Positions 1 through 64,000 of a stretch of DNA of 64,000 bases are shown one piece after another; positions within the stretch are counted from its first letter, which is position 1, and every line of letters begins with the position of its first letter. The stretch comes from Planctomycetota bacterium (GTDB lineage Bacteria; Planctomycetota; Planctomycetia; Gemmatales; Gemmataceae), in assembly GCA_021807595.1 (NCBI GenBank), contig JAKBCS010000005.1, positions 1 to 64,000 on the forward strand, in the 5' to 3' direction. The notes below the pieces were generated by a model. It saw nothing but the letters and a program-made list of their open reading frames with translations. It was not told the DNA's origin and made no database searches. Position numbers and translations under genes: made by a program.

Positions 1-2
1 AT

Positions 3-75
3 TAGCGGCGACTGGGATCGAACCAGTGACACGCGGCTTATGAAGCCGCTGCTCTAACCTCTGAGCTACGCCGCC
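3..75 (-). tRNA. tRNA-Met (anticodon CAT)
   Basis: The reverse complement folds as a complete 73-nt tRNA. The 7-bp acceptor stem closes with a G-U pair (GGCGGCG with CGCCGCT), the D arm has GCTC/GAGC, the anticodon stem is GCGGC/GCCGC with loop TTCATAA, and the T arm is ACTGG-TTCGATC-CCAGT. The anticodon is CAT and CCA is not encoded. It reads most simply as elongator tRNA-Met. A lysidine-modified tRNA-Ile(CAT) cannot be excluded by eye. Confidence 0.93.
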
Positions 76-333
76 GAATCTCGATGTAGTGTATGGTCTA
101 GGCACTGGCGTGGATAGACCTCAACAGAGACTCCCTTGCAAAAGAGAGCTAAACTTCGCTGAGGTTCATTCTACAATCGCGGGCAATTCCGCCAAGCCGA
201 ACGAAACCAACAAGCTACCACCAGCCTTGCCAAGGAACCATCGTCAACGCACACCAACGATCCCTACCGTGGCAGCGACCCAAGGCGACACGATACGCAC
301 GGTGGCGTGCGTTAGGCGATCGCTCAAGAAAGT

Positions 334-1503
334 CTACGCCGTCGCTGGGTGATTTTCGCCGGATACGGGATCGTTGAGCGGCACGGGCGGAGCTTGGCCG
401 AAGGCGTGGAAGAAGGTAAGACAGGCTGCGCCGATCGCGCCGCACAGCATTCCCAATTCCAGAGGTCCGGGAATCGAAGCGACATCGCTTTGAGATGGAA
501 AAATCATTGCGAATAGATCGAACCAGCGTCCGACCAAGACGAGAAGGCAGACCGCTCCCAAAACCGTCGGCGATCGTTTGGCCGCTCGGAACAGCAAGAG
601 GCAGAATGGAATCCCCCAATTGAGGACGACGGCGAGAAGGATCAACGCCGGCCAGGAACCTTGCCAGCGATGCGCGAAGTAGATCGCTTCCTCCGGTTGA
701 TTGGTGTACCAGATCAGCAGGTATTGGCAGAACCAAATGTACATCCAAAAGCAACTGAAGCCGAAAAGAAGTGTTGCAAGATCGTGAAAGTGATCTTTCG
801 TCACTGCCTCCGCGAGGGGGCCGCGCCGCTGAAGCCATAGGGCCAGAAGAGTGACGGCGGCTAGGGAAGTCAGAATGATGCCCGCGAAGTTGTATACGCC
901 GAAGATAGTGCTGGACCACTTCGGCTCCAACGACATGATCCAGTCGGAACCGGCCAGCCAACAGGTGATGCCGAAGACGACGAGGAACCCGGCGGAAAGA
1001 CGGAGATTCGTCCCGCTGGGGGCGGCATCGCTTGCCCGATCTTGCCGGCGCGAGTTTCGCACGATCGCGACGGCGAAGATCGTCCACAGGGCCAGGTAGA
1101 TCGAAGACCGGAGGAGAAAGAACGGTCGGCTGAGCCATAAATGCCCCAAGGGCGAATCGGGTTCCTGTTCCGGCCCTTGGGTCCACGAGTACAAGGACGG
1201 CCGCAAGAGTAAGACGGCAAGAAGACCAATCGAGGCCACGGGCAGTAGCGCGGCCATCGCTTCGGGCACGCGCCGCAACGGCCCGCTCCAACGAGCGCCA
1301 GTCACATAATGGAGAGCGACGATGAGGAGTCCGCCTAACCCAAGACTCGTTAAGTAGTAGCCGAGCAACAGAACGTTTGCCCACGCGCGTTCCGGCGCGA
1401 GCAACAATCCGAGCAGCAAAGCGACGCCGCCCAATAGCGCCAAACCACGAAAGAATAGCAAGTCCTTGGCAGGTAAGCGATACGTCGTTTCGCTCGACTT
1501 CAT
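334..1503 (-). CDS. actF: Alternative complex III subunit ActF (quinol:cytochrome c oxidoreductase, membrane subunit)
   Basis: A 389-residue polytopic membrane protein with about ten hydrophobic segments. It reads like ActF, the NrfD-related subunit of alternative complex III, which oxidises quinol in the cytoplasmic membrane. The segments around WIMSLEPKWSSTIFGVYNF and NQPEEAIYFAHRW are typical of that family. I chose the ATG giving MKSSETTYR; a start 48 bases upstream is possible but adds a non-hydrophobic tail. It lies on the same strand as actABCDE but is cut off from actE by a 3.6-kb block of three opposite-strand genes, so it probably has its own promoter in the divergent 1504-1757 gap. 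Confidence 0.85.
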   Translation of the reverse strand: MKSSETTYRLPAKDLLFFRGLALLGGVALLLGLLLAPERAWANVLLLGYYLTSLGLGGLLIVALHYVTGARWSGPLRRVPEAMAALLPVASIGLLAVLLLRPSLYSWTQGPEQEPDSPLGHLWLSRPFFLLRSSIYLALWTIFAVAIVRNSRRQDRASDAAPSGTNLRLSAGFLVVFGITCWLAGSDWIMSLEPKWSSTIFGVYNFAGIILTSLAAVTLLALWLQRRGPLAEAVTKDHFHDLATLLFGFSCFWMYIWFCQYLLIWYTNQPEEAIYFAHRWQGSWPALILLAVVLNWGIPFCLLLFRAAKRSPTVLGAVCLLVLVGRWFDLFAMIFPSQSDVASIPGPLELGMLCGAIGAACLTFFHAFGQAPPVPLNDPVSGENHPATA

Positions 1504-1757
1504 GTTCCATCCTCGTAGGCGACGATTACAGGGTGCGCTAGAGTGCAGCAATCCGCGTGCCGAATGTCACTCCATTCGGTTGAATCTTCCATCGCAGTGC
1601 CCGTTGAGAAACTTCTCTTCGATACTCTACCGAGAGATGGGCTAAGCGGAATCCCCTCATAATTCCGATAAGAGAGTCATCGTCTCGTCCGGATGGGCCG
1701 GAGGGGGAGACGAGTTCCGAACGATTGTGAGGCTGGGTATTTCCTATCGGAGGTGGT

Positions 1758-2411
1758 ATGGAGAATAATCGGGGAAATCGTAGCCGCCTTCGTATCCTTG
1801 GTGGCGTTCTCTTCCTTTTGGCTCTCATGGGATGGAGCCTTGGGCAAGAGTCGAAGGCCGCCCCGCCGTGGCGCTGGAACGACAGCCATACGGGATGGGG
1901 CTTTTTTGGCCGGGAACACCGTCAGGGGCCGCAGGCGATGGGAGGAACTTGGTATAACTTTCCCGGTGGTCCGGCAATTCACCAGCCGACAATCGGCGGC
2001 GAAGGATATGTGGACGACGGAACGAATTGCTCCAATGTGGGCGGTTCTTGGATGTGGATGCGCAGCTCGGATCAAGAACGCACAGTCGCCGCCGCTCTCT
2101 TCAACCGCTATTGCATCCGTTGTCATGGCGTGGACGGTCGTGGCGTCTGGGACATTCCAGGCGTGCCGGACTTCACAAATGCCCGCTGGCAGACGGCTCG
2201 CTCGGACGACCAGATCGCCCGTATCATCATTGAGGGGCGAGGCGGAGTCATGCCGACGTTTCGGGGAACCTTGACCTTGGAGGAAGCCTGGGCCATGGCC
2301 CGTTATCTGCGAACCTTCCCGCCGGGCGCGACGACGCCGAAACCGAGTCTCGGCAAGTCGGAGAAAACGAACCAAGGGCCGGAAATACCCGCACCTACCA
2401 AGATGAAATAA
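1758..2411 (+). CDS. Secreted monoheme cytochrome c
   Basis: 217 residues. An uncleaved anchor or signal peptide at about residues 10-30 is followed by one heme site, CIRCH (C119, C122, H123). The C-terminal domain (residues 108-200) carries the pattern DGRG...PDFTNARWQ...RSDDQI, with a Met-containing loop (GGVMPTFRG) likely supplying the distal ligand. The same domain recurs in the diheme lipoprotein at 4472 and three times in the ActE-like protein, so they share an origin. GGAGG lies just before the ATG. The N-terminal 80 residues (WGFFGREHRQGPQAMGGTWYNFPGG region) are not recognised. It probably carries electrons in the periplasm for the surrounding respiratory cluster. Confidence 0.85.
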   Translation: MENNRGNRSRLRILGGVLFLLALMGWSLGQESKAAPPWRWNDSHTGWGFFGREHRQGPQAMGGTWYNFPGGPAIHQPTIGGEGYVDDGTNCSNVGGSWMWMRSSDQERTVAAALFNRYCIRCHGVDGRGVWDIPGVPDFTNARWQTARSDDQIARIIIEGRGGVMPTFRGTLTLEEAWAMARYLRTFPPGATTPKPSLGKSEKTNQGPEIPAPTKMK

Positions 2412-2722
2412 GCGCGCCGAAGAACGGGACGACGGCATTCGCTATCGGGTCGTGCCATCGCACGCTCGACGACGGATGCCGTCGTTCTCCATCCATTTTA
2501 GTTTTCACACATTCCTATTGTCCTCGTTCGATCGTTCCCACCCGGCTCATCCCGCCGCCTCAACGCTTCGTAATTTCGTCTTGCACGATTCCGGCACTCT
2601 CGCTATGTGTCTTTCTCTCATTTATCCCAAGCGAAAACATGCAGAGAACATGGATCAAAGGGGGGTCTGCGCGCTTGGAGGAAATGGCGTAATGATCGAC
2701 GCGAATGAGGGGGGGAACAGAC
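2412..2722. other. Intergenic region with a hairpin
   Basis: About 310 bases with no convincing gene. The only structure I see is the inverted repeat listed at 2429-2485. Short ORFs here lack ribosome binding sites and protein-like composition. Confidence 0.5.
2429..2485. terminator. Inverted repeat after the cytochrome c gene
   Basis: ACGACGGCAT (2429-2438) pairs perfectly with ATGCCGTCGT (2476-2485) across a 37-base loop, 18 bases past the cytochrome stop codon. There is no T-run, so it may be a REP-type palindrome or an RNA-stabilising hairpin rather than a classical terminator. Confidence 0.35.
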
Positions 2723-4408
2723 GTGCGCAGCTTACGCTTCTTATGGCTTTTCGGTTGCCTCGCGGTTGTGGCGACGACCGCCTCGATCCGAGCCGAGGTC
2801 AAAGCGGTCCTATCGCCGCCAAACGGACCAACGGCGATGGAGGGAGAGAAATCGTCCGCCACTCTATCTGCCGATGCGTTTCAGACGCAGATGAGAGAAC
2901 AGCGCGAGCGAATCGACGCGCTCATTAAAGTAGTCGAAACTTTGACGGGACAACTCGAGCGCGTTTTGTCGAACGACTCGACCTCTCCCAGCAAGGCCGA
3001 CAAAACCGCGAAGCCGGAGGAATCGCCCGCACTACAGCAAAATCGGCGAGTCTTCGCCAAGTTGCGCGAAGAGGAGCAAGAGGCTCAAGCCGCGCAGAAG
3101 CCCGAAGAGATGCAAAAGCAATTGGAACTGCAGCGCAAGCAAATCGACGTTTTGAATAAGATGGTTAAATTGTTGGCGGAACAACTCCAAAAACAAGAAC
3201 CGATCGTAAGCAAATTGCAAACCGATGTCGCCGGTCTGGATGGTCGTTCACTCCAAGGCGCGGCGAGAGATCAACAGTTGGGGTATGCACTGGACAACTT
3301 GACCGAACACGTCGATTCCACGCAGCGCTATTGGTCGATGCTCCCGGCTACCTTAAAGGAGTTGGCCGATCCGAGTTATAACAACGAAACGCCGCTCAGC
3401 ATCTACGGGCAAGTTGTCGAACGCTACCATCAATTCAACGGTCGTTCCGGCGTGTTTGAATCGCCGACGTTCTCGCCGTTCTTCCTGCTGACGCTGAACC
3501 AGAGAATCTTTCTGGAAGCCAACCTGGATATTAACAACCTCGGAGTGGGTGTTCCGTGGGCGCAGATGGATTTTATCCTCAACGACAAAATGACGGCGGT
3601 GGTCGGTCGCTATTTACTCCCCATCGGTTTCTACAACGAACGCTTAAACTTCGAGTGGGGCAACAAAATGTACGATTCGCCCTTGATGTTCCGCCAAGTG
3701 TCGCCATTGGCATCCACGGACGGTGTCCAGTTGCGCGGCTCCAGCTATCTTTTCTCCACGCCGATTAAATTGGAATACTCTCTTTACGGCGGCAACGGCA
3801 TGCAGTTGGCGGGGCCTCCCTCAACGCTTGCCGATCTCGTCGATCTCAACGTATTAGCGGGTTCCGATGAAGTACACGCCAAGGCGATGGGCGGACGTTT
3901 GGGCGTGTGGCTGCCGAAATGGGGCGTCAACGCCGGCGTTTCCGGGTATTACGACCACAATTATTCGTTGAGTTCGCCCAATTTGAACCTCGGCATCGTC
4001 TCGGTGGATGCCAGCTATCATCGCGGCAATCTCGACGCGCGCTTTGAAGGTGCGGCCATGAATCAACAGGCCGCCGCCGTCATCGGCAACGACATCAAAC
4101 GCGCTGGTCTGTACGCTCAGTTGGCCTATCGCCGCTACGATCTTCCCAACGGGTTTTTCCAGAAACTTGAGTTCGTGGCGCGTTATAGTTTGGAACGATT
4201 CCAAGGCATCGACCCGACGCAATTAGATTTCACCTCGTTCCAAAACAGCACCTACGTCCCGGTGGACCGCAATCAATACGCCTTTAGCATCAATTACTAT
4301 TTTTACCCATCGGGCATCGTCAAGTTCGGTTATGAGATCAATCAAGAGCTGCATGGAGTCAATTTGAACGATAACGTCTTTTTCTCACAAGTGGTGTGGG
4401 CGTTTTAA
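2723..4408 (+). CDS. Outer-membrane porin with N-terminal periplasmic coiled coil
   Basis: 561 residues from GTG. A signal peptide (RFLWLFGCLAVVATTASIRA) is followed by an approximately 150-residue region of Gln/Glu/Lys/Leu heptads in two blocks, predicted to form a coiled coil. The rest (about residues 210-561) alternates hydrophobic and polar residues as in a beta barrel and ends in a terminal Phe (QVVWAF), the usual outer-membrane assembly signal. The ATG at 2705 is possible, but the G-rich run just after it fits as the ribosome binding site for the GTG at 2723. It sits between two cytochrome c genes on the same strand. The family resembles trimeric DcaP-type or phosphate-selective porins; the substrate is unknown. 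Confidence 0.7.
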   Translation: MRSLRFLWLFGCLAVVATTASIRAEVKAVLSPPNGPTAMEGEKSSATLSADAFQTQMREQRERIDALIKVVETLTGQLERVLSNDSTSPSKADKTAKPEESPALQQNRRVFAKLREEEQEAQAAQKPEEMQKQLELQRKQIDVLNKMVKLLAEQLQKQEPIVSKLQTDVAGLDGRSLQGAARDQQLGYALDNLTEHVDSTQRYWSMLPATLKELADPSYNNETPLSIYGQVVERYHQFNGRSGVFESPTFSPFFLLTLNQRIFLEANLDINNLGVGVPWAQMDFILNDKMTAVVGRYLLPIGFYNERLNFEWGNKMYDSPLMFRQVSPLASTDGVQLRGSSYLFSTPIKLEYSLYGGNGMQLAGPPSTLADLVDLNVLAGSDEVHAKAMGGRLGVWLPKWGVNAGVSGYYDHNYSLSSPNLNLGIVSVDASYHRGNLDARFEGAAMNQQAAAVIGNDIKRAGLYAQLAYRRYDLPNGFFQKLEFVARYSLERFQGIDPTQLDFTSFQNSTYVPVDRNQYAFSINYYFYPSGIVKFGYEINQELHGVNLNDNVFFSQVVWAF

Positions 4409-4471
4409 CGCGGATGCTCGTTGGTTCGAGGCTATCCTCCACGGCGGAGGATTGAAGGAAGAGGAGATCGA

Positions 4472-5326
4472 ATGATGTTTCGGCTTGCTCCACGGCGTCT
4501 CGCGGCGGCGGTCCTCATGCTCGTCACTCTGACGGCCCTCGGTTGCTACAACACCTTTCCCGATTTTTCGGAAGCAGCGCGAGGACCGACACCCCTGCGC
4601 GGTCCTTCTCCCAAGCGCGTTGCGGAGGCCGACACCTTCGAGAACTCGGTTACAGGAGGAGAGGTGTATTCCATGTATTGCTCCCAGTGTCACAACTACC
4701 GTCCGCTGTCGGAACGATCGTTCGCCAATTTCAAGAACGTGGCACAACACATGCGCGTTCGCGCCAATATGACGGGGAAAGAATACGCCAAACTGGTTGA
4801 GTTTCTGCATCAGTGGCACGATATTCCGCCGCCCACGCCGCCCGTGTCGCCCTCGCCCAAACGTACCATTTTCTCGCAACCGATCAACGAATTGCGCGAT
4901 CAGAAGTCGCCGCCCACGGCGTTGGGCAATCCGGGGCTGCCGCCTCAGGCGCAAAACAGCCCAGCCGAGGACGAGGCACAACAACCCACTCTTCTCCCGA
5001 CGGGTGCGACCGTGCCGTCGACACAGGGCGATGCCCCGCCCGCCGACGATTCAAAAAACAATCTGTCTCAGGCGGCGAACCTCTATCGCCAGCGCTGTCA
5101 GTGTTGTCACGACGCCAACGGAGCGGGGTTGGCGTTTCGCTCCACCATGCCCACGCTTCCCAATTTTACCAACTCAACCTGGCAATCGGGACGATCGGAC
5201 GAACAGTTGTTCGCCGGAATCTGGAACGGAAAGGGTGCCCTTATGCCGGGAAGCAGTGGACAGATCGACGAATCGCAGGCGCGTGCGCTCGTCGCCTATG
5301 TACGCTCTCTGAGCGTGGAGAATTGA
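4472..5326 (+). CDS. Diheme cytochrome c lipoprotein
   Basis: 284 residues. The signal peptide ends in the lipobox LTALGC, so Cys25 is probably lipidated and the protein membrane-tethered. Two heme sites are present: CSQCH (C70, C73, H74) and CQCCH (C209, C212, H213), the second with an unusual extra Cys inside the motif. A Pro-rich linker of about 85 residues (115-200) separates the two domains. The C-terminal domain has the PNFTNSTWQ...RSDEQL...GKGALMPG pattern shared with the neighbouring cytochromes. AGAGGAG lies 8 bases before the double ATG. Likely an electron shuttle on the periplasmic face of a membrane. Confidence 0.85.
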   Translation: MMFRLAPRRLAAAVLMLVTLTALGCYNTFPDFSEAARGPTPLRGPSPKRVAEADTFENSVTGGEVYSMYCSQCHNYRPLSERSFANFKNVAQHMRVRANMTGKEYAKLVEFLHQWHDIPPPTPPVSPSPKRTIFSQPINELRDQKSPPTALGNPGLPPQAQNSPAEDEAQQPTLLPTGATVPSTQGDAPPADDSKNNLSQAANLYRQRCQCCHDANGAGLAFRSTMPTLPNFTNSTWQSGRSDEQLFAGIWNGKGALMPGSSGQIDESQARALVAYVRSLSVEN

Positions 5327-5336
5327 TAAGAGACTC

Positions 5337-5366
5337 CTCGTTCCCACGCGGGAGCGTGGGGACGAG
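5337..5366. terminator. GTTCCCACGC-type palindrome between convergent genes
   Basis: CTCGTTCCCACGC and GCGTGGGGACGAG form a 13-bp stem with one G-U pair around a GGGA loop. It lies 10 bases after the diheme cytochrome stop and 6 bases from the stop of the opposite actE-like gene, so it could terminate both. The sequence belongs to a widespread bacterial REP-like class; a degenerate copy is at 13007-13038. Confidence 0.65.
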
Positions 5367-5372
5367 AAGCCG

Positions 5373-7070
5373 TTATTTCCTGGGTGGAGTAACGGTTTTC
5401 AATTCTTTGTTCAATTCGTCCCACTGTGCCTGGAGAGTGTTGAATCGTTTCTCGAAATCGCCGGTGCCCTCGGTGGCCGGAGCGCTGCCTTTGGGGCCGA
5501 ACGAGCGAACGTAGGCGGCGAGGTCGCGTGCCTGCGCCTCCGTGACGCGACCACTATTGGCCGGCATCAACGTGCCTTTGCCGTTCAGAATGCTGACCTG
5601 CAATTGGGCGTCGGTGTGGCTTCGTTGGAAGGCGGGGTCGGTGAAGTTCGGAATGGGAGGCAGGCTGGCACGCATGGCGTTCCCCGTCCCATCCGGCCCG
5701 TGGCACACGATGCAGAATTGACGGAAGATATTCGAGCCGACGCGGATGCGGGCCGCGGTGTCGCCGGGCATGGCCACCAAGGGAGGTTGCTTCACGTCGG
5801 CGAGTGGAAGTCCCGAATTGGCCAAGCCGGCGATGCCGGACTCGCCTTTGTCCGGTGGAGGCGGGCCGAAATACTTGGGGGGAGCTACCGGTATGACTTG
5901 TTTGCCGCCCTCGAATTTGCGGATCAGGGCGACCATATCGTGGACGTTTACCGAACCCAGTTTGTCCTTCATCGAGAGCATAAACTTGCCTTTGCCCTCC
6001 AAGATGGAATGGCTCAAATCGGAGTCTTTGCGAGACTTTTGCCATTTTTCGGAGGTGAAATCGGGCAGTTCAGGCATAGACTTGCGAATGAAGGCGTTGC
6101 CCTTGCCGGAATTGTCGTGGCAGGTGAAACAAAAGGTCTGGAATATGTCTACCGCTGACAAATGTGCGGAGATCGGTTGCGGCGCGGAGGATGCGGGTTT
6201 GCCGAGGGCGAAGGACCGGACGTAGACCGCCAGTTCGAGAATCTGATCGCGCGTCAATTTATATCGGAACGACGGCATCAGCGGCATCGAACCGTAGTCG
6301 ATTTGATTGACGATGGCCACGTCCGTCTGCGACATTTGCCAGGCCAAATTGGTGAAATCCGGAATCAGCGGCAGCGCCTTGCGAACCATGTTGCCAGTCC
6401 CATCGCCGCCGTGACAGGCGCTACAGTTCTCCTGAAACAGAGCGGTTGCCTTTGTCAGACCTGGCGAAGGCATAAGGGTGGGACGAGATGACGGCGCGTC
6501 TCTTTTCTGAAGGTTGCGAACGTGCAGAACGGCACACCATCGGTCGTCTACCGAGAGTTGACCGGCGTAGGAAGCCATATTTCCTTGTCCGTAGGTCAAA
6601 ACGTGGAACATATGGCCGTCTTTGATCTGCCGGGCGCGGTCGGCCAATAGCGAGGGCGGCGGCGGAAAACCGCGTCGCGTCACCGGACCGTCGCCCAGAC
6701 CCGTCGCGCCGTGACAAACTTGACAATAGGAGACGAAAACCTTCGCCCCGCGTTCGAGCCGAGCCGTGTCGCTCGCCGCAAACGGATTGTGCAACTCGAC
6801 GCCGGCGAGGAGGGCGTCGGTCGGCGTCGCCTGATAGTGCAGCGGCATTTGACCGCGCGCCAACGTGTTGGGCGGAGGCGAACGCAGGGTCATGCCGTCC
6901 GCGAAGTTCGGATTGGCGGAGAATGCTCGGAAGGCTGGGGAATGAGCCATCTGCGATTCCGGCCAAAACTCGTCGTTGGGCCGCAGCGCGTCCTTTCCGG
7001 GCAGCGCATTCAGAGCCAAGACGGTAGCGGCCATCACAATCAGAATCGCGTTTACAAATGCGCGGGTCAT
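5373..7070 (-). CDS. actE: Tetraheme ActE-like cytochrome c of alternative complex III
   Basis: 565 residues. After an N-terminal signal or anchor, the segment RPNDEFWPE...ARGQMPLHY and the first heme domain (CQVCH, C116/C119/H120) match the ActE subunit, which is normally monoheme and about 200 residues long. Three more c-type domains follow: CSACH (C216), CFTCH (C314) and CIVCH (C453). Each has the P-x-x-P-D/N-F-T...W/F-Q signature also found in the cytochromes at 1758 and 4472. A Pro-rich linker (391-430) precedes the last domain. It overlaps the upstream actC-actD gene by 4 bases. The extra domains would lengthen the electron path out of the complex; the family call for the N-terminus is firm, the role of the rest is inferred. 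Confidence 0.8.
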   Translation of the reverse strand: MTRAFVNAILIVMAATVLALNALPGKDALRPNDEFWPESQMAHSPAFRAFSANPNFADGMTLRSPPPNTLARGQMPLHYQATPTDALLAGVELHNPFAASDTARLERGAKVFVSYCQVCHGATGLGDGPVTRRGFPPPPSLLADRARQIKDGHMFHVLTYGQGNMASYAGQLSVDDRWCAVLHVRNLQKRDAPSSRPTLMPSPGLTKATALFQENCSACHGGDGTGNMVRKALPLIPDFTNLAWQMSQTDVAIVNQIDYGSMPLMPSFRYKLTRDQILELAVYVRSFALGKPASSAPQPISAHLSAVDIFQTFCFTCHDNSGKGNAFIRKSMPELPDFTSEKWQKSRKDSDLSHSILEGKGKFMLSMKDKLGSVNVHDMVALIRKFEGGKQVIPVAPPKYFGPPPPDKGESGIAGLANSGLPLADVKQPPLVAMPGDTAARIRVGSNIFRQFCIVCHGPDGTGNAMRASLPPIPNFTDPAFQRSHTDAQLQVSILNGKGTLMPANSGRVTEAQARDLAAYVRSFGPKGSAPATEGTGDFEKRFNTLQAQWDELNKELKTVTPPRK

Positions 7071-8981
7071 GGTTTTGCCTCAACCTCCGGTCGATCTTGT
7101 ACGAAAACGGCGCGACGCGCGCGCAGCAACTGCCGGATCTGGTCGGCTTCGGCGGACGAGCTTGGCACGCCCATTGCGAGAACGAACCGATCGTCGGTCG
7201 CCCCCGTCGTGGGCGTCACCGCGATCTTGCCCGGATAGAGCCGGCATCGAATCAGCCAAGCCGCCACCAAGCCCAAACCTCCGAACAAGACCATGCACTC
7301 GAAGGTGACCGGCACGAACGACGGCAACGAGTTCCAGGGCTGGCCGCCGACATTGATGGGCCAACTTCGAGCCGACGCCCAAAACTGAAACCACAGCGCC
7401 AGAATCACGCCGGCCGCGCCGCAGGTAAAACAGGCCGCCGCCAGACGCGAACGCCGCCAACCGAGCGATTCCTCCAAACCGTGAACGGGATAGGGACAAT
7501 AAATATCATCTATAGGCCAATTGTGCTTGCGAACGGCGCGGACGGCTTCGACGAGATCGTCCGCCTCCGAAAATACGGCGATAACAGCTTTCGCGCTCGT
7601 CTCCGAAGCCGATGACGGCTCCTCTTTGCTCTTGCTTTGGTGCCGATGTTCCAGGACGCCCTTGACCTCGGAAATGGCGATCATCGGCAGAAAGCGACAG
7701 AAGATCAGAAAGCAAGTGAAGAACAAACCGAAGCTGCCCAGCAGCGTGGCAAGTTCGATGGAGGTCGGCGTGTAGCTGCTCCAACTCGACGGCAGAAAGT
7801 TACGCTCCAACGAGGCAACGATGATAATGAATCGCTCGAACCACATGCCGACGTTAACCAAGACGGCGATGGTAAAGACCGCCGGCAAAAAAGCGCGAAC
7901 GCGGGGCATCCAAAAGAGCTGAGGCAAAAGCACGTTGCAGACTACCATGATGCCATAGCCCCAACCCAAGGGACCGAAGGCGCGATTGAGGAAGGTGAAC
8001 GACTCGTAGCGATTGCCCATGTAGAGCGCGGAGAAGAACTCGATGGCATAGGCCAAGCCCACCAGACAGCTGGTAGTCAGGATAACCTTGGTCATGGCCT
8101 CGATATGGCGTTGGGTGATGTAATCTTCCATGCCCATGACTTTGCGGGCAATCAGCATGAGCGTCAACACCATGGACATGCCGGAGAAGATAGCTCCCGC
8201 CACGAAATAGGGGGGGAAGATGGTCGTGTGCCAGCCGGGCAGTCGTCCGCCGGCGAAATCGGTGCTTACCACGGAATGTACCGAGACGACCAGAGGCGTG
8301 GCCAATCCGGCCAGGAGCATGTACACGATCTCGTAGCGCCGCCAGGTGCGAAATCCGCCGCTCCATCCGAGGCTGAAGAAACTCACCAGGCCGCGATACC
8401 AACCGGGACGGAGACGATCGCGCAGCGCGGCCAAATCGGGAATCAAGCCGATGTACCAGAAGACGAGCGAGATCGTGAAATAGGTGGAGATGGCGAAGAA
8501 ATCCCAATCGAGCGGAGAGCGGAAATTGACCCAGAGCGGTCCGCGCCAATTAGGATAGGGAAAGATCCAATAGAACAGCCAAGGTCGCCCCATGTGGATA
8601 ATGGGGAACAGTCCGGCGCAGGTGACGGCGAACAGTGTCATCGCTTCGGCGGAGCGATTGACCGAGGTGCGCCACTTCTGACGGAACAGGAACAAGATCG
8701 CCGAGATGAACGTACCGGCGTGGCCGATGCCGATCCAAAAGACGAAGTTGGTAATATCGAACGCCCAACCGACGCTGCGGTTGAGCCCCCAGGTTCCGAT
8801 GCCGGTGGCGATTTGATACGTCACCGCGGCCCCTCCCAACAGCAATAGGGCGAACGAAGGCAGAAACGCGAACCACCACAGGCTCGTGGCGCGTCGTTCC
8901 AGCGGGGCGCAGATGTCGGCCGTCACCTGCCCGGTGGACTTGTTGCCGCCGATGAGCGGCACATACGGAGGGATCGAGACA

Positions 8982-8989
<8 letters not shown>
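7067..8989 (-). CDS. actC-actD: Alternative complex III ActC-ActD fusion (NrfD-like membrane subunit + DUF3341)
   Basis: 640 residues. Residues 1 to about 460 are a polytopic NrfD/PsrC-like protein with about ten membrane segments, as in ActC, which probably contains the quinone site. A Lys/Glu/Ser-rich linker (about 455-475) leads into a DUF3341 domain (about 480-640) as in ActD, with the segments EADDLVEAVRAVRKHNWPIDDIY and two hydrophobic helices. In Rhodothermus these are two genes. The reading frame is continuous with no internal stop. It overlaps actB by 8 bases and the actE-like gene by 4, so the operon is translationally coupled. Confidence 0.88.
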
Positions 8990-11993
<3,004 letters not shown>

Positions 11994-12119
11994 CCACTTC
12001 CTCTCGATCCCTGATGCTAAGTTTGTAGGGCGGGTCGAGCGAAACGTAACCCAACCTGCCGTTTCTTCACCCGCTCCCTCACGGTCGCGGCTCTGAAATC
12101 ACCTTCGTGGGGCAAACTC

Positions 12120-12776
12120 TCAATAATGGCAAGCGGCGCAGTCGGTAGACGGCTTAACTTGCTTCCCGTCCACGCCTGCGATGCCCTTTTCCCGATGGCA
12201 ATTGACGCACCATCCCATCGACAGATCTTGCACCTGCCGCACACGCTCCATGGTTTGCACGGGACCGTGGCATTCTTGACACTCGACGCCGGCATGTACA
12301 TGGGGTCGATGATCGAAACACGAGAAATCGGGCAAATTATGCACTTTCACCCAAGGAATGGGACGGAGTTTCTTGGCGGGGTCCGATTGCATTTTGTCGT
12401 CCAAACCCAACGAATCGTACAGTTTGACGAGTTCGGGAGAAACTACGGGCTGCGGCGGTCGTCCCGCTTGGCGCGCTTGCTGGACTTCTTGCAGCATGGC
12501 ATCGGGCGACGCCGTCACGAGACGATGGCAGTTCATGCACAGACTGGAGGCCGGAATACCCGCATGGCGACTTCGATCCGCGCCGGAGTGGCAATAGATG
12601 CAGGCGATCTGCAAATCGCCGGCGTGCAAGCGATGCGAGAAGGTGATGGGTTGAACCGGTTCGTATCCCTGCTGATTGCCCGGTAGAGAGTAATTCCGAA
12701 ACCGAACACCGAGAACAACCGAAGCGGAAACGAGAACGAGTAACAGAACGACGGTCAGCAGACGGCTGCTCAACAT
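12120..12776 (-). CDS. actA: Alternative complex III subunit ActA (pentaheme cytochrome c)
   Basis: 218 residues from the ATG giving MLSSRLLTV, with one N-terminal membrane anchor. Five CxxCH motifs occur in order: CIYCH, CMNCH, CQECH, CVNCH and CAACH. Additional His residues (FSHRLHAG, FDHRPHVHAG) are suitable as distal ligands. Five hemes and a single anchor are what is known for ActA, and position at the head of the actABCDE operon agrees. An ATG 24 bases upstream (12800) is an alternative start. Confidence 0.9.
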   Translation of the reverse strand: MLSSRLLTVVLLLVLVSASVVLGVRFRNYSLPGNQQGYEPVQPITFSHRLHAGDLQIACIYCHSGADRSRHAGIPASSLCMNCHRLVTASPDAMLQEVQQARQAGRPPQPVVSPELVKLYDSLGLDDKMQSDPAKKLRPIPWVKVHNLPDFSCFDHRPHVHAGVECQECHGPVQTMERVRQVQDLSMGWCVNCHREKGIAGVDGKQVKPSTDCAACHY

Positions 12777-13370
12777 GGAATCCTCGATTGTGCCTTCCAT
12801 CGGTAGCAGAGCAACGCGCCTCTGTCTCCGCGCGATGAAACGGGGTAGCTCCCTAGCAAACGGAATGCCGCACCACTCTTTTGCTTCGAGGCAGCGGAAG
12901 CAGAGACGTCGAACGCTGCATTATCTCCCGTTGTACACCCCTTCGTACTCGATGACTAGGACACGGTTCGTAATAACTTTCCGAATTCTGAGTTGGTAAC
13001 TATCTCCTCGTTCCCGCGAAGGAGCTTGGGAACGTGAGACGAGAGAGAGCATGGGGCGTCTCGCTCTGCACCGACCCATCCTACCGAACTCCTCATGCGG
13101 GAAGTTATATCGAACCAGATCCCTACGCGCCGAGTGGGAATACGAACTGTTCGATCCGAAATGGCACAGACCTGTGCGGTTCGCGACCAATTTCAGGCAG
13201 TCGCAACCGTTTGACAATTTCGAGCCTCGCATGTTCCCAAACCCGCACGGTAACCCATTCTTGCGCTCGGAAATACAGACAAATTGGATGACAATATCTT
13301 GGCACGCTAATTGCCCCACTTCTCGCCGCGTATCGAATGGACGAGAAGCGTGTTGACCGAGGGACAATCG
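12777..13370. other. Divergent intergenic region between actA and the nos-linked cytochrome
   Basis: About 590 bases with no gene I can support. It should hold the promoters of the actA operon (leftward) and the cytochrome-nos operon (rightward). I could not pick a convincing -35/-10 pair. A degenerate GTTCCC palindrome lies at 13007-13038. No FNR/Dnr-type TTGAT-N4-ATCAA box was seen. Confidence 0.5.
13007..13038. repeat. Degenerate GTTCCCACGC-type palindrome
   Basis: CGTTCCC (13009-13015) pairs with GGGAACG (13028-13034); the flanks CTC and GAG extend it imperfectly. It is a decayed relative of the perfect hairpin at 5337-5366. Confidence 0.5.
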
Positions 13371-13781
13371 ATGAAACGGATAATGAAGACAGTAATAATT
13401 GGTTCTGGGATCTTAGCGTTCTCCATCGGCTGTTCGCCGTCGTCACCTCCTCAAGCCAAGGAGGATCCGGCGAAGGCGAAGCCGGCCCTTGATGCCCACG
13501 CCGAGGCGGACAAAATCTTTCTGAGCCGCTGCGCAAGTTGCCATGGACTCGATGGCCGCGGCGACGGTCCGGGGGCGGCCAATCTCAATCCCAAGCCACG
13601 CAACTATCACGACAAAACCTGGCAGAAGACCATCACCGACGAACAGATCGAGAAAACGATCGTTTACGGAGGCGCTGCCGTGGGTAAGAGTCCGAGCATG
13701 GCCGCCAACCCCGACCTTTCCACGAAGCCGGAAGTCGTCGCCGCCTTGCGCGAGTATATCCGCAAGCTAGGTAAAGAATGA
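13371..13781 (+). CDS. Monoheme cytochrome c lipoprotein, nos-linked
   Basis: 136 residues. The signal peptide ends in FSIGC, so Cys21 is a likely lipidation site. One heme site, CASCH (C54, C57, H58), is followed by HGLDGRGDGPGA, and a Met-containing loop (GKSPSMAA) could give the distal ligand. It is 40 bases upstream of nosZ on the same strand. Clade II nos clusters commonly carry small cytochromes c, and this one is the best candidate for the direct electron donor to the CuA site of NosZ. Function is inferred from position. Confidence 0.85.
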   Translation: MKRIMKTVIIGSGILAFSIGCSPSSPPQAKEDPAKAKPALDAHAEADKIFLSRCASCHGLDGRGDGPGAANLNPKPRNYHDKTWQKTITDEQIEKTIVYGGAAVGKSPSMAANPDLSTKPEVVAALREYIRKLGKE

Positions 13782-13821
13782 GGCCCCGTGTCAACCGTCT
13801 TCGCCTTGGAGGAGATTTGTC

Positions 13822-15801
13822 ATGATCGAGCGAACGAAAATGCGAACGGCCGTTCATTTCGTGTTGTTCCTACTCTTGGGCGCGACGTTGCCGGGTTGCG
13901 GCGGTTGCTCCGGCTCTCCAGCGCCCTCTGCCGATTCGCTGGCGGGATTAATGCGCGAGCGAGGTTTATCGGACGACGACGTGATCGCGGCCCTAAAAAC
14001 CTATACGCCGACGGGTAAGCAAGACACGCACTACTTGATGGCCTCCGGAGGCCACAGCGGACAGCTCATCGTCATCGGCGTTCCCAGTATGCGCATTCTC
14101 AAGTATGTCGGCGTGTTCACGCCGGAGCCGTGGCAGGGTTACGGCTTCGACGACGACACCGCTAAACTACTCCGCGACGGCTCGCCGCCGGAGAAGCTGC
14201 TGACGTGGGGAGACGTGCATCATCCGGCCCTCAGCGAAACTAAGGGCGACTACGATGGCGAGTTCGTGTTCGTCAACGACAAGGCCAATGCCCGCATCGC
14301 CGTCATCAGTCTCAAGGACTTCAACACCGTGCAAATCGTGCGCAGCGGAATCTTGCGCTCCGATCACGGCGGCACCTTTGCGACACCCGATACCGACTAC
14401 GTTGTCGAATCGGGACAATACCCCGTGCCGCTCGACAATGGCTATGCGCCCCTCAATCCGGCCAACTACAACGAGACATATCGCGGGGCGGCGATCTTTT
14501 GGAAGTTCAACCGCGAACGCGGCCGGATCGTACCGGAGGAATCGTTCGCTATCGAGTTGCCTCCATACATGCAAGACATAGCCGATGCCGGGAAATTCGC
14601 CAGCGACGGTTGGTTTTTCCTGAACTCCTTCAACACGGAACGCGCCATTGGTGGCGATAGCGAGGGCAGGCCGCCGTTGGAATCGGGTGCCTCGCAGAAT
14701 GATATGGACTATCTACACGTCATCGACTGGCGCAAGGCGGAACAGGTAGCCAAGCAGGGCCAAACGCAAACGATCCGCGGAATGCGCTTGATTCCCTTGA
14801 AGACGGCCATCGCGGAAGGGCTGTTGTATTTTATCCCCGAACCGAAAAGCCCGCACGGCGTGGACGTGACGCCGGACGGCAAGGACATTTGCGTCTCCGG
14901 TAAATTGGACACGCACGTCACCGTCTACAGTTTCGAGAAGATTAAGCAACGGATCGAGTCCAAGCAGTTCGAGGGCAACGATCCGTATGGCGTGCCGATC
15001 CTGTCGTTCAAGGACACAATCCGCGGTCAAGTCCAAGTCGGTCTGGGGCCGCTGCACACGCAGTTCGACGGCGCGGGCCACGCTTACACCTCGCTTTTCA
15101 TCGAGTCCAAAGTGGCGCGCTGGTCGCTGCAAGATCTGAAAGCGCTCGACAGCATTCCCGTGCATTACAATGTCGGCCATATCTGCGTGGCCGGCGGCGA
15201 CACGGCCCATCCGGACGGCCGCTATCTCGTCTCCATGAATAAATGGTCGATCGACCGCTTCGCTCCGGTCGGCCCGCTGCTGCCGCAGAACTTCCAATTG
15301 ATCGATGTCACCGGCGACAAGATGCGGTTGCTCTACGACATGCCGATCGGTCTGGGGGAACCGCACTACGCGCAGATGATCTCCGCCGACAAGATCAAGC
15401 CGCTGGAGTTTTACAGTCCGGTCGGCATCAATCAAGTGACGCATCGGGCGGACCCCAACGCCACGACCGACGAGAAAAAGGCGCGCGTGGAACGGCACGG
15501 CGACGCGGTGGACGTGTACATGACGGCCATCCGGAGCCACTTCACCCCCGACACGATCCGCGTCAAGCAAGGCGACACGGTCCACGTTCACCTAACGAGC
15601 CTGGAACAGACCCGCGATGCCACGCACGGCTTCGCCCTCAACCATTACAACGTCAACCTCAGTCTGGAGCCGGGAAAGACGGTCAACGTCACGTTCGTCG
15701 CCGACAAGGCGGGAGTCTTCCCGATCTATTGCAGCGAGTTCTGTTCGGCACTGCATCTGGAAATGGCCGGTTATCTGCTTGTGGAGCCGCGAGCGAAGTG
15801 A
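13822..15801 (+). CDS. nosZ: Nitrous oxide reductase NosZ, clade II (atypical)
   Basis: 659 residues. It reduces N2O to N2 in the periplasm. The N-terminal seven-bladed propeller region contains DVHH (131-134) for the CuZ centre, without the third His of the clade I DxHHxH motif. The sequence GLGEPHYAQ stands where EPHD is usually quoted. The C-terminal cupredoxin domain has the CuA ligands C637, C641, H645 and M648 in CSEFCSALHLEM. The export signal is not twin-arginine: a hydrophobic stretch ends in LPGC (Cys26), so this looks Sec-dependent and lipid-anchored. GAGGAG precedes the ATG. No nosR is in the window; nosD, F, L, Y follow. Confidence 0.95.
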   Translation: MIERTKMRTAVHFVLFLLLGATLPGCGGCSGSPAPSADSLAGLMRERGLSDDDVIAALKTYTPTGKQDTHYLMASGGHSGQLIVIGVPSMRILKYVGVFTPEPWQGYGFDDDTAKLLRDGSPPEKLLTWGDVHHPALSETKGDYDGEFVFVNDKANARIAVISLKDFNTVQIVRSGILRSDHGGTFATPDTDYVVESGQYPVPLDNGYAPLNPANYNETYRGAAIFWKFNRERGRIVPEESFAIELPPYMQDIADAGKFASDGWFFLNSFNTERAIGGDSEGRPPLESGASQNDMDYLHVIDWRKAEQVAKQGQTQTIRGMRLIPLKTAIAEGLLYFIPEPKSPHGVDVTPDGKDICVSGKLDTHVTVYSFEKIKQRIESKQFEGNDPYGVPILSFKDTIRGQVQVGLGPLHTQFDGAGHAYTSLFIESKVARWSLQDLKALDSIPVHYNVGHICVAGGDTAHPDGRYLVSMNKWSIDRFAPVGPLLPQNFQLIDVTGDKMRLLYDMPIGLGEPHYAQMISADKIKPLEFYSPVGINQVTHRADPNATTDEKKARVERHGDAVDVYMTAIRSHFTPDTIRVKQGDTVHVHLTSLEQTRDATHGFALNHYNVNLSLEPGKTVNVTFVADKAGVFPIYCSEFCSALHLEMAGYLLVEPRAK

Positions 15802-15834
15802 AGGAGCAAGGCGGCGTCCACAAACAACTTCCGA

Positions 15835-15897
15835 GGTTAGTCGCGATGCGCAGCGGAGCGAGAGACCGTCGCACTTTGCTGCGAGTCGCGGCTAACC
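15835..15897. repeat. GGTTAGC-type palindrome after nosZ
   Basis: GGTTAG (15835-15840) and CTAACC (15892-15897) close a long imperfect hairpin whose arms contain GCGGAGCGAGAG and CTGCGAGTCGCGG. It is a divergent copy of the element at 23141-23200 and lies 34 bases past the nosZ stop. Confidence 0.55.
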
Positions 15898-15924
15898 GAA
15901 ACGAGTGTTCAGACGTGCCCCAAC

Positions 15925-16051
15925 CACAGAGGCACAGAGAAAATAGACACCCGTCTAAGGTGCATTTAAGGAGCAAGCGATGCGCTGGGGCTTTTTCTAT
16001 GGCGTATGTGTTTTCTGCATTTTTCTTCTGTGCGTTCTCCGTGCCTCTGTG
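15925..16051. repeat. Inverted repeat spanning the nosD start
   Basis: CACAGAGGCACAGAGAA (15925-15941) pairs with TTCTCCGTGCCTCTGTG (16035-16051), 16 of 17 positions. The right arm lies inside the signal-peptide codons of nosD; the left arm is upstream of its ribosome binding site. This sequence type occurs as a dispersed repeat in many bacterial genomes. Confidence 0.6.
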
Positions 16052-17299
16052 TTTGATCGAAACTCGGCTCCCTCTCCTTCCCTCGCTCCGCTCCCCGTGC
16101 CCGAGAAGCCGTCGGGAGGGAGGACGATTGTCGCCGGTGCCGAATTACAACTCATTGTGGATAATACCGATCGGGATACAGTTTTTTGCTTATCTCCGGG
16201 CGTCTATACGGGGCCATTAGCGATCCACCGCCCCGTGACGATTTGGGGGCCTCGTGAGGCCGTCATTCGTTCCAACGGCGAAGGCCATACCATCGACGTG
16301 CAGGCCAGCGGAACGCGCTTACTCGGTTTTACAGTGGATGGAAGCGGCGATCGGCCCGACCGCATGGATGCCGCCGTCCACATTCAAGGCGACGATGTGA
16401 CCGTGCGCGGCTTGCGCATTGTCCGCTCCTATTTCGGTCTGGTGGGCGAAAAGTCGAGGCGCATGACTTTGGCGGGCAACGAAATCCTCGGCGATCCGTC
16501 CGTGGCCATCGGACTCCGCGGCGACGCCGTTCGCCTCTGGGAAACGCGCGATTCACTGGTGGCGGACAACCGCATCACGGACAGCAGAGACGTTCTGATC
16601 TGGTACGCGCCGGACAATCGAATCGTCAACAACGATGTCTGCCGCGGCCGCTATGGCACGCACTTCATGTACTGCGATGGCGGCGCGGTCGAAGGCAACC
16701 GCTACCGCGACAACACCGTCGGCGTCTTCGTGATGTATTCCCGCAACGTCCAGGTGCGCGGCAATCTGAACGCGGGTGCCGGTTCGGCTGGCGGCATGGG
16801 TCTGGGCGTCAAGGAATCCGGCAATCTGACGGTCGAAAACAATCGCTTCGTCCAGGATCACGTTGGGTTGTATTTGGACAATTCGCCGTTCCGCAGCGAC
16901 GACAACAATCGCGTGCAAGGCAATCTATTCGCCCTTTGTCAGACCGGCGTTGTCTTCCATTCTAGCCCCGTGCGCAATCGTTTCGTCGAAAACTCGTTTC
17001 GCGCGAACGGGGACCAAGTGCGCGTCGAAGGGCGCGGCAACGCTCTGGCATCGACCTGGAGCGACAACGCCTTCGACGATTATCAGGGTTACGACTTGGA
17101 CGGCGACGGTTACGGCGATGTACCTTATGAATCGCGCAGTCTCTCCAGGCGCTTGATCGGTCGAACGCCGGAATTAGCCTTCTTTTCTGGCACGCCAGCG
17201 TTGGGATTGCTGGAGGCCGTCGGGCATATTTTTCCCCTCTTTCAGCCGGAACCGATGTTCGTCGATCCGCGTCCCCGGATGAAGAGGAACGGTCTTTGA
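15980..17299 (+). CDS. nosD: NosD, copper-site maturation beta-helix protein
   Basis: 439 residues. A hydrophobic N-terminus (FFYGVCVFCIFLLCVLRASVF) acts as a signal or anchor. The body is a parallel beta-helix of about 22-24-residue turns rich in G, N, R, V and D (for example RIVNNDVCRGRYGTHFMYC and GNLTVENNRFVQDHVGLYLD). NosD is a periplasmic protein needed with the NosFY transporter to build the CuZ centre of NosZ. AAGGAG lies 7 bases before the ATG. The leader codons overlap a dispersed repeat, so the signal peptide may be repeat-derived. Confidence 0.92.
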   Translation: MRWGFFYGVCVFCIFLLCVLRASVFDRNSAPSPSLAPLPVPEKPSGGRTIVAGAELQLIVDNTDRDTVFCLSPGVYTGPLAIHRPVTIWGPREAVIRSNGEGHTIDVQASGTRLLGFTVDGSGDRPDRMDAAVHIQGDDVTVRGLRIVRSYFGLVGEKSRRMTLAGNEILGDPSVAIGLRGDAVRLWETRDSLVADNRITDSRDVLIWYAPDNRIVNNDVCRGRYGTHFMYCDGGAVEGNRYRDNTVGVFVMYSRNVQVRGNLNAGAGSAGGMGLGVKESGNLTVENNRFVQDHVGLYLDNSPFRSDDNNRVQGNLFALCQTGVVFHSSPVRNRFVENSFRANGDQVRVEGRGNALASTWSDNAFDDYQGYDLDGDGYGDVPYESRSLSRRLIGRTPELAFFSGTPALGLLEAVGHIFPLFQPEPMFVDPRPRMKRNGL

Positions 17300-17311
17300 G
17301 AAAGGTCGATC

Positions 17312-18208
17312 GTGGACATTACGCTGCGAAACGTGGTGAAGATCTTCGGGAGCATCAAAGTTCTGGACGGCGTTTCCCTGTCCGTTCCCTCGGGGCGGAA
17401 AACGGCGCTCATCGGACCCAACGGATCGGGAAAATCGACTTTGACGCGCATCCTTATGGGCATGTTGGCTTGTGAGGGGGAAGTGCTGCTCGATGGTTTG
17501 TCGCCGTTCGCGCGGCGCGAGCGGCTAGCGCGGCGCATGGCTTACGTTCCTCAGAGTCCGCCGCAATTATCGGCCTCGGTAGCGGACGTGGTCCGCGCCG
17601 TGGCCCGCATCCGCGACCTGGAGGAGCGACGCATCGCCGTCATCGCCGCCCAATTCGATCTGGATCTCGGCGCTTTGGCCGGTCGGCCCATCCGCGCTTT
17701 GTCTGCCGGCATGAAGCAGAAATTACTGATTGCTCTGGCCCTCTCGAGCCGAGCCGATCTGCTCATTCTCGACGAACCGACCGCTAGCCTCGACGTGTCG
17801 GCACGGGCGCGCTTCTTTTCGCTGTTCGCCGAGATGTCCGGCACGGCGACGCTGCTGCTGTGTTCGCATCGGCTAGAAGAGATTCAACATCTGGTCGAAC
17901 ATGTAGTCGCGCTCGACGGTGGGCGAGTGATTTTCGATGGCCCGGTCGAGACGTTTCTTCAGACGCGGGCCGTCTCGCTGATGGAAGTCGTAACGACGCG
18001 GAACTCTCATGCCGATTGGCTGCGCGCCCACGGTTTTCGCCCGGCATTCGGGTCATCGTGGGTGCGCTCCGTGGCACGAGCGGAGAAAATGGCGCTGCTC
18101 AACGAAATCGTGGCGCAGTTCGACGGCGATCTCGACAACGTGGTGATCCGCGATGTCGAAACGCTTTCGGACAAGGCTTGGGAGGCACGCTCATGCGCGG
18201 ATGGGTGA
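17312..18208 (+). CDS. nosF: NosF, ABC transporter ATPase
   Basis: 298 residues from GTG (MDITLRNVVKIF). It has Walker A GPNGSGKST, the signature LSAGMKQKL and Walker B LLILDEPTAS, followed by a switch His (LLCSHRL). It pairs with the NosY permease, and NosDFY is the machinery that supports CuZ assembly by moving a sulfur-containing or other compound. The gene is 12 bases behind nosD and overlaps nosL by 16 bases. Confidence 0.93.
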   Translation: MDITLRNVVKIFGSIKVLDGVSLSVPSGRKTALIGPNGSGKSTLTRILMGMLACEGEVLLDGLSPFARRERLARRMAYVPQSPPQLSASVADVVRAVARIRDLEERRIAVIAAQFDLDLGALAGRPIRALSAGMKQKLLIALALSSRADLLILDEPTASLDVSARARFFSLFAEMSGTATLLLCSHRLEEIQHLVEHVVALDGGRVIFDGPVETFLQTRAVSLMEVVTTRNSHADWLRAHGFRPAFGSSWVRSVARAEKMALLNEIVAQFDGDLDNVVIRDVETLSDKAWEARSCADG

Positions 18209-18642
18209 GGTTCTGTTTGGCCGCGCTGCTCGTGCTGGCCGCGGCGTCGGCGGTCGGTGTGTTGGTGTTGCGTGCGCAGGCGCTGCCCAACGACGTTTGC
18301 CCCGTCGTTTGGGACAAGGAAACCTGCGGCGAGTGCGGCATGGCCGTCAGCGAGCCGCGCTTCGCCGCACAGCTTCAGACGCGCCACGGACAAGTAATCA
18401 ATTTCGACGATCCCGGTTGTCTTTTTATCTACCTTCTTCGCCGCGATCCGCCGGTTCACGCCGTCTACTTTCATCCGCAGGACGGCGAGGGTTGGCTGGA
18501 CGTCGAACGGGTTGGATTCGCGGCAACCCATACCTCGCCAATGGGTTACGGCCTGATGGCTGTGCCGCGCGGCACGCCGGGTTCGCTTTCGTTCGCGGAA
18601 GCGCTCGAGAAAATGCGACGGCGCGAACGCGGGGAGGAATGA
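18193..18642 (+). CDS. nosL: NosL-like copper chaperone
   Basis: 149 residues. An N-terminal membrane helix is followed by CPVVWDKETCGECGM, whose CxxCGM is the copper-binding motif of NosL, then FDDPGCLFIYLL and a Met-containing tail (HTSPMGYGLMAV). The lipobox Cys usual in NosL is not evident, so it may be anchored by the helix instead. GGAGG lies 7 bases before the ATG inside the end of nosF. It overlaps nosY by 4 bases (ATGA). NosL delivers Cu(I) to apo-NosZ. Confidence 0.9.
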   Translation: MRGWVRFCLAALLVLAAASAVGVLVLRAQALPNDVCPVVWDKETCGECGMAVSEPRFAAQLQTRHGQVINFDDPGCLFIYLLRRDPPVHAVYFHPQDGEGWLDVERVGFAATHTSPMGYGLMAVPRGTPGSLSFAEALEKMRRRERGEE

Positions 18643-19484
18643 AAGTGGGCGGATTCAAGCGAATGGCTGCGGTGGCACGCCTCGATTTGGTCGAGGTATT
18701 TCAATCGCGCTGGCTCGTATTTCACAGCGTTCTGTACGCGCTGTTGGCGGCGCTGTTTCTGTTTGCCGGTCTACGCGAATCGAGCGTGCTGGGCTACACC
18801 GGCATGAGTCGTTTGCTGTTGTCGCTGTGCCATGCGTTGATCTTGGTGCTGCCCCTCCTGGCCCTAACGGCGAGTGGACTGGTCGTGAATCGCCATCGAG
18901 AGGACGGCACGCTAGAACTGCTTTTCAGTCTCCCCGTCAGTCGCGGCGAATACTTCGTTGCCGTCTCGGCGGTGCGCTATCTCGTGCTGCTGGTACCGCT
19001 GCTGGTACTGATGCCGTTGCTGGGGTTAGCGGATCGCCTGCTATTCGGCCACGTTGTTCCTTGGGTATTCATCGGTCGAAGTCTGACCATCAGTGCTACT
19101 TTGTTGTGGAGTTTCGCCGGCCTGGGCCTAGCCATTTCTACATTCGTGCGCAATCGCACCAAGGCACTGATGTACTTGCTAATCACCTGGATCGTCTGCG
19201 TGGGTGGACTCGATTTCGCCCTGATGGGACTGATGCTCCAGTGGAGGCTCAATGCCGAGACGGTGTTCGTCCTGTCCGGTCTCAATCCGGTGCAAAGTTC
19301 GCGTCTGGCGCTACTGTCTTCCGCCGAGCCGAGCTTGGCCATCCTCGGCCCGGTCGGCTTCTATCTCGCCAACCGCGTTGGCCATTCTTGGTTGTTTTTG
19401 TTGGGCACGCTTCAGCCGGCACTGATCGGCTGGGCATCTTGGTATGTCGCATGGAGACATTTTCGGCGCGGCGACCTGGTGTGA
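18639..19484 (+). CDS. nosY: NosY, ABC transporter permease
   Basis: 281 residues with six hydrophobic segments in ABC-2 type arrangement, and the soluble motif VVNRHREDGTLELLFSLPVSR that is typical of NosY. The start ATG overlaps the nosL stop. It forms the membrane channel partner of NosF. Confidence 0.92.
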   Translation: MKVGGFKRMAAVARLDLVEVFQSRWLVFHSVLYALLAALFLFAGLRESSVLGYTGMSRLLLSLCHALILVLPLLALTASGLVVNRHREDGTLELLFSLPVSRGEYFVAVSAVRYLVLLVPLLVLMPLLGLADRLLFGHVVPWVFIGRSLTISATLLWSFAGLGLAISTFVRNRTKALMYLLITWIVCVGGLDFALMGLMLQWRLNAETVFVLSGLNPVQSSRLALLSSAEPSLAILGPVGFYLANRVGHSWLFLLGTLQPALIGWASWYVAWRHFRRGDLV

Positions 19485-19519
19485 TCGCCGAGCCGCTGCT
19501 TAATGAAGGGAGAATTATC

Positions 19520-20296
19520 ATGGCGTCGTTCGGTCAACGCTTCACCGCTTGTCTGGATCGGCCGGTCGGCGGTTGGTCGCGTCTATTCCTCGTTTTTTTC
19601 GCCGGGGTTCTGCTGCTCGGCTTTACCGCTCCGTTGTGGCGCATCGCCATGGAAGCGCCGCAGTATCCCGAGGGTCTGCACCTCGACATCTTTCTGTACA
19701 AGCTGGAGGGCGGGCATCAAGGCCACGACATCGCCGAAATCAACGAACTGAACCATTACATCGGCATGAGAAACATCGACCGCCATCAACTGATGGACCT
19801 GGACTGGATGCCGTTCGCCTTTGGCGTGTTGTTCCTCATCCAATTGCGCTCCGCGGTGTTGGGTAACGGTCGTTCGCTGATCGATGTGAGCTTTCTGAGC
19901 CTGTTCGTCTGTCTGTTCGCCTTGGGGCGTTTCGTTTACAAGTTGTACGCCTTCGGCCACTTTCTCGATCCGCACGCCGCCATTCACATGGACCCGTTCA
20001 TGCCGGTCATACTGGGGACGAAACAGATCGCCAATTTTACCACACACTCGTTTCCTCGCTGGGGCAGTGCGTACGTCGCCGCAAACGTACTCTGCTCGAT
20101 CGCCGTCACTATCCGTCACTTCTGGCCCGTACTCTTCGACCGTTGCTCCACCGTAGCAAACCCCCAGAGGTCGCCCACCGAAGAACGATTCAGAGGGTTA
20201 TCCGACGACGAAGTTGCGCGAGCGTTGCCTTCGGAAGCGATGGAGGCGTTGCGAAGCCGACGCGAAGGTAAAGTCGCGTCTCCGAAACCGACGTGA
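19520..20296 (+). CDS. Conserved-looking membrane protein at the end of the nos operon
   Basis: 258 residues with about four to five membrane segments. Between helices 1 and 2 is a His-rich periplasmic loop (GGHQGHDIAEINELNHYIGM) and a second HMDPF segment (AAIHMDPFMPVI), which could bind metal or touch NosZ. The C-terminal 50 residues are polar and low-complexity. It follows nosY by 35 bases on the same strand. Clade II clusters often contain a membrane protein of unknown function (NosB in Wolinella); this may be the planctomycete counterpart, though I cannot show homology. Confidence 0.7.
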   Translation: MASFGQRFTACLDRPVGGWSRLFLVFFAGVLLLGFTAPLWRIAMEAPQYPEGLHLDIFLYKLEGGHQGHDIAEINELNHYIGMRNIDRHQLMDLDWMPFAFGVLFLIQLRSAVLGNGRSLIDVSFLSLFVCLFALGRFVYKLYAFGHFLDPHAAIHMDPFMPVILGTKQIANFTTHSFPRWGSAYVAANVLCSIAVTIRHFWPVLFDRCSTVANPQRSPTEERFRGLSDDEVARALPSEAMEALRSRREGKVASPKPT

Positions 20297-20518
20297 GAGA
20301 TGATGCAAGGTTTGGGTTGACTGGTTTTCAATGTTCGGCAAAAATCAGAGAGTAGGCGGATCCTAGCCGAGGCGAGGGTTTCACGTCCCAAAGCCGGTGG
20401 ACGCAATCGCATTCGGGGTAACGCCGACACAACAGGACGCGACCATCTGTTGGCGCGGGGCCGAAGCGATGGCTTCACCTTCCCCCGCGCCGGCTTGGCA
20501 AAGGAATTGAGGTAAACG

Positions 20519-23131
20519 ATGCAGGTGATGTGGACTCGTTGGCTCGGAGCTTGTCTCGCTTTGGCGATGCTGGCTCTTCCCCTCCGTGCCGAACAACCCA
20601 AGGCCGAGACGGACAAACCCTCTCAGCCGTATGTCGTGATGGTCGGCATCAGCAACTACGCCGACAAACAAATCAAATCGAGACCCCACGCCGAGGAAGA
20701 TGCCAAGGCGTTGTTCGATCTGTTCGCGGACAAGAAATATGTCGGCGTCGATGCCGATCATCGACGCCTTCTGCTGGGCGACGCCGCCAAGACGCCCGGC
20801 AGTGAAGCCGCCACGCACGAGAATATCCTCAAAGCCTTGCGCTGGATTGCCGACAAGGCACAACCCGACGATCTCGTCGTGTTCGGATTCTTCGGCGAAG
20901 GCGGGCCTTTAGGCGATAGCGGCTCGCATCGCTGCTATTTCGCCTCGGATTCGACCTTCGAGGGGCGCAACAAGAATGCCGTTGCCACAACGGAGATCTC
21001 CGAGAGCCTGAAGAAACTCAAGAGCCAGCGCTTCTGCGTGCTTCTCGATGTCGATTTCAAAGGTTTTACCACCACCGACAAGAAAGTAGCCGAGCCGACG
21101 CTGGGCAATAATCCGTACCAAGAGTTTCTCGGTTCCGACGAACGGGACGAGGAAGCCAGCAAGCCCGGCCGCGCTGTGTTCCTGGCGGGCAACGGCTTGA
21201 TTCGCTCCCTCGATCTCAAAAAACATGGCGTTTTTGCCGACGCGCTGTTGAAAGGTCTGAAGGGCGAAGCCGACAAGGACGGTTACGAGCCGGACGGCTT
21301 GGTCACCGTCGATGAGTTGACCGAGTATCTCGATAAGGAAATGAAGGAACTGATTCGCACCAACGCCAAGACCAAGGAAGAGCGCGATCAATATTTCGTG
21401 GCGCTGGGTGGGCGCGGCAGCCATTACATCCTCGTAAAGAATCCGGCCGTCACCGGCAGGGTGCGAGAGCAACAAAAGAAGTTTGCCGGGCTGGTGAAAG
21501 AGGACAAGGTTCCCAAGCAGTACGCCGACGAGGGTAAAGCGCTTCTGGAACGCATGCCGCGTCTGGAGGCGCAGCGCAAGCTGCGCAAGAACTACCAAGC
21601 GCTCATTAACGACAAAATCGACCTTAAAAAGTTTCTTGCCGAACGCGAAACCATTCTCGAAAGCACCAAGCTCGATCGCAGCGCAGCCGTCAGCTTCGCC
21701 AAGACGGTCATGAGCGCCATCCGCGAGGTCACGCGCTACTACGTCAAGAAGCTCAATCCCAACGACATGGTGGTTTGGGCCATTAAGGGACTCTATCGAC
21801 AGGTGGACGAAAAACTGCCCGCCAAGATCGAGGCGCAGCTCAAGGGTGTGCCCGAGATGAAGCCCGAAGAGTTGGTCGAGTTGTTGACCGAGGCTCGTTT
21901 GGCGTTGGGCAAGCGCGAAGATCTCGACAAGAACAAAGACATCGATTTCACGCTCAAACGCATGCTCTACAAGCATACCGATCCGTACACGACGTACATC
22001 GACCCCGAAGAGAAGGCAAAGCTGGAAAAGGATATTCGCGGCCGCTTTCCCGGCGTCGGCATCCAGATCCGCAAAGACACTGCCACCGATCAATTGTTGG
22101 TCGTGACGCCGATTAAGGGCAGTCCCGCCTACAAAGCCGGCATTCAGGCGGGCGATCTCATCACCTCCGTGAAGCTGACGGTCGATAAAAAGGGCAACAC
22201 CTTGGATAAGCCCGAAATCATCCCCACCAAGGGGCTGAAACTCAACGATGCCGTCGACAAAATCACCGGCCCAGCCGGGACGCCGGTGCAGCTGACCGTG
22301 TACCGCGAAGGCGAGCCGAAGCCGTTGGTTTTCGATCTCAAACGCGATTACGTCGTGGTCGAATCGGTTCTCGGCTTCAAACGAGACAGCAAGGACGAGT
22401 GGGATTACACGATCGATCCCGTCAACAAAATCGGCTACATTCGTCTCACTCAGTTCGCGCGCAACAGCGATAAGGACATCGAAGAGGTGATGCGCAAATT
22501 GGTAAAGTCCGGTATCAAAGGGTTCATTCTCGATCTTCGCAACAATCCGGGCGGTCTGCTCGACGTGGCCATCCATATCTCCGACCTGTTCGTCGATGAC
22601 GGCGTGATCGTGAGTATCCGCGAGCGCGGCACGCCGGAGCAAGAGTTCGGCGGCCATTCGAACGATAGCTTGCTCGACTTCCCGATGGTCTGTCTCATCA
22701 ACGGCTACAGTGCCAGCGGTAGCGAGATTGTCTCGGCGTGTTTGCAAGATCACGACCGCGCCTATCTGATCGGCGAGCGCAGCTACGGCAAGGGCAGTGT
22801 GCAGCACATTCGCGGATTTCGCCCGACCGGAGGCGAGATCAAGTTGACAACAGCCACCTTCTGGAGGCCGAGCAAGAAGAACCTGAACAAAGCCAGCACC
22901 TCCGGCAAAGAAGAAGAAGTGTGGGGCGTCACGCCTAACAAAATCATCAAACTGTCGCCGAAGGAGCATGTGGATCTGGAAGAACACCTCCACTCCGCCG
23001 AGGTGATCCGACCAAAAGTGAAACCGGGAGAAGCGAAGAAGTTCGAGGACAAACAACTCGACGAAGCGCTTCGATACCTGCGCGGCCAAATCAGCACGGC
23101 CAGCCGCGACGGGACAAAGAAGGCCGGATAA
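20519..23131 (+). CDS. Inactive caspase-like domain fused to CtpA-type S41 protease
   Basis: 870 residues with a signal peptide (LGACLALAMLALPLRA). Residues about 38-310 resemble a peptidase C14 caspase fold (YVVMVGISNYAD...), but the usual GHG His is Glu127 (FFGEGG) and the usual D-A-C-H-S-G Cys is Asp179 (DVDFKG), so this domain should be catalytically dead. A charged helical linker follows, then a PDZ domain (about 500-610, GVGIQI...GIQAGDLI) and an S41 peptidase core. There Ser733 (SASGSE) and Lys758 (YGKGS) are 25 residues apart, as in tail-specific proteases. It should cut proteins with exposed C-termini in the periplasm; the dead domain may regulate or recruit. Confidence 0.85.
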   Translation: MQVMWTRWLGACLALAMLALPLRAEQPKAETDKPSQPYVVMVGISNYADKQIKSRPHAEEDAKALFDLFADKKYVGVDADHRRLLLGDAAKTPGSEAATHENILKALRWIADKAQPDDLVVFGFFGEGGPLGDSGSHRCYFASDSTFEGRNKNAVATTEISESLKKLKSQRFCVLLDVDFKGFTTTDKKVAEPTLGNNPYQEFLGSDERDEEASKPGRAVFLAGNGLIRSLDLKKHGVFADALLKGLKGEADKDGYEPDGLVTVDELTEYLDKEMKELIRTNAKTKEERDQYFVALGGRGSHYILVKNPAVTGRVREQQKKFAGLVKEDKVPKQYADEGKALLERMPRLEAQRKLRKNYQALINDKIDLKKFLAERETILESTKLDRSAAVSFAKTVMSAIREVTRYYVKKLNPNDMVVWAIKGLYRQVDEKLPAKIEAQLKGVPEMKPEELVELLTEARLALGKREDLDKNKDIDFTLKRMLYKHTDPYTTYIDPEEKAKLEKDIRGRFPGVGIQIRKDTATDQLLVVTPIKGSPAYKAGIQAGDLITSVKLTVDKKGNTLDKPEIIPTKGLKLNDAVDKITGPAGTPVQLTVYREGEPKPLVFDLKRDYVVVESVLGFKRDSKDEWDYTIDPVNKIGYIRLTQFARNSDKDIEEVMRKLVKSGIKGFILDLRNNPGGLLDVAIHISDLFVDDGVIVSIRERGTPEQEFGGHSNDSLLDFPMVCLINGYSASGSEIVSACLQDHDRAYLIGERSYGKGSVQHIRGFRPTGGEIKLTTATFWRPSKKNLNKASTSGKEEEVWGVTPNKIIKLSPKEHVDLEEHLHSAEVIRPKVKPGEAKKFEDKQLDEALRYLRGQISTASRDGTKKAG

Positions 23132-23140
23132 GGCAGATGT

Positions 23141-23200
23141 CGGTTAGCAGCGGAGCGGAGCGCGAGAGATTCTACCCGCGCTCCGCTTCGCGGCTAACCG
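23141..23200. terminator. GGTTAGC-type palindrome between convergent genes
   Basis: The arms CGGTTAGCAGCGGAGCGGAG (23141-23160) plus CGCG, and their partner ending CGGCTAACCG (23200), form a 24-bp stem with three mismatches and a 12-base loop. It lies between the S41 protease stop and the argJ stop, so it could terminate from both sides. A divergent copy follows nosZ. Confidence 0.6.
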
Positions 23201-23205
23201 ATATT

Positions 23206-24402
23206 TCACGTCGTATACTCCGCGTTCAGACGGATGTATTCCGCCGTCAAATCGCACGTCCAGAAGGTGCAGCGGCCCGCACCGAGCGCGAACGACAAGC
23301 GCAGACGAACGTGTCGCTCGCGCTTCAAATAGGCTGAGGCCGTGGCGGCCTCGAACGGCTGAGGCGTCCCCCTGTGGTACAAAAGTAAATCGCCCATCCA
23401 CAGCGAAAGATCCGATTCCTCGAACGGGACGCCGGCGTATCCCGCCGCCGACACGATCCGCCCCCAGTTGGGATCGGCCCCGTGGATGGCGGTCTTCACA
23501 AGGGCGCTCTCGGCCACGGTTTTGGCGACGCGATAAGCTTCGCGATCGTCGCGCAATCCCTCGACGTCAATCGTTATCAAGTGCGTAGCTCCTTCGGCAT
23601 CGGCGGCGATGGCGCGGGCCAACTCGCCGCACACGTCGAGGACCGCCGAATCGAAACGGGCCAAAGCCTCGCCGTGCAGAATCGAGGAGCCGTTGGCTCC
23701 GTTGGCCAGTAGAAGAAGCGTGTCGTTCGTACTGGTGTGGCCTTCAACGCTGATGCAATTGAACGTCTTTTCAGCGGCGCGGCGGACTAAGATAGCAAGG
23801 TCGTCGGCGGAAACGGCGGCATCGCAACAGACGAAGGCCAACATCGTCGCCATGTTCGGCCCGATCATCGCCGCCCCCTTGGCCACACCTGTCAGGGTCG
23901 CCGTTGCCCCGCCGAGTTCGAGTTGCCGAGTCGCCGTCTTGATGCGCGTGTCGGTGGTGAGAATGGCATGGGCCAAGTCGTCGAAGGCAGCGGGCGAATC
24001 GTCGAGTTTCTCGACGGCGGCGCGAATACCGTTTTCGATTTGCGGCATGGGTAAATGCCGACCGATGACACCGGTGGAACAGACCAGCATTTGCTCCGCG
24101 CGACAGCCGAGAGCCTGAGCCGCTACCGCCGTCATGGTCCGTGCGTCGTCGATTCCCCGCGTGCCGGTGCAGGCGTTGGCATTGCCGGAACAGATAACGA
24201 CGCCGCGCATGTCGCGGGAGGGCAATCGCTCCTGACTGACGTGAACTGGTGCGGCCCGAACGCGATTCTGCGTGAACGCTCCCGCCGCCGCCGCCTGGAC
24301 ATCGCTGACGATCAGAGCGAGATCGCGGCGCGTCGGATCGGGCCGCAGGCCGCAATGCAGCCCGGCGAAACGAAAACCCCTTGCCAGATGCGGGACGGTC
24401 AT
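23206..24402 (-). CDS. argJ: ArgJ, glutamate N-acetyltransferase / ornithine acetyltransferase
   Basis: 398 residues from the ATG giving MTVPHLARGFRFAG. ArgJ moves the acetyl group from N-acetylornithine to glutamate in the cyclic arginine pathway, and may also use acetyl-CoA. The self-cleavage site is in GPNMATMLAF, where Thr becomes the nucleophile of the beta chain; upstream are GVAKGAAMI and the alpha-chain motif CSTGVIGR. The end has DPNWGRI. Length fits the family. The reading frame is open for 294 bases further upstream, but that part is not protein-like. Not linked to other arg genes here. Confidence 0.94.
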   Translation of the reverse strand: MTVPHLARGFRFAGLHCGLRPDPTRRDLALIVSDVQAAAAGAFTQNRVRAAPVHVSQERLPSRDMRGVVICSGNANACTGTRGIDDARTMTAVAAQALGCRAEQMLVCSTGVIGRHLPMPQIENGIRAAVEKLDDSPAAFDDLAHAILTTDTRIKTATRQLELGGATATLTGVAKGAAMIGPNMATMLAFVCCDAAVSADDLAILVRRAAEKTFNCISVEGHTSTNDTLLLLANGANGSSILHGEALARFDSAVLDVCGELARAIAADAEGATHLITIDVEGLRDDREAYRVAKTVAESALVKTAIHGADPNWGRIVSAAGYAGVPFEESDLSLWMGDLLLYHRGTPQPFEAATASAYLKRERHVRLRLSFALGAGRCTFWTCDLTAEYIRLNAEYTT

Positions 24403-24581
24403 GGAAGAATCCTCGGTAAAAGATACTGTTATACTAGGAGCCAAGAGCCTGTTCCAGAAGGGTGATTTCAGGGGGGCGAAACGGCTCAAAAGCCGCGCCC
24501 TCGCGGTCCCGGCTCCGAAGGAATTACGCTTCCGGGCCAGACTGTAACTCGGAGTGCCGGCAGAATAACTGGAGTAACATC

Positions 24582-25478
24582 GTGTCCACTCATCCCCTGC
24601 TTTCGCGTGCTGCCCAGTACTTCCAAGATTTGCAAGATCGCATCGTTGCCAGCCTGGAGCAACTCGATGGCCGCGCTCGCTTCCGCGAAGATTCATGGCA
24701 GCGAGAAGGCGGTGGCGGCGGACGGAGTCGCGTTCTCGCCGACGGAGGCGTATTCGAGAAGGCAGGCGTCAATTTCTCCGAGGTACACGGGCAAATGTCC
24801 GAGGAGTTCGCGCCGCAAGTCCCCGGCGAAGGACGTGACTTCACCGCTTGTGGCATCTCGCTGGTACTGCATCCGCGAAGTCCCCTGATCCCGACCGTCC
24901 ACGCCAATTTCCGCTTTCTCACCAAGGGCGAACGACAATGGTTCGGCGGGGGCGCGGACCTGACGCCGTTCTACCCCTTCCGCGAGGATGTCGTCCATTT
25001 CCATAAGGTTTGGCGCGATGTCTGCAAACGCCACGAACCGCTCGTCGACTACGCACACATGAAAAAATGGTGCGACGATTATTTCTACTTGCCCCATCGC
25101 AGCGAGGCACGCGGCGTCGGCGGCATCTTCTTCGACTATCTCGAAGGCGACCTCGAGGCAATTTTCCGCTTCGTGAGAGACTGCGGCGATCATTTTCTGG
25201 AGGCATATCTACCCATCGCCCAACGACGCAAGAATGAGCCGTACACGGAGCAACAGCGTGCCTTTCAGGAGTATCGCCGCGGACGCTACGTCGAGTTCAA
25301 TCTGTTGTACGACCGCGGAACCATCTTCGGCTTGAAGACGGGTGGACGTACCGAATCGATCCTCATGTCCTTACCACCGCGAGTCCGCTGGGAATACGAC
25401 TTTCGACCCGAAAAAGGATCGCGCGAGGAGGAACTCTACGAGGTGTACCTGAAACCCCGCGACTGGGCAGAGGATTAG
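24582..25478 (+). CDS. hemF: HemF, oxygen-dependent coproporphyrinogen III oxidase
   Basis: 298 residues from a GTG preceded by GGAG at 7 bases. It decarboxylates coproporphyrinogen III to protoporphyrinogen IX using oxygen. Family motifs are GVNFSEVHG, HANFRFL, WFGGGADLTPFYP, EARGVGGIFFDY, YVEFNLLYDRGT and the ending RVRWEY. Presence of the oxygen-dependent enzyme implies life with oxygen, alongside N2O respiration. The gene diverges from argJ. Confidence 0.95.
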   Translation: MSTHPLLSRAAQYFQDLQDRIVASLEQLDGRARFREDSWQREGGGGGRSRVLADGGVFEKAGVNFSEVHGQMSEEFAPQVPGEGRDFTACGISLVLHPRSPLIPTVHANFRFLTKGERQWFGGGADLTPFYPFREDVVHFHKVWRDVCKRHEPLVDYAHMKKWCDDYFYLPHRSEARGVGGIFFDYLEGDLEAIFRFVRDCGDHFLEAYLPIAQRRKNEPYTEQQRAFQEYRRGRYVEFNLLYDRGTIFGLKTGGRTESILMSLPPRVRWEYDFRPEKGSREEELYEVYLKPRDWAED

Positions 25479-25831
25479 ACGTGCGAAGTCGATCGAACGA
25501 AGTACATCGGGTAGAACGAATTGAAGTGAAGACGGTTCGGTCGAACAGCTCGAATGGCAAGGATTAACCGTACAGCACTCATCCCCTTTCTCCATTACAC
25601 AGGGGCAGAGGACTTGGGGGTGGGAAGGCTTGAATGTTCATTGACAATTTCGATTTGTTGCCTATGAATAGTTTACCCCGCAATCACAGTTGAAGTATAA
25701 ATAAGGAAGCGGGCCGCGAGGGGCGAATGGTAAGGCTCGATTTCTATGCGAGATTACTGCGGCGCACGCTTGGTAACGCATCCGAAATGCGACCGACATG
25801 GTGCCTGAGTTTTTCATCACGGAGAACATCA
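25479..25831. other. Intergenic region with promoter
   Basis: 353 bases without a supportable gene; contains the promoter candidate at 25641-25668 for the downstream hydrolases. Confidence 0.5.
25641..25668 (+). promoter_or_regulatory. Candidate sigma-70 promoter
   Basis: TTGACA (25641-25646), 16-base spacer, TATGAA (25663-25668). It would start transcription about 155 bases before the first SGNH hydrolase gene. Confidence 0.4.
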
Positions 25832-28339
25832 ATGCGTCGATTTACTTCTGCACTCGTCTTCATGCTGGTTCTCCACGACTCTTACCTCTGGTCCCAGGCT
25901 CCAGGCGGTTCGACAGTAAAACCCGTGAAGGTGTTCCTGCTCGCCGGTCAATCCAATATGGAGGGACATGGATTCGTGAAGGCGGAAGCACGCCGTAATG
26001 GAGGTAAAGGAAGTCTGGAATATCTGACGAAAGATCCGGCCTCGGCCAACAAATATAAACATTTATTGGACAAGGATGGCAAATGGGTGGTCCGCGACGA
26101 CGTCTGGATTCACTATTTGAATCGCAAGGGAAAACTCGCGGTAGGATACGGAGTAAAAGAGGATCGCATCGGACCGGAACTTGGATTCGGCCATGCGATC
26201 GGCGAAGCGTATGAGGAACCCGTTCTCCTGATCAAGCTCGCCTGGGGTGGGAAGAGTCTGGGTCAGGATTTTCGCCCGCCGAGTTCGGGCGGCACCGTGG
26301 GGGAGTATTACAAGAAAATCGTCGAGCAAACGAAAGAAGTACTCGGCAATCTCAAGAAGGAGTTTCCCGAGTTCGGCGACCGAGGGTACGAACTGGTGGG
26401 ATTCGGCTGGCACCAGGGATGGAACGATCGAGTCAACCAAGCCTTTGCCGACGAGTACGAGAAGAACATGGTCAACTTTATCCGCGATATCCGCAAGGAT
26501 CTCGGTGTGAAGAACCTGCCCTTCGTGATTGCCGAGACGGGCATGGGCGGCAAAGAAGAGAAGCACCCGCGCGCCTTGGCGCTGATGAAAGCTCAGGCGG
26601 CGGTTGCCGACTATAAGGAATTCAAAGGAAACGTGGCATTCGTTGGCACTCGCGAGTTCTGGCGCGAGAAAGAGGTGTCGCCGTCCGGCCAGGGTTATCA
26701 CTGGAACACCAATGCCGAGACGTATTATCTCATCGGCGAGGCGATGGGACGCGCGATGCTCACGATGTGTCGGCCTCGCGCAGCCACGCCAAAAACGCCA
26801 CAAGCCGGCGAAATGGCGGGCTATCTCCTGGTGCCGAACGAGAGAGTGGACAAGGATTATAATGGCGGTTATTCCATGTATGTTGCGGCATGGCCCTTAT
26901 TGCAGCAATATCCCGGCGATCGTTTTCAAACGGGGCTTTTCGGAACCTGGATGTTTGCTCAGAACGATAAACAACCGGAAGGCAAGCATTATTCGGACAT
27001 CGAAGGCGGTCTCGGCTGGTGGCGAGACACGCGCTTCGCCACGACGACACCGAAATTTATTATGGGCGGTGTCGCCTTGAATTTTAGCGAATGGGCCAAC
27101 GGGCCCGGTGCCGGAAAGGGGCGAAACTGGGAGAAACCAGCCGGGCATTACGGCATTGCGCATCTGAGTCCGTGGGTGCTGTGGCCGCCGGACGGTTTGA
27201 ATCTCAAACAAGGGACGTGCGGCGAGCTTTTCGGGTACGGTTATTTGCCTCTACCGCTGACATCGCCCAAAGCCACCACCGCTGGCAAAGACATTCCGAC
27301 GGGAAACAACTGTTGGACGCTGTTTCTCAATACCGCCAATTTCAAAGGCCCCGTCGCATTCTTCACTCCTTATTTTTGGAGTAAGCCAACATTGAAGAAC
27401 CCCGCCATGAGCGGACAATTCCTCGATGCGAGGCCATCGAACCCCCACCGGGCTTTGCAGATGGAAACGCAATATATCCCTTGCTTTCTCGGCACCGATG
27501 CCAACGGTAGAACCTTTGCGCGTATTGCCCCAACATCGTTCCCCAGAAATGTGAAGGGCGATTCGGTCGTGGTTCATCGGATCACCTCATACAAAAAAGA
27601 GGCCCTGTGGGATCGAGTGCAAACCTGGCTCGACGGAGGCGATGCCGTTTCCGGAGCCATCGACATAAAGTTTTCAGCGTTACACAAATTCGGGGACCGA
27701 GGCGGCTCGACCTGGCAAATCTATGCCCCCAACACTCCGAAAGACGCGAAGGCTCGAATCGACTGGAATGCGTTTGCAACTCCCGTCGCACTCGACGACA
27801 ACACTTATGGATTCAAATGGAACGAAGGAATGGCGACTAAGAATGGGTCGCTCACAAAACTACCCGAATACTACCAATTGGTTAAGAACAAAAACAAAAA
27901 AGACCAATGGCAAGTGGTTTCCGAACGAGACGTGCCTGCGGAAACCGGGTTGGCGAAGGCGACGTTCAATCCGCCGCCCCAATCGAGTCGTCCACAGCCC
28001 TACGTCACTCCAGAGGATCCGAAAGGTTGCTGGAAAACTCCCGGTCCCAAGGCCGGTCCCTTTACCGCGAAACTCGGCGATGGCAGCGTCGTAACCTATT
28101 ACTGGTATCGCTTCGCCGATCAGCCCGCGCTTCTGAATGCCGATCTATCGGACGACGAGCGCGAAAGCCTTCAGAAAAAGGTGGAAAAAATCCACCGCCA
28201 CTGGAGCAGAGATAAGGAATACCTACCTCCCAACACCGTCGGCACCCTGGCCGGTATCGACCCGGCGTTACTGGTGACGCCGCCCAAGGGCATGGAAATC
28301 GGTTATGTGCCGATCGCAACTCGACAAGGATTAAAATGA
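25832..28339 (+). CDS. Secreted sialate-O-acetylesterase-like SGNH hydrolase with large C-terminal region
   Basis: 835 residues. A signal peptide (MRRFTSALVFMLVLHDSYLW) precedes an esterase domain (about 25-310) with VFLLAGQSNMEGHG, where Ser is the nucleophile, and GFGWHQGWND holding other conserved SASA-family positions. The remaining 520 residues (from about TPKTPQAGEMAGY on) are rich in Trp, Gly and Pro, and I do not recognise a named domain there. GGAG lies 8 bases before the ATG. The next gene is a shorter paralogue of the esterase domain only. Likely acts on acylated polysaccharides outside the cell. Confidence 0.8.
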   Translation: MRRFTSALVFMLVLHDSYLWSQAPGGSTVKPVKVFLLAGQSNMEGHGFVKAEARRNGGKGSLEYLTKDPASANKYKHLLDKDGKWVVRDDVWIHYLNRKGKLAVGYGVKEDRIGPELGFGHAIGEAYEEPVLLIKLAWGGKSLGQDFRPPSSGGTVGEYYKKIVEQTKEVLGNLKKEFPEFGDRGYELVGFGWHQGWNDRVNQAFADEYEKNMVNFIRDIRKDLGVKNLPFVIAETGMGGKEEKHPRALALMKAQAAVADYKEFKGNVAFVGTREFWREKEVSPSGQGYHWNTNAETYYLIGEAMGRAMLTMCRPRAATPKTPQAGEMAGYLLVPNERVDKDYNGGYSMYVAAWPLLQQYPGDRFQTGLFGTWMFAQNDKQPEGKHYSDIEGGLGWWRDTRFATTTPKFIMGGVALNFSEWANGPGAGKGRNWEKPAGHYGIAHLSPWVLWPPDGLNLKQGTCGELFGYGYLPLPLTSPKATTAGKDIPTGNNCWTLFLNTANFKGPVAFFTPYFWSKPTLKNPAMSGQFLDARPSNPHRALQMETQYIPCFLGTDANGRTFARIAPTSFPRNVKGDSVVVHRITSYKKEALWDRVQTWLDGGDAVSGAIDIKFSALHKFGDRGGSTWQIYAPNTPKDAKARIDWNAFATPVALDDNTYGFKWNEGMATKNGSLTKLPEYYQLVKNKNKKDQWQVVSERDVPAETGLAKATFNPPPQSSRPQPYVTPEDPKGCWKTPGPKAGPFTAKLGDGSVVTYYWYRFADQPALLNADLSDDERESLQKKVEKIHRHWSRDKEYLPPNTVGTLAGIDPALLVTPPKGMEIGYVPIATRQGLK

Positions 28340-28410
28340 TTACCGGCTGCGATAGCGTTCGTCGCACTCGTCGAATGGACCAACTGTAGAGATGCCACAG
28401 GAGTATTCCC

Positions 28411-29493
28411 ATGTTCTTCCGTTTGATTATGCGAAGTGGATTGTTCGGGATACTGTTTTTCTTCGCAGGTTCGGTTATTCCTCAAGAGCAGGCAGACGTT
28501 TCCCTCAAGCCCGACGGTAAGACCGGCGCGGCTAATAAACCCATTAAGGTGTTTATCCTGATGGGGCAATCGAATATGGTCGGCATGGGAGACATCGGCC
28601 CCGCGACGAAAAAAGGAACGCTCGAATACTTCACGAAAACGGAGAAGAAATATCCGTGGCTCGTCGATTCCGATGGGAAATGGACCGAACGCAAAGACGT
28701 GTATTATTACGATGCCCGCGTCAAAAAGGGGGCCGCTCTCAGTCCGACTGCCAACAACGGAAAATCGATCGGACCCGAATTGGGTTTTGGATACGTTATG
28801 GGGCATGTACTTGAGGAGCCGGTCTTGGTTCTGAAATCGTGCATCGGCAATCGCAGTCTGGGATGGGATCTTCTTCCCCCTGGCAGCAAGCCCTACTCGT
28901 TCGAGGGCCGAATGTACGCGGGCTATAAGGACACGCCCGACTCGTGGGTGGAGGGACAACCTAAGAAACCGGTCAATTGGTATGCGGGTAAACAATACGA
29001 CGACGACATGGCCAATGCCAAGGCAGCGCTCAAGAGCATCGCCAAGTGGTATCCGGATTACAAAGACCAAGGATACGAGATCGTTGGTTTCGTCTGGTGG
29101 CAAGGACACAAGGACACCGGCAGCGCCGCCCACGCCAGTCGGTACGAAGAAAACCTGGTACGCCTGATCGAGAGCCTGCGGACGGACTACGACGCGCCGA
29201 AGGCCAAATTCGTCTTGGCGACGATTGGGTTCGATGGGTGGAAGCTGGAGAATCGGGGACTGACGATCGCCAAGGCGCAGCTCGCCGTGGGGGATGCGAA
29301 GAAGTATCCGAAATTCGCCGGAAACGTGAAGGTAGTCGAGTCTCGCGATCTGTGGCGAGCCGCGGATGTCTCGCCGAATCCGAGACAAGGCTACCACTAC
29401 AATCGCAACGCGCAAACCTATCTGGAAGTCGGACTCCGTCTCGGTTGGGCCATGGATGCGCTCTTGAAGGACGAGAGGCCGCCAGGAAAATAG
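28411..29493 (+). CDS. Secreted sialate-O-acetylesterase-like SGNH hydrolase
   Basis: 360 residues with a signal peptide. The motifs VFILMGQSNMVGMGD (Ser nucleophile), GPELGFGYVMG and FVWWQGHKDTG match the esterase domain of the gene just upstream, from which it probably arose by tandem duplication; the large C-terminal region is missing here. The family removes O-acyl groups from sugars or related carbohydrates. 71-base gap to the upstream gene, likely the same operon. Confidence 0.82.
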   Translation: MFFRLIMRSGLFGILFFFAGSVIPQEQADVSLKPDGKTGAANKPIKVFILMGQSNMVGMGDIGPATKKGTLEYFTKTEKKYPWLVDSDGKWTERKDVYYYDARVKKGAALSPTANNGKSIGPELGFGYVMGHVLEEPVLVLKSCIGNRSLGWDLLPPGSKPYSFEGRMYAGYKDTPDSWVEGQPKKPVNWYAGKQYDDDMANAKAALKSIAKWYPDYKDQGYEIVGFVWWQGHKDTGSAAHASRYEENLVRLIESLRTDYDAPKAKFVLATIGFDGWKLENRGLTIAKAQLAVGDAKKYPKFAGNVKVVESRDLWRAADVSPNPRQGYHYNRNAQTYLEVGLRLGWAMDALLKDERPPGK

Positions 29494-29707
29494 AGTCCGA
29501 CGGGTCGAGTGCGTCGACATTGACCTCAAGAATAACAGAGATTTATTGTGGGAAAGCCGATTCGCGGATTGCCATCCGCGTTCTATCGGCCCGAAATCTC
29601 GTCTTCATTCTAACCTTGGCAAGCGAGGCACTTGGGAGATACACTAGAAAGAGAATTGTAGTCGTAAACGGACGGACGATTCGCCTCCCACCCCACCGAG
29701 ACTCGCC

Positions 29708-32700
29708 ATGCCGCACGGTCGATTGCTGCTCGTCTTCGCTTTTTTGTTTTCGGCCAGCACCCTCCGATCCGCAGAGAAGAGCGATTTCTTCGAGAGCAAA
29801 GTCCGCCCGCTGTTGGCACAACACTGCTACTCGTGTCACTCTTCTCAGGCGAAGAAGCTGCGAGCTGGGCTGCGCGTCGATAGCCGTGACGCGCTTTTGG
29901 CGGGCGGCGACGGTGGCCCGGCTCTCGTTCCAGGCCAGCCAGAGAAGAGCCGACTGATTGAGGCCATCGCTTACAAGAATGTCGATTTACAAATGCCGCC
30001 GCGCGGTCAACTCTCGCCTCAAGCCCTCGCCGACTTGACGGCTTGGGTAAAGATGGGAGCGCCTTGGCCGAAGGAGACATCGCCCGAACCAACCGGCGGC
30101 ACGAAGTCGGCCTTCGATCTCCAGGAGCGCAAAAAGTCGCATTGGGCTTGGCAGCCGATCCGCCCGCAATCCCCGCCCACGGTGCGCGACGCGAATTGGC
30201 CGCGCAATTCGCTCGATCGTTTCGTCCTCGCCAAACTTGAGGAAAAAGGGTTGACGCCGGCCAAACCTGCCGACCGGCGGACCCTGCTGCGCCGACTGTA
30301 TTTCGATCTAACCGGCTTGCCCCCCGCGCCGGAACAGTTGCAAGCGTTTCTGCGCGACGATTCGTCCGACGCCATCGAGAAAGTCGTCGATCGATTGCTC
30401 GCTTCACCACACTTCGGCGAGCGTTGGGGGCGGCATTGGCTCGATCTGATGCGCTATGCCGAGACGCGCGGCCACGAGTTCGATTTTAACATACCAAACG
30501 CCTACCAGTATCGCGATTATGTCATTCGCGCCCTCAACGCCGACTTGCCCTACAACCAATTCGTCCTCGAGCATCTCGCCGGCGACTTACTGCCCAAGCC
30601 GCGCCTGAACCCGAATGAGGGCTACAACGAATCGATTCTCGGCACGAGTTTCTGGTTCTTGGGCGAAGAAGTCCATTCGCCGGTGGACATTCGCCAAGAT
30701 CAAGCCGACCGCTTCGACAACAAAGTAGATGTTCTCTCCAAGGCATTCTTGGGGCTTACTGTCGCCTGCGCCCGCTGCCACGATCACAAGTTCGACGCCA
30801 TTTCCACCAAAGATTACTATTCTCTGTTTGGCTTTCTTCAAAGTAGCCATTATCGGCTGGCTCGCTTCGATTCGATGGAACACAATCGTGCCGTCGCCGG
30901 AGAGTTGTGGGCGTTCCGCGCCAAGAGCCGAGCAACGATTCAGAAAGCGGCCGCGGAGGCATTGCGACCGGGTGCGGAGCGCGTGGCCGAGTATCTGTCG
31001 GCGGCGCGGGCGGCGCTGCTCGCGCGTGCGGATTCGCCAATGGAGCTATCGAAGATCGCAAATGAGGCCAAGCTCGATGCGAGCCGGTTGAATCGATGGA
31101 TGACGGCATTGAGAAAGGCAGAGGGCGACGACGGCGACCCGCTGCACGTCTGGACACAGGGTAGCCGCGACGCGCAGCGGACTTCGGCACCTCGCGCTCC
31201 CCTGCGCGCCGCAGCCGACCAAACGAAAGAAGAAGCACGGGTCATTCTCGATTTTGCTCGCAACAAACCCGGCGAGTGGATTACCGACGGTTTCGCTTTC
31301 GGCCCCGGTCCCGTTCGTCCGGGCGACTTGCAAGTTGGCGGCGATGCGGCAAAACCCACTGTGCATTTAAGCGAATACACTGCCGCTGAGAAGGATGCAA
31401 CATGGGATGTCTTAACGACAGCGCCCGGCACCGAGAACGATCCCGGATCGCTCGGTCATCTCGTTCGCGCCGGCAAGACTCTGTACACGCCGACATTTCC
31501 ATTGACCACCGGCAAAGTGTACTATCTCGTCAAAGGTAAAGGCTTCGTCCATGCTGCGATCGGCTCGCACATCATGCTGGCGGGTCCGCTGCACGGACAA
31601 CTAACGCGCAATGTCACTGCCGGCGACCGCTTCCAATGGATCGAACACGATCTCAGTGCTTATCGAGGCCAAATCGCGCATCTGGAGTTTACTCCGGCCG
31701 GCAGCGCTCCGTTCGCCGTGGCGCAGGTTGTGGAGGGTAAAGCACCGCCGACCGAGACGACCGAGGTGCCTAAGCCTCCTGTTGATTCTTCGGACACAGC
31801 GGGATTAGCCCCCCCGCTCGCCGAATCGAGCGCGATCCAGCGGCGTTTTCTCGACGCGCTGAACGCCTTGTCCTCGAATCGTCTCGTTGGCTCCTCCGAC
31901 GCCGTCTCTCGCGCCCGTCTGGTTAACTGGATGATTGCCCACGCCGACTTATTCGGCTCGACGAACCCCGCCGCCGACGAGGCTCGCGCTTTCCTCGCGC
32001 AAGAGGCCAAGATCGTCGAGCGCATCCGCAAGGAGTCGCGCTTGTGCGTCGCGCTCATCGACGGAAGCCAAGAAAATGAGTATGTATTTATCCGCGGATC
32101 GCACAAGACGCGGGGCGAAACGGTTCCGCGCCGCTTTTTGGAAGCGCTGTCCGGTCCCGCCCCCTTGTCGGCTCCGCGCGGCAGCGGAAGACTTGAACTC
32201 GCGCAGAAAATGATCGACCCCGCCGTCGATCCATTCCTCCCGCGCGTCCTCGTCAATCGCGCCTGGCATCATCTGTTCGGGCGTGGCATCGTGGCATCGA
32301 CCGATAATTTCGGAGTTCTCGGCGAACGACCGACGCATCCCGAACTGCTCGATTATCTCGCCGGACGTTTCGTGCAAGAGGGCTGGTCGATTAAGAAACT
32401 GATTCGAGGACTCGTTTTATCGAGTACCTATCGCATGGACAGTCGGCCGAACCAAGCCGCCGACCGCGCCGATCCCGACGACCTGTTGCTCCATCGCACG
32501 AGAATGCGCCGCTTGGAAGGCGAGACGATCCGCGACGCCATGCTATCCGTTTCCGGCCGGCTCGATCCTCATCTGTACGGTCCTTCGGTGTTAGTCCACT
32601 TGACGGCGTTCCAACAGGGGCGAGGTCGACCGGCGAGCGGTCCCCTCGACGGCAACGGACGCCGCAGCGTTTATCTCTCGGTTCGCCGCAACTTTCTGTC

Positions 32701-33046
32701 GCCGTTTCTGTTGGCTTTCGACACGCCGAGTCCTTTTTCCACCGTGGGGCGACGAACCACTTCCAACGTACCGGCTCAGTCGCTCATTTTGCTCAACGAT
32801 CCGTTCGTCCATGAACAAGCACAGCTGTGGGCCAAGCGAGTCATGGCGCAACCCGGATCGACGCGAGACAAAATTGCCGGCATGTACGAAAGCGCTTTCG
32901 CGCGCGCGCCTTCGGAGTCGGAACTAGCCTCTTGTCTCGATTTCGTTGAACCGCGTCCCTCGGGACGAGCGAAGGACAATCGGAAGGCGTGGACCGACCT
33001 CGCCCATGTGCTGTTCAACGTCAAGGAATTTATTTTCGTGAATTGA
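29708..33046 (+). CDS. PSCyt1-DUF1549-DUF1553 planctomycete cytochrome protein
   Basis: 1112 residues with a signal peptide. A planctomycete cytochrome domain has the heme site CYSCH (C40, C43, H44) and the MPPRGQLS loop. DUF1549 starts near residue 165 (NSLDRFVLAKLEEKGL...LYFDLTGLPP) and DUF1553 fills the last 300 residues (FLPRVLVNRAWHHLFGRGIV, NFGVLGERPTHPELLDYLA). A middle section (about 470-700) may be a carbohydrate-binding fold. These proteins are hugely expanded in Planctomycetes, are paired with DUF1501 genes as here, and are thought to act in polysaccharide breakdown; the exact reaction is not known. Confidence 0.9.
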   Translation: MPHGRLLLVFAFLFSASTLRSAEKSDFFESKVRPLLAQHCYSCHSSQAKKLRAGLRVDSRDALLAGGDGGPALVPGQPEKSRLIEAIAYKNVDLQMPPRGQLSPQALADLTAWVKMGAPWPKETSPEPTGGTKSAFDLQERKKSHWAWQPIRPQSPPTVRDANWPRNSLDRFVLAKLEEKGLTPAKPADRRTLLRRLYFDLTGLPPAPEQLQAFLRDDSSDAIEKVVDRLLASPHFGERWGRHWLDLMRYAETRGHEFDFNIPNAYQYRDYVIRALNADLPYNQFVLEHLAGDLLPKPRLNPNEGYNESILGTSFWFLGEEVHSPVDIRQDQADRFDNKVDVLSKAFLGLTVACARCHDHKFDAISTKDYYSLFGFLQSSHYRLARFDSMEHNRAVAGELWAFRAKSRATIQKAAAEALRPGAERVAEYLSAARAALLARADSPMELSKIANEAKLDASRLNRWMTALRKAEGDDGDPLHVWTQGSRDAQRTSAPRAPLRAAADQTKEEARVILDFARNKPGEWITDGFAFGPGPVRPGDLQVGGDAAKPTVHLSEYTAAEKDATWDVLTTAPGTENDPGSLGHLVRAGKTLYTPTFPLTTGKVYYLVKGKGFVHAAIGSHIMLAGPLHGQLTRNVTAGDRFQWIEHDLSAYRGQIAHLEFTPAGSAPFAVAQVVEGKAPPTETTEVPKPPVDSSDTAGLAPPLAESSAIQRRFLDALNALSSNRLVGSSDAVSRARLVNWMIAHADLFGSTNPAADEARAFLAQEAKIVERIRKESRLCVALIDGSQENEYVFIRGSHKTRGETVPRRFLEALSGPAPLSAPRGSGRLELAQKMIDPAVDPFLPRVLVNRAWHHLFGRGIVASTDNFGVLGERPTHPELLDYLAGRFVQEGWSIKKLIRGLVLSSTYRMDSRPNQAADRADPDDLLLHRTRMRRLEGETIRDAMLSVSGRLDPHLYGPSVLVHLTAFQQGRGRPASGPLDGNGRRSVYLSVRRNFLSPFLLAFDTPSPFSTVGRRTTSNVPAQSLILLNDPFVHEQAQLWAKRVMAQPGSTRDKIAGMYESAFARAPSESELASCLDFVEPRPSGRAKDNRKAWTDLAHVLFNVKEFIFVN

Positions 33047-33064
33047 CGCGAACGGAGGGTTCGG

Positions 33065-34445
<1,381 letters not shown>

Positions 34446-34465
<20 letters not shown>

Positions 34466-35930
34466 GATTCGGGTTCGATCGAAATGCGCCGGCACGCGGC
34501 ACTTCGCCGATCGTTCGGCGAGTCATCCATCGAGAAATACGAAACAACAACAACCCTGCTGCCAGCAACGCGCCGGACAACAAGGCCAGACTGGGGAAGA
34601 AGGAGAACGAGTGCGCGAACTCGATGCCGGCATAGACCATGTACGCGCAAATGCCGCAGAAGAGCAGCGGCAATTCCGGATAGAACGGAACGCGGAAAGG
34701 TCGTTCCAACGATGGATCGAGTTGACGGAGGACGAAGAGAGATAGACCGCAGAACAAAAAGAACAGCCAAAAAAGCGGGGTCGTCAATACGCTCAGCACT
34801 TCGAATCCGCCGTGCCCCATCCACTCGACTTTGGAAAGGCCCAGGATGTGGAGCGATTCGTTGATCCAAGCGCGTCCGTTTGGCGTGCCGATGGCCCCGA
34901 TTGAGACGAGACTTACGGACGATTGGATCGTTAGGGCAACCCACGGAGACCGCGTCCTCGACCGCATTCGACCCAGCCAAGCGAACACCGCATGATCGCC
35001 GCCTAGCGCCGCATAAACGCGCGATCCAGAGAACATCATACCGTTGATCGCGCCGAGAGCCGAGAGAACCACCAACACCGAAATGGCTCGCCCGCCCCAA
35101 GGTCCGAGGCGGACTTTTAGCAAATCGGCGGCAATGGCGTCGGAGCTTCGAGCGGTCTCGAACCCCATTCCCCAGAGAAAAGCTGCGTTTAAGAGTAGAT
35201 AAATCAACATAACCGCTGCCGTGCCCAGGAGGAGCGAACGGACGACGGCGCGCGACCCGCCGCGCACTTCAGCCGCCACGAAAGCCGCATCGTTCCATCC
35301 GCCGTAGGTGAGGAGAACTAAAACCATCGCCGTGGCCAGGGAAGGCGTGGAGGCGGTTGGAGGAGAATGGACGGTGGTGCTGGCCTCGAATCCAGCGAGG
35401 AAACCGACCAGCACCACGCCGCTCAACCCGACGACCTTGGCAATGGTTAGCACGTTCTGTGTACGCCGACCGAAGACGACGCCGAGCAGATTTAGCAGCG
35501 TGAGGAGCAACACGGCCGCGCAGGCCCACAACCAACGCCGCCCCTCGGGAATACTCCAGATAGAAGCGGAATAGTCGGCGAAGACGAAAGCCATCATAGC
35601 GATATTGGCGGCGCGCACGATGGCAAGCTGAAACCAGGCGAACAAAAAGCCGAGCCACGATCCGAAGGCGCGCGTCAAGTAGACGTAATCGCCGCCGGAG
35701 CGAGGATAAGCGGCGGCCAACTCGGCCAGACACAATGCGCCGACGAACGACACGACGCCGCCCAGCAGCCAGACTCCCATCGCTTCCCAAGGGCCAGAAA
35801 CATTGCGATAGACAATCGGTGGCGTTTCGTAAATGCCCGCACCGACGACGATGCCGATGATAATGCTGACAACATCCCACAGACCCAGCGGCGCGCGCCT
35901 CGCCGCTTCCGCCTCCGATGAGTGAGTCAT
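34446..35930 (-). CDS. APC-family amino acid permease
   Basis: 494 residues from the ATG giving MTHSSEAEAARR, preceded on its strand by AAGGAAA. Twelve or so membrane helices are visible; helix 1 has the APC sequence GIVVGAGIYETPPIV and the segment GGDYVYLTRAFGSWLGF is typical. It takes up amino acids or related compounds by proton symport or exchange; substrate not deducible. The open frame extends 420 bases upstream but only with low-quality sequence overlapping the next repeat and the esterase gene. It is convergent with, and overlaps, the DUF1501 gene. Confidence 0.85.
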
Positions 35931-35972
35931 GCGCGCTTTCCTTCGTTCTGTGTCGGTTACGGACGGCCCCGA

Positions 35973-36036
35973 CTTAGAGTCTGAACCAAAAGCCCCTCTC
36001 CCGTTGTACTCACGGGGAGAGGGGAGCTTTGGAGAC
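35973..36036. repeat. Palindromic GAGTCTG element, short degenerate copy
   Basis: It begins CTTAGAGTCTG and has the core CCCCTCTCCC-N10-GGGGAGAGGGG, like the central hairpin and left end of the element that interrupts the Uma2 pseudogene at 43236-43380. The right end has decayed. It lies in the gap between the permease and the esterase. Confidence 0.55.
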
Positions 36037-36103
36037 ATTCGCGGCCCCGCTTTGGCCGCGCCCTTAACCCGTCTGCTCGCCTGGTGTTTGCTTCGACGTC
36101 CGT

Positions 36104-37030
36104 TTATTTGGTCGCACGGTCGGCTCGATCTCCTTTGAGGATGCCTTGCGCGAGGAGCCAGGCTTCGCAGCTTTTGGGCCAAGTGGAACACGGTTTGTCG
36201 GTGGGGCGGAGACCGAAGCCGTGGCCGCCGGTCGAGTAGACGTGCAATTCGGTCGGAACCCCCGCGCTTTTCAGGGCCAGATACATGCGCACACTGTTCT
36301 CTGGAGTAATCGGATCGTTTCCGGCATGGGCGAAGAATGTCGGCGGGCACTCTTTACGAACGCGAATTTCGGGGTTCAATCCCTCCCCTTTATTCTTCGC
36401 CAGATAGGCGGGGTAGACCAAAACGGCGAAATCGGGTCGGCAGTCGATCTTGTCCACGTCGTCGAGAACATCGTAAGCGCGCTTGTCGAAGTTGGTGGAT
36501 GCCGACGCCGCCAGATGTCCGCCCGCCGAGAAGCCGAGTATGCCAATCCGTTTTGGATCGATCCGCCATTCTTTCGCCTTGCCGCGAACCAGACTTACAG
36601 CCCGCTGGGCGTCTTGTAGCGGTCCGAGCGCAGGTTTGTCCTTGGCCTGGTCGGGACGGCGTGGAACGCGGTATTTCAATACGATGCCGGTGACACCGAT
36701 CGAATTCAACCACTGTGCCACTTCGGTGCCTTCGAGATCCCAGGCCAGAATGCTATAGCCGCCGCCGGGACAGATCACCACCGCCGCGCCGGTGTCCTTC
36801 TCTTTCGCCGGACGGAAGATCGTCAGAGTCGGTTTGCTGACGTTGCCTAATATCTTGATGCCGCCGACGGGAGAGGTGTGATCGCGTAGATTTTCCTCGC
36901 CGATGGGTTTAGTTTCACCGGGCGCTTTGCCCGGCCACAGGTCCAGGACTTCGGGTTTCTCCGCCGTCCATGCCAGAGGGGCGACCGTCAGAATGGTGCA
37001 TAAAGCGAGCGACGCCGCAATTCGGCTCAT
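36104..37030 (-). CDS. Secreted alpha/beta hydrolase (acetyl-esterase type)
   Basis: 308 residues from MSRIAASLAL, with a signal peptide ending near AWTAEK. Motifs: CPGGGYSILAW (oxyanion hole), GFSAGGHLAA (Ser nucleophile), and GGHGFGLR (catalytic His); the Asp is likely in AHAGNDPITP. This type includes xylan and other carbohydrate esterases. It is a tandem paralogue of the next gene, sharing most blocks (GVTGIVLKYRVPRRPDQAKD). Confidence 0.85.
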   Translation of the reverse strand: MSRIAASLALCTILTVAPLAWTAEKPEVLDLWPGKAPGETKPIGEENLRDHTSPVGGIKILGNVSKPTLTIFRPAKEKDTGAAVVICPGGGYSILAWDLEGTEVAQWLNSIGVTGIVLKYRVPRRPDQAKDKPALGPLQDAQRAVSLVRGKAKEWRIDPKRIGILGFSAGGHLAASASTNFDKRAYDVLDDVDKIDCRPDFAVLVYPAYLAKNKGEGLNPEIRVRKECPPTFFAHAGNDPITPENSVRMYLALKSAGVPTELHVYSTGGHGFGLRPTDKPCSTWPKSCEAWLLAQGILKGDRADRATK

Positions 37031-37072
37031 GGTGATTCTCCAGGGGCGAAACATTATTCCTCTCGTCTGAGT

Positions 37073-37990
37073 TTAGTTTGTAGCACCCGCGGCCTTGTCG
37101 CTCTTGGGAAGAATCCCTTGCACGCGCAGCCAGGCTTCGCAGCTTTTGGGCCAGGTCGAACTCGGCTTTCCGGTCGGGCGCAGTCCAAAACCGTGGCCTC
37201 CGGTCGAGTAAACGTGCAACTCGGCGGGGACGCCGGCGCGCTTGAGGGCCAGATACATCCGCACGCTGTTCTCCGGCGAGACGCGATCGTCGCCGGCGTG
37301 GGCGAAGAACATCGGCGGACATTCCTTGCGAACGCGAATCTCTTCGGCCAACTCCTCCTTGCCGCGCTGGATCACCCCGCCGGGATAGATCATGACGGCG
37401 AAATCGGGGCGGCAATCGGTCTTGTCGACGTCATCAATGGTCTCGTAAGCGCGTTGGTCGAATTGGGTAGACGCCCAGGCGGACAGATGCCCTCCTGCGG
37501 AGAAGCCGAGTATTCCAATCTTTTTCGGGTTAATTTTCCATTCCTTCGCCTTCGCACGGATCAGACTGAGCGCGCGTTGAGCGTCTTGCAGCGCGCCGAC
37601 GGGCGGTTTGTCCTTGGCTTGGTCGGGGCGGCGTGGAACGCGATATTTCAACACGATGCCGGTGACGCCAATTGAGTTCAACCACGCCGCCACTTCCTCG
37701 CCTTCGTGCGTCCAAGCCAACACATTGTAACCGCCGCCCGGACAAACGATCGCCGCCACACCAGTGTCTTTGTCTTTGGCCGGACGATACACCGTCAGCG
37801 TCGGTTTGCTGACGTTGGTGATGCTCTTGTTCCCTTTGGACTCTTTCACGACCTCTTCGCCGATGGGCTTGTTCTCACCTGGCGCTTTGCCGGGCCAGAC
37901 GTCGAGAACTTCGGGCTTTTCCGCCGTCCACGCCACGGGGACGACGGCCAGAAGGGCGAACGGGATCCAAGTAGCGGCAAGTCGGCTCAT
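37073..37990 (-). CDS. Secreted alpha/beta hydrolase (acetyl-esterase type), paralogue
   Basis: 305 residues with a signal peptide. It has the same motif set as its neighbour (CPGGGYNVLAW, GFSAGGHLSAW, AHAGDDRVSP, STGGHGFGLR) and a nearly identical middle. It lacks the approximately ten-residue insert (RDHTSPVGGI) near residue 55 of the other copy. GAGG precedes the ATG. Transcribed first; the paralogue follows after 42 bases. Confidence 0.85.
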   Translation of the reverse strand: MSRLAATWIPFALLAVVPVAWTAEKPEVLDVWPGKAPGENKPIGEEVVKESKGNKSITNVSKPTLTVYRPAKDKDTGVAAIVCPGGGYNVLAWTHEGEEVAAWLNSIGVTGIVLKYRVPRRPDQAKDKPPVGALQDAQRALSLIRAKAKEWKINPKKIGILGFSAGGHLSAWASTQFDQRAYETIDDVDKTDCRPDFAVMIYPGGVIQRGKEELAEEIRVRKECPPMFFAHAGDDRVSPENSVRMYLALKRAGVPAELHVYSTGGHGFGLRPTGKPSSTWPKSCEAWLRVQGILPKSDKAAGATN

Positions 37991-38224
37991 CGGAAACCTC
38001 CTCGGATACGGGATGTTGAAGCGGGTGAGAATAATATAGAGGAGATGCGATGCCGTGCGAGGAGAATCTCACGAAAGATGCCGACGACTTCTTTCGGTTC
38101 TTCGATTCCAGCCCCGGATCCCGACGAAAAGAGAAATCGAGCGCGCGCCTGTGCGCAAAGGAGAGCAGTGTGGGGCGGCGAACGGAAGCTCGGTTGCTCC
38201 CGTTCGCACGGAATTTTTTTGTTC

Positions 38225-38677
38225 TCAGAACGGCGGTTTGCCCGAGGCATCGAGCAATGGCGGTTCGGGGCTGTTTGGGGTGATGCGGCCCGATGGTATG
38301 GGAACAATTCGAGAGGACACAGCGGGCATGGCCGCCGTCGTGCCATGGATGTTGGAGGTCGTTTGGAACGGGGTTGAGCCAATCGGCGTTTGTGTGACCG
38401 GCGGAAGGTCCGAATGGATCGGTTCGCCGTACGCCATCGGCGCTTCGTTCCCCGCCGGATGTTTGCGTAGCCAGCGATGTCCGAACAAGGGATGCCGAGC
38501 CGAGCAGGTTGAACCTTCGCCGCACCCGAACACATTATGCGAGCGATTGGGATACCGATTGGCGTAACTCGCTCCATAGCAACACGGGCCGAAAAAACTG
38601 CCCGCGTGTGCCGAGCTGTAACCCAAGGGCGCGAAGGCCATTGCGGAAAAAGCTAGAAGCCAAAAACGACGCCGCAT
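38225..38677 (-). CDS. Small secreted Cys/Pro-rich protein, function unknown
   Basis: 150 residues. A signal peptide (RRRFWLLAFSAMAFAPLGYSSAHA) is followed by GSFFGPCCYGASYANRYPNRS, four further Cys/His residues and a Pro/Ser/Thr-rich tail. GGAGG lies 8 bases before the ATG on its strand. I do not recognise the family; short secreted proteins of this composition are common in planctomycetes. Confidence 0.65.
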   Translation of the reverse strand: MRRRFWLLAFSAMAFAPLGYSSAHAGSFFGPCCYGASYANRYPNRSHNVFGCGEGSTCSARHPLFGHRWLRKHPAGNEAPMAYGEPIHSDLPPVTQTPIGSTPFQTTSNIHGTTAAMPAVSSRIVPIPSGRITPNSPEPPLLDASGKPPF

Positions 38678-39087
38678 TGTGATACCCTCCTTGGGAAAAG
38701 GGAAACTTCCGTTGCTAGTTTTCCCTCCTATTCGAGAAGAGGCAAGCGACCGACGGCGCTTTTCGACCAGGATTCGCGTTCGAGGTTCGTTCGTTCGGTT
38801 AGAATGCGTATCGTCCACAACCTCGTTCATCTTTGTTTCGCTCACCGCGGCACCAGATCGGCCTTCACGAGAGCGGAAAACCATGAGCGAGGATGAGTTT
38901 TCCGTTGACACTCTCTCGCACCGTCCTATAATTCACCGTGTCCGAGCGATAGAGGCTTCCACAACGACGCGAGATGACCATGTTTTGGGATCTTTTGCGA
39001 ACTTTCATTCGGGGATGAGGCTCTATCGTTTCTAGCCGAGCGGATAGTGCCAAACCCCATCGGTTTGGCTTTTTTGTTTGCGGATGG
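38678..39087. other. Intergenic region with tRNA promoter
   Basis: 410 bases. Apart from the promoter at 38905-38932 there is no gene I can support. Confidence 0.5.
38905..38932 (+). promoter_or_regulatory. Consensus sigma-70 promoter for the tRNA pair
   Basis: TTGACA (38905-38910), 16-base spacer, TATAAT (38927-38932): both hexamers are perfect. It points towards the tRNA-Ile gene, with a leader of about 150 bases. Confidence 0.75.
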
Positions 39088-39161
39088 GCGGGTATAGCTC
39101 AGTTGGCTAGAGCGCAGCTCTGATAAAGCTGAGGTCCTTGGTTCGAATCCAAGTACCCGCA
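39088..39161 (+). tRNA. tRNA-Ile (anticodon GAT)
   Basis: Cloverleaf with acceptor GCGGGTA/TACCCGC, D arm, anticodon loop CTGATAA (GAT) and T arm CTTGG-TTCGAAT-CCAAG. CCA is not encoded. 24 bases before tRNA-Ala. Confidence 0.96.
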
Positions 39162-39185
39162 CTACCTTCGGTTTCTCATTTTTTT

Positions 39186-39258
39186 GGGGATGTAGCTCAG
39201 CTGGGAGAGCATGGCGTTTGCAACGCCAGGGTCAGGGGTTCGAATCCCCTCATCTCCA
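39186..39258 (+). tRNA. tRNA-Ala (anticodon TGC)
   Basis: Cloverleaf with acceptor GGGGATG/CATCTCC, anticodon stem GGCGT/ACGCC with loop TTTGCAA (TGC), T arm AGGGG-TTCGAAT-CCCCT. No CCA encoded. The Ile-Ala pair normally sits in rRNA operons but no rRNA is present here. Confidence 0.96.
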
Positions 39259-39442
39259 CCTTCACACCTATGCCAAGGACGCCGATTACCCGGCAGCTTA
39301 CGCTGCCGGTTCGCCTTCCGCTTGACAACCGACCCACGAACGAACAAACTAATCTGTGGGGCCGATGCCATACGCTTGGCGACTCCCCACCCGCCGCGGA
39401 ATGCCCGAAGAAGTAGCGACCCACCTAAATTGTTCGACTACC

Positions 39443-41803
39443 ATGCCAAACGAATACATGACTGCCATCCATCGCTGTCGTTCTCTCTGTTGGGCCATCT
39501 CGATCGGATTGGCTTTGTCGACCACGGCCGAACGGGGCAACGCCGCCGAGGGGCGCAACGGCGAGCAAATATATCGAGCCGACTGTGCCTCGTGTCATGG
39601 GGCAAGAGGCGAAGGCGGCGACGAATACGACCGTCCCCTCGTGGGCGACCGCTCGGTGGCGCAGTTGACGCGCTACATCGCTAAGTCAATGCCTAAGGAT
39701 GCGGCCAAGAAATGCAGCGCCGAAGACGCGCACAAGGTAGCCGGCTTCATTTACGAGGCGTTCTATTCCAAGACGGCGCGGGAGCGGAACAAGCCGCCAC
39801 GCATTGAACTATCGCGTCTGACGGTTCGGCAATATCGCCAAACGGCCGCCGACCTAATCGGTTCCTTTCAGGGCAGGGAGCGCTGGGACGAACAACGCGG
39901 CCTCAAGGGGGAATACTTCAAAGGACGACGATTTCAGCCGAGTGAGCGCGTTCTCGACCGCATCGACCCACAAATACGCTTCGACTTCGGCGCGGACGGT
40001 CCCGATCCGAAGAAGTTTGAAGCCGATCGATTCTCGATCCGTTGGACGGGTTCGCTGCTCGCGCCAGAAACGGGCCAATATGAGTTCGTCGTCCGCACCG
40101 AACACGCGGCGAGGTTGTATGTGAACGACAACAAGCATCCCTTGATCGACGCCTGGGTGAAGTCGGGCAAAGACACGGAGCATCGCGGTTCGATCTTTCT
40201 GTTGAGCGGGCGCGCCTATCCGCTGCGCTTGGAGTTTTCCAAGGCCAAACAAGGCGTCGATGACTCCAAGACCAACAAGAAGAAACCCGATGTCAAGGCG
40301 TCGATCGCATTGGAATGGAAGCTGCCGCAGCGCGCGGCGGAGGTGGTTCCGCAGCGCTGTGTCTCCCCCATTTCAGGTCCGGTATCCTTTGTATTAACGA
40401 CTCCGTTTCCGCCGGACGATCGCAGTATCGGCTACGAGCGCGGCACGTCGATCTCGCGGGCCTGGGAACAAGCGACCACGGACGCGGCCATCGAAATCGC
40501 CGACTATGTGACAAGTCGCCTCGCCGAGTTGTCCGGCGTACCCGATAGCGCCGCCGATCGCCCCGCGAAACTGCGCGAATTCTGCCTCCGCTTTGCCGAA
40601 CGCGCCTTTCGCCGTCCTTTGAACGACGAACAAAAATCGCTCTATGTCGAACATTCTTTCGCTCAAGGTAGAGAGATCGAAACGGCAGTCAAACGCTTCA
40701 TTTTGCTCGTCCTCAAGTCGCCTCGCTTTCTCTATCGAGAAGTCGGCGGCCCGAGCGATGCTTACGACACGGCGTGCCGTCTCTCGTTCGCCCTGTGGGA
40801 TTCGATACCCGATGCGGAGCTTTTGCAAGCGGCATCGTCGCGGCGACTTGTCACCGCCGAGCAGATTCGTCGACAGGCCGATCGCATGATGCGCGATCCG
40901 CGCAGTCGGGCGAAGCTGCGCGAGTTCTTTCTGCAATGGCTCAAAGTCGATGCCATCCCCGATCTGGCCAAGGATGCAACGCAATATCCCGGTTTCGATC
41001 TCGCGGCGGCCACCGATCTCCGCACCTCGCTGGAACTGTTCCTCGACGATGTTGCGTGGAGCGAGCGTTCGGATGTTCGCAAGCTGTTTCTTACCGACTC
41101 ACTCTATCTGAACGGACGGCTGGCGCGGTTGTACGGCGTCGATCTCTCTGCCGATTCCGGGTTTCAAAAAGTTACTCCCAAGTCCGGCACGCGCGCCGGC
41201 ATCCTCACGCATCCGTACTTGATGGCGACGTTCGCCTACTCTGCATCGAGTTCTCCGATCCATCGCGGGGTCTTCTTGGCGCGCAACGTATTGGGACGAA
41301 CCTTGTTGCCGCCTCCCGAAGCCTTCGCCCCCTTGGCTCCGGATCTGCATCCGAAGATGACCACGCGCGAACGAATCGATCTGCAAACGCGCCCTCAGGC
41401 TTGTCAAACTTGCCACGGCACGATCAACCCACTCGGCTTCACGATGGAGAACTTCGACGCCATCGGTCGATTCCGCGATAGGGAAAAGGATCGTACCATC
41501 GATACCACCGGCAGTTATTTGACGAAGAAGGGCACGGTCGTGAGATTTGACGGCGTTCGCGCGCTGGCCGCGTTTCTGGCCGACAGCGACGAGGTACGCG
41601 AGGCATTCGTCGAGCAACTTTTTCACTACTTCGTCAAACAGCCGATTCGCGCCTACGGCTCCGACCAAGCCGACGAGTTGCGGCGATTCTTGGTTGACAA
41701 CGGTTGCAATGTGCGCAAACTGATGGGAGAGATCGCGGTACATTCCGCGCTGCTGCCATCCGACGAGAAAACGAAAAACCGAAAACCTCATCTGGAGAAG
41801 TGA
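39443..41803 (+). CDS. Cytochrome c-PA14-DUF1592/1588/1585 planctomycete protein
   Basis: 786 residues from the ATG giving [11 protein letters not shown]; other starts (39401, 39458) are possible because no clear ribosome binding site is seen. A signal peptide precedes a heme site CASCH. Next come a DUF1587-like helix ([19 protein letters not shown]) and a PA14-like domain (GLKGEYFKG...[18 protein letters not shown]), which probably binds carbohydrate. The C-terminal half has the DUF1595/1592/1588/1585 series, with [32 protein letters not shown] (a second CxxCH) and a DUF1585 end. Co-oriented with a DUF1552 gene 4 bases later. Role thought to be polysaccharide-related; unproven. Confidence 0.85.
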
Positions 41804-41807
41804 AGCG

Positions 41808-43124
41808 ATGTCGAATAGATCACGACGGGAGTTCATACGCGATCTCGGACTCGGCGGCGCTTCGTTGCCGTTCATCCTCAATCTGCCCAGTCTCGGCTTC
41901 GCCAATCAAGAGCGGCGCAAACAGAGAATCGTGGTGATGTTCAGCCCCAACGGTGTCGTGCCTTCCGCCTTCTGGCCGGACGCGGAGGGTAAACTTGTCG
42001 CGCTGAAGGACAGCCTCAAACCGTTGGAGCCGCTGAAAGAGCGAACGCTGATTTTGCACGGCGTCTGCGACAAGGTACGCGGCGACGGCGACAATCACAT
42101 GCGCGGCATCGGCTGCTTGCTGACCGGTATCGAACTCTTTCCCGGCAACATCCAGGGCGGCTCGCACACGCCGGCCGGTTGGGCCAGCGGCGCGTCGATC
42201 GATCAAGAGATCAAAAACCACTTGCAAGCCAACGCGGCGACGCACACACGCTTCGGTTCGCTGGAGTTCGGCGTCATGGTTCCCGATCGCGCCGACACTT
42301 GGACGCGCATGGCGTACTCCGGAGGGAACAAGCCTATCGCCCCCATCGACGATCCGTACCGGATGTTCGCCAAGCTATATGGGAGATTAAAGGACAAAGA
42401 GAATCTTAAAAGTATCCTCGACGATTTACAAGAGGATCTGCGCAAGGTGCGTGCGGCGGTTGGAACCGAGGACCGCCGATTGCTGGACGAACATGCCGGC
42501 TTCGTCCGCGAGATGGAACAAGAGTTGAAGTCCGCCAAAAAGGATGAGATTGGCCATGCCGTTCCCGAACTGGAGCGCGGCGTCAAGGCCGAAAACGACA
42601 ATATCCCGCGCATCTGCAAGATGCAGATCGACTTGATGGTTCAGAGCTTCGCAGCAGATTTCGCGCGTGTGGCCACCTTGCAAATCACGAATTCGGTCGG
42701 CCAGGCGCGCATGCGTTGGCTCAAAATCAACGAGGGACACCACGAGTTGTCGCACAGCCCCGACAGCGACAAAGTCGCGCAGGACAAGCTGATTCGCATC
42801 AACAAATGGTATTGCGAGCAGTTGGCCTACCTGGCGAAGCGCTTGGCCGAGACGCCGGAACCGGGTGGCGGCGGCAGCCTGCTCGATAACACGCTCCTCG
42901 TCTGGACGAACGAATTGGGCAAAGGCAATTCGCATACCCTGGACGACATCCCGTTCGTGATGGTCGGCAACGGCCTCGGATTCAAAATGGGAAGGTCGAT
43001 TCGCTATCCCAAAGTGCCGCACAATCGTCTGTTGTTATCGCTGGCGCACGGCATGGGTCATCGCCTTAAGACGTTCGGTAATCCCGATTTCTGCGGCGAC
43101 GGGCCTTTGTCGAGGTTGAGCTAA
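41808..43124 (+). CDS. DUF1552 secreted protein
   Basis: 438 residues with a TAT-like N-terminus ([19 protein letters not shown]). The DUF1552 body has [35 protein letters not shown] and [19 protein letters not shown]. It is the constant partner of DUF1592-type proteins in Planctomycetes, as DUF1501 is of DUF1553. It follows the upstream gene by 4 bases; GAAG lies before its ATG. Activity unknown. Confidence 0.9.
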
Positions 43125-43148
43125 AGCGGACAAGGCAGAGCCGAAAAC

Positions 43149-44014
43149 ATGGCCACCATGCAACCGCCGGTAGAGCAGCGCTTCGTGATGTCCAATATCG
43201 ATTGGGACACCTACCTGATCTTCAGCGATCTCTTAGAGTCTGTCCCAGAAGCTCCCCTCTCCCCCGGAGGGGGAGAGGGGTTGGGGGTGAGGGGGAGAGA
43301 AACCATGCGGAAAACCGCCCCCTCACCCCAACCCCTCTCCCCCTGAGTACAGGGGGAGAGGGGCTTATGGGACAGTCTCTTAGAGGAACGAAACATTCGA
43401 TTCAACTACAATGGAGTGGATCTGGAGTTTATGAGTCTCTCTCCCGAACACGAGCGCATCAAAGATTTGCTTGCTTCGTTTTTGAGTGTTTTAGCGATGG
43501 AGTTGGAACTCGATATTGCCGAATCGGTTCGATGACCTGCCGTCGCGAAGACCTCGAGCGCGGCTTCGAACCGGACGAATGTTACTGGATTGCTCACGAA
43601 TCCCAAGTGCGCGGAAGCGATCGCATCGACTTGAGTTGCGATCCACCGCCCGATTTGTTGCTCGAAGTCGAGCTAACCCGTAGTTTTTTGGATCGACTTG
43701 CCATCGCCGCTCGCCTCGGCGTCGATGAAGTTCGGCGTTACAACGGCCAAACCACCCGCATCATGCTTTTAGGTTCCGATGGGCAGTACGTCGAGAATAC
43801 GCGCAGCAGCGCGTTTCCGTTTCTTCCGGTGGTCGAGTTGGCTCGTTTTCTGAACGAATGCGCCAAACAAAGCGAGACGAAATTGCTGCGTGCTGTCCGC
43901 GTCTGGGTGCGCGAGCAGATGGCGAACGGTTGGCCTACAGCGCCCGCTCCCGCTTCCGAGCGCGGTCTTGGTCATCGTCGCCACCGAACCGAGAAACCAG
44001 CGTTTTCGGCATAG
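43149..44014 (+). pseudogene. Uma2-family (DUF820) gene broken by a MITE insertion and a frameshift
   Basis: The N-terminal part reads MSNIDWDTYLIFSDLLE, then a 145-bp palindromic element interrupts it and brings a stop at 43344. Removing the element plus one repeat copy restores the frame into EERNIRFNYNGVDLEFMSL and on to DIAES. A single missing base near 43524-43530 then gives a TGA at 43533; the rest continues in the next frame as SMTCRREDLERGFEPDECYW and the typical PDLLLEVELT core of the PD-(D/E)XK-like Uma2 fold. An intact Uma2 gene is at 50825-51604. Confidence 0.85.
43236..43380. mobile_element. Palindromic MITE-like element inside the Uma2 pseudogene
   Basis: About 145 bp. The termini are inverted: GAGTCTGTCCCAGAAGC on the left and the reverse complement AGAGACTGTCCCATAAGC on the right, continuing into CCCCTCTCCCCC arms, so almost the whole element can fold back on itself. 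TCTCTTAGAG flanks it as a 10-bp direct repeat (43229-43238 and 43376-43385); the minimal duplication could be just TA, as for IS630/Tc1-type elements. No transposase is encoded. Related partial copies lie at 35973-36036 and 46851-46915. Confidence 0.75.
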
Positions 44015-44169
44015 GTAACTTCCCGCTGGGTAAAGCCGTTCGCCTCCAGCCAATCGAGCAGTCGTTCCGCGTCGCTTTTCGTCAAGCGCTCGCGACGGCT
44101 CCATCCTTCCGAGTCAATGCGATAGGGACCGGGCAATGGCTGCGGATCATCCCTACGAATCGGACACAT
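43972..44169 (-). CDS. Small conserved-looking protein, function unknown
   Basis: 65 residues, preceded by GGAGGA at 6 bases from the ATG. The sequence has a believable helix (SDAERLLDWLEANGFTQREV) and basic end (FSVRWRR). Its 3' end overlaps the end of the Uma2 pseudogene. It resembles the short helix-beta proteins often annotated as hypothetical in planctomycetes; I cannot name a family. Confidence 0.55.
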   Translation of the reverse strand: MCPIRRDDPQPLPGPYRIDSEGWSRRERLTKSDAERLLDWLEANGFTQREVTYAENAGFSVRWRR

Positions 44170-44226
44170 GAACGATCCTCCTCGGGCTGCCGAGCCGCGC
44201 TCCGGCGCGGCTCGGCCAGGAGTGGG

Positions 44227-45150
44227 CTATTTGCGGTCGAGGTTGCGATTTAACTCGTCGAGGCTCAATTCGACTTTCGCACCGTCCTTCGGCACGTCGC
44301 GTTTCGCCGTCCATAAAATGGCGTTGACGACAAGGCGGCGGAAGTTCTCATCGCCCCAATTCTTATGGAAGTGCGCTCCGGTGAAGCCGAACGAGCGTCC
44401 ACCGTTGGCGCGGTTAAAGGCCCAGGCGAGAATCTCCTCGCGCCCTTTGTGTTCGCGCGCCGCCGCCGTGCCGCGCGCCCGATCCGGAGGCGTCGCCTTG
44501 AGGATGGGTGTCACTCCTTCCATCTCCGGTTTGAAGCGCATGTTGAAATACCATTCGTCCTGGAGGGCGAACGGCTTGACTCCGTTGGTGATGGGATGTT
44601 CCGGCAGCGACTTGATCTCTGCCTTCCAATGAGGATTGGTGGAATAGCCGGTCTCGTAGTAGCCGCCCAACCATTGTAGGACGTGATCGCTCTGACTCTT
44701 GGGATACTCGACGGCGTAGTGCAGATTGACGAAGCCGACCCCCTTGTCCATCAGCTTTTGCACGACATCTCGATGGTCCTTTTGGATGATGGGGTGGCCT
44801 CCGCCGCCGTCCATGAAAAAGACGACCGATTTGGCGTCCTCGAACGTCTTGGGGTTTTTGGGCCAACCGTCGCGCGCCATGACGGGGAAGACTTCGGGCG
44901 TTTGTTGCAGGAGTCTCATCAGCACGGAACAGCCCGCAAAGAACTCGTGTTCCCCCTTGCCGTGGCTGCGACGACCGGCGACCAGAACAATCTTGGTGGC
45001 CTTGCTGTCTTTCGGGGGTTGCTTCTCCAACGGCACGCTGGATTGATCGTAGGGATCGACCTCGGCAGCCGCGATCAGCCAGCCGCAAGCGGCGAAGAGC
45101 AACGCGATCGACAGAACGATGCCGCCTCGTCGCCAGGGATTGCCTCGCAT
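44227..45150 (-). CDS. Secreted ThuA-like domain protein
   Basis: 307 residues from the ATG giving MRGNPWRRGG, with a signal peptide (IVLSIALLFAACGWLIAAA). The ThuA-like glutamine-amidotransferase-type fold shows VLVAGRRSHGKGEHEF, VVFFMDGGGGHP, VGFVNLHYAVEYP, DEWYFNMRF and the ending FGFTGAHFHKNWGDENFRRLVVNAILW. ThuA proteins take part in trehalose or other sugar metabolism, but secreted planctomycete versions have no assigned reaction. AGAAGGAG precedes the ATG. It diverges from the cytochrome-WD40 gene. Confidence 0.85.
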   Translation of the reverse strand: MRGNPWRRGGIVLSIALLFAACGWLIAAAEVDPYDQSSVPLEKQPPKDSKATKIVLVAGRRSHGKGEHEFFAGCSVLMRLLQQTPEVFPVMARDGWPKNPKTFEDAKSVVFFMDGGGGHPIIQKDHRDVVQKLMDKGVGFVNLHYAVEYPKSQSDHVLQWLGGYYETGYSTNPHWKAEIKSLPEHPITNGVKPFALQDEWYFNMRFKPEMEGVTPILKATPPDRARGTAAAREHKGREEILAWAFNRANGGRSFGFTGAHFHKNWGDENFRRLVVNAILWTAKRDVPKDGAKVELSLDELNRNLDRK

Positions 45151-45348
45151 GGTGTACTCCTTCTCGTGGGGATGCAAACGTCTTTGTCCCTCCGCTGGGA
45201 CCGAGACCATTCGCGCATCGCCGATGATTATATGCACGGCGACAAGTTCCCCTCGCACAATTCCCGTCGGATTCTTTATAATGAGCCATAAGGAATCCCG
45301 CCAAACAGCACTCGCCGCACGAGTGCCCCACCTTGGAGTTTTTACCTC

Positions 45349-46821
45349 ATGTTGCACTCACATCGCTGTTTTTGTGTCTTGTGCGCTGCGTTGACGGCGG
45401 CGTTGGCTATCTTGTTGTGTGTGGCACCGCAAACCGCGCGGGCCGCGGCACCGGCCAAGCCGGTCAGTTTCATCCGCGAAGTCGCTCCACTTCTCAAGGA
45501 GAAGTGCCTCGGCTGCCACGGGGCCAAAAATCCCAAGGGCAAGCTCGACATGACCAAATACGCCAGCTTCCGTAAGGGAGGCACCAAAGATGATCCTATC
45601 GTAACCAGTAAACCTGATGAAAGCTATCTTATTTCGGTACTAACGGCCACCGACAAGACCAGGATGCCCCCCAAGGACAGCGGCGATCCGATGACGAAGG
45701 ATCAAATCGGCCTGGTAGAGCGTTGGATCGCGGAAGGAGCCAAGCTCGACGCCGAATTGAAGCCGGAGAGCGATCTCCTGCGCGAGTTGCGACTGCGGTG
45801 GGCACCTCCGCCTCCGCCGTCCGTCTATCCGTATCCCGTCGCCATCACCGCGCTTGCCTTCACTCCGGACAGTAAAAAAGTGGTGGCTGGGGGCCACCAC
45901 GAATTGACCGTGTGGGATGCGGCGAGCGGCAAGCTAGAGAAGCGCATTCACACCCGCGCCCGCCGAGCGATGGCGATGGCGTTTCTGCCCGACGGGAAAT
46001 TGGCTGTCGCCGGAGGCCGTCCCGGCGAAGAAGGAGACGTGCGCATTTACGATCTCAATGGGGGTAAAGCGAAAACCGAAAACGGCGTCGCCGTCCTCGA
46101 CGGCGTCAACGACAAATCCGTCTCGGTGAAACAACTGCTCGACGCCGACGACGAAGTCTTGTGTCTGGCACTCAGCGCCGACGGTAAGAAACTCGCATCG
46201 GGCGGCTGCGACCGCATGGTTCACGTCTGGGATCTGAGCGGCGGCTACGACAAAATCAAGGAGCTATCGGCCATCGAGAATCATGCCGATTGGGTGTTCG
46301 GTGTGGCCTTCACACCGGACGGTAAACGACTGGCCACCGCCAGCCGCGACAAAACCGCCAAACTCTGGGATCTCACCGCCAAGGAGTCCATTTTAACCTT
46401 CCCAGATCATCAAAATCCGGTTTATGCCGTCGCCGTTAAGGCCGACGGCACGGTAGCCTATTCGGTCGGCGAGGACAATCAACTGCGCGCGTGGAAGGCC
46501 GCACCCGAAGGCAAGCAGATCCGCAACTCCGGCGGGCACGGTAAGTTGATCGTCAAACTCGTCGCGCATCCCAAGCAACCCCTTCTCGTAACCTGTAGCG
46601 CCGATCAAACGGTGCGCATCTGGAATGCCGACACCGGCGCGGCGGTGCGAACGCTGAGCGGCCACGGCGATTACGTCTATGCCGTGGCCATCAGCCCCGA
46701 TGGCAATCTCATCGCATCGGGCGGCTTCGACGGCGAAATACGCATTTGGAAGTTGGCGGACGGCGCGATGGTAAAGTCGTTCAACGCTTCGCCGGGTCTT
46801 GTTGTTCCGGTCAAAAAATGA
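45349..46821 (+). CDS. Secreted cytochrome c-WD40 repeat fusion
   Basis: 490 residues. After a signal peptide, a planctomycete cytochrome domain has heme site CLGCH and a MPPKDSGDPMT loop (residues about 35-130). About seven WD40 repeats follow and form a beta propeller, with clear units such as KLASGGCDRMVHVWDLSG, RLATASRDKTAKLWDLT, TCSADQTVRIWNADTG and LIASGGFDGEIRIWKLADG. The combination is characteristic of the phylum. Function unknown; it may link redox state to protein binding on the cell surface. Confidence 0.88.
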   Translation: MLHSHRCFCVLCAALTAALAILLCVAPQTARAAAPAKPVSFIREVAPLLKEKCLGCHGAKNPKGKLDMTKYASFRKGGTKDDPIVTSKPDESYLISVLTATDKTRMPPKDSGDPMTKDQIGLVERWIAEGAKLDAELKPESDLLRELRLRWAPPPPPSVYPYPVAITALAFTPDSKKVVAGGHHELTVWDAASGKLEKRIHTRARRAMAMAFLPDGKLAVAGGRPGEEGDVRIYDLNGGKAKTENGVAVLDGVNDKSVSVKQLLDADDEVLCLALSADGKKLASGGCDRMVHVWDLSGGYDKIKELSAIENHADWVFGVAFTPDGKRLATASRDKTAKLWDLTAKESILTFPDHQNPVYAVAVKADGTVAYSVGEDNQLRAWKAAPEGKQIRNSGGHGKLIVKLVAHPKQPLLVTCSADQTVRIWNADTGAAVRTLSGHGDYVYAVAISPDGNLIASGGFDGEIRIWKLADGAMVKSFNASPGLVVPVKK

Positions 46822-46850
46822 GCGCCTCCAGTCGAGCTGGTTGGCGCTCT

Positions 46851-46915
46851 GCCCCCACCCCCGACCCCTCTCTCCTGAGTACAGGGGAGAGGGGGCTTTG
46901 CGGAGAGTCTCTTAG
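46851..46915. repeat. Palindromic GAGTCTG element, right-half copy
   Basis: CCCCTCTCTCC-TGAGTAC-AGGGGAGAGGGG and the end AGTCTCTTAG match the right half of the element at 43236-43380. Its last bases (TTA, 46912-46914) are the stop codon of the opposite-strand S53 peptidase gene. Confidence 0.65.
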
Positions 46916-48828
46916 TACCGAGGCATCGATGCCAGTAAGAAGTGCCACACCGATTGAAACTCGGAGACTTGGGTCATCCAGGTATCGACCCAATGGAGCC
47001 AAGTAGTCCACGGCGATTGGTGCGGAGTCGAAGACACTGCGGCGGTGAAGCTGACGGACGCGGAGAGCGTCGTGCCGTCGGCGCTAACGTAGACCGTGGC
47101 CGAACCGCTGCCCGAACTCGGTGCCGTGTACAAGCCCGTGCCATTGAGGGAACCGCGTCCCGCCAACGACCAATTCCACGCCGGCTGCACCATCATGGAA
47201 TGACCGAACTGATCCGTCGCCGTCGCCGAGAAACGCAACGAGCCATTGTCGTTGACGTGGCCGCTGAGCGGCGTCAGCGCGATGTGCGAAACGGTTTGTT
47301 GAACCGTGACGTTGACATCGCTGGTCGCCGAGAGACCGTAGACGTTGGTTGCCGTCACCTGGAAGGTGTAGGAACCGGCATCGTGAAACGTCACCGTCGT
47401 GTTTCGAGCGGCATCGGTTCCATTGAGCGAGAAACTCGGTGCCGTCGCCCCCGATGGCTCGCGGACGACCGACCATGTGTAGGTGACGGCGGCCGGATTG
47501 TAGCTATCGCCCGCGGCCACGGACAGGTTGGTCGTCGTGCCGGTCACGAGACTGGGAGCCGCACTCGCTCCCGAGACGATCCAAGGCGCGGTCGGCGTCG
47601 AAGCGCCTAATCCTTCTAAACCACCGACGACGAGATTGGCAATGGGCGAGCCGCGTCCGGTGACAAGATCGTAACCCGTTCCTGCCGAATAGCCGCCGTT
47701 GCTGCCGCTCGTTATGTCGTGGAAGTCGCTCTGAGGCAGACGATACAGCGCCGGTAAAGTCTGAGACGCGCCGTCGAGCGTTCCTTGTCCGGCCAGTTCG
47801 CGGCCTTGATCGGCTATGGCCACGAGAGCAGCCCACTGCGGAGCGCCCGCGCTGGTTCCGTACACCTCGATCCATCCGCCATACGCAGTGTCGTAAACGG
47901 CATAGGGAGAGTTTGAAGAGGCGTTATAGGCCACATCGGGTACGGCGCGATGGGTTCCGGCTTGCGTCACCACGCCCTGCTGGTAACTCGGTTGCGACTC
48001 GTAGGCGCTGACGCCTCCGCCGCTGCCGCTCCAGGCGACCTCGCCGAGGTAGTTGCCGGAAGCATCGGTCGTCAGCTGTGTGCCGCCCACCGACAACACG
48101 TTGGGAGAAACCGAGGGATACTCCGGCGCGCCTGCCGATCCGGCATCGCCGCTGGAGGCCACGAACGTGATCCCCTGATGTCCCGATGGGGTGGTGAAAT
48201 AGCTGTCGTATGCCGATTCGCTCGACCATTCGCCGCCTCCCCAACTGGTGGAGACGACCGAAACGCTCGGCTGATTGCGGGCGTAATTGATCGCCGCCAT
48301 CAGATCGGAATAACTATTCGAGTTGGCCTCGACGAGGAGGATGTTCGCACCTGGGGCCATGGCGTGCGCCCACTCCACGTCGAGACTGATCTCCATACCC
48401 CAGCTGGTGTTCGCGGTTGGTAGCGCGCTACCACCGTTTTGGTTCACCACCTGGAAGCTCGAAGGTGCCGACAGACCGTAGGTCGAATCGAACGTCTGGA
48501 GATCGGCGGCAATGTTCGGCTGATTGTAGGCGTCCACGATGGCGATCGTCTGTCCGCTGCCATTGCCCTTGATGGTACCGTTGGCAAACGAGATCTGGTT
48601 GAAACCATAGGCTTGGGAGATCTGATTGGGGCTGAAACCAGCGGGTTGACCGGGCCCGCCATTGATCGAGACGGTTCCCGAACTCATCCATTCGGTACCC
48701 GGCAGTGCAAAGCCGATGGCTCCGGTTGACGGAGTTAAGCGATCTTCGAGAATCTCCAAATCGAGACGGACGGAATGCACGCGCGAGCTCTTCGCGCGCA
48801 CCCCGGAACTCAGGGTGAAGCCTCGCAT
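46912..48828 (-). CDS. Secreted S53 (sedolisin-type) serine-carboxyl peptidase with Ig-like C-terminal domains
   Basis: 638 residues. The N-terminus carries LDLEILEDRLTPS, a motif found at the start of many exported planctomycete proteins. The peptidase domain (about 80-420) has the E-x3-D pair in MEISLDVEW, the catalytic Ser in YGTSAGAPQW and the calcium-site end GYDLVTGRGSP. The usual inhibitory propeptide is absent or very short. The C-terminal 220 residues form one PKD/Ig-like and one Big-type beta domain. GAGGAG lies before the ATG. The stop codon falls in a repeat element, so the natural C-terminus may be altered. Confidence 0.88.
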   Translation of the reverse strand: MRGFTLSSGVRAKSSRVHSVRLDLEILEDRLTPSTGAIGFALPGTEWMSSGTVSINGGPGQPAGFSPNQISQAYGFNQISFANGTIKGNGSGQTIAIVDAYNQPNIAADLQTFDSTYGLSAPSSFQVVNQNGGSALPTANTSWGMEISLDVEWAHAMAPGANILLVEANSNSYSDLMAAINYARNQPSVSVVSTSWGGGEWSSESAYDSYFTTPSGHQGITFVASSGDAGSAGAPEYPSVSPNVLSVGGTQLTTDASGNYLGEVAWSGSGGGVSAYESQPSYQQGVVTQAGTHRAVPDVAYNASSNSPYAVYDTAYGGWIEVYGTSAGAPQWAALVAIADQGRELAGQGTLDGASQTLPALYRLPQSDFHDITSGSNGGYSAGTGYDLVTGRGSPIANLVVGGLEGLGASTPTAPWIVSGASAAPSLVTGTTTNLSVAAGDSYNPAAVTYTWSVVREPSGATAPSFSLNGTDAARNTTVTFHDAGSYTFQVTATNVYGLSATSDVNVTVQQTVSHIALTPLSGHVNDNGSLRFSATATDQFGHSMMVQPAWNWSLAGRGSLNGTGLYTAPSSGSGSATVYVSADGTTLSASVSFTAAVSSTPHQSPWTTWLHWVDTWMTQVSEFQSVWHFLLASMPRY

Positions 48829-49019
48829 GAAGGATACTACTCCTCTCAGAGTCTTTGAACGGACGGGAAGATCGGAAAACAGAGAGCCGCACGAGGGGTC
48901 GAGTCGAAGGGGGAGTGCGACCAACTCTGTTCCTAAAGAACTCTAGGCTAAGTTTAGGGCGCGGTCAAACCCCCGACAACCCGACGTCTTCGACCGCTCG
49001 AACCCGACGATCTCCTCGC

Positions 49020-49048
49020 TTGAACTATCGAATGAGATCGGGTATGAT
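49020..49048 (+). promoter_or_regulatory. Candidate sigma-70 promoter of ssrA
   Basis: TTGAAC (49020-49025), 17-base spacer, TATGAT (49043-49048). The predicted start is about 60 bases before mature tmRNA, consistent with a 5' leader removed by RNase P. Confidence 0.55.
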
Positions 49049-49114
49049 GACCAACATGGGTTTTCAGATGAACGGACAAACCGTGTCCGAGTTGAAAGCC
49101 AAATCAACATCGAA

Positions 49115-49528
49115 GGGGGCGACTTGGTATCGACCGGGTAAATTGAGATAGGGACGGCATGTCGTGGTTGATCGGATGGCCACGTATAAAATCCGATCGC
49201 ACAATTAACTGCTGAACCGCAGTTGTCTCTGGCGGCCTAATAACGGCTGCCCCGTGTCCGGGAGCTTCGCCTGAGAGGTCTCGGCTCGGTTGCCAAATCA
49301 GGCTCGCGGTCGTCAGAAGTCGATCTTTCGGGATCGACTGCACCGGCGGCGACGACTGCTAGATTCACGGTCGGTTAGTTTCTTCGTCATCCCGCTTTTC
49401 GGAGAACGGAGAAGCGAACGGGTCGAGAACAACCGCAAGGCTGTTGCTCGACGAAAGAAGAAGAGCTACGCATGTAGATGTTCTTATCGAGATGCCACGG
49501 GACCGGGGTTCGATTCCCCGCGCCTCCA
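49115..49528 (+). ncRNA. ssrA: Transfer-messenger RNA (tmRNA)
   Basis: The 5' end GGGGGCGACTTGGTATCGAC and the 3' end with T arm CGGGG-TTCGATT-CCCCG followed by CGCCTCC-A form the tRNA-like domain; GGGGGCG pairs with CGCCTCC (one G-U). In between is a tag reading frame at 49199-49240 read as AQLTAEPQLSLAA followed by TAA TAA; the resume codon may be the first GCA or the internal GCT. Hairpins with GTCGA/TCGAC-type arms downstream fit pseudoknots. tmRNA rescues stalled ribosomes and tags the product for proteolysis. It is a one-piece, not a permuted, form. Confidence 0.95.
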
Positions 49529-49553
49529 CTCATTCTTCGAACTTGCGATTTGA

Positions 49554-49588
49554 AAAACTCCTCTTCCCTATTGAGGGAGAGGAGTTTT
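49554..49588 (+). terminator. Rho-independent-type terminator after ssrA
   Basis: AAAACTCCTC and GAGGAGTTTT pair perfectly, extended inward by TCCCT/AGGGA with one bulge, around an ATTG loop. The stem ends in TTTT. It lies 25 bases after tmRNA and 50 before the stop of the opposite gene. Confidence 0.75.
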
Positions 49589-49637
49589 CAGATCGGTTCA
49601 ATCCATTTCAGCGACATGGCGACGGAGTAGGTAAAGT

Positions 49638-50342
49638 CTAAAGGGCTTTCCGTCCGTTGAATCCGCCCATGCCTTTGCCGGCGAATCCGCCCATCATGCC
49701 GCCACCCATACCCATCATACCCATCATGCCGCCACCCATGCCCATCATGCCGCCACCCATGCCCATCATGCCGCCACCCATGCCCATCATGCTCATCATG
49801 CCGCCACCCATGCCCATCATGCCCATCATGCCGCCACCCATGCCCATCATGCCCATCATGCCGCCACCCATGCCCATCATGCCGCCACTCATGCCCATCA
49901 TACCCATGCCACCCATGCCCATCATACCACCGCCCATGCTCATCATGCCACCGCCCATCCCCATCATCCCGCCACCCATGCTCATCATGCCACCGCCCAT
50001 CCCCATCATCCCGCCGCTCATGCCCATCATGGACGACCCACCGCCCATCATGGACGACCCACCGCCCATCATGGTTCCTACACCGCCCGCGCCTCCACCC
50101 ATGCCCATACTGGCCGCACCGCCTGTGGAGTCGGTCAACGCATTGTTCACGGGCAACATCATAAGAGGCGGCGGCATCATGGCGAAATGAGTCGGCATTC
50201 CAGGAATGGGCGGTATTCCAGGGACTGTCAAGGGCGGGCCGCGAAACTGCCCTTGCGAGAAATTTGGCCTGAGTAAGAACCCAAGAAGGGCGGCAAAGCC
50301 GATCGCATACGTCAGTCGAATGAGATGGGACGAAGAAAACAT
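49638..50342 (-). CDS. Secreted Met/Gly-rich repeat protein
   Basis: 234 residues from MFSSSHLIRL, preceded by GGAGG. A signal peptide leads to a Pro-rich region (PPLTVPGIPPIPGMPTHF), then about 140 residues of degenerate repeats of the type MMGMGGG / MMSMGGG, ending GKGMGGFNGRKAL. Met makes up around a third of the repeat. The composition suggests a disordered or fibre-like protein; Met clusters could bind Cu(I) or act as oxidant scavengers, but that is only inference. The same DNA read in two other frames gives long His- or Pro-rich ORFs that are shadows. Confidence 0.65.
   Translation of the reverse strand: MFSSSHLIRLTYAIGFAALLGFLLRPNFSQGQFRGPPLTVPGIPPIPGMPTHFAMMPPPLMMLPVNNALTDSTGGAASMGMGGGAGGVGTMMGGGSSMMGGGSSMMGMSGGMMGMGGGMMSMGGGMMGMGGGMMSMGGGMMGMGGMGMMGMSGGMMGMGGGMMGMMGMGGGMMGMMGMGGGMMSMMGMGGGMMGMGGGMMGMGGGMMGMMGMGGGMMGGFAGKGMGGFNGRKAL
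49675..50085. repeat. Degenerate 15-24-bp tandem repeat in the Met/Gly-rich gene
   Basis: Units such as CCGCCACCCATGCCCATCAT repeat about 20 times with variations (ATGCTCATC, ATACCCATC). Repeat units differ by multiples of three bases, so frame is kept. Likely to expand and contract by slippage. Confidence 0.8.
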
Positions 50343-50824
50343 CAGAACCTCCGTAACGGGCGAAGGAGAGATAATTGCCAGCAACGACCAAGCGAAGCGG
50401 ACAAAGCCTTGTCGGTAGCGGCACATCGTCGCGCGCATGGCGAGGCTGGAATAGCGTTAGCAAATTGGAAGCGACCCGAAGGCGGGACTACACTTCCTGG
50501 CCACGAGAGGACGATGCACAAAGTTGTGGGCATACACCGTAGTCGTGAGCTAATTCAGTATTGATAACAAATACAGATATGTCAAGACCCTTAAGAAAAA
50601 GTAACGCTTCGAGCAAGTATACTGAAATCCACTACCGAAACGCTGCGGCTTCACGCCGAGAATTCATTTGGAGACCGCTAATGTATCCGATACAGTTGAC
50701 CCCCATCGCGGCCGCTCCGTCCGAAGCGAACCGTTTCTCGATGCGGCGAGAGGCTTCCTGCGTTTCTCGAATCGGATACTCCCATCTCCCCTGAGCTTAG
50801 GGGGAAGGGAGTAACCCCGCGGTG
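50343..50824. other. Intergenic region without a supported gene
   Basis: 482 bases. I see no gene. At 50780-50811 a weak palindrome (CTCCC...TGAGCTTA...GGGAG) resembles the core of the GAGTCTG element. Confidence 0.45.
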
Positions 50825-51604
50825 TTAATCGGGCGGCTCGCCCAATTCTCGCAATCGAGCCGCCAAACGGTCGGCGCGTTGTTTTTCCTCGTCGGCGCGT
50901 TGTTTTTCCTCGTCGGCGCGTTGTTTTTCCTCGTCGGCGCGTTGCCTCTCTTGGTCGGCGCGTTCGGAATCGACCGGAAGAAGCATCCCGTTCGCGTCCC
51001 AACATCGCAGCCACGGCAAGGAGAAATTCTTGTATTCGCCCTCCCATACGCCCAATTCGATACCCATTGGCGCGATGGGGAAATGGCCGCGCTCGTTTGT
51101 CTCGAGCGGCTCAAAATGGTGTCCCACCAGTTGATATACCTCCAGCTGGCTGGAGACGAACGAGAAGATGGCGTAATACGCTGGTCGGATACGGCGTTCG
51201 TAGATCCAGAATTTGCCCACATCCGGAGTGCGGTCCCGTTCGAGGCTGCCGTCGCCGGAGGCAAATTCGATCAGCAGCACCGGAGGTTCCTCTTCTTTCC
51301 ACAGAACGTAGGATCGTCGAACCTCTCCCCCCAACATAGGGGGAACGTCGGGAACGTAGAACCAATCGGGTGCCAAACATCCCCTCAAGGGGGGATCGGT
51401 ATAGCGCCAGTAGATGCCGGAGTTTTGACCGACGGCAAACTGTCCGTCCGGATGCAGCTGCTCCAAAACGGGCCACAGCGATTCGGTCAAGAGGATGCTT
51501 TGAGGATGTTCTTGAAAGTTTTCCACGATTGCACCATCCGAATCGGGAAGCTGCGTGTGATCGGGCAAGGCCGAATGAGCCGTTATGGGAGATGCAAGTG
51601 CCAC
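50825..51604 (-). CDS. Uma2-family (DUF820) protein with C-terminal heptad tail
   Basis: 259 residues. The Uma2 core, a PD-(D/E)XK nuclease-like fold, spans about residues 60-200 with APDWFYVPDVPP and PPVLLIEFASGDG. The C-terminal 45 residues are a charged coiled coil of repeated ERADEEKQRADEEKQ type (RADEEKQ three times) plus a RLAARLRELGEPPD end. The tail is coded by a nearly perfect 21-bp repeat. The family is greatly expanded in planctomycetes and cyanobacteria; no biological role is established. Confidence 0.85.
   Translation of the reverse strand: MALASPITAHSALPDHTQLPDSDGAIVENFQEHPQSILLTESLWPVLEQLHPDGQFAVGQNSGIYWRYTDPPLRGCLAPDWFYVPDVPPMLGGEVRRSYVLWKEEEPPVLLIEFASGDGSLERDRTPDVGKFWIYERRIRPAYYAIFSFVSSQLEVYQLVGHHFEPLETNERGHFPIAPMGIELGVWEGEYKNFSLPWLRCWDANGMLLPVDSERADQERQRADEEKQRADEEKQRADEEKQRADRLAARLRELGEPPD
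50872..50950. repeat. 21-bp tandem repeat coding a heptad tail
   Basis: Three identical copies of CGGCGCGTTGTTTTTCCTCGT plus a diverged fourth encode the RADEEKQ heptads of the Uma2-family protein. A 21-bp unit equals exactly one heptad, so copy-number changes keep the coiled coil in register. Confidence 0.85.
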
Positions 51605-51666
51605 GTCAATTACCTCCGCTTCTTATCTGTTATCAAGGATCGAGAGAGTCCTCGGTTGAGATGGAC

Positions 51667-52203
51667 TCAGCTGCCCAATCCGCCCTTGACGATGGAGATT
51701 ATGCCGACGACGAACAGGATGGGCGGGTAGAAAAAGATGTAACCACCCATCAAGCCAGCAACGAACCAGATGACAGCGATCACCATCATCAAGATCCCCC
51801 CGATGACCCCCGCATTGACGCTGCCGAACCAGCCCTGTTCAAAGCTGACTGTGGGACTGCGTCGCTTAATCTCGCGGCTTCGTTTGGGACGGCGCGGTCG
51901 AGGCGGTTCGTCTTCCTCATCTCGCCGTCGCGGTGGCGGCGACTCGTCTTCCTCGTCCCGTCGGCGAGAGGGCAGAACCTCCGGTGGATCGGTTTGAATT
52001 GCACTTCGGCGCGATCTGGGCGGAGATGAATCTTCGTGCCCCTCGCTGTCGGGCAGCACTTCGAACCCGGGGTCGTGAGACTCAACTCTATTCGCTGGAA
52101 CCGAGAGAACGGACTGACAATCGGGGCAGCGAATTTTCTTACCGGCCAAGGTGTCCTTGACTCTTAAGGCTCGGCCGCAATCGCAACTCAATTCAATGGG
52201 CAT
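51667..52203 (-). CDS. Zinc-ribbon membrane protein
   Basis: 178 residues from MPIELSCDCGRALRV. An N-terminal zinc ribbon has CDCGRALRV...IRCPDCQSVLSV (four Cys), followed by about 70 disordered Arg/Glu/Pro residues with a repeated RRRDEEDE block, and two C-terminal membrane helices (GGILMMVIAVIWFVAGLMGG and FYPPILFVVGIISIV). This layout is frequent in planctomycetes. Function unknown. Confidence 0.75.
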   Translation of the reverse strand: MPIELSCDCGRALRVKDTLAGKKIRCPDCQSVLSVPANRVESHDPGFEVLPDSEGHEDSSPPRSRRSAIQTDPPEVLPSRRRDEEDESPPPRRRDEEDEPPRPRRPKRSREIKRRSPTVSFEQGWFGSVNAGVIGGILMMVIAVIWFVAGLMGGYIFFYPPILFVVGIISIVKGGLGS

Positions 52204-52394
52204 GATCTTGCCTTTCCTGAAGGACGAAACCACGGCGATAGTGGATAAACCTCAATGTATCCTGCCTTGGATTCGAGAGCAAGAACGGTTGAAGAGTCGA
52301 ACGATGGGATTCGCCCGCCCCGATACTCGCTTGGCGATCCGGGTCTCGCGGGACGAGGAGCTGGTGATGGAAGTGCCGATCGGATTTGTCATGC

Positions 52395-52435
52395 CCAGAG
52401 GGGGGTGAGACCCTACTTGCTTCAACCCCCTCTGG
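52395..52435. terminator. Hairpin near the zinc-ribbon and small membrane genes
   Basis: CCAGAGGGGG (52395-52404) pairs with CCCCCTCTGG (52426-52435), a perfect 10-bp stem with a 21-base loop. It is 25 bases downstream of the leftward small membrane gene and may end its transcript. Confidence 0.45.
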
Positions 52436-52459
52436 ACCGTAGGCAAAGCTAATGGGAGC

Positions 52460-52696
52460 TTATGGAGCTGGAGTGCCGCTCCACGCCACCGAAACGAGCC
52501 ATCGAATGGCTTCCACAAGATTCATCCCCGCCATCAGAGCAAAACAAGCCAACCAAAAATGGGTGGTCAAACGATCGCCCCAATACACCGGAGGTTTCGA
52601 GCTCTTTGACCCTCCAGCAGGAGAAACCGGCCGAAAAGGCACGCGCAACTCGACGGCGGGAACGGGCGGAGCGAGAAGAGCGGTTTGAGTACTCAC
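52460..52696 (-). CDS. Small membrane protein, hypothetical
   Basis: 78 residues from a GTG with GGAGGA 10 bases upstream. The N-terminal half is Pro-rich (LLAPPVPAVELRVPFRPVSP); one membrane helix lies in HFWLACFALMAGMNLVEAIRW. No family recognised. The start rests on the ribosome binding site and the composition; larger frames on the same stretch look non-coding. Confidence 0.45.
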   Translation of the reverse strand: MSTQTALLAPPVPAVELRVPFRPVSPAGGSKSSKPPVYWGDRLTTHFWLACFALMAGMNLVEAIRWLVSVAWSGTPAP

Positions 52697-52937
52697 GAAC
52701 AAAGTCCTCCCGAATCCAAGAAGTCGTTCCCCAAGGCAGCTCTCCAAATGAGCAATTCGTTTGCCACGAGCGCCGCGAAACTCGTTCGCCTCGATTCGCG
52801 GAACGATCGTTCGCCCTCAAAACCTGAAAACGGTGCAAATTCCAAGCGCTTTTGAATGCCGATTGCCCTGTATGAGTGGCATGATGTCGAGGAGGAGCCG
52901 CGCCAATTCCACCTTCCACGACCGAAATCTGTGCGAT

Positions 52938-53864
52938 ATGGTAAGACATCGTGTGCGGATCGGGCACACTGCGCGGGGCACCGAGCGTTCGCATCTCGAG
53001 ATTCAGAAAGCCGGGAGGAACGCATCGCGCTCGCCAGAAGCATTTCGTTCGTTCGATCGTGCGCGGAGAAAGGTTGTGGAACAAATCAATGCTCGTTCGA
53101 TTTTGAGTCCAGCGACGGGTTTCATTCGCCGAGGGGGATTCGATTGGACGTGCAATCCCTACGTCGGTTGTAGTTTCGGCTGCACCTACTGCTATGCGAT
53201 GTTCCTTCCGCAGAATCGTCGTCCGCGCGAAGACTGGGGCAAGTGGTTCCAGGCGAAGATAAACGCTCTGGAGTTGGCGCGGAGGCAAGCGCCCAAAGTC
53301 GCCGGTCGATCCGTCTATCTATCCAGCGTCACCGATCCGTACTTGCCGGCAGAGCGCTCCTTGGGTCTGACGCGCGGGATCCTCGAAGCCTTGCTACCCT
53401 ATCAACCGCGTCTCCTGGTCCAGACGCGCGGCCCTCTGGTGGCGCGCGATCTCGATGTGCTGGTCCGCTTTCGCTCCGTCCGCGTGAATCTGTCGATTCC
53501 GACCGATAGTGAGTCCGTGCGCCGCGCCTTTGAGCCAAAGGCTCCATCGTTGGAACCGCGTTGGCAAGCCTTGGATCGGGTGAGGGCAGCGGGCGTCTCG
53601 ACCGGGATTTGCATTACGCCGATGTTGCCGTTAGAGAATGCCGATGGGTTCGTGAGGCGAATCGCCGCCTTCGCCCCCGATGTGGTGGTGACGCAACACT
53701 TTCACGATTCCGGAGGCGGCTTCGGAGCGGATACCGGTTTAGCGGCTCGAAGCCTATTAGCGCGCAACCGATGGACCGAAGATGATTATCGTCGCTGCCT
53801 TGCCATGCTCCGTGATCGCCGCACGGTTTACGAGGCAGAAGCGGGCTTCTTTCCTCCCAGCTGA
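52938..53864 (+). CDS. Radical SAM protein (spore photoproduct lyase-like / Rv2578c type)
   Basis: 308 residues from ATG. The cluster motif CSFGCTYCYA (CxxxCxxC) binds the 4Fe-4S cluster that cleaves S-adenosylmethionine; it sits in WTCNPYVGCSFGCTYCYA, typical of this subfamily. Then follow VYLSSVTDPYLPAE and RLLVQTRGPLVARDLDVL. Members are widely found in bacteria without a proven substrate. The N-terminal 50 residues before VVEQINARSILSPATGF are poorly protein-like, so the true start may be nearer 53075. Tail-to-tail with the proline dehydrogenase gene. Confidence 0.8.
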   Translation: MVRHRVRIGHTARGTERSHLEIQKAGRNASRSPEAFRSFDRARRKVVEQINARSILSPATGFIRRGGFDWTCNPYVGCSFGCTYCYAMFLPQNRRPREDWGKWFQAKINALELARRQAPKVAGRSVYLSSVTDPYLPAERSLGLTRGILEALLPYQPRLLVQTRGPLVARDLDVLVRFRSVRVNLSIPTDSESVRRAFEPKAPSLEPRWQALDRVRAAGVSTGICITPMLPLENADGFVRRIAAFAPDVVVTQHFHDSGGGFGADTGLAARSLLARNRWTEDDYRRCLAMLRDRRTVYEAEAGFFPPS

Positions 53865-53899
53865 ATCCCAATCCTCGCTCTCGGAACGATCCAGCGCAA

Positions 53900-55291
53900 T
53901 TAGGGAGTCATCCGTCGGTCGCGGTCGAATTCCAGAGGGTTGCGGAGGAGTAGCGCTTCCGGCACATGTTCGGTGAAACTGGCGCGTAGGAACGATTCGT
54001 TGGCCGTGTTCTCCAACAGGCGGCGCACCAGATACGCCATACCCGGTAGCAGTTGGCCATACGGTGTGTACACGCGGACGCGCTGGTTGAGGGAGACGAG
54101 GGTATCTTTGATCGGCTCGGCCATGCCGTAAAGCATTTGGATTTCGAGACTGCCCGGAGGAAGGCGAAGCGTTTGTGCCACGGCCAGCGCATGGGCCAAA
54201 CTGCGGACGTTGTGGCTGGCCAAGGCGGGACGCAGCCAACGGCGGTTCCGCAACAGAAAATCGGTGAGACGTTCGTAGTTCGCATCGGTCTCCCATTTGT
54301 GCGACCATACGGGATTAGGCCAACCGTTTTGCACGGAGACGATCGTCTCGTAGTCCCAATAGGCCCCCTTGACGAGTCGAACCGTTACCGGCGTGCCGCG
54401 CCGTTGGGCCCAGCCAGCCAATTCTTCAAGATCGTGGGCCGTGTCGCGCAGATAGGCTTGTATGGCGATGCCGACGTGAGGCCAATCGCGGAACGAGGCC
54501 TCATCGAGAACCTCGCGGAAGATTTGAAGGGTTAAGTCTTTATAGGAATGTTGCTCCATGTCGATGTTGACGAAGGCGGATCGTTGGCGTGCGGCGTGCA
54601 GAATCGGACGCAATCGAACGCGCACGGCACGGCTCGTACCGTCGGGATCGATGGGGTCGAATTGACTGTACAATGCCGAAAGTTTGACCGAGACGTTGAC
54701 GCGCGGAATGGGTCCCATGTCGTCGCGATCGATGAGGTCGACTCCTTTCCAAGCATTGACTTCACCACTGAGACCGTCGATGAGTTCGAGATAGTCCGCC
54801 TGCGCCCGTTCGGCTTCGGCTTCGGTGATGGTTGCCTCGCCAAGCCGGTCGACGGTGAAGGCGAGCGAGCGCCGGCGTTGTAAGGCAATCGAGTCGAGCG
54901 CTTCTTCCAGATTCGAGCCGGCGATGAACTTGCGCGCCAGGCGCTCGGCGGAGCGATAGGCCGTCGCGGCAAGCCATTTTCCGAGCAAGCCGCCACGCGG
55001 CAAGTAGCGCAGCGCGAGTGTCAGCCAGCCGGGCAAGTGTTCGCGCGCCTCGCCAAAGTATTCGCGCAGGTGGCGCACGATCGTCTCCGGCGTGCGCAAC
55101 AACGGCAACACATCGACGAAGCGAAAGAGTTGCAGTTTGATCGCTTCGTCTGCCATGCTCCATTCCATGAGCCGTTCGTCCCACCACGCGGGACCGAATG
55201 GAACCATCGGCGTATGCCCCAATCGGGCGAAGATCTCGCGGCCAAAACTTGCCGTCCGTTGCTCCACATCCGCCGCTAAATCGCTCTTCAT
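53900..55291 (-). CDS. Stand-alone proline dehydrogenase (PutA N-terminal type)
   Basis: 463 residues. It oxidises proline to pyrroline-5-carboxylate with FAD. The (beta/alpha)8 barrel has VNVSVKLSALYSQFDPIDP, VNIDMEQHSYKD, the strongly conserved RLVKGAYWDYE, ALASHNVRS and MLYGMAEPIKD, followed by TPYGQLLPGMAYLVRRLLEN. The N-terminal 130 residues form the PutA arm/alpha domain. The P5C dehydrogenase half of PutA is not fused and not adjacent. GAGGTGAAAG precedes the ATG. Confidence 0.92.
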   Translation of the reverse strand: MKSDLAADVEQRTASFGREIFARLGHTPMVPFGPAWWDERLMEWSMADEAIKLQLFRFVDVLPLLRTPETIVRHLREYFGEAREHLPGWLTLALRYLPRGGLLGKWLAATAYRSAERLARKFIAGSNLEEALDSIALQRRRSLAFTVDRLGEATITEAEAERAQADYLELIDGLSGEVNAWKGVDLIDRDDMGPIPRVNVSVKLSALYSQFDPIDPDGTSRAVRVRLRPILHAARQRSAFVNIDMEQHSYKDLTLQIFREVLDEASFRDWPHVGIAIQAYLRDTAHDLEELAGWAQRRGTPVTVRLVKGAYWDYETIVSVQNGWPNPVWSHKWETDANYERLTDFLLRNRRWLRPALASHNVRSLAHALAVAQTLRLPPGSLEIQMLYGMAEPIKDTLVSLNQRVRVYTPYGQLLPGMAYLVRRLLENTANESFLRASFTEHVPEALLLRNPLEFDRDRRMTP

Positions 55292-55345
55292 GCTTTCACC
55301 TCGCTCTTCTGCTTGATACTATGTCTAGCATGGTTTGCGGACAGC

Positions 55346-55424
55346 TTTGTAGGATGAGCCGAGCCATGAAAGCCCCGCTTGACGCCGTTCGGTTCGCCGC
55401 GACTCGCTCGGCTCACCCTACAAA
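55346..55424. repeat. Inverted repeat TTTGTAGG(A/G)TGAGCCGAGC
   Basis: TTTGTAGGATGAGCCGAGC (55346-55364) pairs with its reverse complement at 55406-55424 with one mismatch. It sits just before the kinase gene. A half-copy (TTTGTAGGGCGGGTCGAGC) lies near 12023-12041, between actB and actA. Looks like a REP-type or small non-autonomous element. Confidence 0.6.
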
Positions 55425-55439
55425 TCCCTTGTGGATTGC

Positions 55440-56306
55440 ATGAACATGAGTGAATTGGTCATCGGTTCGTTTCAGGTGCTAGGCACGCTCGGTTCGGGGG
55501 CGCACAGCAAGATTTTGCACGTTCGCCGCAGCGCCGACAGTCGCAATTACGCCCTCAAAGTCGTCCCGATTGAGGGCAAGGACGACCAGAAGTTTTTGGA
55601 ACAAGCGCGCCACGAGTTTCGCGTTGCGAACATGCTCGATCACAAAAATCTCATCAGGGTGTATGCACTGGAGACGATGAAGGATTGGCTGTTCCGCATC
55701 CGTAAGGTGCATTTGCTCATCGAGTACGTCAACGGCAAGACGCTGGATTCATGTCCCGCGCTCCCCCTGCCGAAACTGGTGCAGATATTTAAATGCGTTG
55801 CCGACGGCCTCGTTCACATGCACCGTCGAAAGGTGTATCACGCCGACTTGAAGCCGAACAACGTTATCTTGAGCCGCTCTGGCGACGTGAAGATCCTCGA
55901 CTTTGGCTTGGCGACGATCCAGGGCGAGGGGAAGGGGCGCATCCAGGGTACGCCGGAGTACATTGCGCCGGAGCAGGCCAAGCATAAAATGGTGAACGAA
56001 CGCACCGACATTTACAATTTCGGAGCGACCATGTATCGCATGTTGACGTTCCGCCTGCCGCCTTCCGTGCTTCAACAGGAAGGCGGACTGCCCATCGACG
56101 GCAAAACATGGACCCGATTGTTGAAGCCGGTTCAGGAATTCAACGCGCAGGCACCGCCGGTTTTGTGCGATCTGGTGCATCGCTGTCTGTCGTTCAACGC
56201 CAATCAGCGTCCCGAACGGATGAGCGAAGTGCAGAGCGTACTCGATAAGTTGGCCGACGAGTTGATCGCGTCGCCGGAAGATCGCTTAGAAGCGCTGGAA
56301 TGGTGA
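55440..56306 (+). CDS. Serine/threonine protein kinase, non-RD
   Basis: 288 residues; start is ATG at 55440 or 55446. The kinase core is complete: glycine loop LGSGAHSKI, VAIK Lys in YALKVV, catalytic loop HADLKPNN (Ala in place of the usual Arg of HRD), DFGLAT, and the activation-segment end GTPEYIAPEQ. No membrane helix or sensor domain follows; the protein ends soon after the C-lobe. It is 68 bases upstream of two overlapping DUF3754 genes on the same strand, suggesting a shared operon and possible phosphorylation of those membrane proteins. Confidence 0.88.
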   Translation: MNMSELVIGSFQVLGTLGSGAHSKILHVRRSADSRNYALKVVPIEGKDDQKFLEQARHEFRVANMLDHKNLIRVYALETMKDWLFRIRKVHLLIEYVNGKTLDSCPALPLPKLVQIFKCVADGLVHMHRRKVYHADLKPNNVILSRSGDVKILDFGLATIQGEGKGRIQGTPEYIAPEQAKHKMVNERTDIYNFGATMYRMLTFRLPPSVLQQEGGLPIDGKTWTRLLKPVQEFNAQAPPVLCDLVHRCLSFNANQRPERMSEVQSVLDKLADELIASPEDRLEALEW

Positions 56307-56374
56307 TACCTTCCACGCGCTGGCGAGAATACGCTGGTTGTATGCGTCGAACTGGCAACGGAACGTAAACCGTC

Positions 56375-57583
56375 ATGCAATCCTCAACCGTCCCCGAACA
56401 CTTTATCCCTCTGGCACAGAGCGAATTGGTCGATTTTCTGTGCGCCGATCCCTCGTTGACCGACGACGAGCCTCGTTTGTTTCGCGTATTGTGCGAACAA
56501 ATCGCTGCCGCCTATCACCGCGAGTATCATCGTCGATCGATCGAACTAAAACGGGTTTACCTGCCCTTCGACCCCGACAACGACATGGCACTCCTGCGGA
56601 AGTTGACCGCTGGGGAGAGGCAGGCCCGGCTCAACGATTTATTGAACGATTTCGCGTGGCTATTGAAACGAGCGGGGTTCCGGCATCTCAGTCGCGCCGA
56701 GATCGAACCGGCTCTCGAACGCTCCAGCGAATGGGGCATTCGTATGGACGTGGATTTCAGTGCTTTCGAGTACGTCGCAGTCTTTGCCCGCGGCGACACG
56801 ACGCAACTGCGAGACTGCCGTCGCTGGTATAAAATCTATCGCGCCGAGGAGGTGGATGTACCGATCTATCGCCGCTTGGTTCTGATACTCAAACTCCGTC
56901 GCCATCCACGGCTGCGCGGTCCCATCGATACCGAAAATGTTTATCTGAAGATATTCAAAGACATTCCCAAACTCGATGTTTTGATGCTGTTGCCGGGAGC
57001 GCGGGTGCGGTTGAGTCGATTGGATCGCGGCAAAATCGGTCTACCGTTGTTGAGTGGCTTGGCTCTGGCGGCGTGGAACGTCTTGCAAGATCTGGCCGCA
57101 CTGCTGGAACATTGGGCCGCGTCGCCGAACGCCATGTGGGCATTGGCGGCGGGAGGGATCGGCTACGGCTATAAATCTTTTTATAGCTATCAACAGACCA
57201 GGCAACGCTATCATCTCTCCTTGACTCAGAGCCTGTATTTTCAGAATCTCGATGGCAACGCCGGCGTCTTGACGCGCTTGATCGACGAGGCCGAGGAACA
57301 GGAAGCGCGGCTGACGGTACTCGCCTATTGGTGTTTGTGGCGCTACGGCGGACCCGAAGGGATGACGGCGTCCGATCTCGATGCCTCGATCGAGCTATAT
57401 CTCGATCGCTATGCCGATTTGTCGTTCTTTTGTCGCCAGAAAGCGGCGTTGATGCAGCTGCAAAAGTTGGGATTGGTCGAGATGGCAGGAGAGAAGCTGC
57501 GCGTCGTGCCGCTGGCGAGAGCCGCCGATTTTCTGCAATTCGATCGTCGTCAACTGGGAGGGTCCGATCGTGGCCGAATATAA
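56375..57583 (+). CDS. DUF3754 (TMEM143-like) membrane protein, copy 1
   Basis: 402 residues. It begins EHFIPLAQSELVDFLC and has IYRRLVLILKLR, VYLKIFKDIPKLDVLMLLPG, typical of DUF3754, a family that includes eukaryotic TMEM143. Two membrane segments lie at about 225-275 (LPLLSGLALAAWNVLQDLAA and MWALAAGGIGYGY). The C-terminal part has LIDEAEEQEARLTVLAYWCLW and looks like a winged-helix regulator. It overlaps the next paralogue by 14 bases. Function unknown. Confidence 0.82.
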   Translation: MQSSTVPEHFIPLAQSELVDFLCADPSLTDDEPRLFRVLCEQIAAAYHREYHRRSIELKRVYLPFDPDNDMALLRKLTAGERQARLNDLLNDFAWLLKRAGFRHLSRAEIEPALERSSEWGIRMDVDFSAFEYVAVFARGDTTQLRDCRRWYKIYRAEEVDVPIYRRLVLILKLRRHPRLRGPIDTENVYLKIFKDIPKLDVLMLLPGARVRLSRLDRGKIGLPLLSGLALAAWNVLQDLAALLEHWAASPNAMWALAAGGIGYGYKSFYSYQQTRQRYHLSLTQSLYFQNLDGNAGVLTRLIDEAEEQEARLTVLAYWCLWRYGGPEGMTASDLDASIELYLDRYADLSFFCRQKAALMQLQKLGLVEMAGEKLRVVPLARAADFLQFDRRQLGGSDRGRI

Positions 57584-58799
57584 GGATCGCGAACATTTTA
57601 TTCCGCTGCGCAAAAGCGATCTCATCGAACTATTGTGCCGAGATAACACACTGACGGCGGAAGATCGCAAATTATTGCGCAAGTTCTGCGTTCTCGTGTC
57701 GGCCGTATTTCATTTTGAATACCTCAAACAATTGGAAGAGTTAAAGGACGCTTACGCGCCTTTCGATCCGGATGCCGACACGAAATCGCTGCGACCCATC
57801 GGCGAAGACGCTAAACTGAAGGATGAGGGGGAATTGCTGGCGCGCTTTGCCTCGCTGATGGAGCGCGCCAATTTCAAACGGCTATCGCAAGAGGAGATAC
57901 GAGGCGCGCTCCAAGAAGTGGCCACGGTATCGGGCATTCGCACCCACGTCGAATTGAATATGTTCGAGCATTTGCAAGTGTATGTGCGCGGCGACGTGAT
58001 GGGCCGCATGCAACGGCGATCTTGGCGAAAACTCGGACGCAAGGAAGAATACTATGTGCCACAGTACCAGCGTCTAGCACTCCTGGTCAAACTACGGCCG
58101 CACAAACGTCTCGACCGCGAGATCGACACCGCGAGAGTCTATCTGAAGGTCTTTAAGGACATTCCGAAAGTCGATCGGGACATGCTTCTGCCCGGCGCGC
58201 GGGTGCGCTTCACGCGGCTCGACCGAGCGATTATTATCTATCCCCTGGCAGCGGGTATCGGCCTTACATTATACAATATAGGTGCCAGTATCTTACAATC
58301 GAGCGTTGCCGTCCTCGGCAGCCTGGTGACCTGGGGGCTTGCCGGCGCGATCGGAGGGTACGGCTATAAATCCTATTATAGCTATCAAGTCAAGAAGCAA
58401 GATTACAATTTGAAACTGACCAGGAGCCTCTATTATAAAAGCCTCGATAATAACTCCGGAGTCTTGATGCGCCTGCTCGATGAGGCGGAGGAGCAAGAGT
58501 GTCGAGAGACGTTCCTGGCCTATTTCTGCTTGTGGAAGTTCGCCCCCGCAGAGGGTTGGAAGTCCGAACAGCTGGACGATTACGTCGAATTGTATCTCGA
58601 AGGCAACGCCAATCTCAAAGTCGATTTCGAGATCGGAGACGCCTTGGACAAGCTCGAACGCTTGCAAATCGTCCGTAAAGTTAACGGTTGCTTCGTTGCC
58701 GAGCCGATCGACAAAGCGCTGGAACGCCTCGACTGGACGTGGGATCACTACTTTCAATACTCCAACGCGGAACCTCGAAGCGTCCGCGGGGTAGAATGA
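57570..58799 (+). CDS. DUF3754 (TMEM143-like) membrane protein, copy 2
   Basis: 409 residues from GTG (MAEYKDREHFIPL), with GGGAGG 7 bases upstream inside the end of copy 1. It is similar to copy 1 along its whole length: REHFIPLRKSDLIELLC, VYLKVFKDIPKVDRDMLLPG, two membrane segments around GIGLTLYNIGASILQ and WGLAGAIGGYGY, and LLDEAEEQECRETFLAYFCLW. The overlap implies translational coupling and perhaps a heteromer. Confidence 0.82.
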   Translation: MAEYKDREHFIPLRKSDLIELLCRDNTLTAEDRKLLRKFCVLVSAVFHFEYLKQLEELKDAYAPFDPDADTKSLRPIGEDAKLKDEGELLARFASLMERANFKRLSQEEIRGALQEVATVSGIRTHVELNMFEHLQVYVRGDVMGRMQRRSWRKLGRKEEYYVPQYQRLALLVKLRPHKRLDREIDTARVYLKVFKDIPKVDRDMLLPGARVRFTRLDRAIIIYPLAAGIGLTLYNIGASILQSSVAVLGSLVTWGLAGAIGGYGYKSYYSYQVKKQDYNLKLTRSLYYKSLDNNSGVLMRLLDEAEEQECRETFLAYFCLWKFAPAEGWKSEQLDDYVELYLEGNANLKVDFEIGDALDKLERLQIVRKVNGCFVAEPIDKALERLDWTWDHYFQYSNAEPRSVRGVE

Positions 58800-58885
58800 A
58801 TCAGAGAACAGCCGGCGTTCTCAATAACGTCGCAACGACGATTGCTTCTTTCGCCTCTGCCTGCTTCGTTTGCAAGGGAGAAGTC

Positions 58886-59755
58886 ATGTTTCTTCTTCGT
58901 GGCATCTTAATCTCGGCTCTTTCGCTCACCCTAACAACCGTCGCCTTCGCCGCACCCAACACTGGCTACCACCGCCGCCATCGAGTAAACAATGGAATCC
59001 AAGGCACGGTAGTACAAGTCCATCACGATCGTCTACACCGCAATGCCGGTTGGATCAAACTGCGTCACGGAACCGCCCGTTATTATGGACGTTCGCGCGG
59101 CTCGTCGGCGTTTGCTTCGGTATCTCGACGCAGGGGCGCTCGAAGCAGCGGCGTGATTACCGTGAATGTGAATAATTCGACGCGCTTCCAACGTTTGGGG
59201 CAACGCGGTCGAGGCGCGGGACGCATCGGCTTCGGCGCGATCCATCGGGGCGAGCGCGTCCGGGTGTACCTTGGTTCGCAAAGCATGGCGCGACTCGTCG
59301 ATGTATTGCCGTATTCCTACTATCGAACGCGGCATCGCTACGGCTATGGAAATCACCAGCGCCGCTACTATGGCCGAAGAACTTTTTATCGGCGTCACCC
59401 CTTGGTTCTCCAACGGGCTCTCGTTCGTAGCGGTCGCTATCCCGTCCGTGTCAATCGACCGATCTTCGTGAATCGACCGTCTGTGAATCGTTGGGTGCCG
59501 CACCCTCTGATCCGAAGCGCGATTGTCGTGCAACAACACCGGCGCGCAGTTGAAGCACAACTAGTGAAACATGCGTCACAGCACCTTGCCAAGTCACCGC
59601 CCAAGCATCCCGCCGTCGTTCACAAGCCGACCCCGCCCAACCGAATCGTGGCACACCGGCCTCCGCCGCCAAAACACACCGCGGCACGCAAACCCTCACC
59701 CAAACCGCATCGTTCCGCCCCCCGACCACACTCGTCTGCACACCGACGGAAATAG
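58886..59755 (+). CDS. Secreted Arg/His-rich basic protein
   Basis: 289 residues from the ATG giving MFLLRGILISALSL, with a signal peptide cleaved near VAFAAPN and AAGGGAG before it. The first 130 residues contain a beta domain (GTVVQVHHDRL...VNVNNSTRFQRL), then a Tyr/Arg/His-rich stretch, ending in a Lys/Pro/His-rich tail (PPKHTAARKPSPKPHR). It is strongly basic and could coat DNA or acidic polysaccharide; no family recognised. Confidence 0.65.
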   Translation: MFLLRGILISALSLTLTTVAFAAPNTGYHRRHRVNNGIQGTVVQVHHDRLHRNAGWIKLRHGTARYYGRSRGSSAFASVSRRRGARSSGVITVNVNNSTRFQRLGQRGRGAGRIGFGAIHRGERVRVYLGSQSMARLVDVLPYSYYRTRHRYGYGNHQRRYYGRRTFYRRHPLVLQRALVRSGRYPVRVNRPIFVNRPSVNRWVPHPLIRSAIVVQQHRRAVEAQLVKHASQHLAKSPPKHPAVVHKPTPPNRIVAHRPPPPKHTAARKPSPKPHRSAPRPHSSAHRRK

Positions 59756-59764
59756 CCGTCTCAG

Positions 59765-59804
59765 TCGACGCGGAGCCGGCAGGAATTCCTGCGCTCCGCG
59801 TCGA
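59765..59804. terminator. Palindrome between convergent genes
   Basis: TCGACGCGGAGC (59765-59776) pairs with GCTCCGCGTCGA (59793-59804), and the loop contains AGGAATTCCT, itself a palindrome. It lies between the basic-protein stop and the permease stop, so it may end both transcripts. Confidence 0.6.
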
Positions 59805-59822
59805 TCCGATCGGGGCTAGAGA

Positions 59823-61544
59823 TCAGAGATTGAGGGGAACATCCGACGCGCCCACGGACTTTTGGAGCGAATCATCCCCATTGACGGCCGTGTCATTTTT
59901 GACGGGAATCAGGGCCAGCACGAGGGAGAGGACAGCCAAGAGTCCGTAAGTTCCCGCCCAATGATACGGCGTTTGATACCGGACAGCCTCTTGAAATGTT
60001 TCCGGAATCTGAGCCAACACCCGCGTCGGCAGATCGATGACCTCGCTTCGCAGCGGCGAGTGCATGATCCCAAAAAACGAGAACACCCCGGCGAGGGCGA
60101 AGTAGAACGCGGCGCGCAACAAACGCCCATCGATCATCATTGCCAGGGCGGCCGACCAAATCAGGCTGGTAATGATAAAGCCTCCGGCCAGGCAGCGCAA
60201 CGTTTGAACGAACAGACGCGCCGGGGGTTCGGGATCGCGCACTCCCAAGGCCATGTTAAGCGGAATGGTGAGCAAGTACGCTAGCGCGGGGAGAATGGCC
60301 AATGCCAGTGCGGGGTAGTGGCGCGACGGCGTTGCTTGAAACGATTGGGACGTGATCTCTAACCCGACGAACACCAGAATCGGAAACAGCGCGGCACGCG
60401 GCAGCCACTCAAAGAAGAGTTGAAATCCCCCAAAATAGCCGACTCCACCGACGAACAGAGCCGTAGCCAAGGTGTAGGCGGCCCGGCCGCCCATTTTCTT
60501 GTAGGCGGGATGACCGATATACGGCGTCGTTTGGATGACCCCTCCGAGCAAGCCGGCGAATAGCGAAGCGATGCCTTCGGTCACGAGGATCGAGCGCGTG
60601 TCGTAGTCGTCGCCCGCGGCAGCGGCACTCTCGGTGCAATCGATGCCGCCAACGATGGTTGCCAGAGCGAAGGGCAAGACTATTGGCACCTTGCCCAGCG
60701 CGAAAGCGAACACCTGCTGCCACCATGCCGACGATCCACTGCCGTAGAAGGACATCCATTCCGACGGCTGCCGGACAAGTGCCGTACTCTCTCCGTGTTC
60801 GGGAGGGGGCACGAGTTGCAGACCCAGTGGCTCGATCCATCGACAAATCTGAAAGACGAAAGCACCCAACAAGACGGCGGCCAGCGCCCCAGGAAAGCGC
60901 CCCGGCAAGGGACGATGCGCGATAAGGGTCCACAAAACCAGCGCCAATGCCGTCATGCCCACCAAGGGAGTTGCCGCGATGCCGTCCTGAGCCAACGGTA
61001 GGAAAGCGATCAACACCAAGGCAATCGAGGCCAAGGATCCCAACAGCCCCGCTCGCGGAACCAAGCGTCGCAGAGCGTTGCCAAAAGGCGCGCACACGAT
61101 CTTAAAAATCCCAGTTAGAATCAACACGGTTAGGCCAACGTGCCAGGCAAACGTCATGGCCCGTTCGCGATCGCCGCCGGCGACGTGAAAATAGCCTTCG
61201 TTCAGAGCGGGCAAAAGAACCAAGAAAGCGATGCCAAACGTGCTGGGCGTGTCCAATCCCAAGGGCATCGCCGTCACGTCGTCGCGCCCTAGCCGGCGCG
61301 CCAAACGAAAGGCCAACCAAGTGTAGATGACATCGCCCAACAAAACGCCCAGCGCCGTGCCGGGAAGCATGCGCGTCAGCACGAACTCGGACGTGAAAAA
61401 GATCTGTCCTTCCTTGACCTGTCGCTCGATCGGAAGCGAACTACCGATGAGGCCAACGAGCAATACCATCACCGTCACGTTGTCGAGCATCAGGCCAAAG
61501 AAGGCGTTGATGTCGCCGCCGCGCGCCCAAGCATAGCGCCGCAT
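59823..61544 (-). CDS. NCS2-like (xanthine/uracil/AzgA-related) permease
   Basis: 573 residues with about 12-14 membrane segments. The segment IVGGIDCTESAAAAGDDYDTR and LLGGVIQTTPYIGHPAYKKMG corresponds to the NCS2 substrate region around helices 8-10. An N-terminal DNVTVMVLLVGLIGSS segment is less usual. The protein is longer than most bacterial nucleobase permeases, so the substrate is uncertain. It is followed on the same strand by nothing; the hydrolase gene lies 36 bases upstream and may share its promoter. Confidence 0.75.
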   Translation of the reverse strand: MRRYAWARGGDINAFFGLMLDNVTVMVLLVGLIGSSLPIERQVKEGQIFFTSEFVLTRMLPGTALGVLLGDVIYTWLAFRLARRLGRDDVTAMPLGLDTPSTFGIAFLVLLPALNEGYFHVAGGDRERAMTFAWHVGLTVLILTGIFKIVCAPFGNALRRLVPRAGLLGSLASIALVLIAFLPLAQDGIAATPLVGMTALALVLWTLIAHRPLPGRFPGALAAVLLGAFVFQICRWIEPLGLQLVPPPEHGESTALVRQPSEWMSFYGSGSSAWWQQVFAFALGKVPIVLPFALATIVGGIDCTESAAAAGDDYDTRSILVTEGIASLFAGLLGGVIQTTPYIGHPAYKKMGGRAAYTLATALFVGGVGYFGGFQLFFEWLPRAALFPILVFVGLEITSQSFQATPSRHYPALALAILPALAYLLTIPLNMALGVRDPEPPARLFVQTLRCLAGGFIITSLIWSAALAMMIDGRLLRAAFYFALAGVFSFFGIMHSPLRSEVIDLPTRVLAQIPETFQEAVRYQTPYHWAGTYGLLAVLSLVLALIPVKNDTAVNGDDSLQKSVGASDVPLNL

Positions 61545-61580
61545 GGTGCATCTCTCCTCAACTCGCCATCGTTCGGGCCA

Positions 61581-62558
61581 TCAACTTGCGGGAGGCGTCA
61601 AGAATTGCCGTACCACGGCCGCGAGTATCTCTGGATGGGTGTAACTCGGAAGGTGGCCGCAGCCTTCGATCACGACGCGGCCGGCATTGGGCAGACCTTG
61701 CACCAGCATCTCATCGTGGACGCGAGGCACCACCCTGTCGAGGTCGCCGCAGACAATGAGCATCGGCTGCCGGATCGACGGTAGGATCGGACGCAGATCG
61801 ACTTCGTTGAGAACGCACGCCTGATGGGCAAATGCGGAGACGCGCGCGCTGCCCGAACAATCGAGGAAGTACTTCCAAACGCCGGGAGAGGTTCTTCCAA
61901 ACTCTTGCCCCGTCGTCTTGAGCAACGCTTTCTCGCGCAACGGTATGGTTGCCATGCTGCCCGGAAGGAATCTGCCCCAATACGACAGGAACCGTTCGGC
62001 GCGGTGTAGGGGTCGATGTGCGAATCCGCCTTGCAGAATGCCGCGTGGCAGTCGCTCTGGGGCTTCGTGCATCGCTCTCAGGACGATCGTAGAACCAAAC
62101 GACGAGCCATGAACGTAACTTTGACGCACTTCCAGCCGGTCGAGCAAGGCCCACAAGTCGGCGACGAGATGATCGTGAGTGCATTGGCGCAAGCGCGCAC
62201 CGTCGCCGAAGCCGCTCGGAAGATCGTAAGCGATGCAACGGAAATGCGCGGAGAGACGGGAGATCGGCAGCACGAAGGATCGGCAGCTGTCGCCCGCTCC
62301 GTGGACGAAGAGGAGAGGCGGCCCTTCGCCCCAGCTGTAGTAGCGCAAACGATAGCGTCCCGTATCGCAAACGCCGTGGACGGCTTCGCGCTCGAACCGC
62401 GCTTGCGCCTCGGCCAGGTCGATGGGTGGGAGCTGTTCGCCGGGGTGTAGCGCGCAAACCTCGGCACAGGTCAGCGGGCAGTCGGAAGCGTTGCCGGTCG
62501 CGCATGGAGTCTGAGTGCTGACCGTGGAGCCATATTCGAGGGGAAGTTGCTCGTTCAT
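61581..62558 (-). CDS. Alpha/beta hydrolase
   Basis: 325 residues, no signal peptide. After a 70-residue N-terminal extension with four Cys (CATG, CPLTCAEVC) come LLFVHGAGDSCRSF (oxyanion region), VHGSSFGSTIVL (Ser nucleophile), VCGDLDRVVP (Asp) and GCGHLPSYTHPE (His): a complete catalytic triad. Substrate unknown. It precedes the permease gene in the same orientation. Confidence 0.85.
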   Translation of the reverse strand: MNEQLPLEYGSTVSTQTPCATGNASDCPLTCAEVCALHPGEQLPPIDLAEAQARFEREAVHGVCDTGRYRLRYYSWGEGPPLLFVHGAGDSCRSFVLPISRLSAHFRCIAYDLPSGFGDGARLRQCTHDHLVADLWALLDRLEVRQSYVHGSSFGSTIVLRAMHEAPERLPRGILQGGFAHRPLHRAERFLSYWGRFLPGSMATIPLREKALLKTTGQEFGRTSPGVWKYFLDCSGSARVSAFAHQACVLNEVDLRPILPSIRQPMLIVCGDLDRVVPRVHDEMLVQGLPNAGRVVIEGCGHLPSYTHPEILAAVVRQFLTPPAS

Positions 62559-63059
62559 CCTTAATAGAATACCACATTTTGTCGCACGGGGAATCGTCCT
62601 TCCGAGCGAGGGCGCAATCGACTGTCGGCAATCGGCTCAAAGACAGTAGTTCCCGTCAATTCAACGGCGGAATGGAGGTCGTCGAACCGCGAAGAGAGAT
62701 GAAAAATTCTTGAGAATTCGATTGACGCGCTAAAATTCGTTGATATGCTACTACTTGACTCGTACAAAGCCGATGGGGAAGGTAGACAAAGAGAAGCGCG
62801 CAACGTACCGTCGCACGCGCAGCTGTCCGTCCGTCCCAAGCCCTTCGCGTCGTACCACCATCGACTGTTTTCGTTCTTGCTCCCGGCCGCTCGAAACGGG
62901 TAGGAAGAGCCGTTCCGGACTGTGGGCAGCGTTTACTTTTTTCTGTGTTTTCTTGGGGGAGTCCGCGCGTTCGCCGCTGCGCCAATGCTCCGTCAAAGCG
63001 GATGGACAGGATCGCGCCAGCGCTGCGCCGAAGTAACGCCGGACGTGGAGGAATCAAAC
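62559..63059. other. Divergent intergenic region
   Basis: About 500 bases between the hydrolase and the ArsR-type gene. ORFs here lack ribosome binding sites. Contains the promoter candidate at 62722-62749. Confidence 0.45.
62722..62749 (+). promoter_or_regulatory. Candidate promoter upstream of the ArsR-type gene
   Basis: TTGACG (62722-62727), 16-base spacer, TATGCT (62744-62749). The leader to the regulator would be about 300 bases, which is long; treat with caution. Confidence 0.3.
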
Positions 63060-63488
63060 TTGAGCAATTCGACGACCACCGTGCGTACTCGCGTCGCCAA
63101 GGTGACGCCGCCTTCCGCCTCACCGATCCGTGTCAGCGACGAGACCATCGTTCGCCTGACCGACGTGTTCAACATGCTGGCCGATCCGTCGCGCTTGAAG
63201 ATCATTTTGGCTTTGGCCGAATTCGGCGAGATGCACGTCTCTGCCCTGTGCGACATGCTCGGCCAAACGGAAGGACGTGCCAAGTATTCGCAACCCGGCG
63301 TCAGCCATCACCTGACGTTGATGCGCATGGTCGGTCTCGTCGGCTTTCGCCGCGACGGAAAGCACAACTATTATCACCTAGTCTCGTCGCAAATCCGCGA
63401 CCTCTTCGAGCAGTTCTTCGCCGAATCCGGCAACGGTGCCAAAGCGTTGCAATTCGAGGATTTCGCTCTGACGTTCAAACGGAAGTAA
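63060..63488 (+). CDS. ArsR-family winged-helix transcription regulator
   Basis: 142 residues from a TTG start, chosen because GGAGGA lies 7 bases before it and the following sequence is protein-like; a frame extends to 62922 but is poor. The winged helix has MLADPSRLKIILALAE, recognition helix SQPGVSHHLTLMRMVGLV and wing FRRDGKHNYYHL. Between helices is an inserted TEGRAKY loop. The metal Cys pair of classical ArsR/SmtB (CVC in the recognition helix) is missing; one Cys (ALCDM) is present. Probably senses something other than metals; may control the genes around it. Confidence 0.85.
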   Translation: MSNSTTTVRTRVAKVTPPSASPIRVSDETIVRLTDVFNMLADPSRLKIILALAEFGEMHVSALCDMLGQTEGRAKYSQPGVSHHLTLMRMVGLVGFRRDGKHNYYHLVSSQIRDLFEQFFAESGNGAKALQFEDFALTFKRK

Positions 63489-63561
63489 CCGTGCAGCCAA
63501 CTTCGGCGCGAGCAAGGAGCCGACTTCCTCGCGCCGAGGGCCCGCGCGATTGCAAGCCAAT

Positions 63562-64000
63562 TCATTGGATGTTAAGACGGCGGACCCAGGCGGCCTCTCG
63601 GGCGATCTCTTCTTCGCTCAATCCGCTGGAGCGATGAATCTCGGTGCGAGCCATTCTTCCGCTCGTCATGTCCAGTGCCATTACGTCGATAAGACCGTTG
63701 CTACCCACGCCGCAACGCACTTGCACCGGCGACGATTTGGGCAGGTTAGCCGGCAGTCCTTCGATCCAACATTCGCCGATGCTGATGCAGGCGTCGGCTT
63801 GGCTGGCTTCGCCTTGCAGCACTTTGACGCGGACGCGCGATTGATTCTCGGAGACCGTGCAGTAGATCCGGCTGGCCGCCGTAGGCAGCTGCGTGTTCTT
63901 GGAAATGAGAATGTCGTTCACACGCTCTTGCCCCTGCTTGACCTCAATGCCGAGGCTGTGGGCGTTGACGTTGATCTCCACCACCGACGCCAGCACGCCT
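63562..64000 (-). CDS. Hsp70/DnaK-like protein, C-terminal part, lidless (runs off the window)
   Basis: The visible 145 residues are the end of a longer gene continuing past the right edge. They begin GVLASVVEINVNAHSLGIEV, matching the ATPase-to-substrate-domain junction of DnaK (GVLAG...TPLSLGIE), followed by NDILISKNTQLP and the beta-sandwich substrate domain. The protein ends at SEEEIAREAAWVRRLNIQ, where DnaK would continue with about 100 residues of helical lid. Planctomycetes carry several divergent Hsp70 paralogues; this is likely one. Confidence 0.75.
   Translation of the reverse strand, partial: GVLASVVEINVNAHSLGIEVKQGQERVNDILISKNTQLPTAASRIYCTVSENQSRVRVKVLQGEASQADACISIGECWIEGLPANLPKSSPVQVRCGVGSNGLIDVMALDMTSGRMARTEIHRSSGLSEEEIAREAAWVRRLNIQ

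Follow-up and report, generated by a model that had tools for sequence, protein, structure and literature searches.

A predicted pseudo-caspase domain joined to a CTP-family S41 protease in planctomycetes

A gene in the window, the whole 64,000-nucleotide stretch of planctomycete DNA that was analysed, encodes a protein in which a caspase-like domain is joined to an S41 peptidase. The caspase-like domain fits a pseudo-orthocaspase in its fold and its replaced catalytic dyad and is predicted to be proteolytically dead, while the protease half carries the residues of a working enzyme of the CTP/Prc family. The fusion recurs in nearly every sampled genome of the window's family, and we propose, with modest confidence and from sequence features, that the pseudo-caspase acts as an in-cis, non-catalytic receptor or regulator of the CTP protease.

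Domain Organization of the Fusion Protein

The protein consists, in order, of a putative signal peptide, a caspase-like domain, a helical connector, N-terminal helices like those of CtpB and CtpA, a PDZ domain, the S41 protease and a C-terminal helix (Table 1), and the codons of E127, D179, S733, K758 and Q762 were checked directly in the DNA. The preliminary description had placed the protein in the periplasm, and its export is supported by the signal-peptide-like N-terminus, whose hydrophobic stretch is above threshold in 41 of 42 relatives and at threshold in the remaining one. The profile matches to the CtpB and CtpA helices are weak (E ~0.04-0.05), and PF22694 was detected in 12 of 43 relatives. 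A predicted model of the full-length protein, with a mean pLDDT of 84 and a moderate pTM of 0.65, has CtpA, Prc and CtpB as its best solved matches, and shows no confidently predicted contact of the S41 core with the caspase domain.

Table 1. Features of the fusion gene and its product, with positions in the window.
Feature	Position	Strand	Basis
Whole gene, pseudo-caspase/CTP fusion, 870 aa	20519..23131	+	ORF from ATG at 20519 to TAA at 23131, stop codon included
Signal-peptide-like N-terminus, ~residues 1-24	20519..20590	+	Hydrophobic helix
Predicted pseudo-caspase domain, ~residues 36-307	20624..21439	+	Profiles, predicted model, fold search
Arg55	20681..20683	+	Alignment; mostly Arg in the fusions (89%), mostly Leu in the comparison domains (86%)
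Asp61	20699..20701	+	Conservation count; retained in 85/87
Glu127, at the catalytic His position	20897..20899	+	Alignment, codon read
Arg150	20966..20968	+	Alignment; mostly Arg in the fusions (92%), mostly Leu in the comparison domains (81%)
Asp177	21047..21049	+	Conservation count; retained in 86/87
Asp179, at the catalytic Cys position	21053..21055	+	Alignment, codon read
EF-hand-like acidic loop, residues 252-266 (DKDGYEPDGLVTVDE)	21272..21316	+	D252 in 85/87, D259 in 86/87, E266 in 86/87
Helical connector, residues 309-386	21443..21676	+	Predicted models
N-terminal helices resembling CtpB/CtpA, ~residues 387-505	21677..22033	+	Weak profile matches
PDZ domain, ~residues 509-608	22043..22342	+	Pfam, full-length model
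S41 protease core, ~residues 616-795	22364..22903	+	Pfam, NCBIfam, fold search
Catalytic Ser733	22715..22717	+	Alignment, codon read
Catalytic Lys758	22790..22792	+	Alignment, codon read
Gln762, third CTP triad residue	22802..22804	+	Retained in 83 fusions, replaced by Ala or Val in 3
C-terminal helix, residues 845-869	23051..23125	+	Full-length model

Caspase Fold and Loss of the Catalytic Dyad

By sequence profile and structural model, the N-terminal domain is a caspase p20-type fold. Pfam Peptidase_C14 is absent from the scan of the full-length protein and rises above its gathering score (29.2 vs 21.4 bits) with the N-terminal part scanned alone. The NCBIfam caspase model NF047832 matches 43 of 43 relatives at E <= 0.01, and the window protein at E 3.5e-13, yet under the model's curated cut-off. 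A predicted model of residues 30-465 (mean pLDDT 91.4, pTM 0.83) has metacaspases and MALT1 as its best solved matches in the PDB, with E values of ~1e-9 to 1e-7. The preliminary description had called this domain caspase-like and proposed structure prediction and comparison with C14 peptidases as a check; the profiles and the confident model uphold that assignment, the fold being caspase-like and not an unrelated one. A chance resemblance to caspases was considered and is ruled out by the profiles, the fold search and the 87 relatives.

Glu127 and Asp179 were correctly read at the outset as standing at the positions of the catalytic His and Cys, respectively, as both the alignment and the codons confirm. 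A search for the same fusion, also proposed in the preliminary description, found the His replaced in 87 of 87 distinct fusions and the Cys in 86 of 87, the one protein that has it (L044) belonging to a neighbouring order. The residue at the His position is variable (Q, R, E, S, N or A) and that at the Cys position is mostly N, H, Q, D, A or S. Among 36 non-fused caspase-like domains from sampled planctomycete genomes, a non-random set of profile hits picked by similarity to the fusion profile, the His is found in 34 and the Cys in 33 as aligned, or 34 when L158, whose Cys lies one column off in the alignment, is counted. Since the His is present in 0/87 fusions and 34/36 non-fused domains, the split between dead and live domains is not due to chance; both sets are phylogenetically non-independent. 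The two comparison domains without the His, L163 and L165, are pseudo-variants; these are caspase-like planctomycete proteins without an S41 domain, with Asn/Ser and Tyr/Ser at the dyad positions, that cluster together in the tree.

Active-site residues at shifted positions, which would have spoken against this reading, are ruled out, as no conserved Cys/His pair is seen at shifted positions across the fusions, and the N-terminal domain contains no Cys, Ser or His that is near-invariant among them. A recent loss confined to one genome is likewise ruled out, the dyad loss being group-wide, and by alignment this loss is fixed throughout the fusion group. In the window's genome, a six-frame family search for Pfam C14, which did not list the fusion itself, returned L001 (G000:C255:7572-8303, - strand) as the sole match; this protein retains the His (VVVFFVGHS) but has LDSN at the expected Cys, and may be a second pseudo-caspase.

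Conserved and Gained Residues in the Pseudo-Caspase

Twelve residues of the domain reach 97% conservation or more across the fusions: D49, D61, D118, G128, D177, F239, G249, D252, G255, E257, D259 and E266. D61, D177 and the acidic loop are near-invariant, whereas both dyad positions vary freely in the same alignment; these acidic features are also common among intact caspase-like domains and could be structural. In trypanosome MCA2, Asp211 precedes the Cys by two residues, and D177 stands at the same distance from the Cys position; from the motif spacing of the family, we take Asp61 and Asp177 to be the probable equivalents of Asp95 and Asp211 in the S1 pocket of MCA2. These two MCA2 residues belong to its acidic substrate pocket (PMC6426788).

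The acidic loop of the window protein is a 15-residue variant with the outer acids kept, and does not match the canonical 12-residue EF-hand loop; its sequence resembles an EF-hand loop with an insertion and is possibly a metal site. Arg55 and Arg150, which have taken the place of Leu in most fusions, though not in every member from the neighbouring order, might occupy the acidic pocket, blocking ligand binding.

The S41 Protease Half

TIGR00225 is above its cut-off (280.1 vs 218.6 bits), and the PDZ domain that precedes the protease core is recovered both in the Pfam scan, with PF17820 and PF13180 above cut-off, and in the predicted model. On this basis the protein is a CTP/Prc-family S41 peptidase, and its protease half is predicted to be active. 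The original label of a CtpA-type protease stands as far as the CTP/Prc family is concerned and not in its narrower sense, the protein scoring far below the cut-offs of the NCBIfam CtpA, CtpB and CtpC models (227 vs 625, 216 vs 633 and 247 vs 665 bits, respectively). The live Ser733-Lys758 dyad, its 25-residue spacing and the PDZ domain, all claimed from the first reading, are borne out, and the Ser and Lys are both present in 86/86 fusions whose open frame covers them. The frame of L043 stops at the contig end before the dyad, and that of L058 is broken by a frameshift, beyond which both motifs, Ser and Lys, continue in the next frame. A frameshift or stop also interrupts the assembled fusions of L041 and L042. 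The genomes (G227, G161 and G262) of the three loci with Ala or Val in place of Gln762 (L089, L096 and L115) hold another copy.

Distribution and Selection

In a class-wide search of 298 genomes, with counts tallied by eye from the result table, 74 of the 76 genomes from the window's family carried the fusion, as did 5 of 7 from the sister family and all 3 from the neighbouring order, and no comparably strong match was found elsewhere among the 298. In two of the positive genomes, G035 and G042, an assembly frameshift or stop breaks the fusion. Across 392 sampled genomes of the phylum, no match of fusion strength fell outside the class. In a quick tree, midpoint-rooted for drawing only, a single branch with an SH-aLRT of 90 divides the fusions from the other domains. 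No fusion of a live caspase to S41 occurs among the 36 comparison domains; an additional scan of contigs relied on one short motif and was not exhaustive.

In three pairs of close relatives, the dN/dS of the caspase domain is 0.04, 0.08 and 0.11 and that of the S41 domain 0.08, 0.03 and 0.13, the third pair being close to saturation at synonymous sites, and the caspase domain lies below the connector. Because purifying selection on the caspase domain is in the same range as on the S41 domain, the former is not decaying, and decay of a dead domain is ruled out by these ratios. Judged by these sequence comparisons, both halves are conserved over the long term and the pseudo-caspase is maintained.

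Genomic Neighbourhood

A comparison of 68 loci revealed no conserved gene neighbour pointing to a pathway or operon. The largest real class of shared neighbours is found at 22 of the 68 loci, upstream and on the same strand; a class of 63 loci, nearly all on the opposite strand, was set aside as probable antisense ORFs lying within the fusion gene. The genes next to the fusion in the window reappear only at loci from the nearest genome, L003 and L048 being one and the same 6837-base contig. Upstream of the fusion, at 13822-19484, the window carries a cluster of the nitrous oxide reductase type, encoding a nos_propeller protein, NosD, an ABC ATPase and an ABC-2 membrane protein, and at 25727-29493 it carries two successive genes whose products have SASA-type (sialic acid-specific acetylesterase) domains. 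At L136, two adjoining genes (~7290-11611) encode caspase-like domains with His and Cys intact, followed by WD40 repeats; among non-fused proteins, they match the N-terminal profile best.

Comparison with Known Systems

Pseudo-caspases are common in bacteria, and their roles are mostly unknown. Pseudo-orthocaspases have already been described, including those of Rhizobiales in which a half-broken dyad accompanies an intact trypsin-like domain (PMC6426788). These trypsin-like/QC proteins share with the planctomycete fusion a caspase p20 domain whose dyad is broken, in one chain with a serine protease whose own catalytic residues are intact (PMC6426788). In the alphaproteobacterial proteins, however, the protease is trypsin-like, N-terminal and built on a His-Asp-Ser triad, only the His of the caspase dyad is replaced, the Cys being kept, and DUF4384 is C-terminal, whereas the planctomycete protein has a C-terminal S41 protease with a PDZ domain, replacement of both residues and a signal peptide. 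No trypsin domain was found in the Pfam scan of the fusion, and the Cys is absent in 86/87, unlike in the Rhizobiales group. The cyanobacterial YS/YN pseudo-orthocaspases have a dead dyad, a caspase fold and a conserved acidic specificity pocket in common with the fusion; their dyad positions are mostly Tyr-Ser or Tyr-Asn, with no S41 partner mentioned (PMC6426788), whereas those of the fusion are Q/R/E/S/N/A with N/H/Q/D/A/S.

On the protease side, the Pseudomonas aeruginosa CtpA-LbcA and E. coli Prc-NlpI systems likewise comprise exported CTPs with PDZ and S41 domains, in which a partner sets activity or substrate choice (PMC11021448, PMC12749690). That partner is a separate TPR lipoprotein, whereas the extra domain of the fusion is a covalently joined pseudo-caspase. 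Human FLIP(L) is a pseudo-caspase that is regarded as a protease regulator (PMC7586951), as is proposed here; it is a separate protein and a paralogue of the caspases it regulates, whereas the fusion shares one chain with an unrelated serine protease. The literature searched, into which few subscription papers fell, contained no description of the PDZ-S41 pairing, the loss of both residues or the near-universal presence in a family, and an in-cis caspase-fold adaptor was not found described in it for either protease family.

Proposed Role of the Pseudo-Caspase

A dead domain that steers a live one, as the preliminary description suggested, is plausible. The pseudo-caspase would bind and not cut, taking a basic residue of a substrate or ligand into the retained acidic pocket, and a metal in the acidic loop would possibly stabilise this binding. 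Through the helical connector, it would recruit substrates to the N-terminal helices and PDZ gate of the CTP or alter their state, thereby filling in cis the part that separate lipoproteins play in trans, LbcA for CtpA and NlpI for Prc. In the CtpA dimer of Pseudomonas, LbcA places its helix H1 between the two N-terminal H1 helices, with activation of one subunit (PMC11021448). The extra domain of the fusion is joined directly ahead of the region corresponding to these LbcA-engaged helices, to which the helix match is weak. A fuller version, which we put forward tentatively, is that the caspase fold was converted, probably once in a planctomycete ancestor, to an in-cis CTP adaptor that reads basic residues, leaving them uncleaved, and gates or feeds the S41 protease.

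A pseudo-caspase of purely structural function, setting oligomer geometry, solubility or periplasmic attachment with no ligand, is unlikely, yet it would agree with the variable N- and C-terminal regions that determine the oligomeric form of CTPs (PMC12749690), with the presence of many of the domain's most conserved, perhaps structural, residues in intact caspases, and with a pocket that Arg55 and Arg150 may fill. However, the near-invariant acids around the dead site exceed the needs of a spacer, and, by dN/dS, the domain is constrained as strongly as the S41 core and more strongly than the connector. We regard as more doubtful still an autoinhibitory cap whose displacement or removal would be needed for the S41 core to act; CTPs with PDZ-gated resting states are known (PMC11021448, PMC12749690) and a large helix-joined N-terminal domain could gate likewise, but no conserved processing site was identified between the domains and the full-length model places them in no confident contact.

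The group-specific Arg55, Arg150 and Glu257 would suit another enzymatic activity, with residues recruited elsewhere on the fold, and pseudo-enzymes sometimes have migrated catalytic residues (PMC10211241); the lack of a near-invariant Cys, Ser or His across the fusions makes this very improbable. A neutral relic of an old fusion, to which the unconstrained dyad positions would correspond, is scarcely credible given a dN/dS well under 1 and retention in 74 of 76 genomes of the family.

As the dead caspase is chained to an assayable protease, its role is directly testable. If true, its proposed function as an in-cis receptor or regulator would add a covalent, non-TPR way of controlling CTP proteases, and suggests that, in nearly a whole planctomycete family, a retired protease domain may have become the internal receptor or switch of an active protease.
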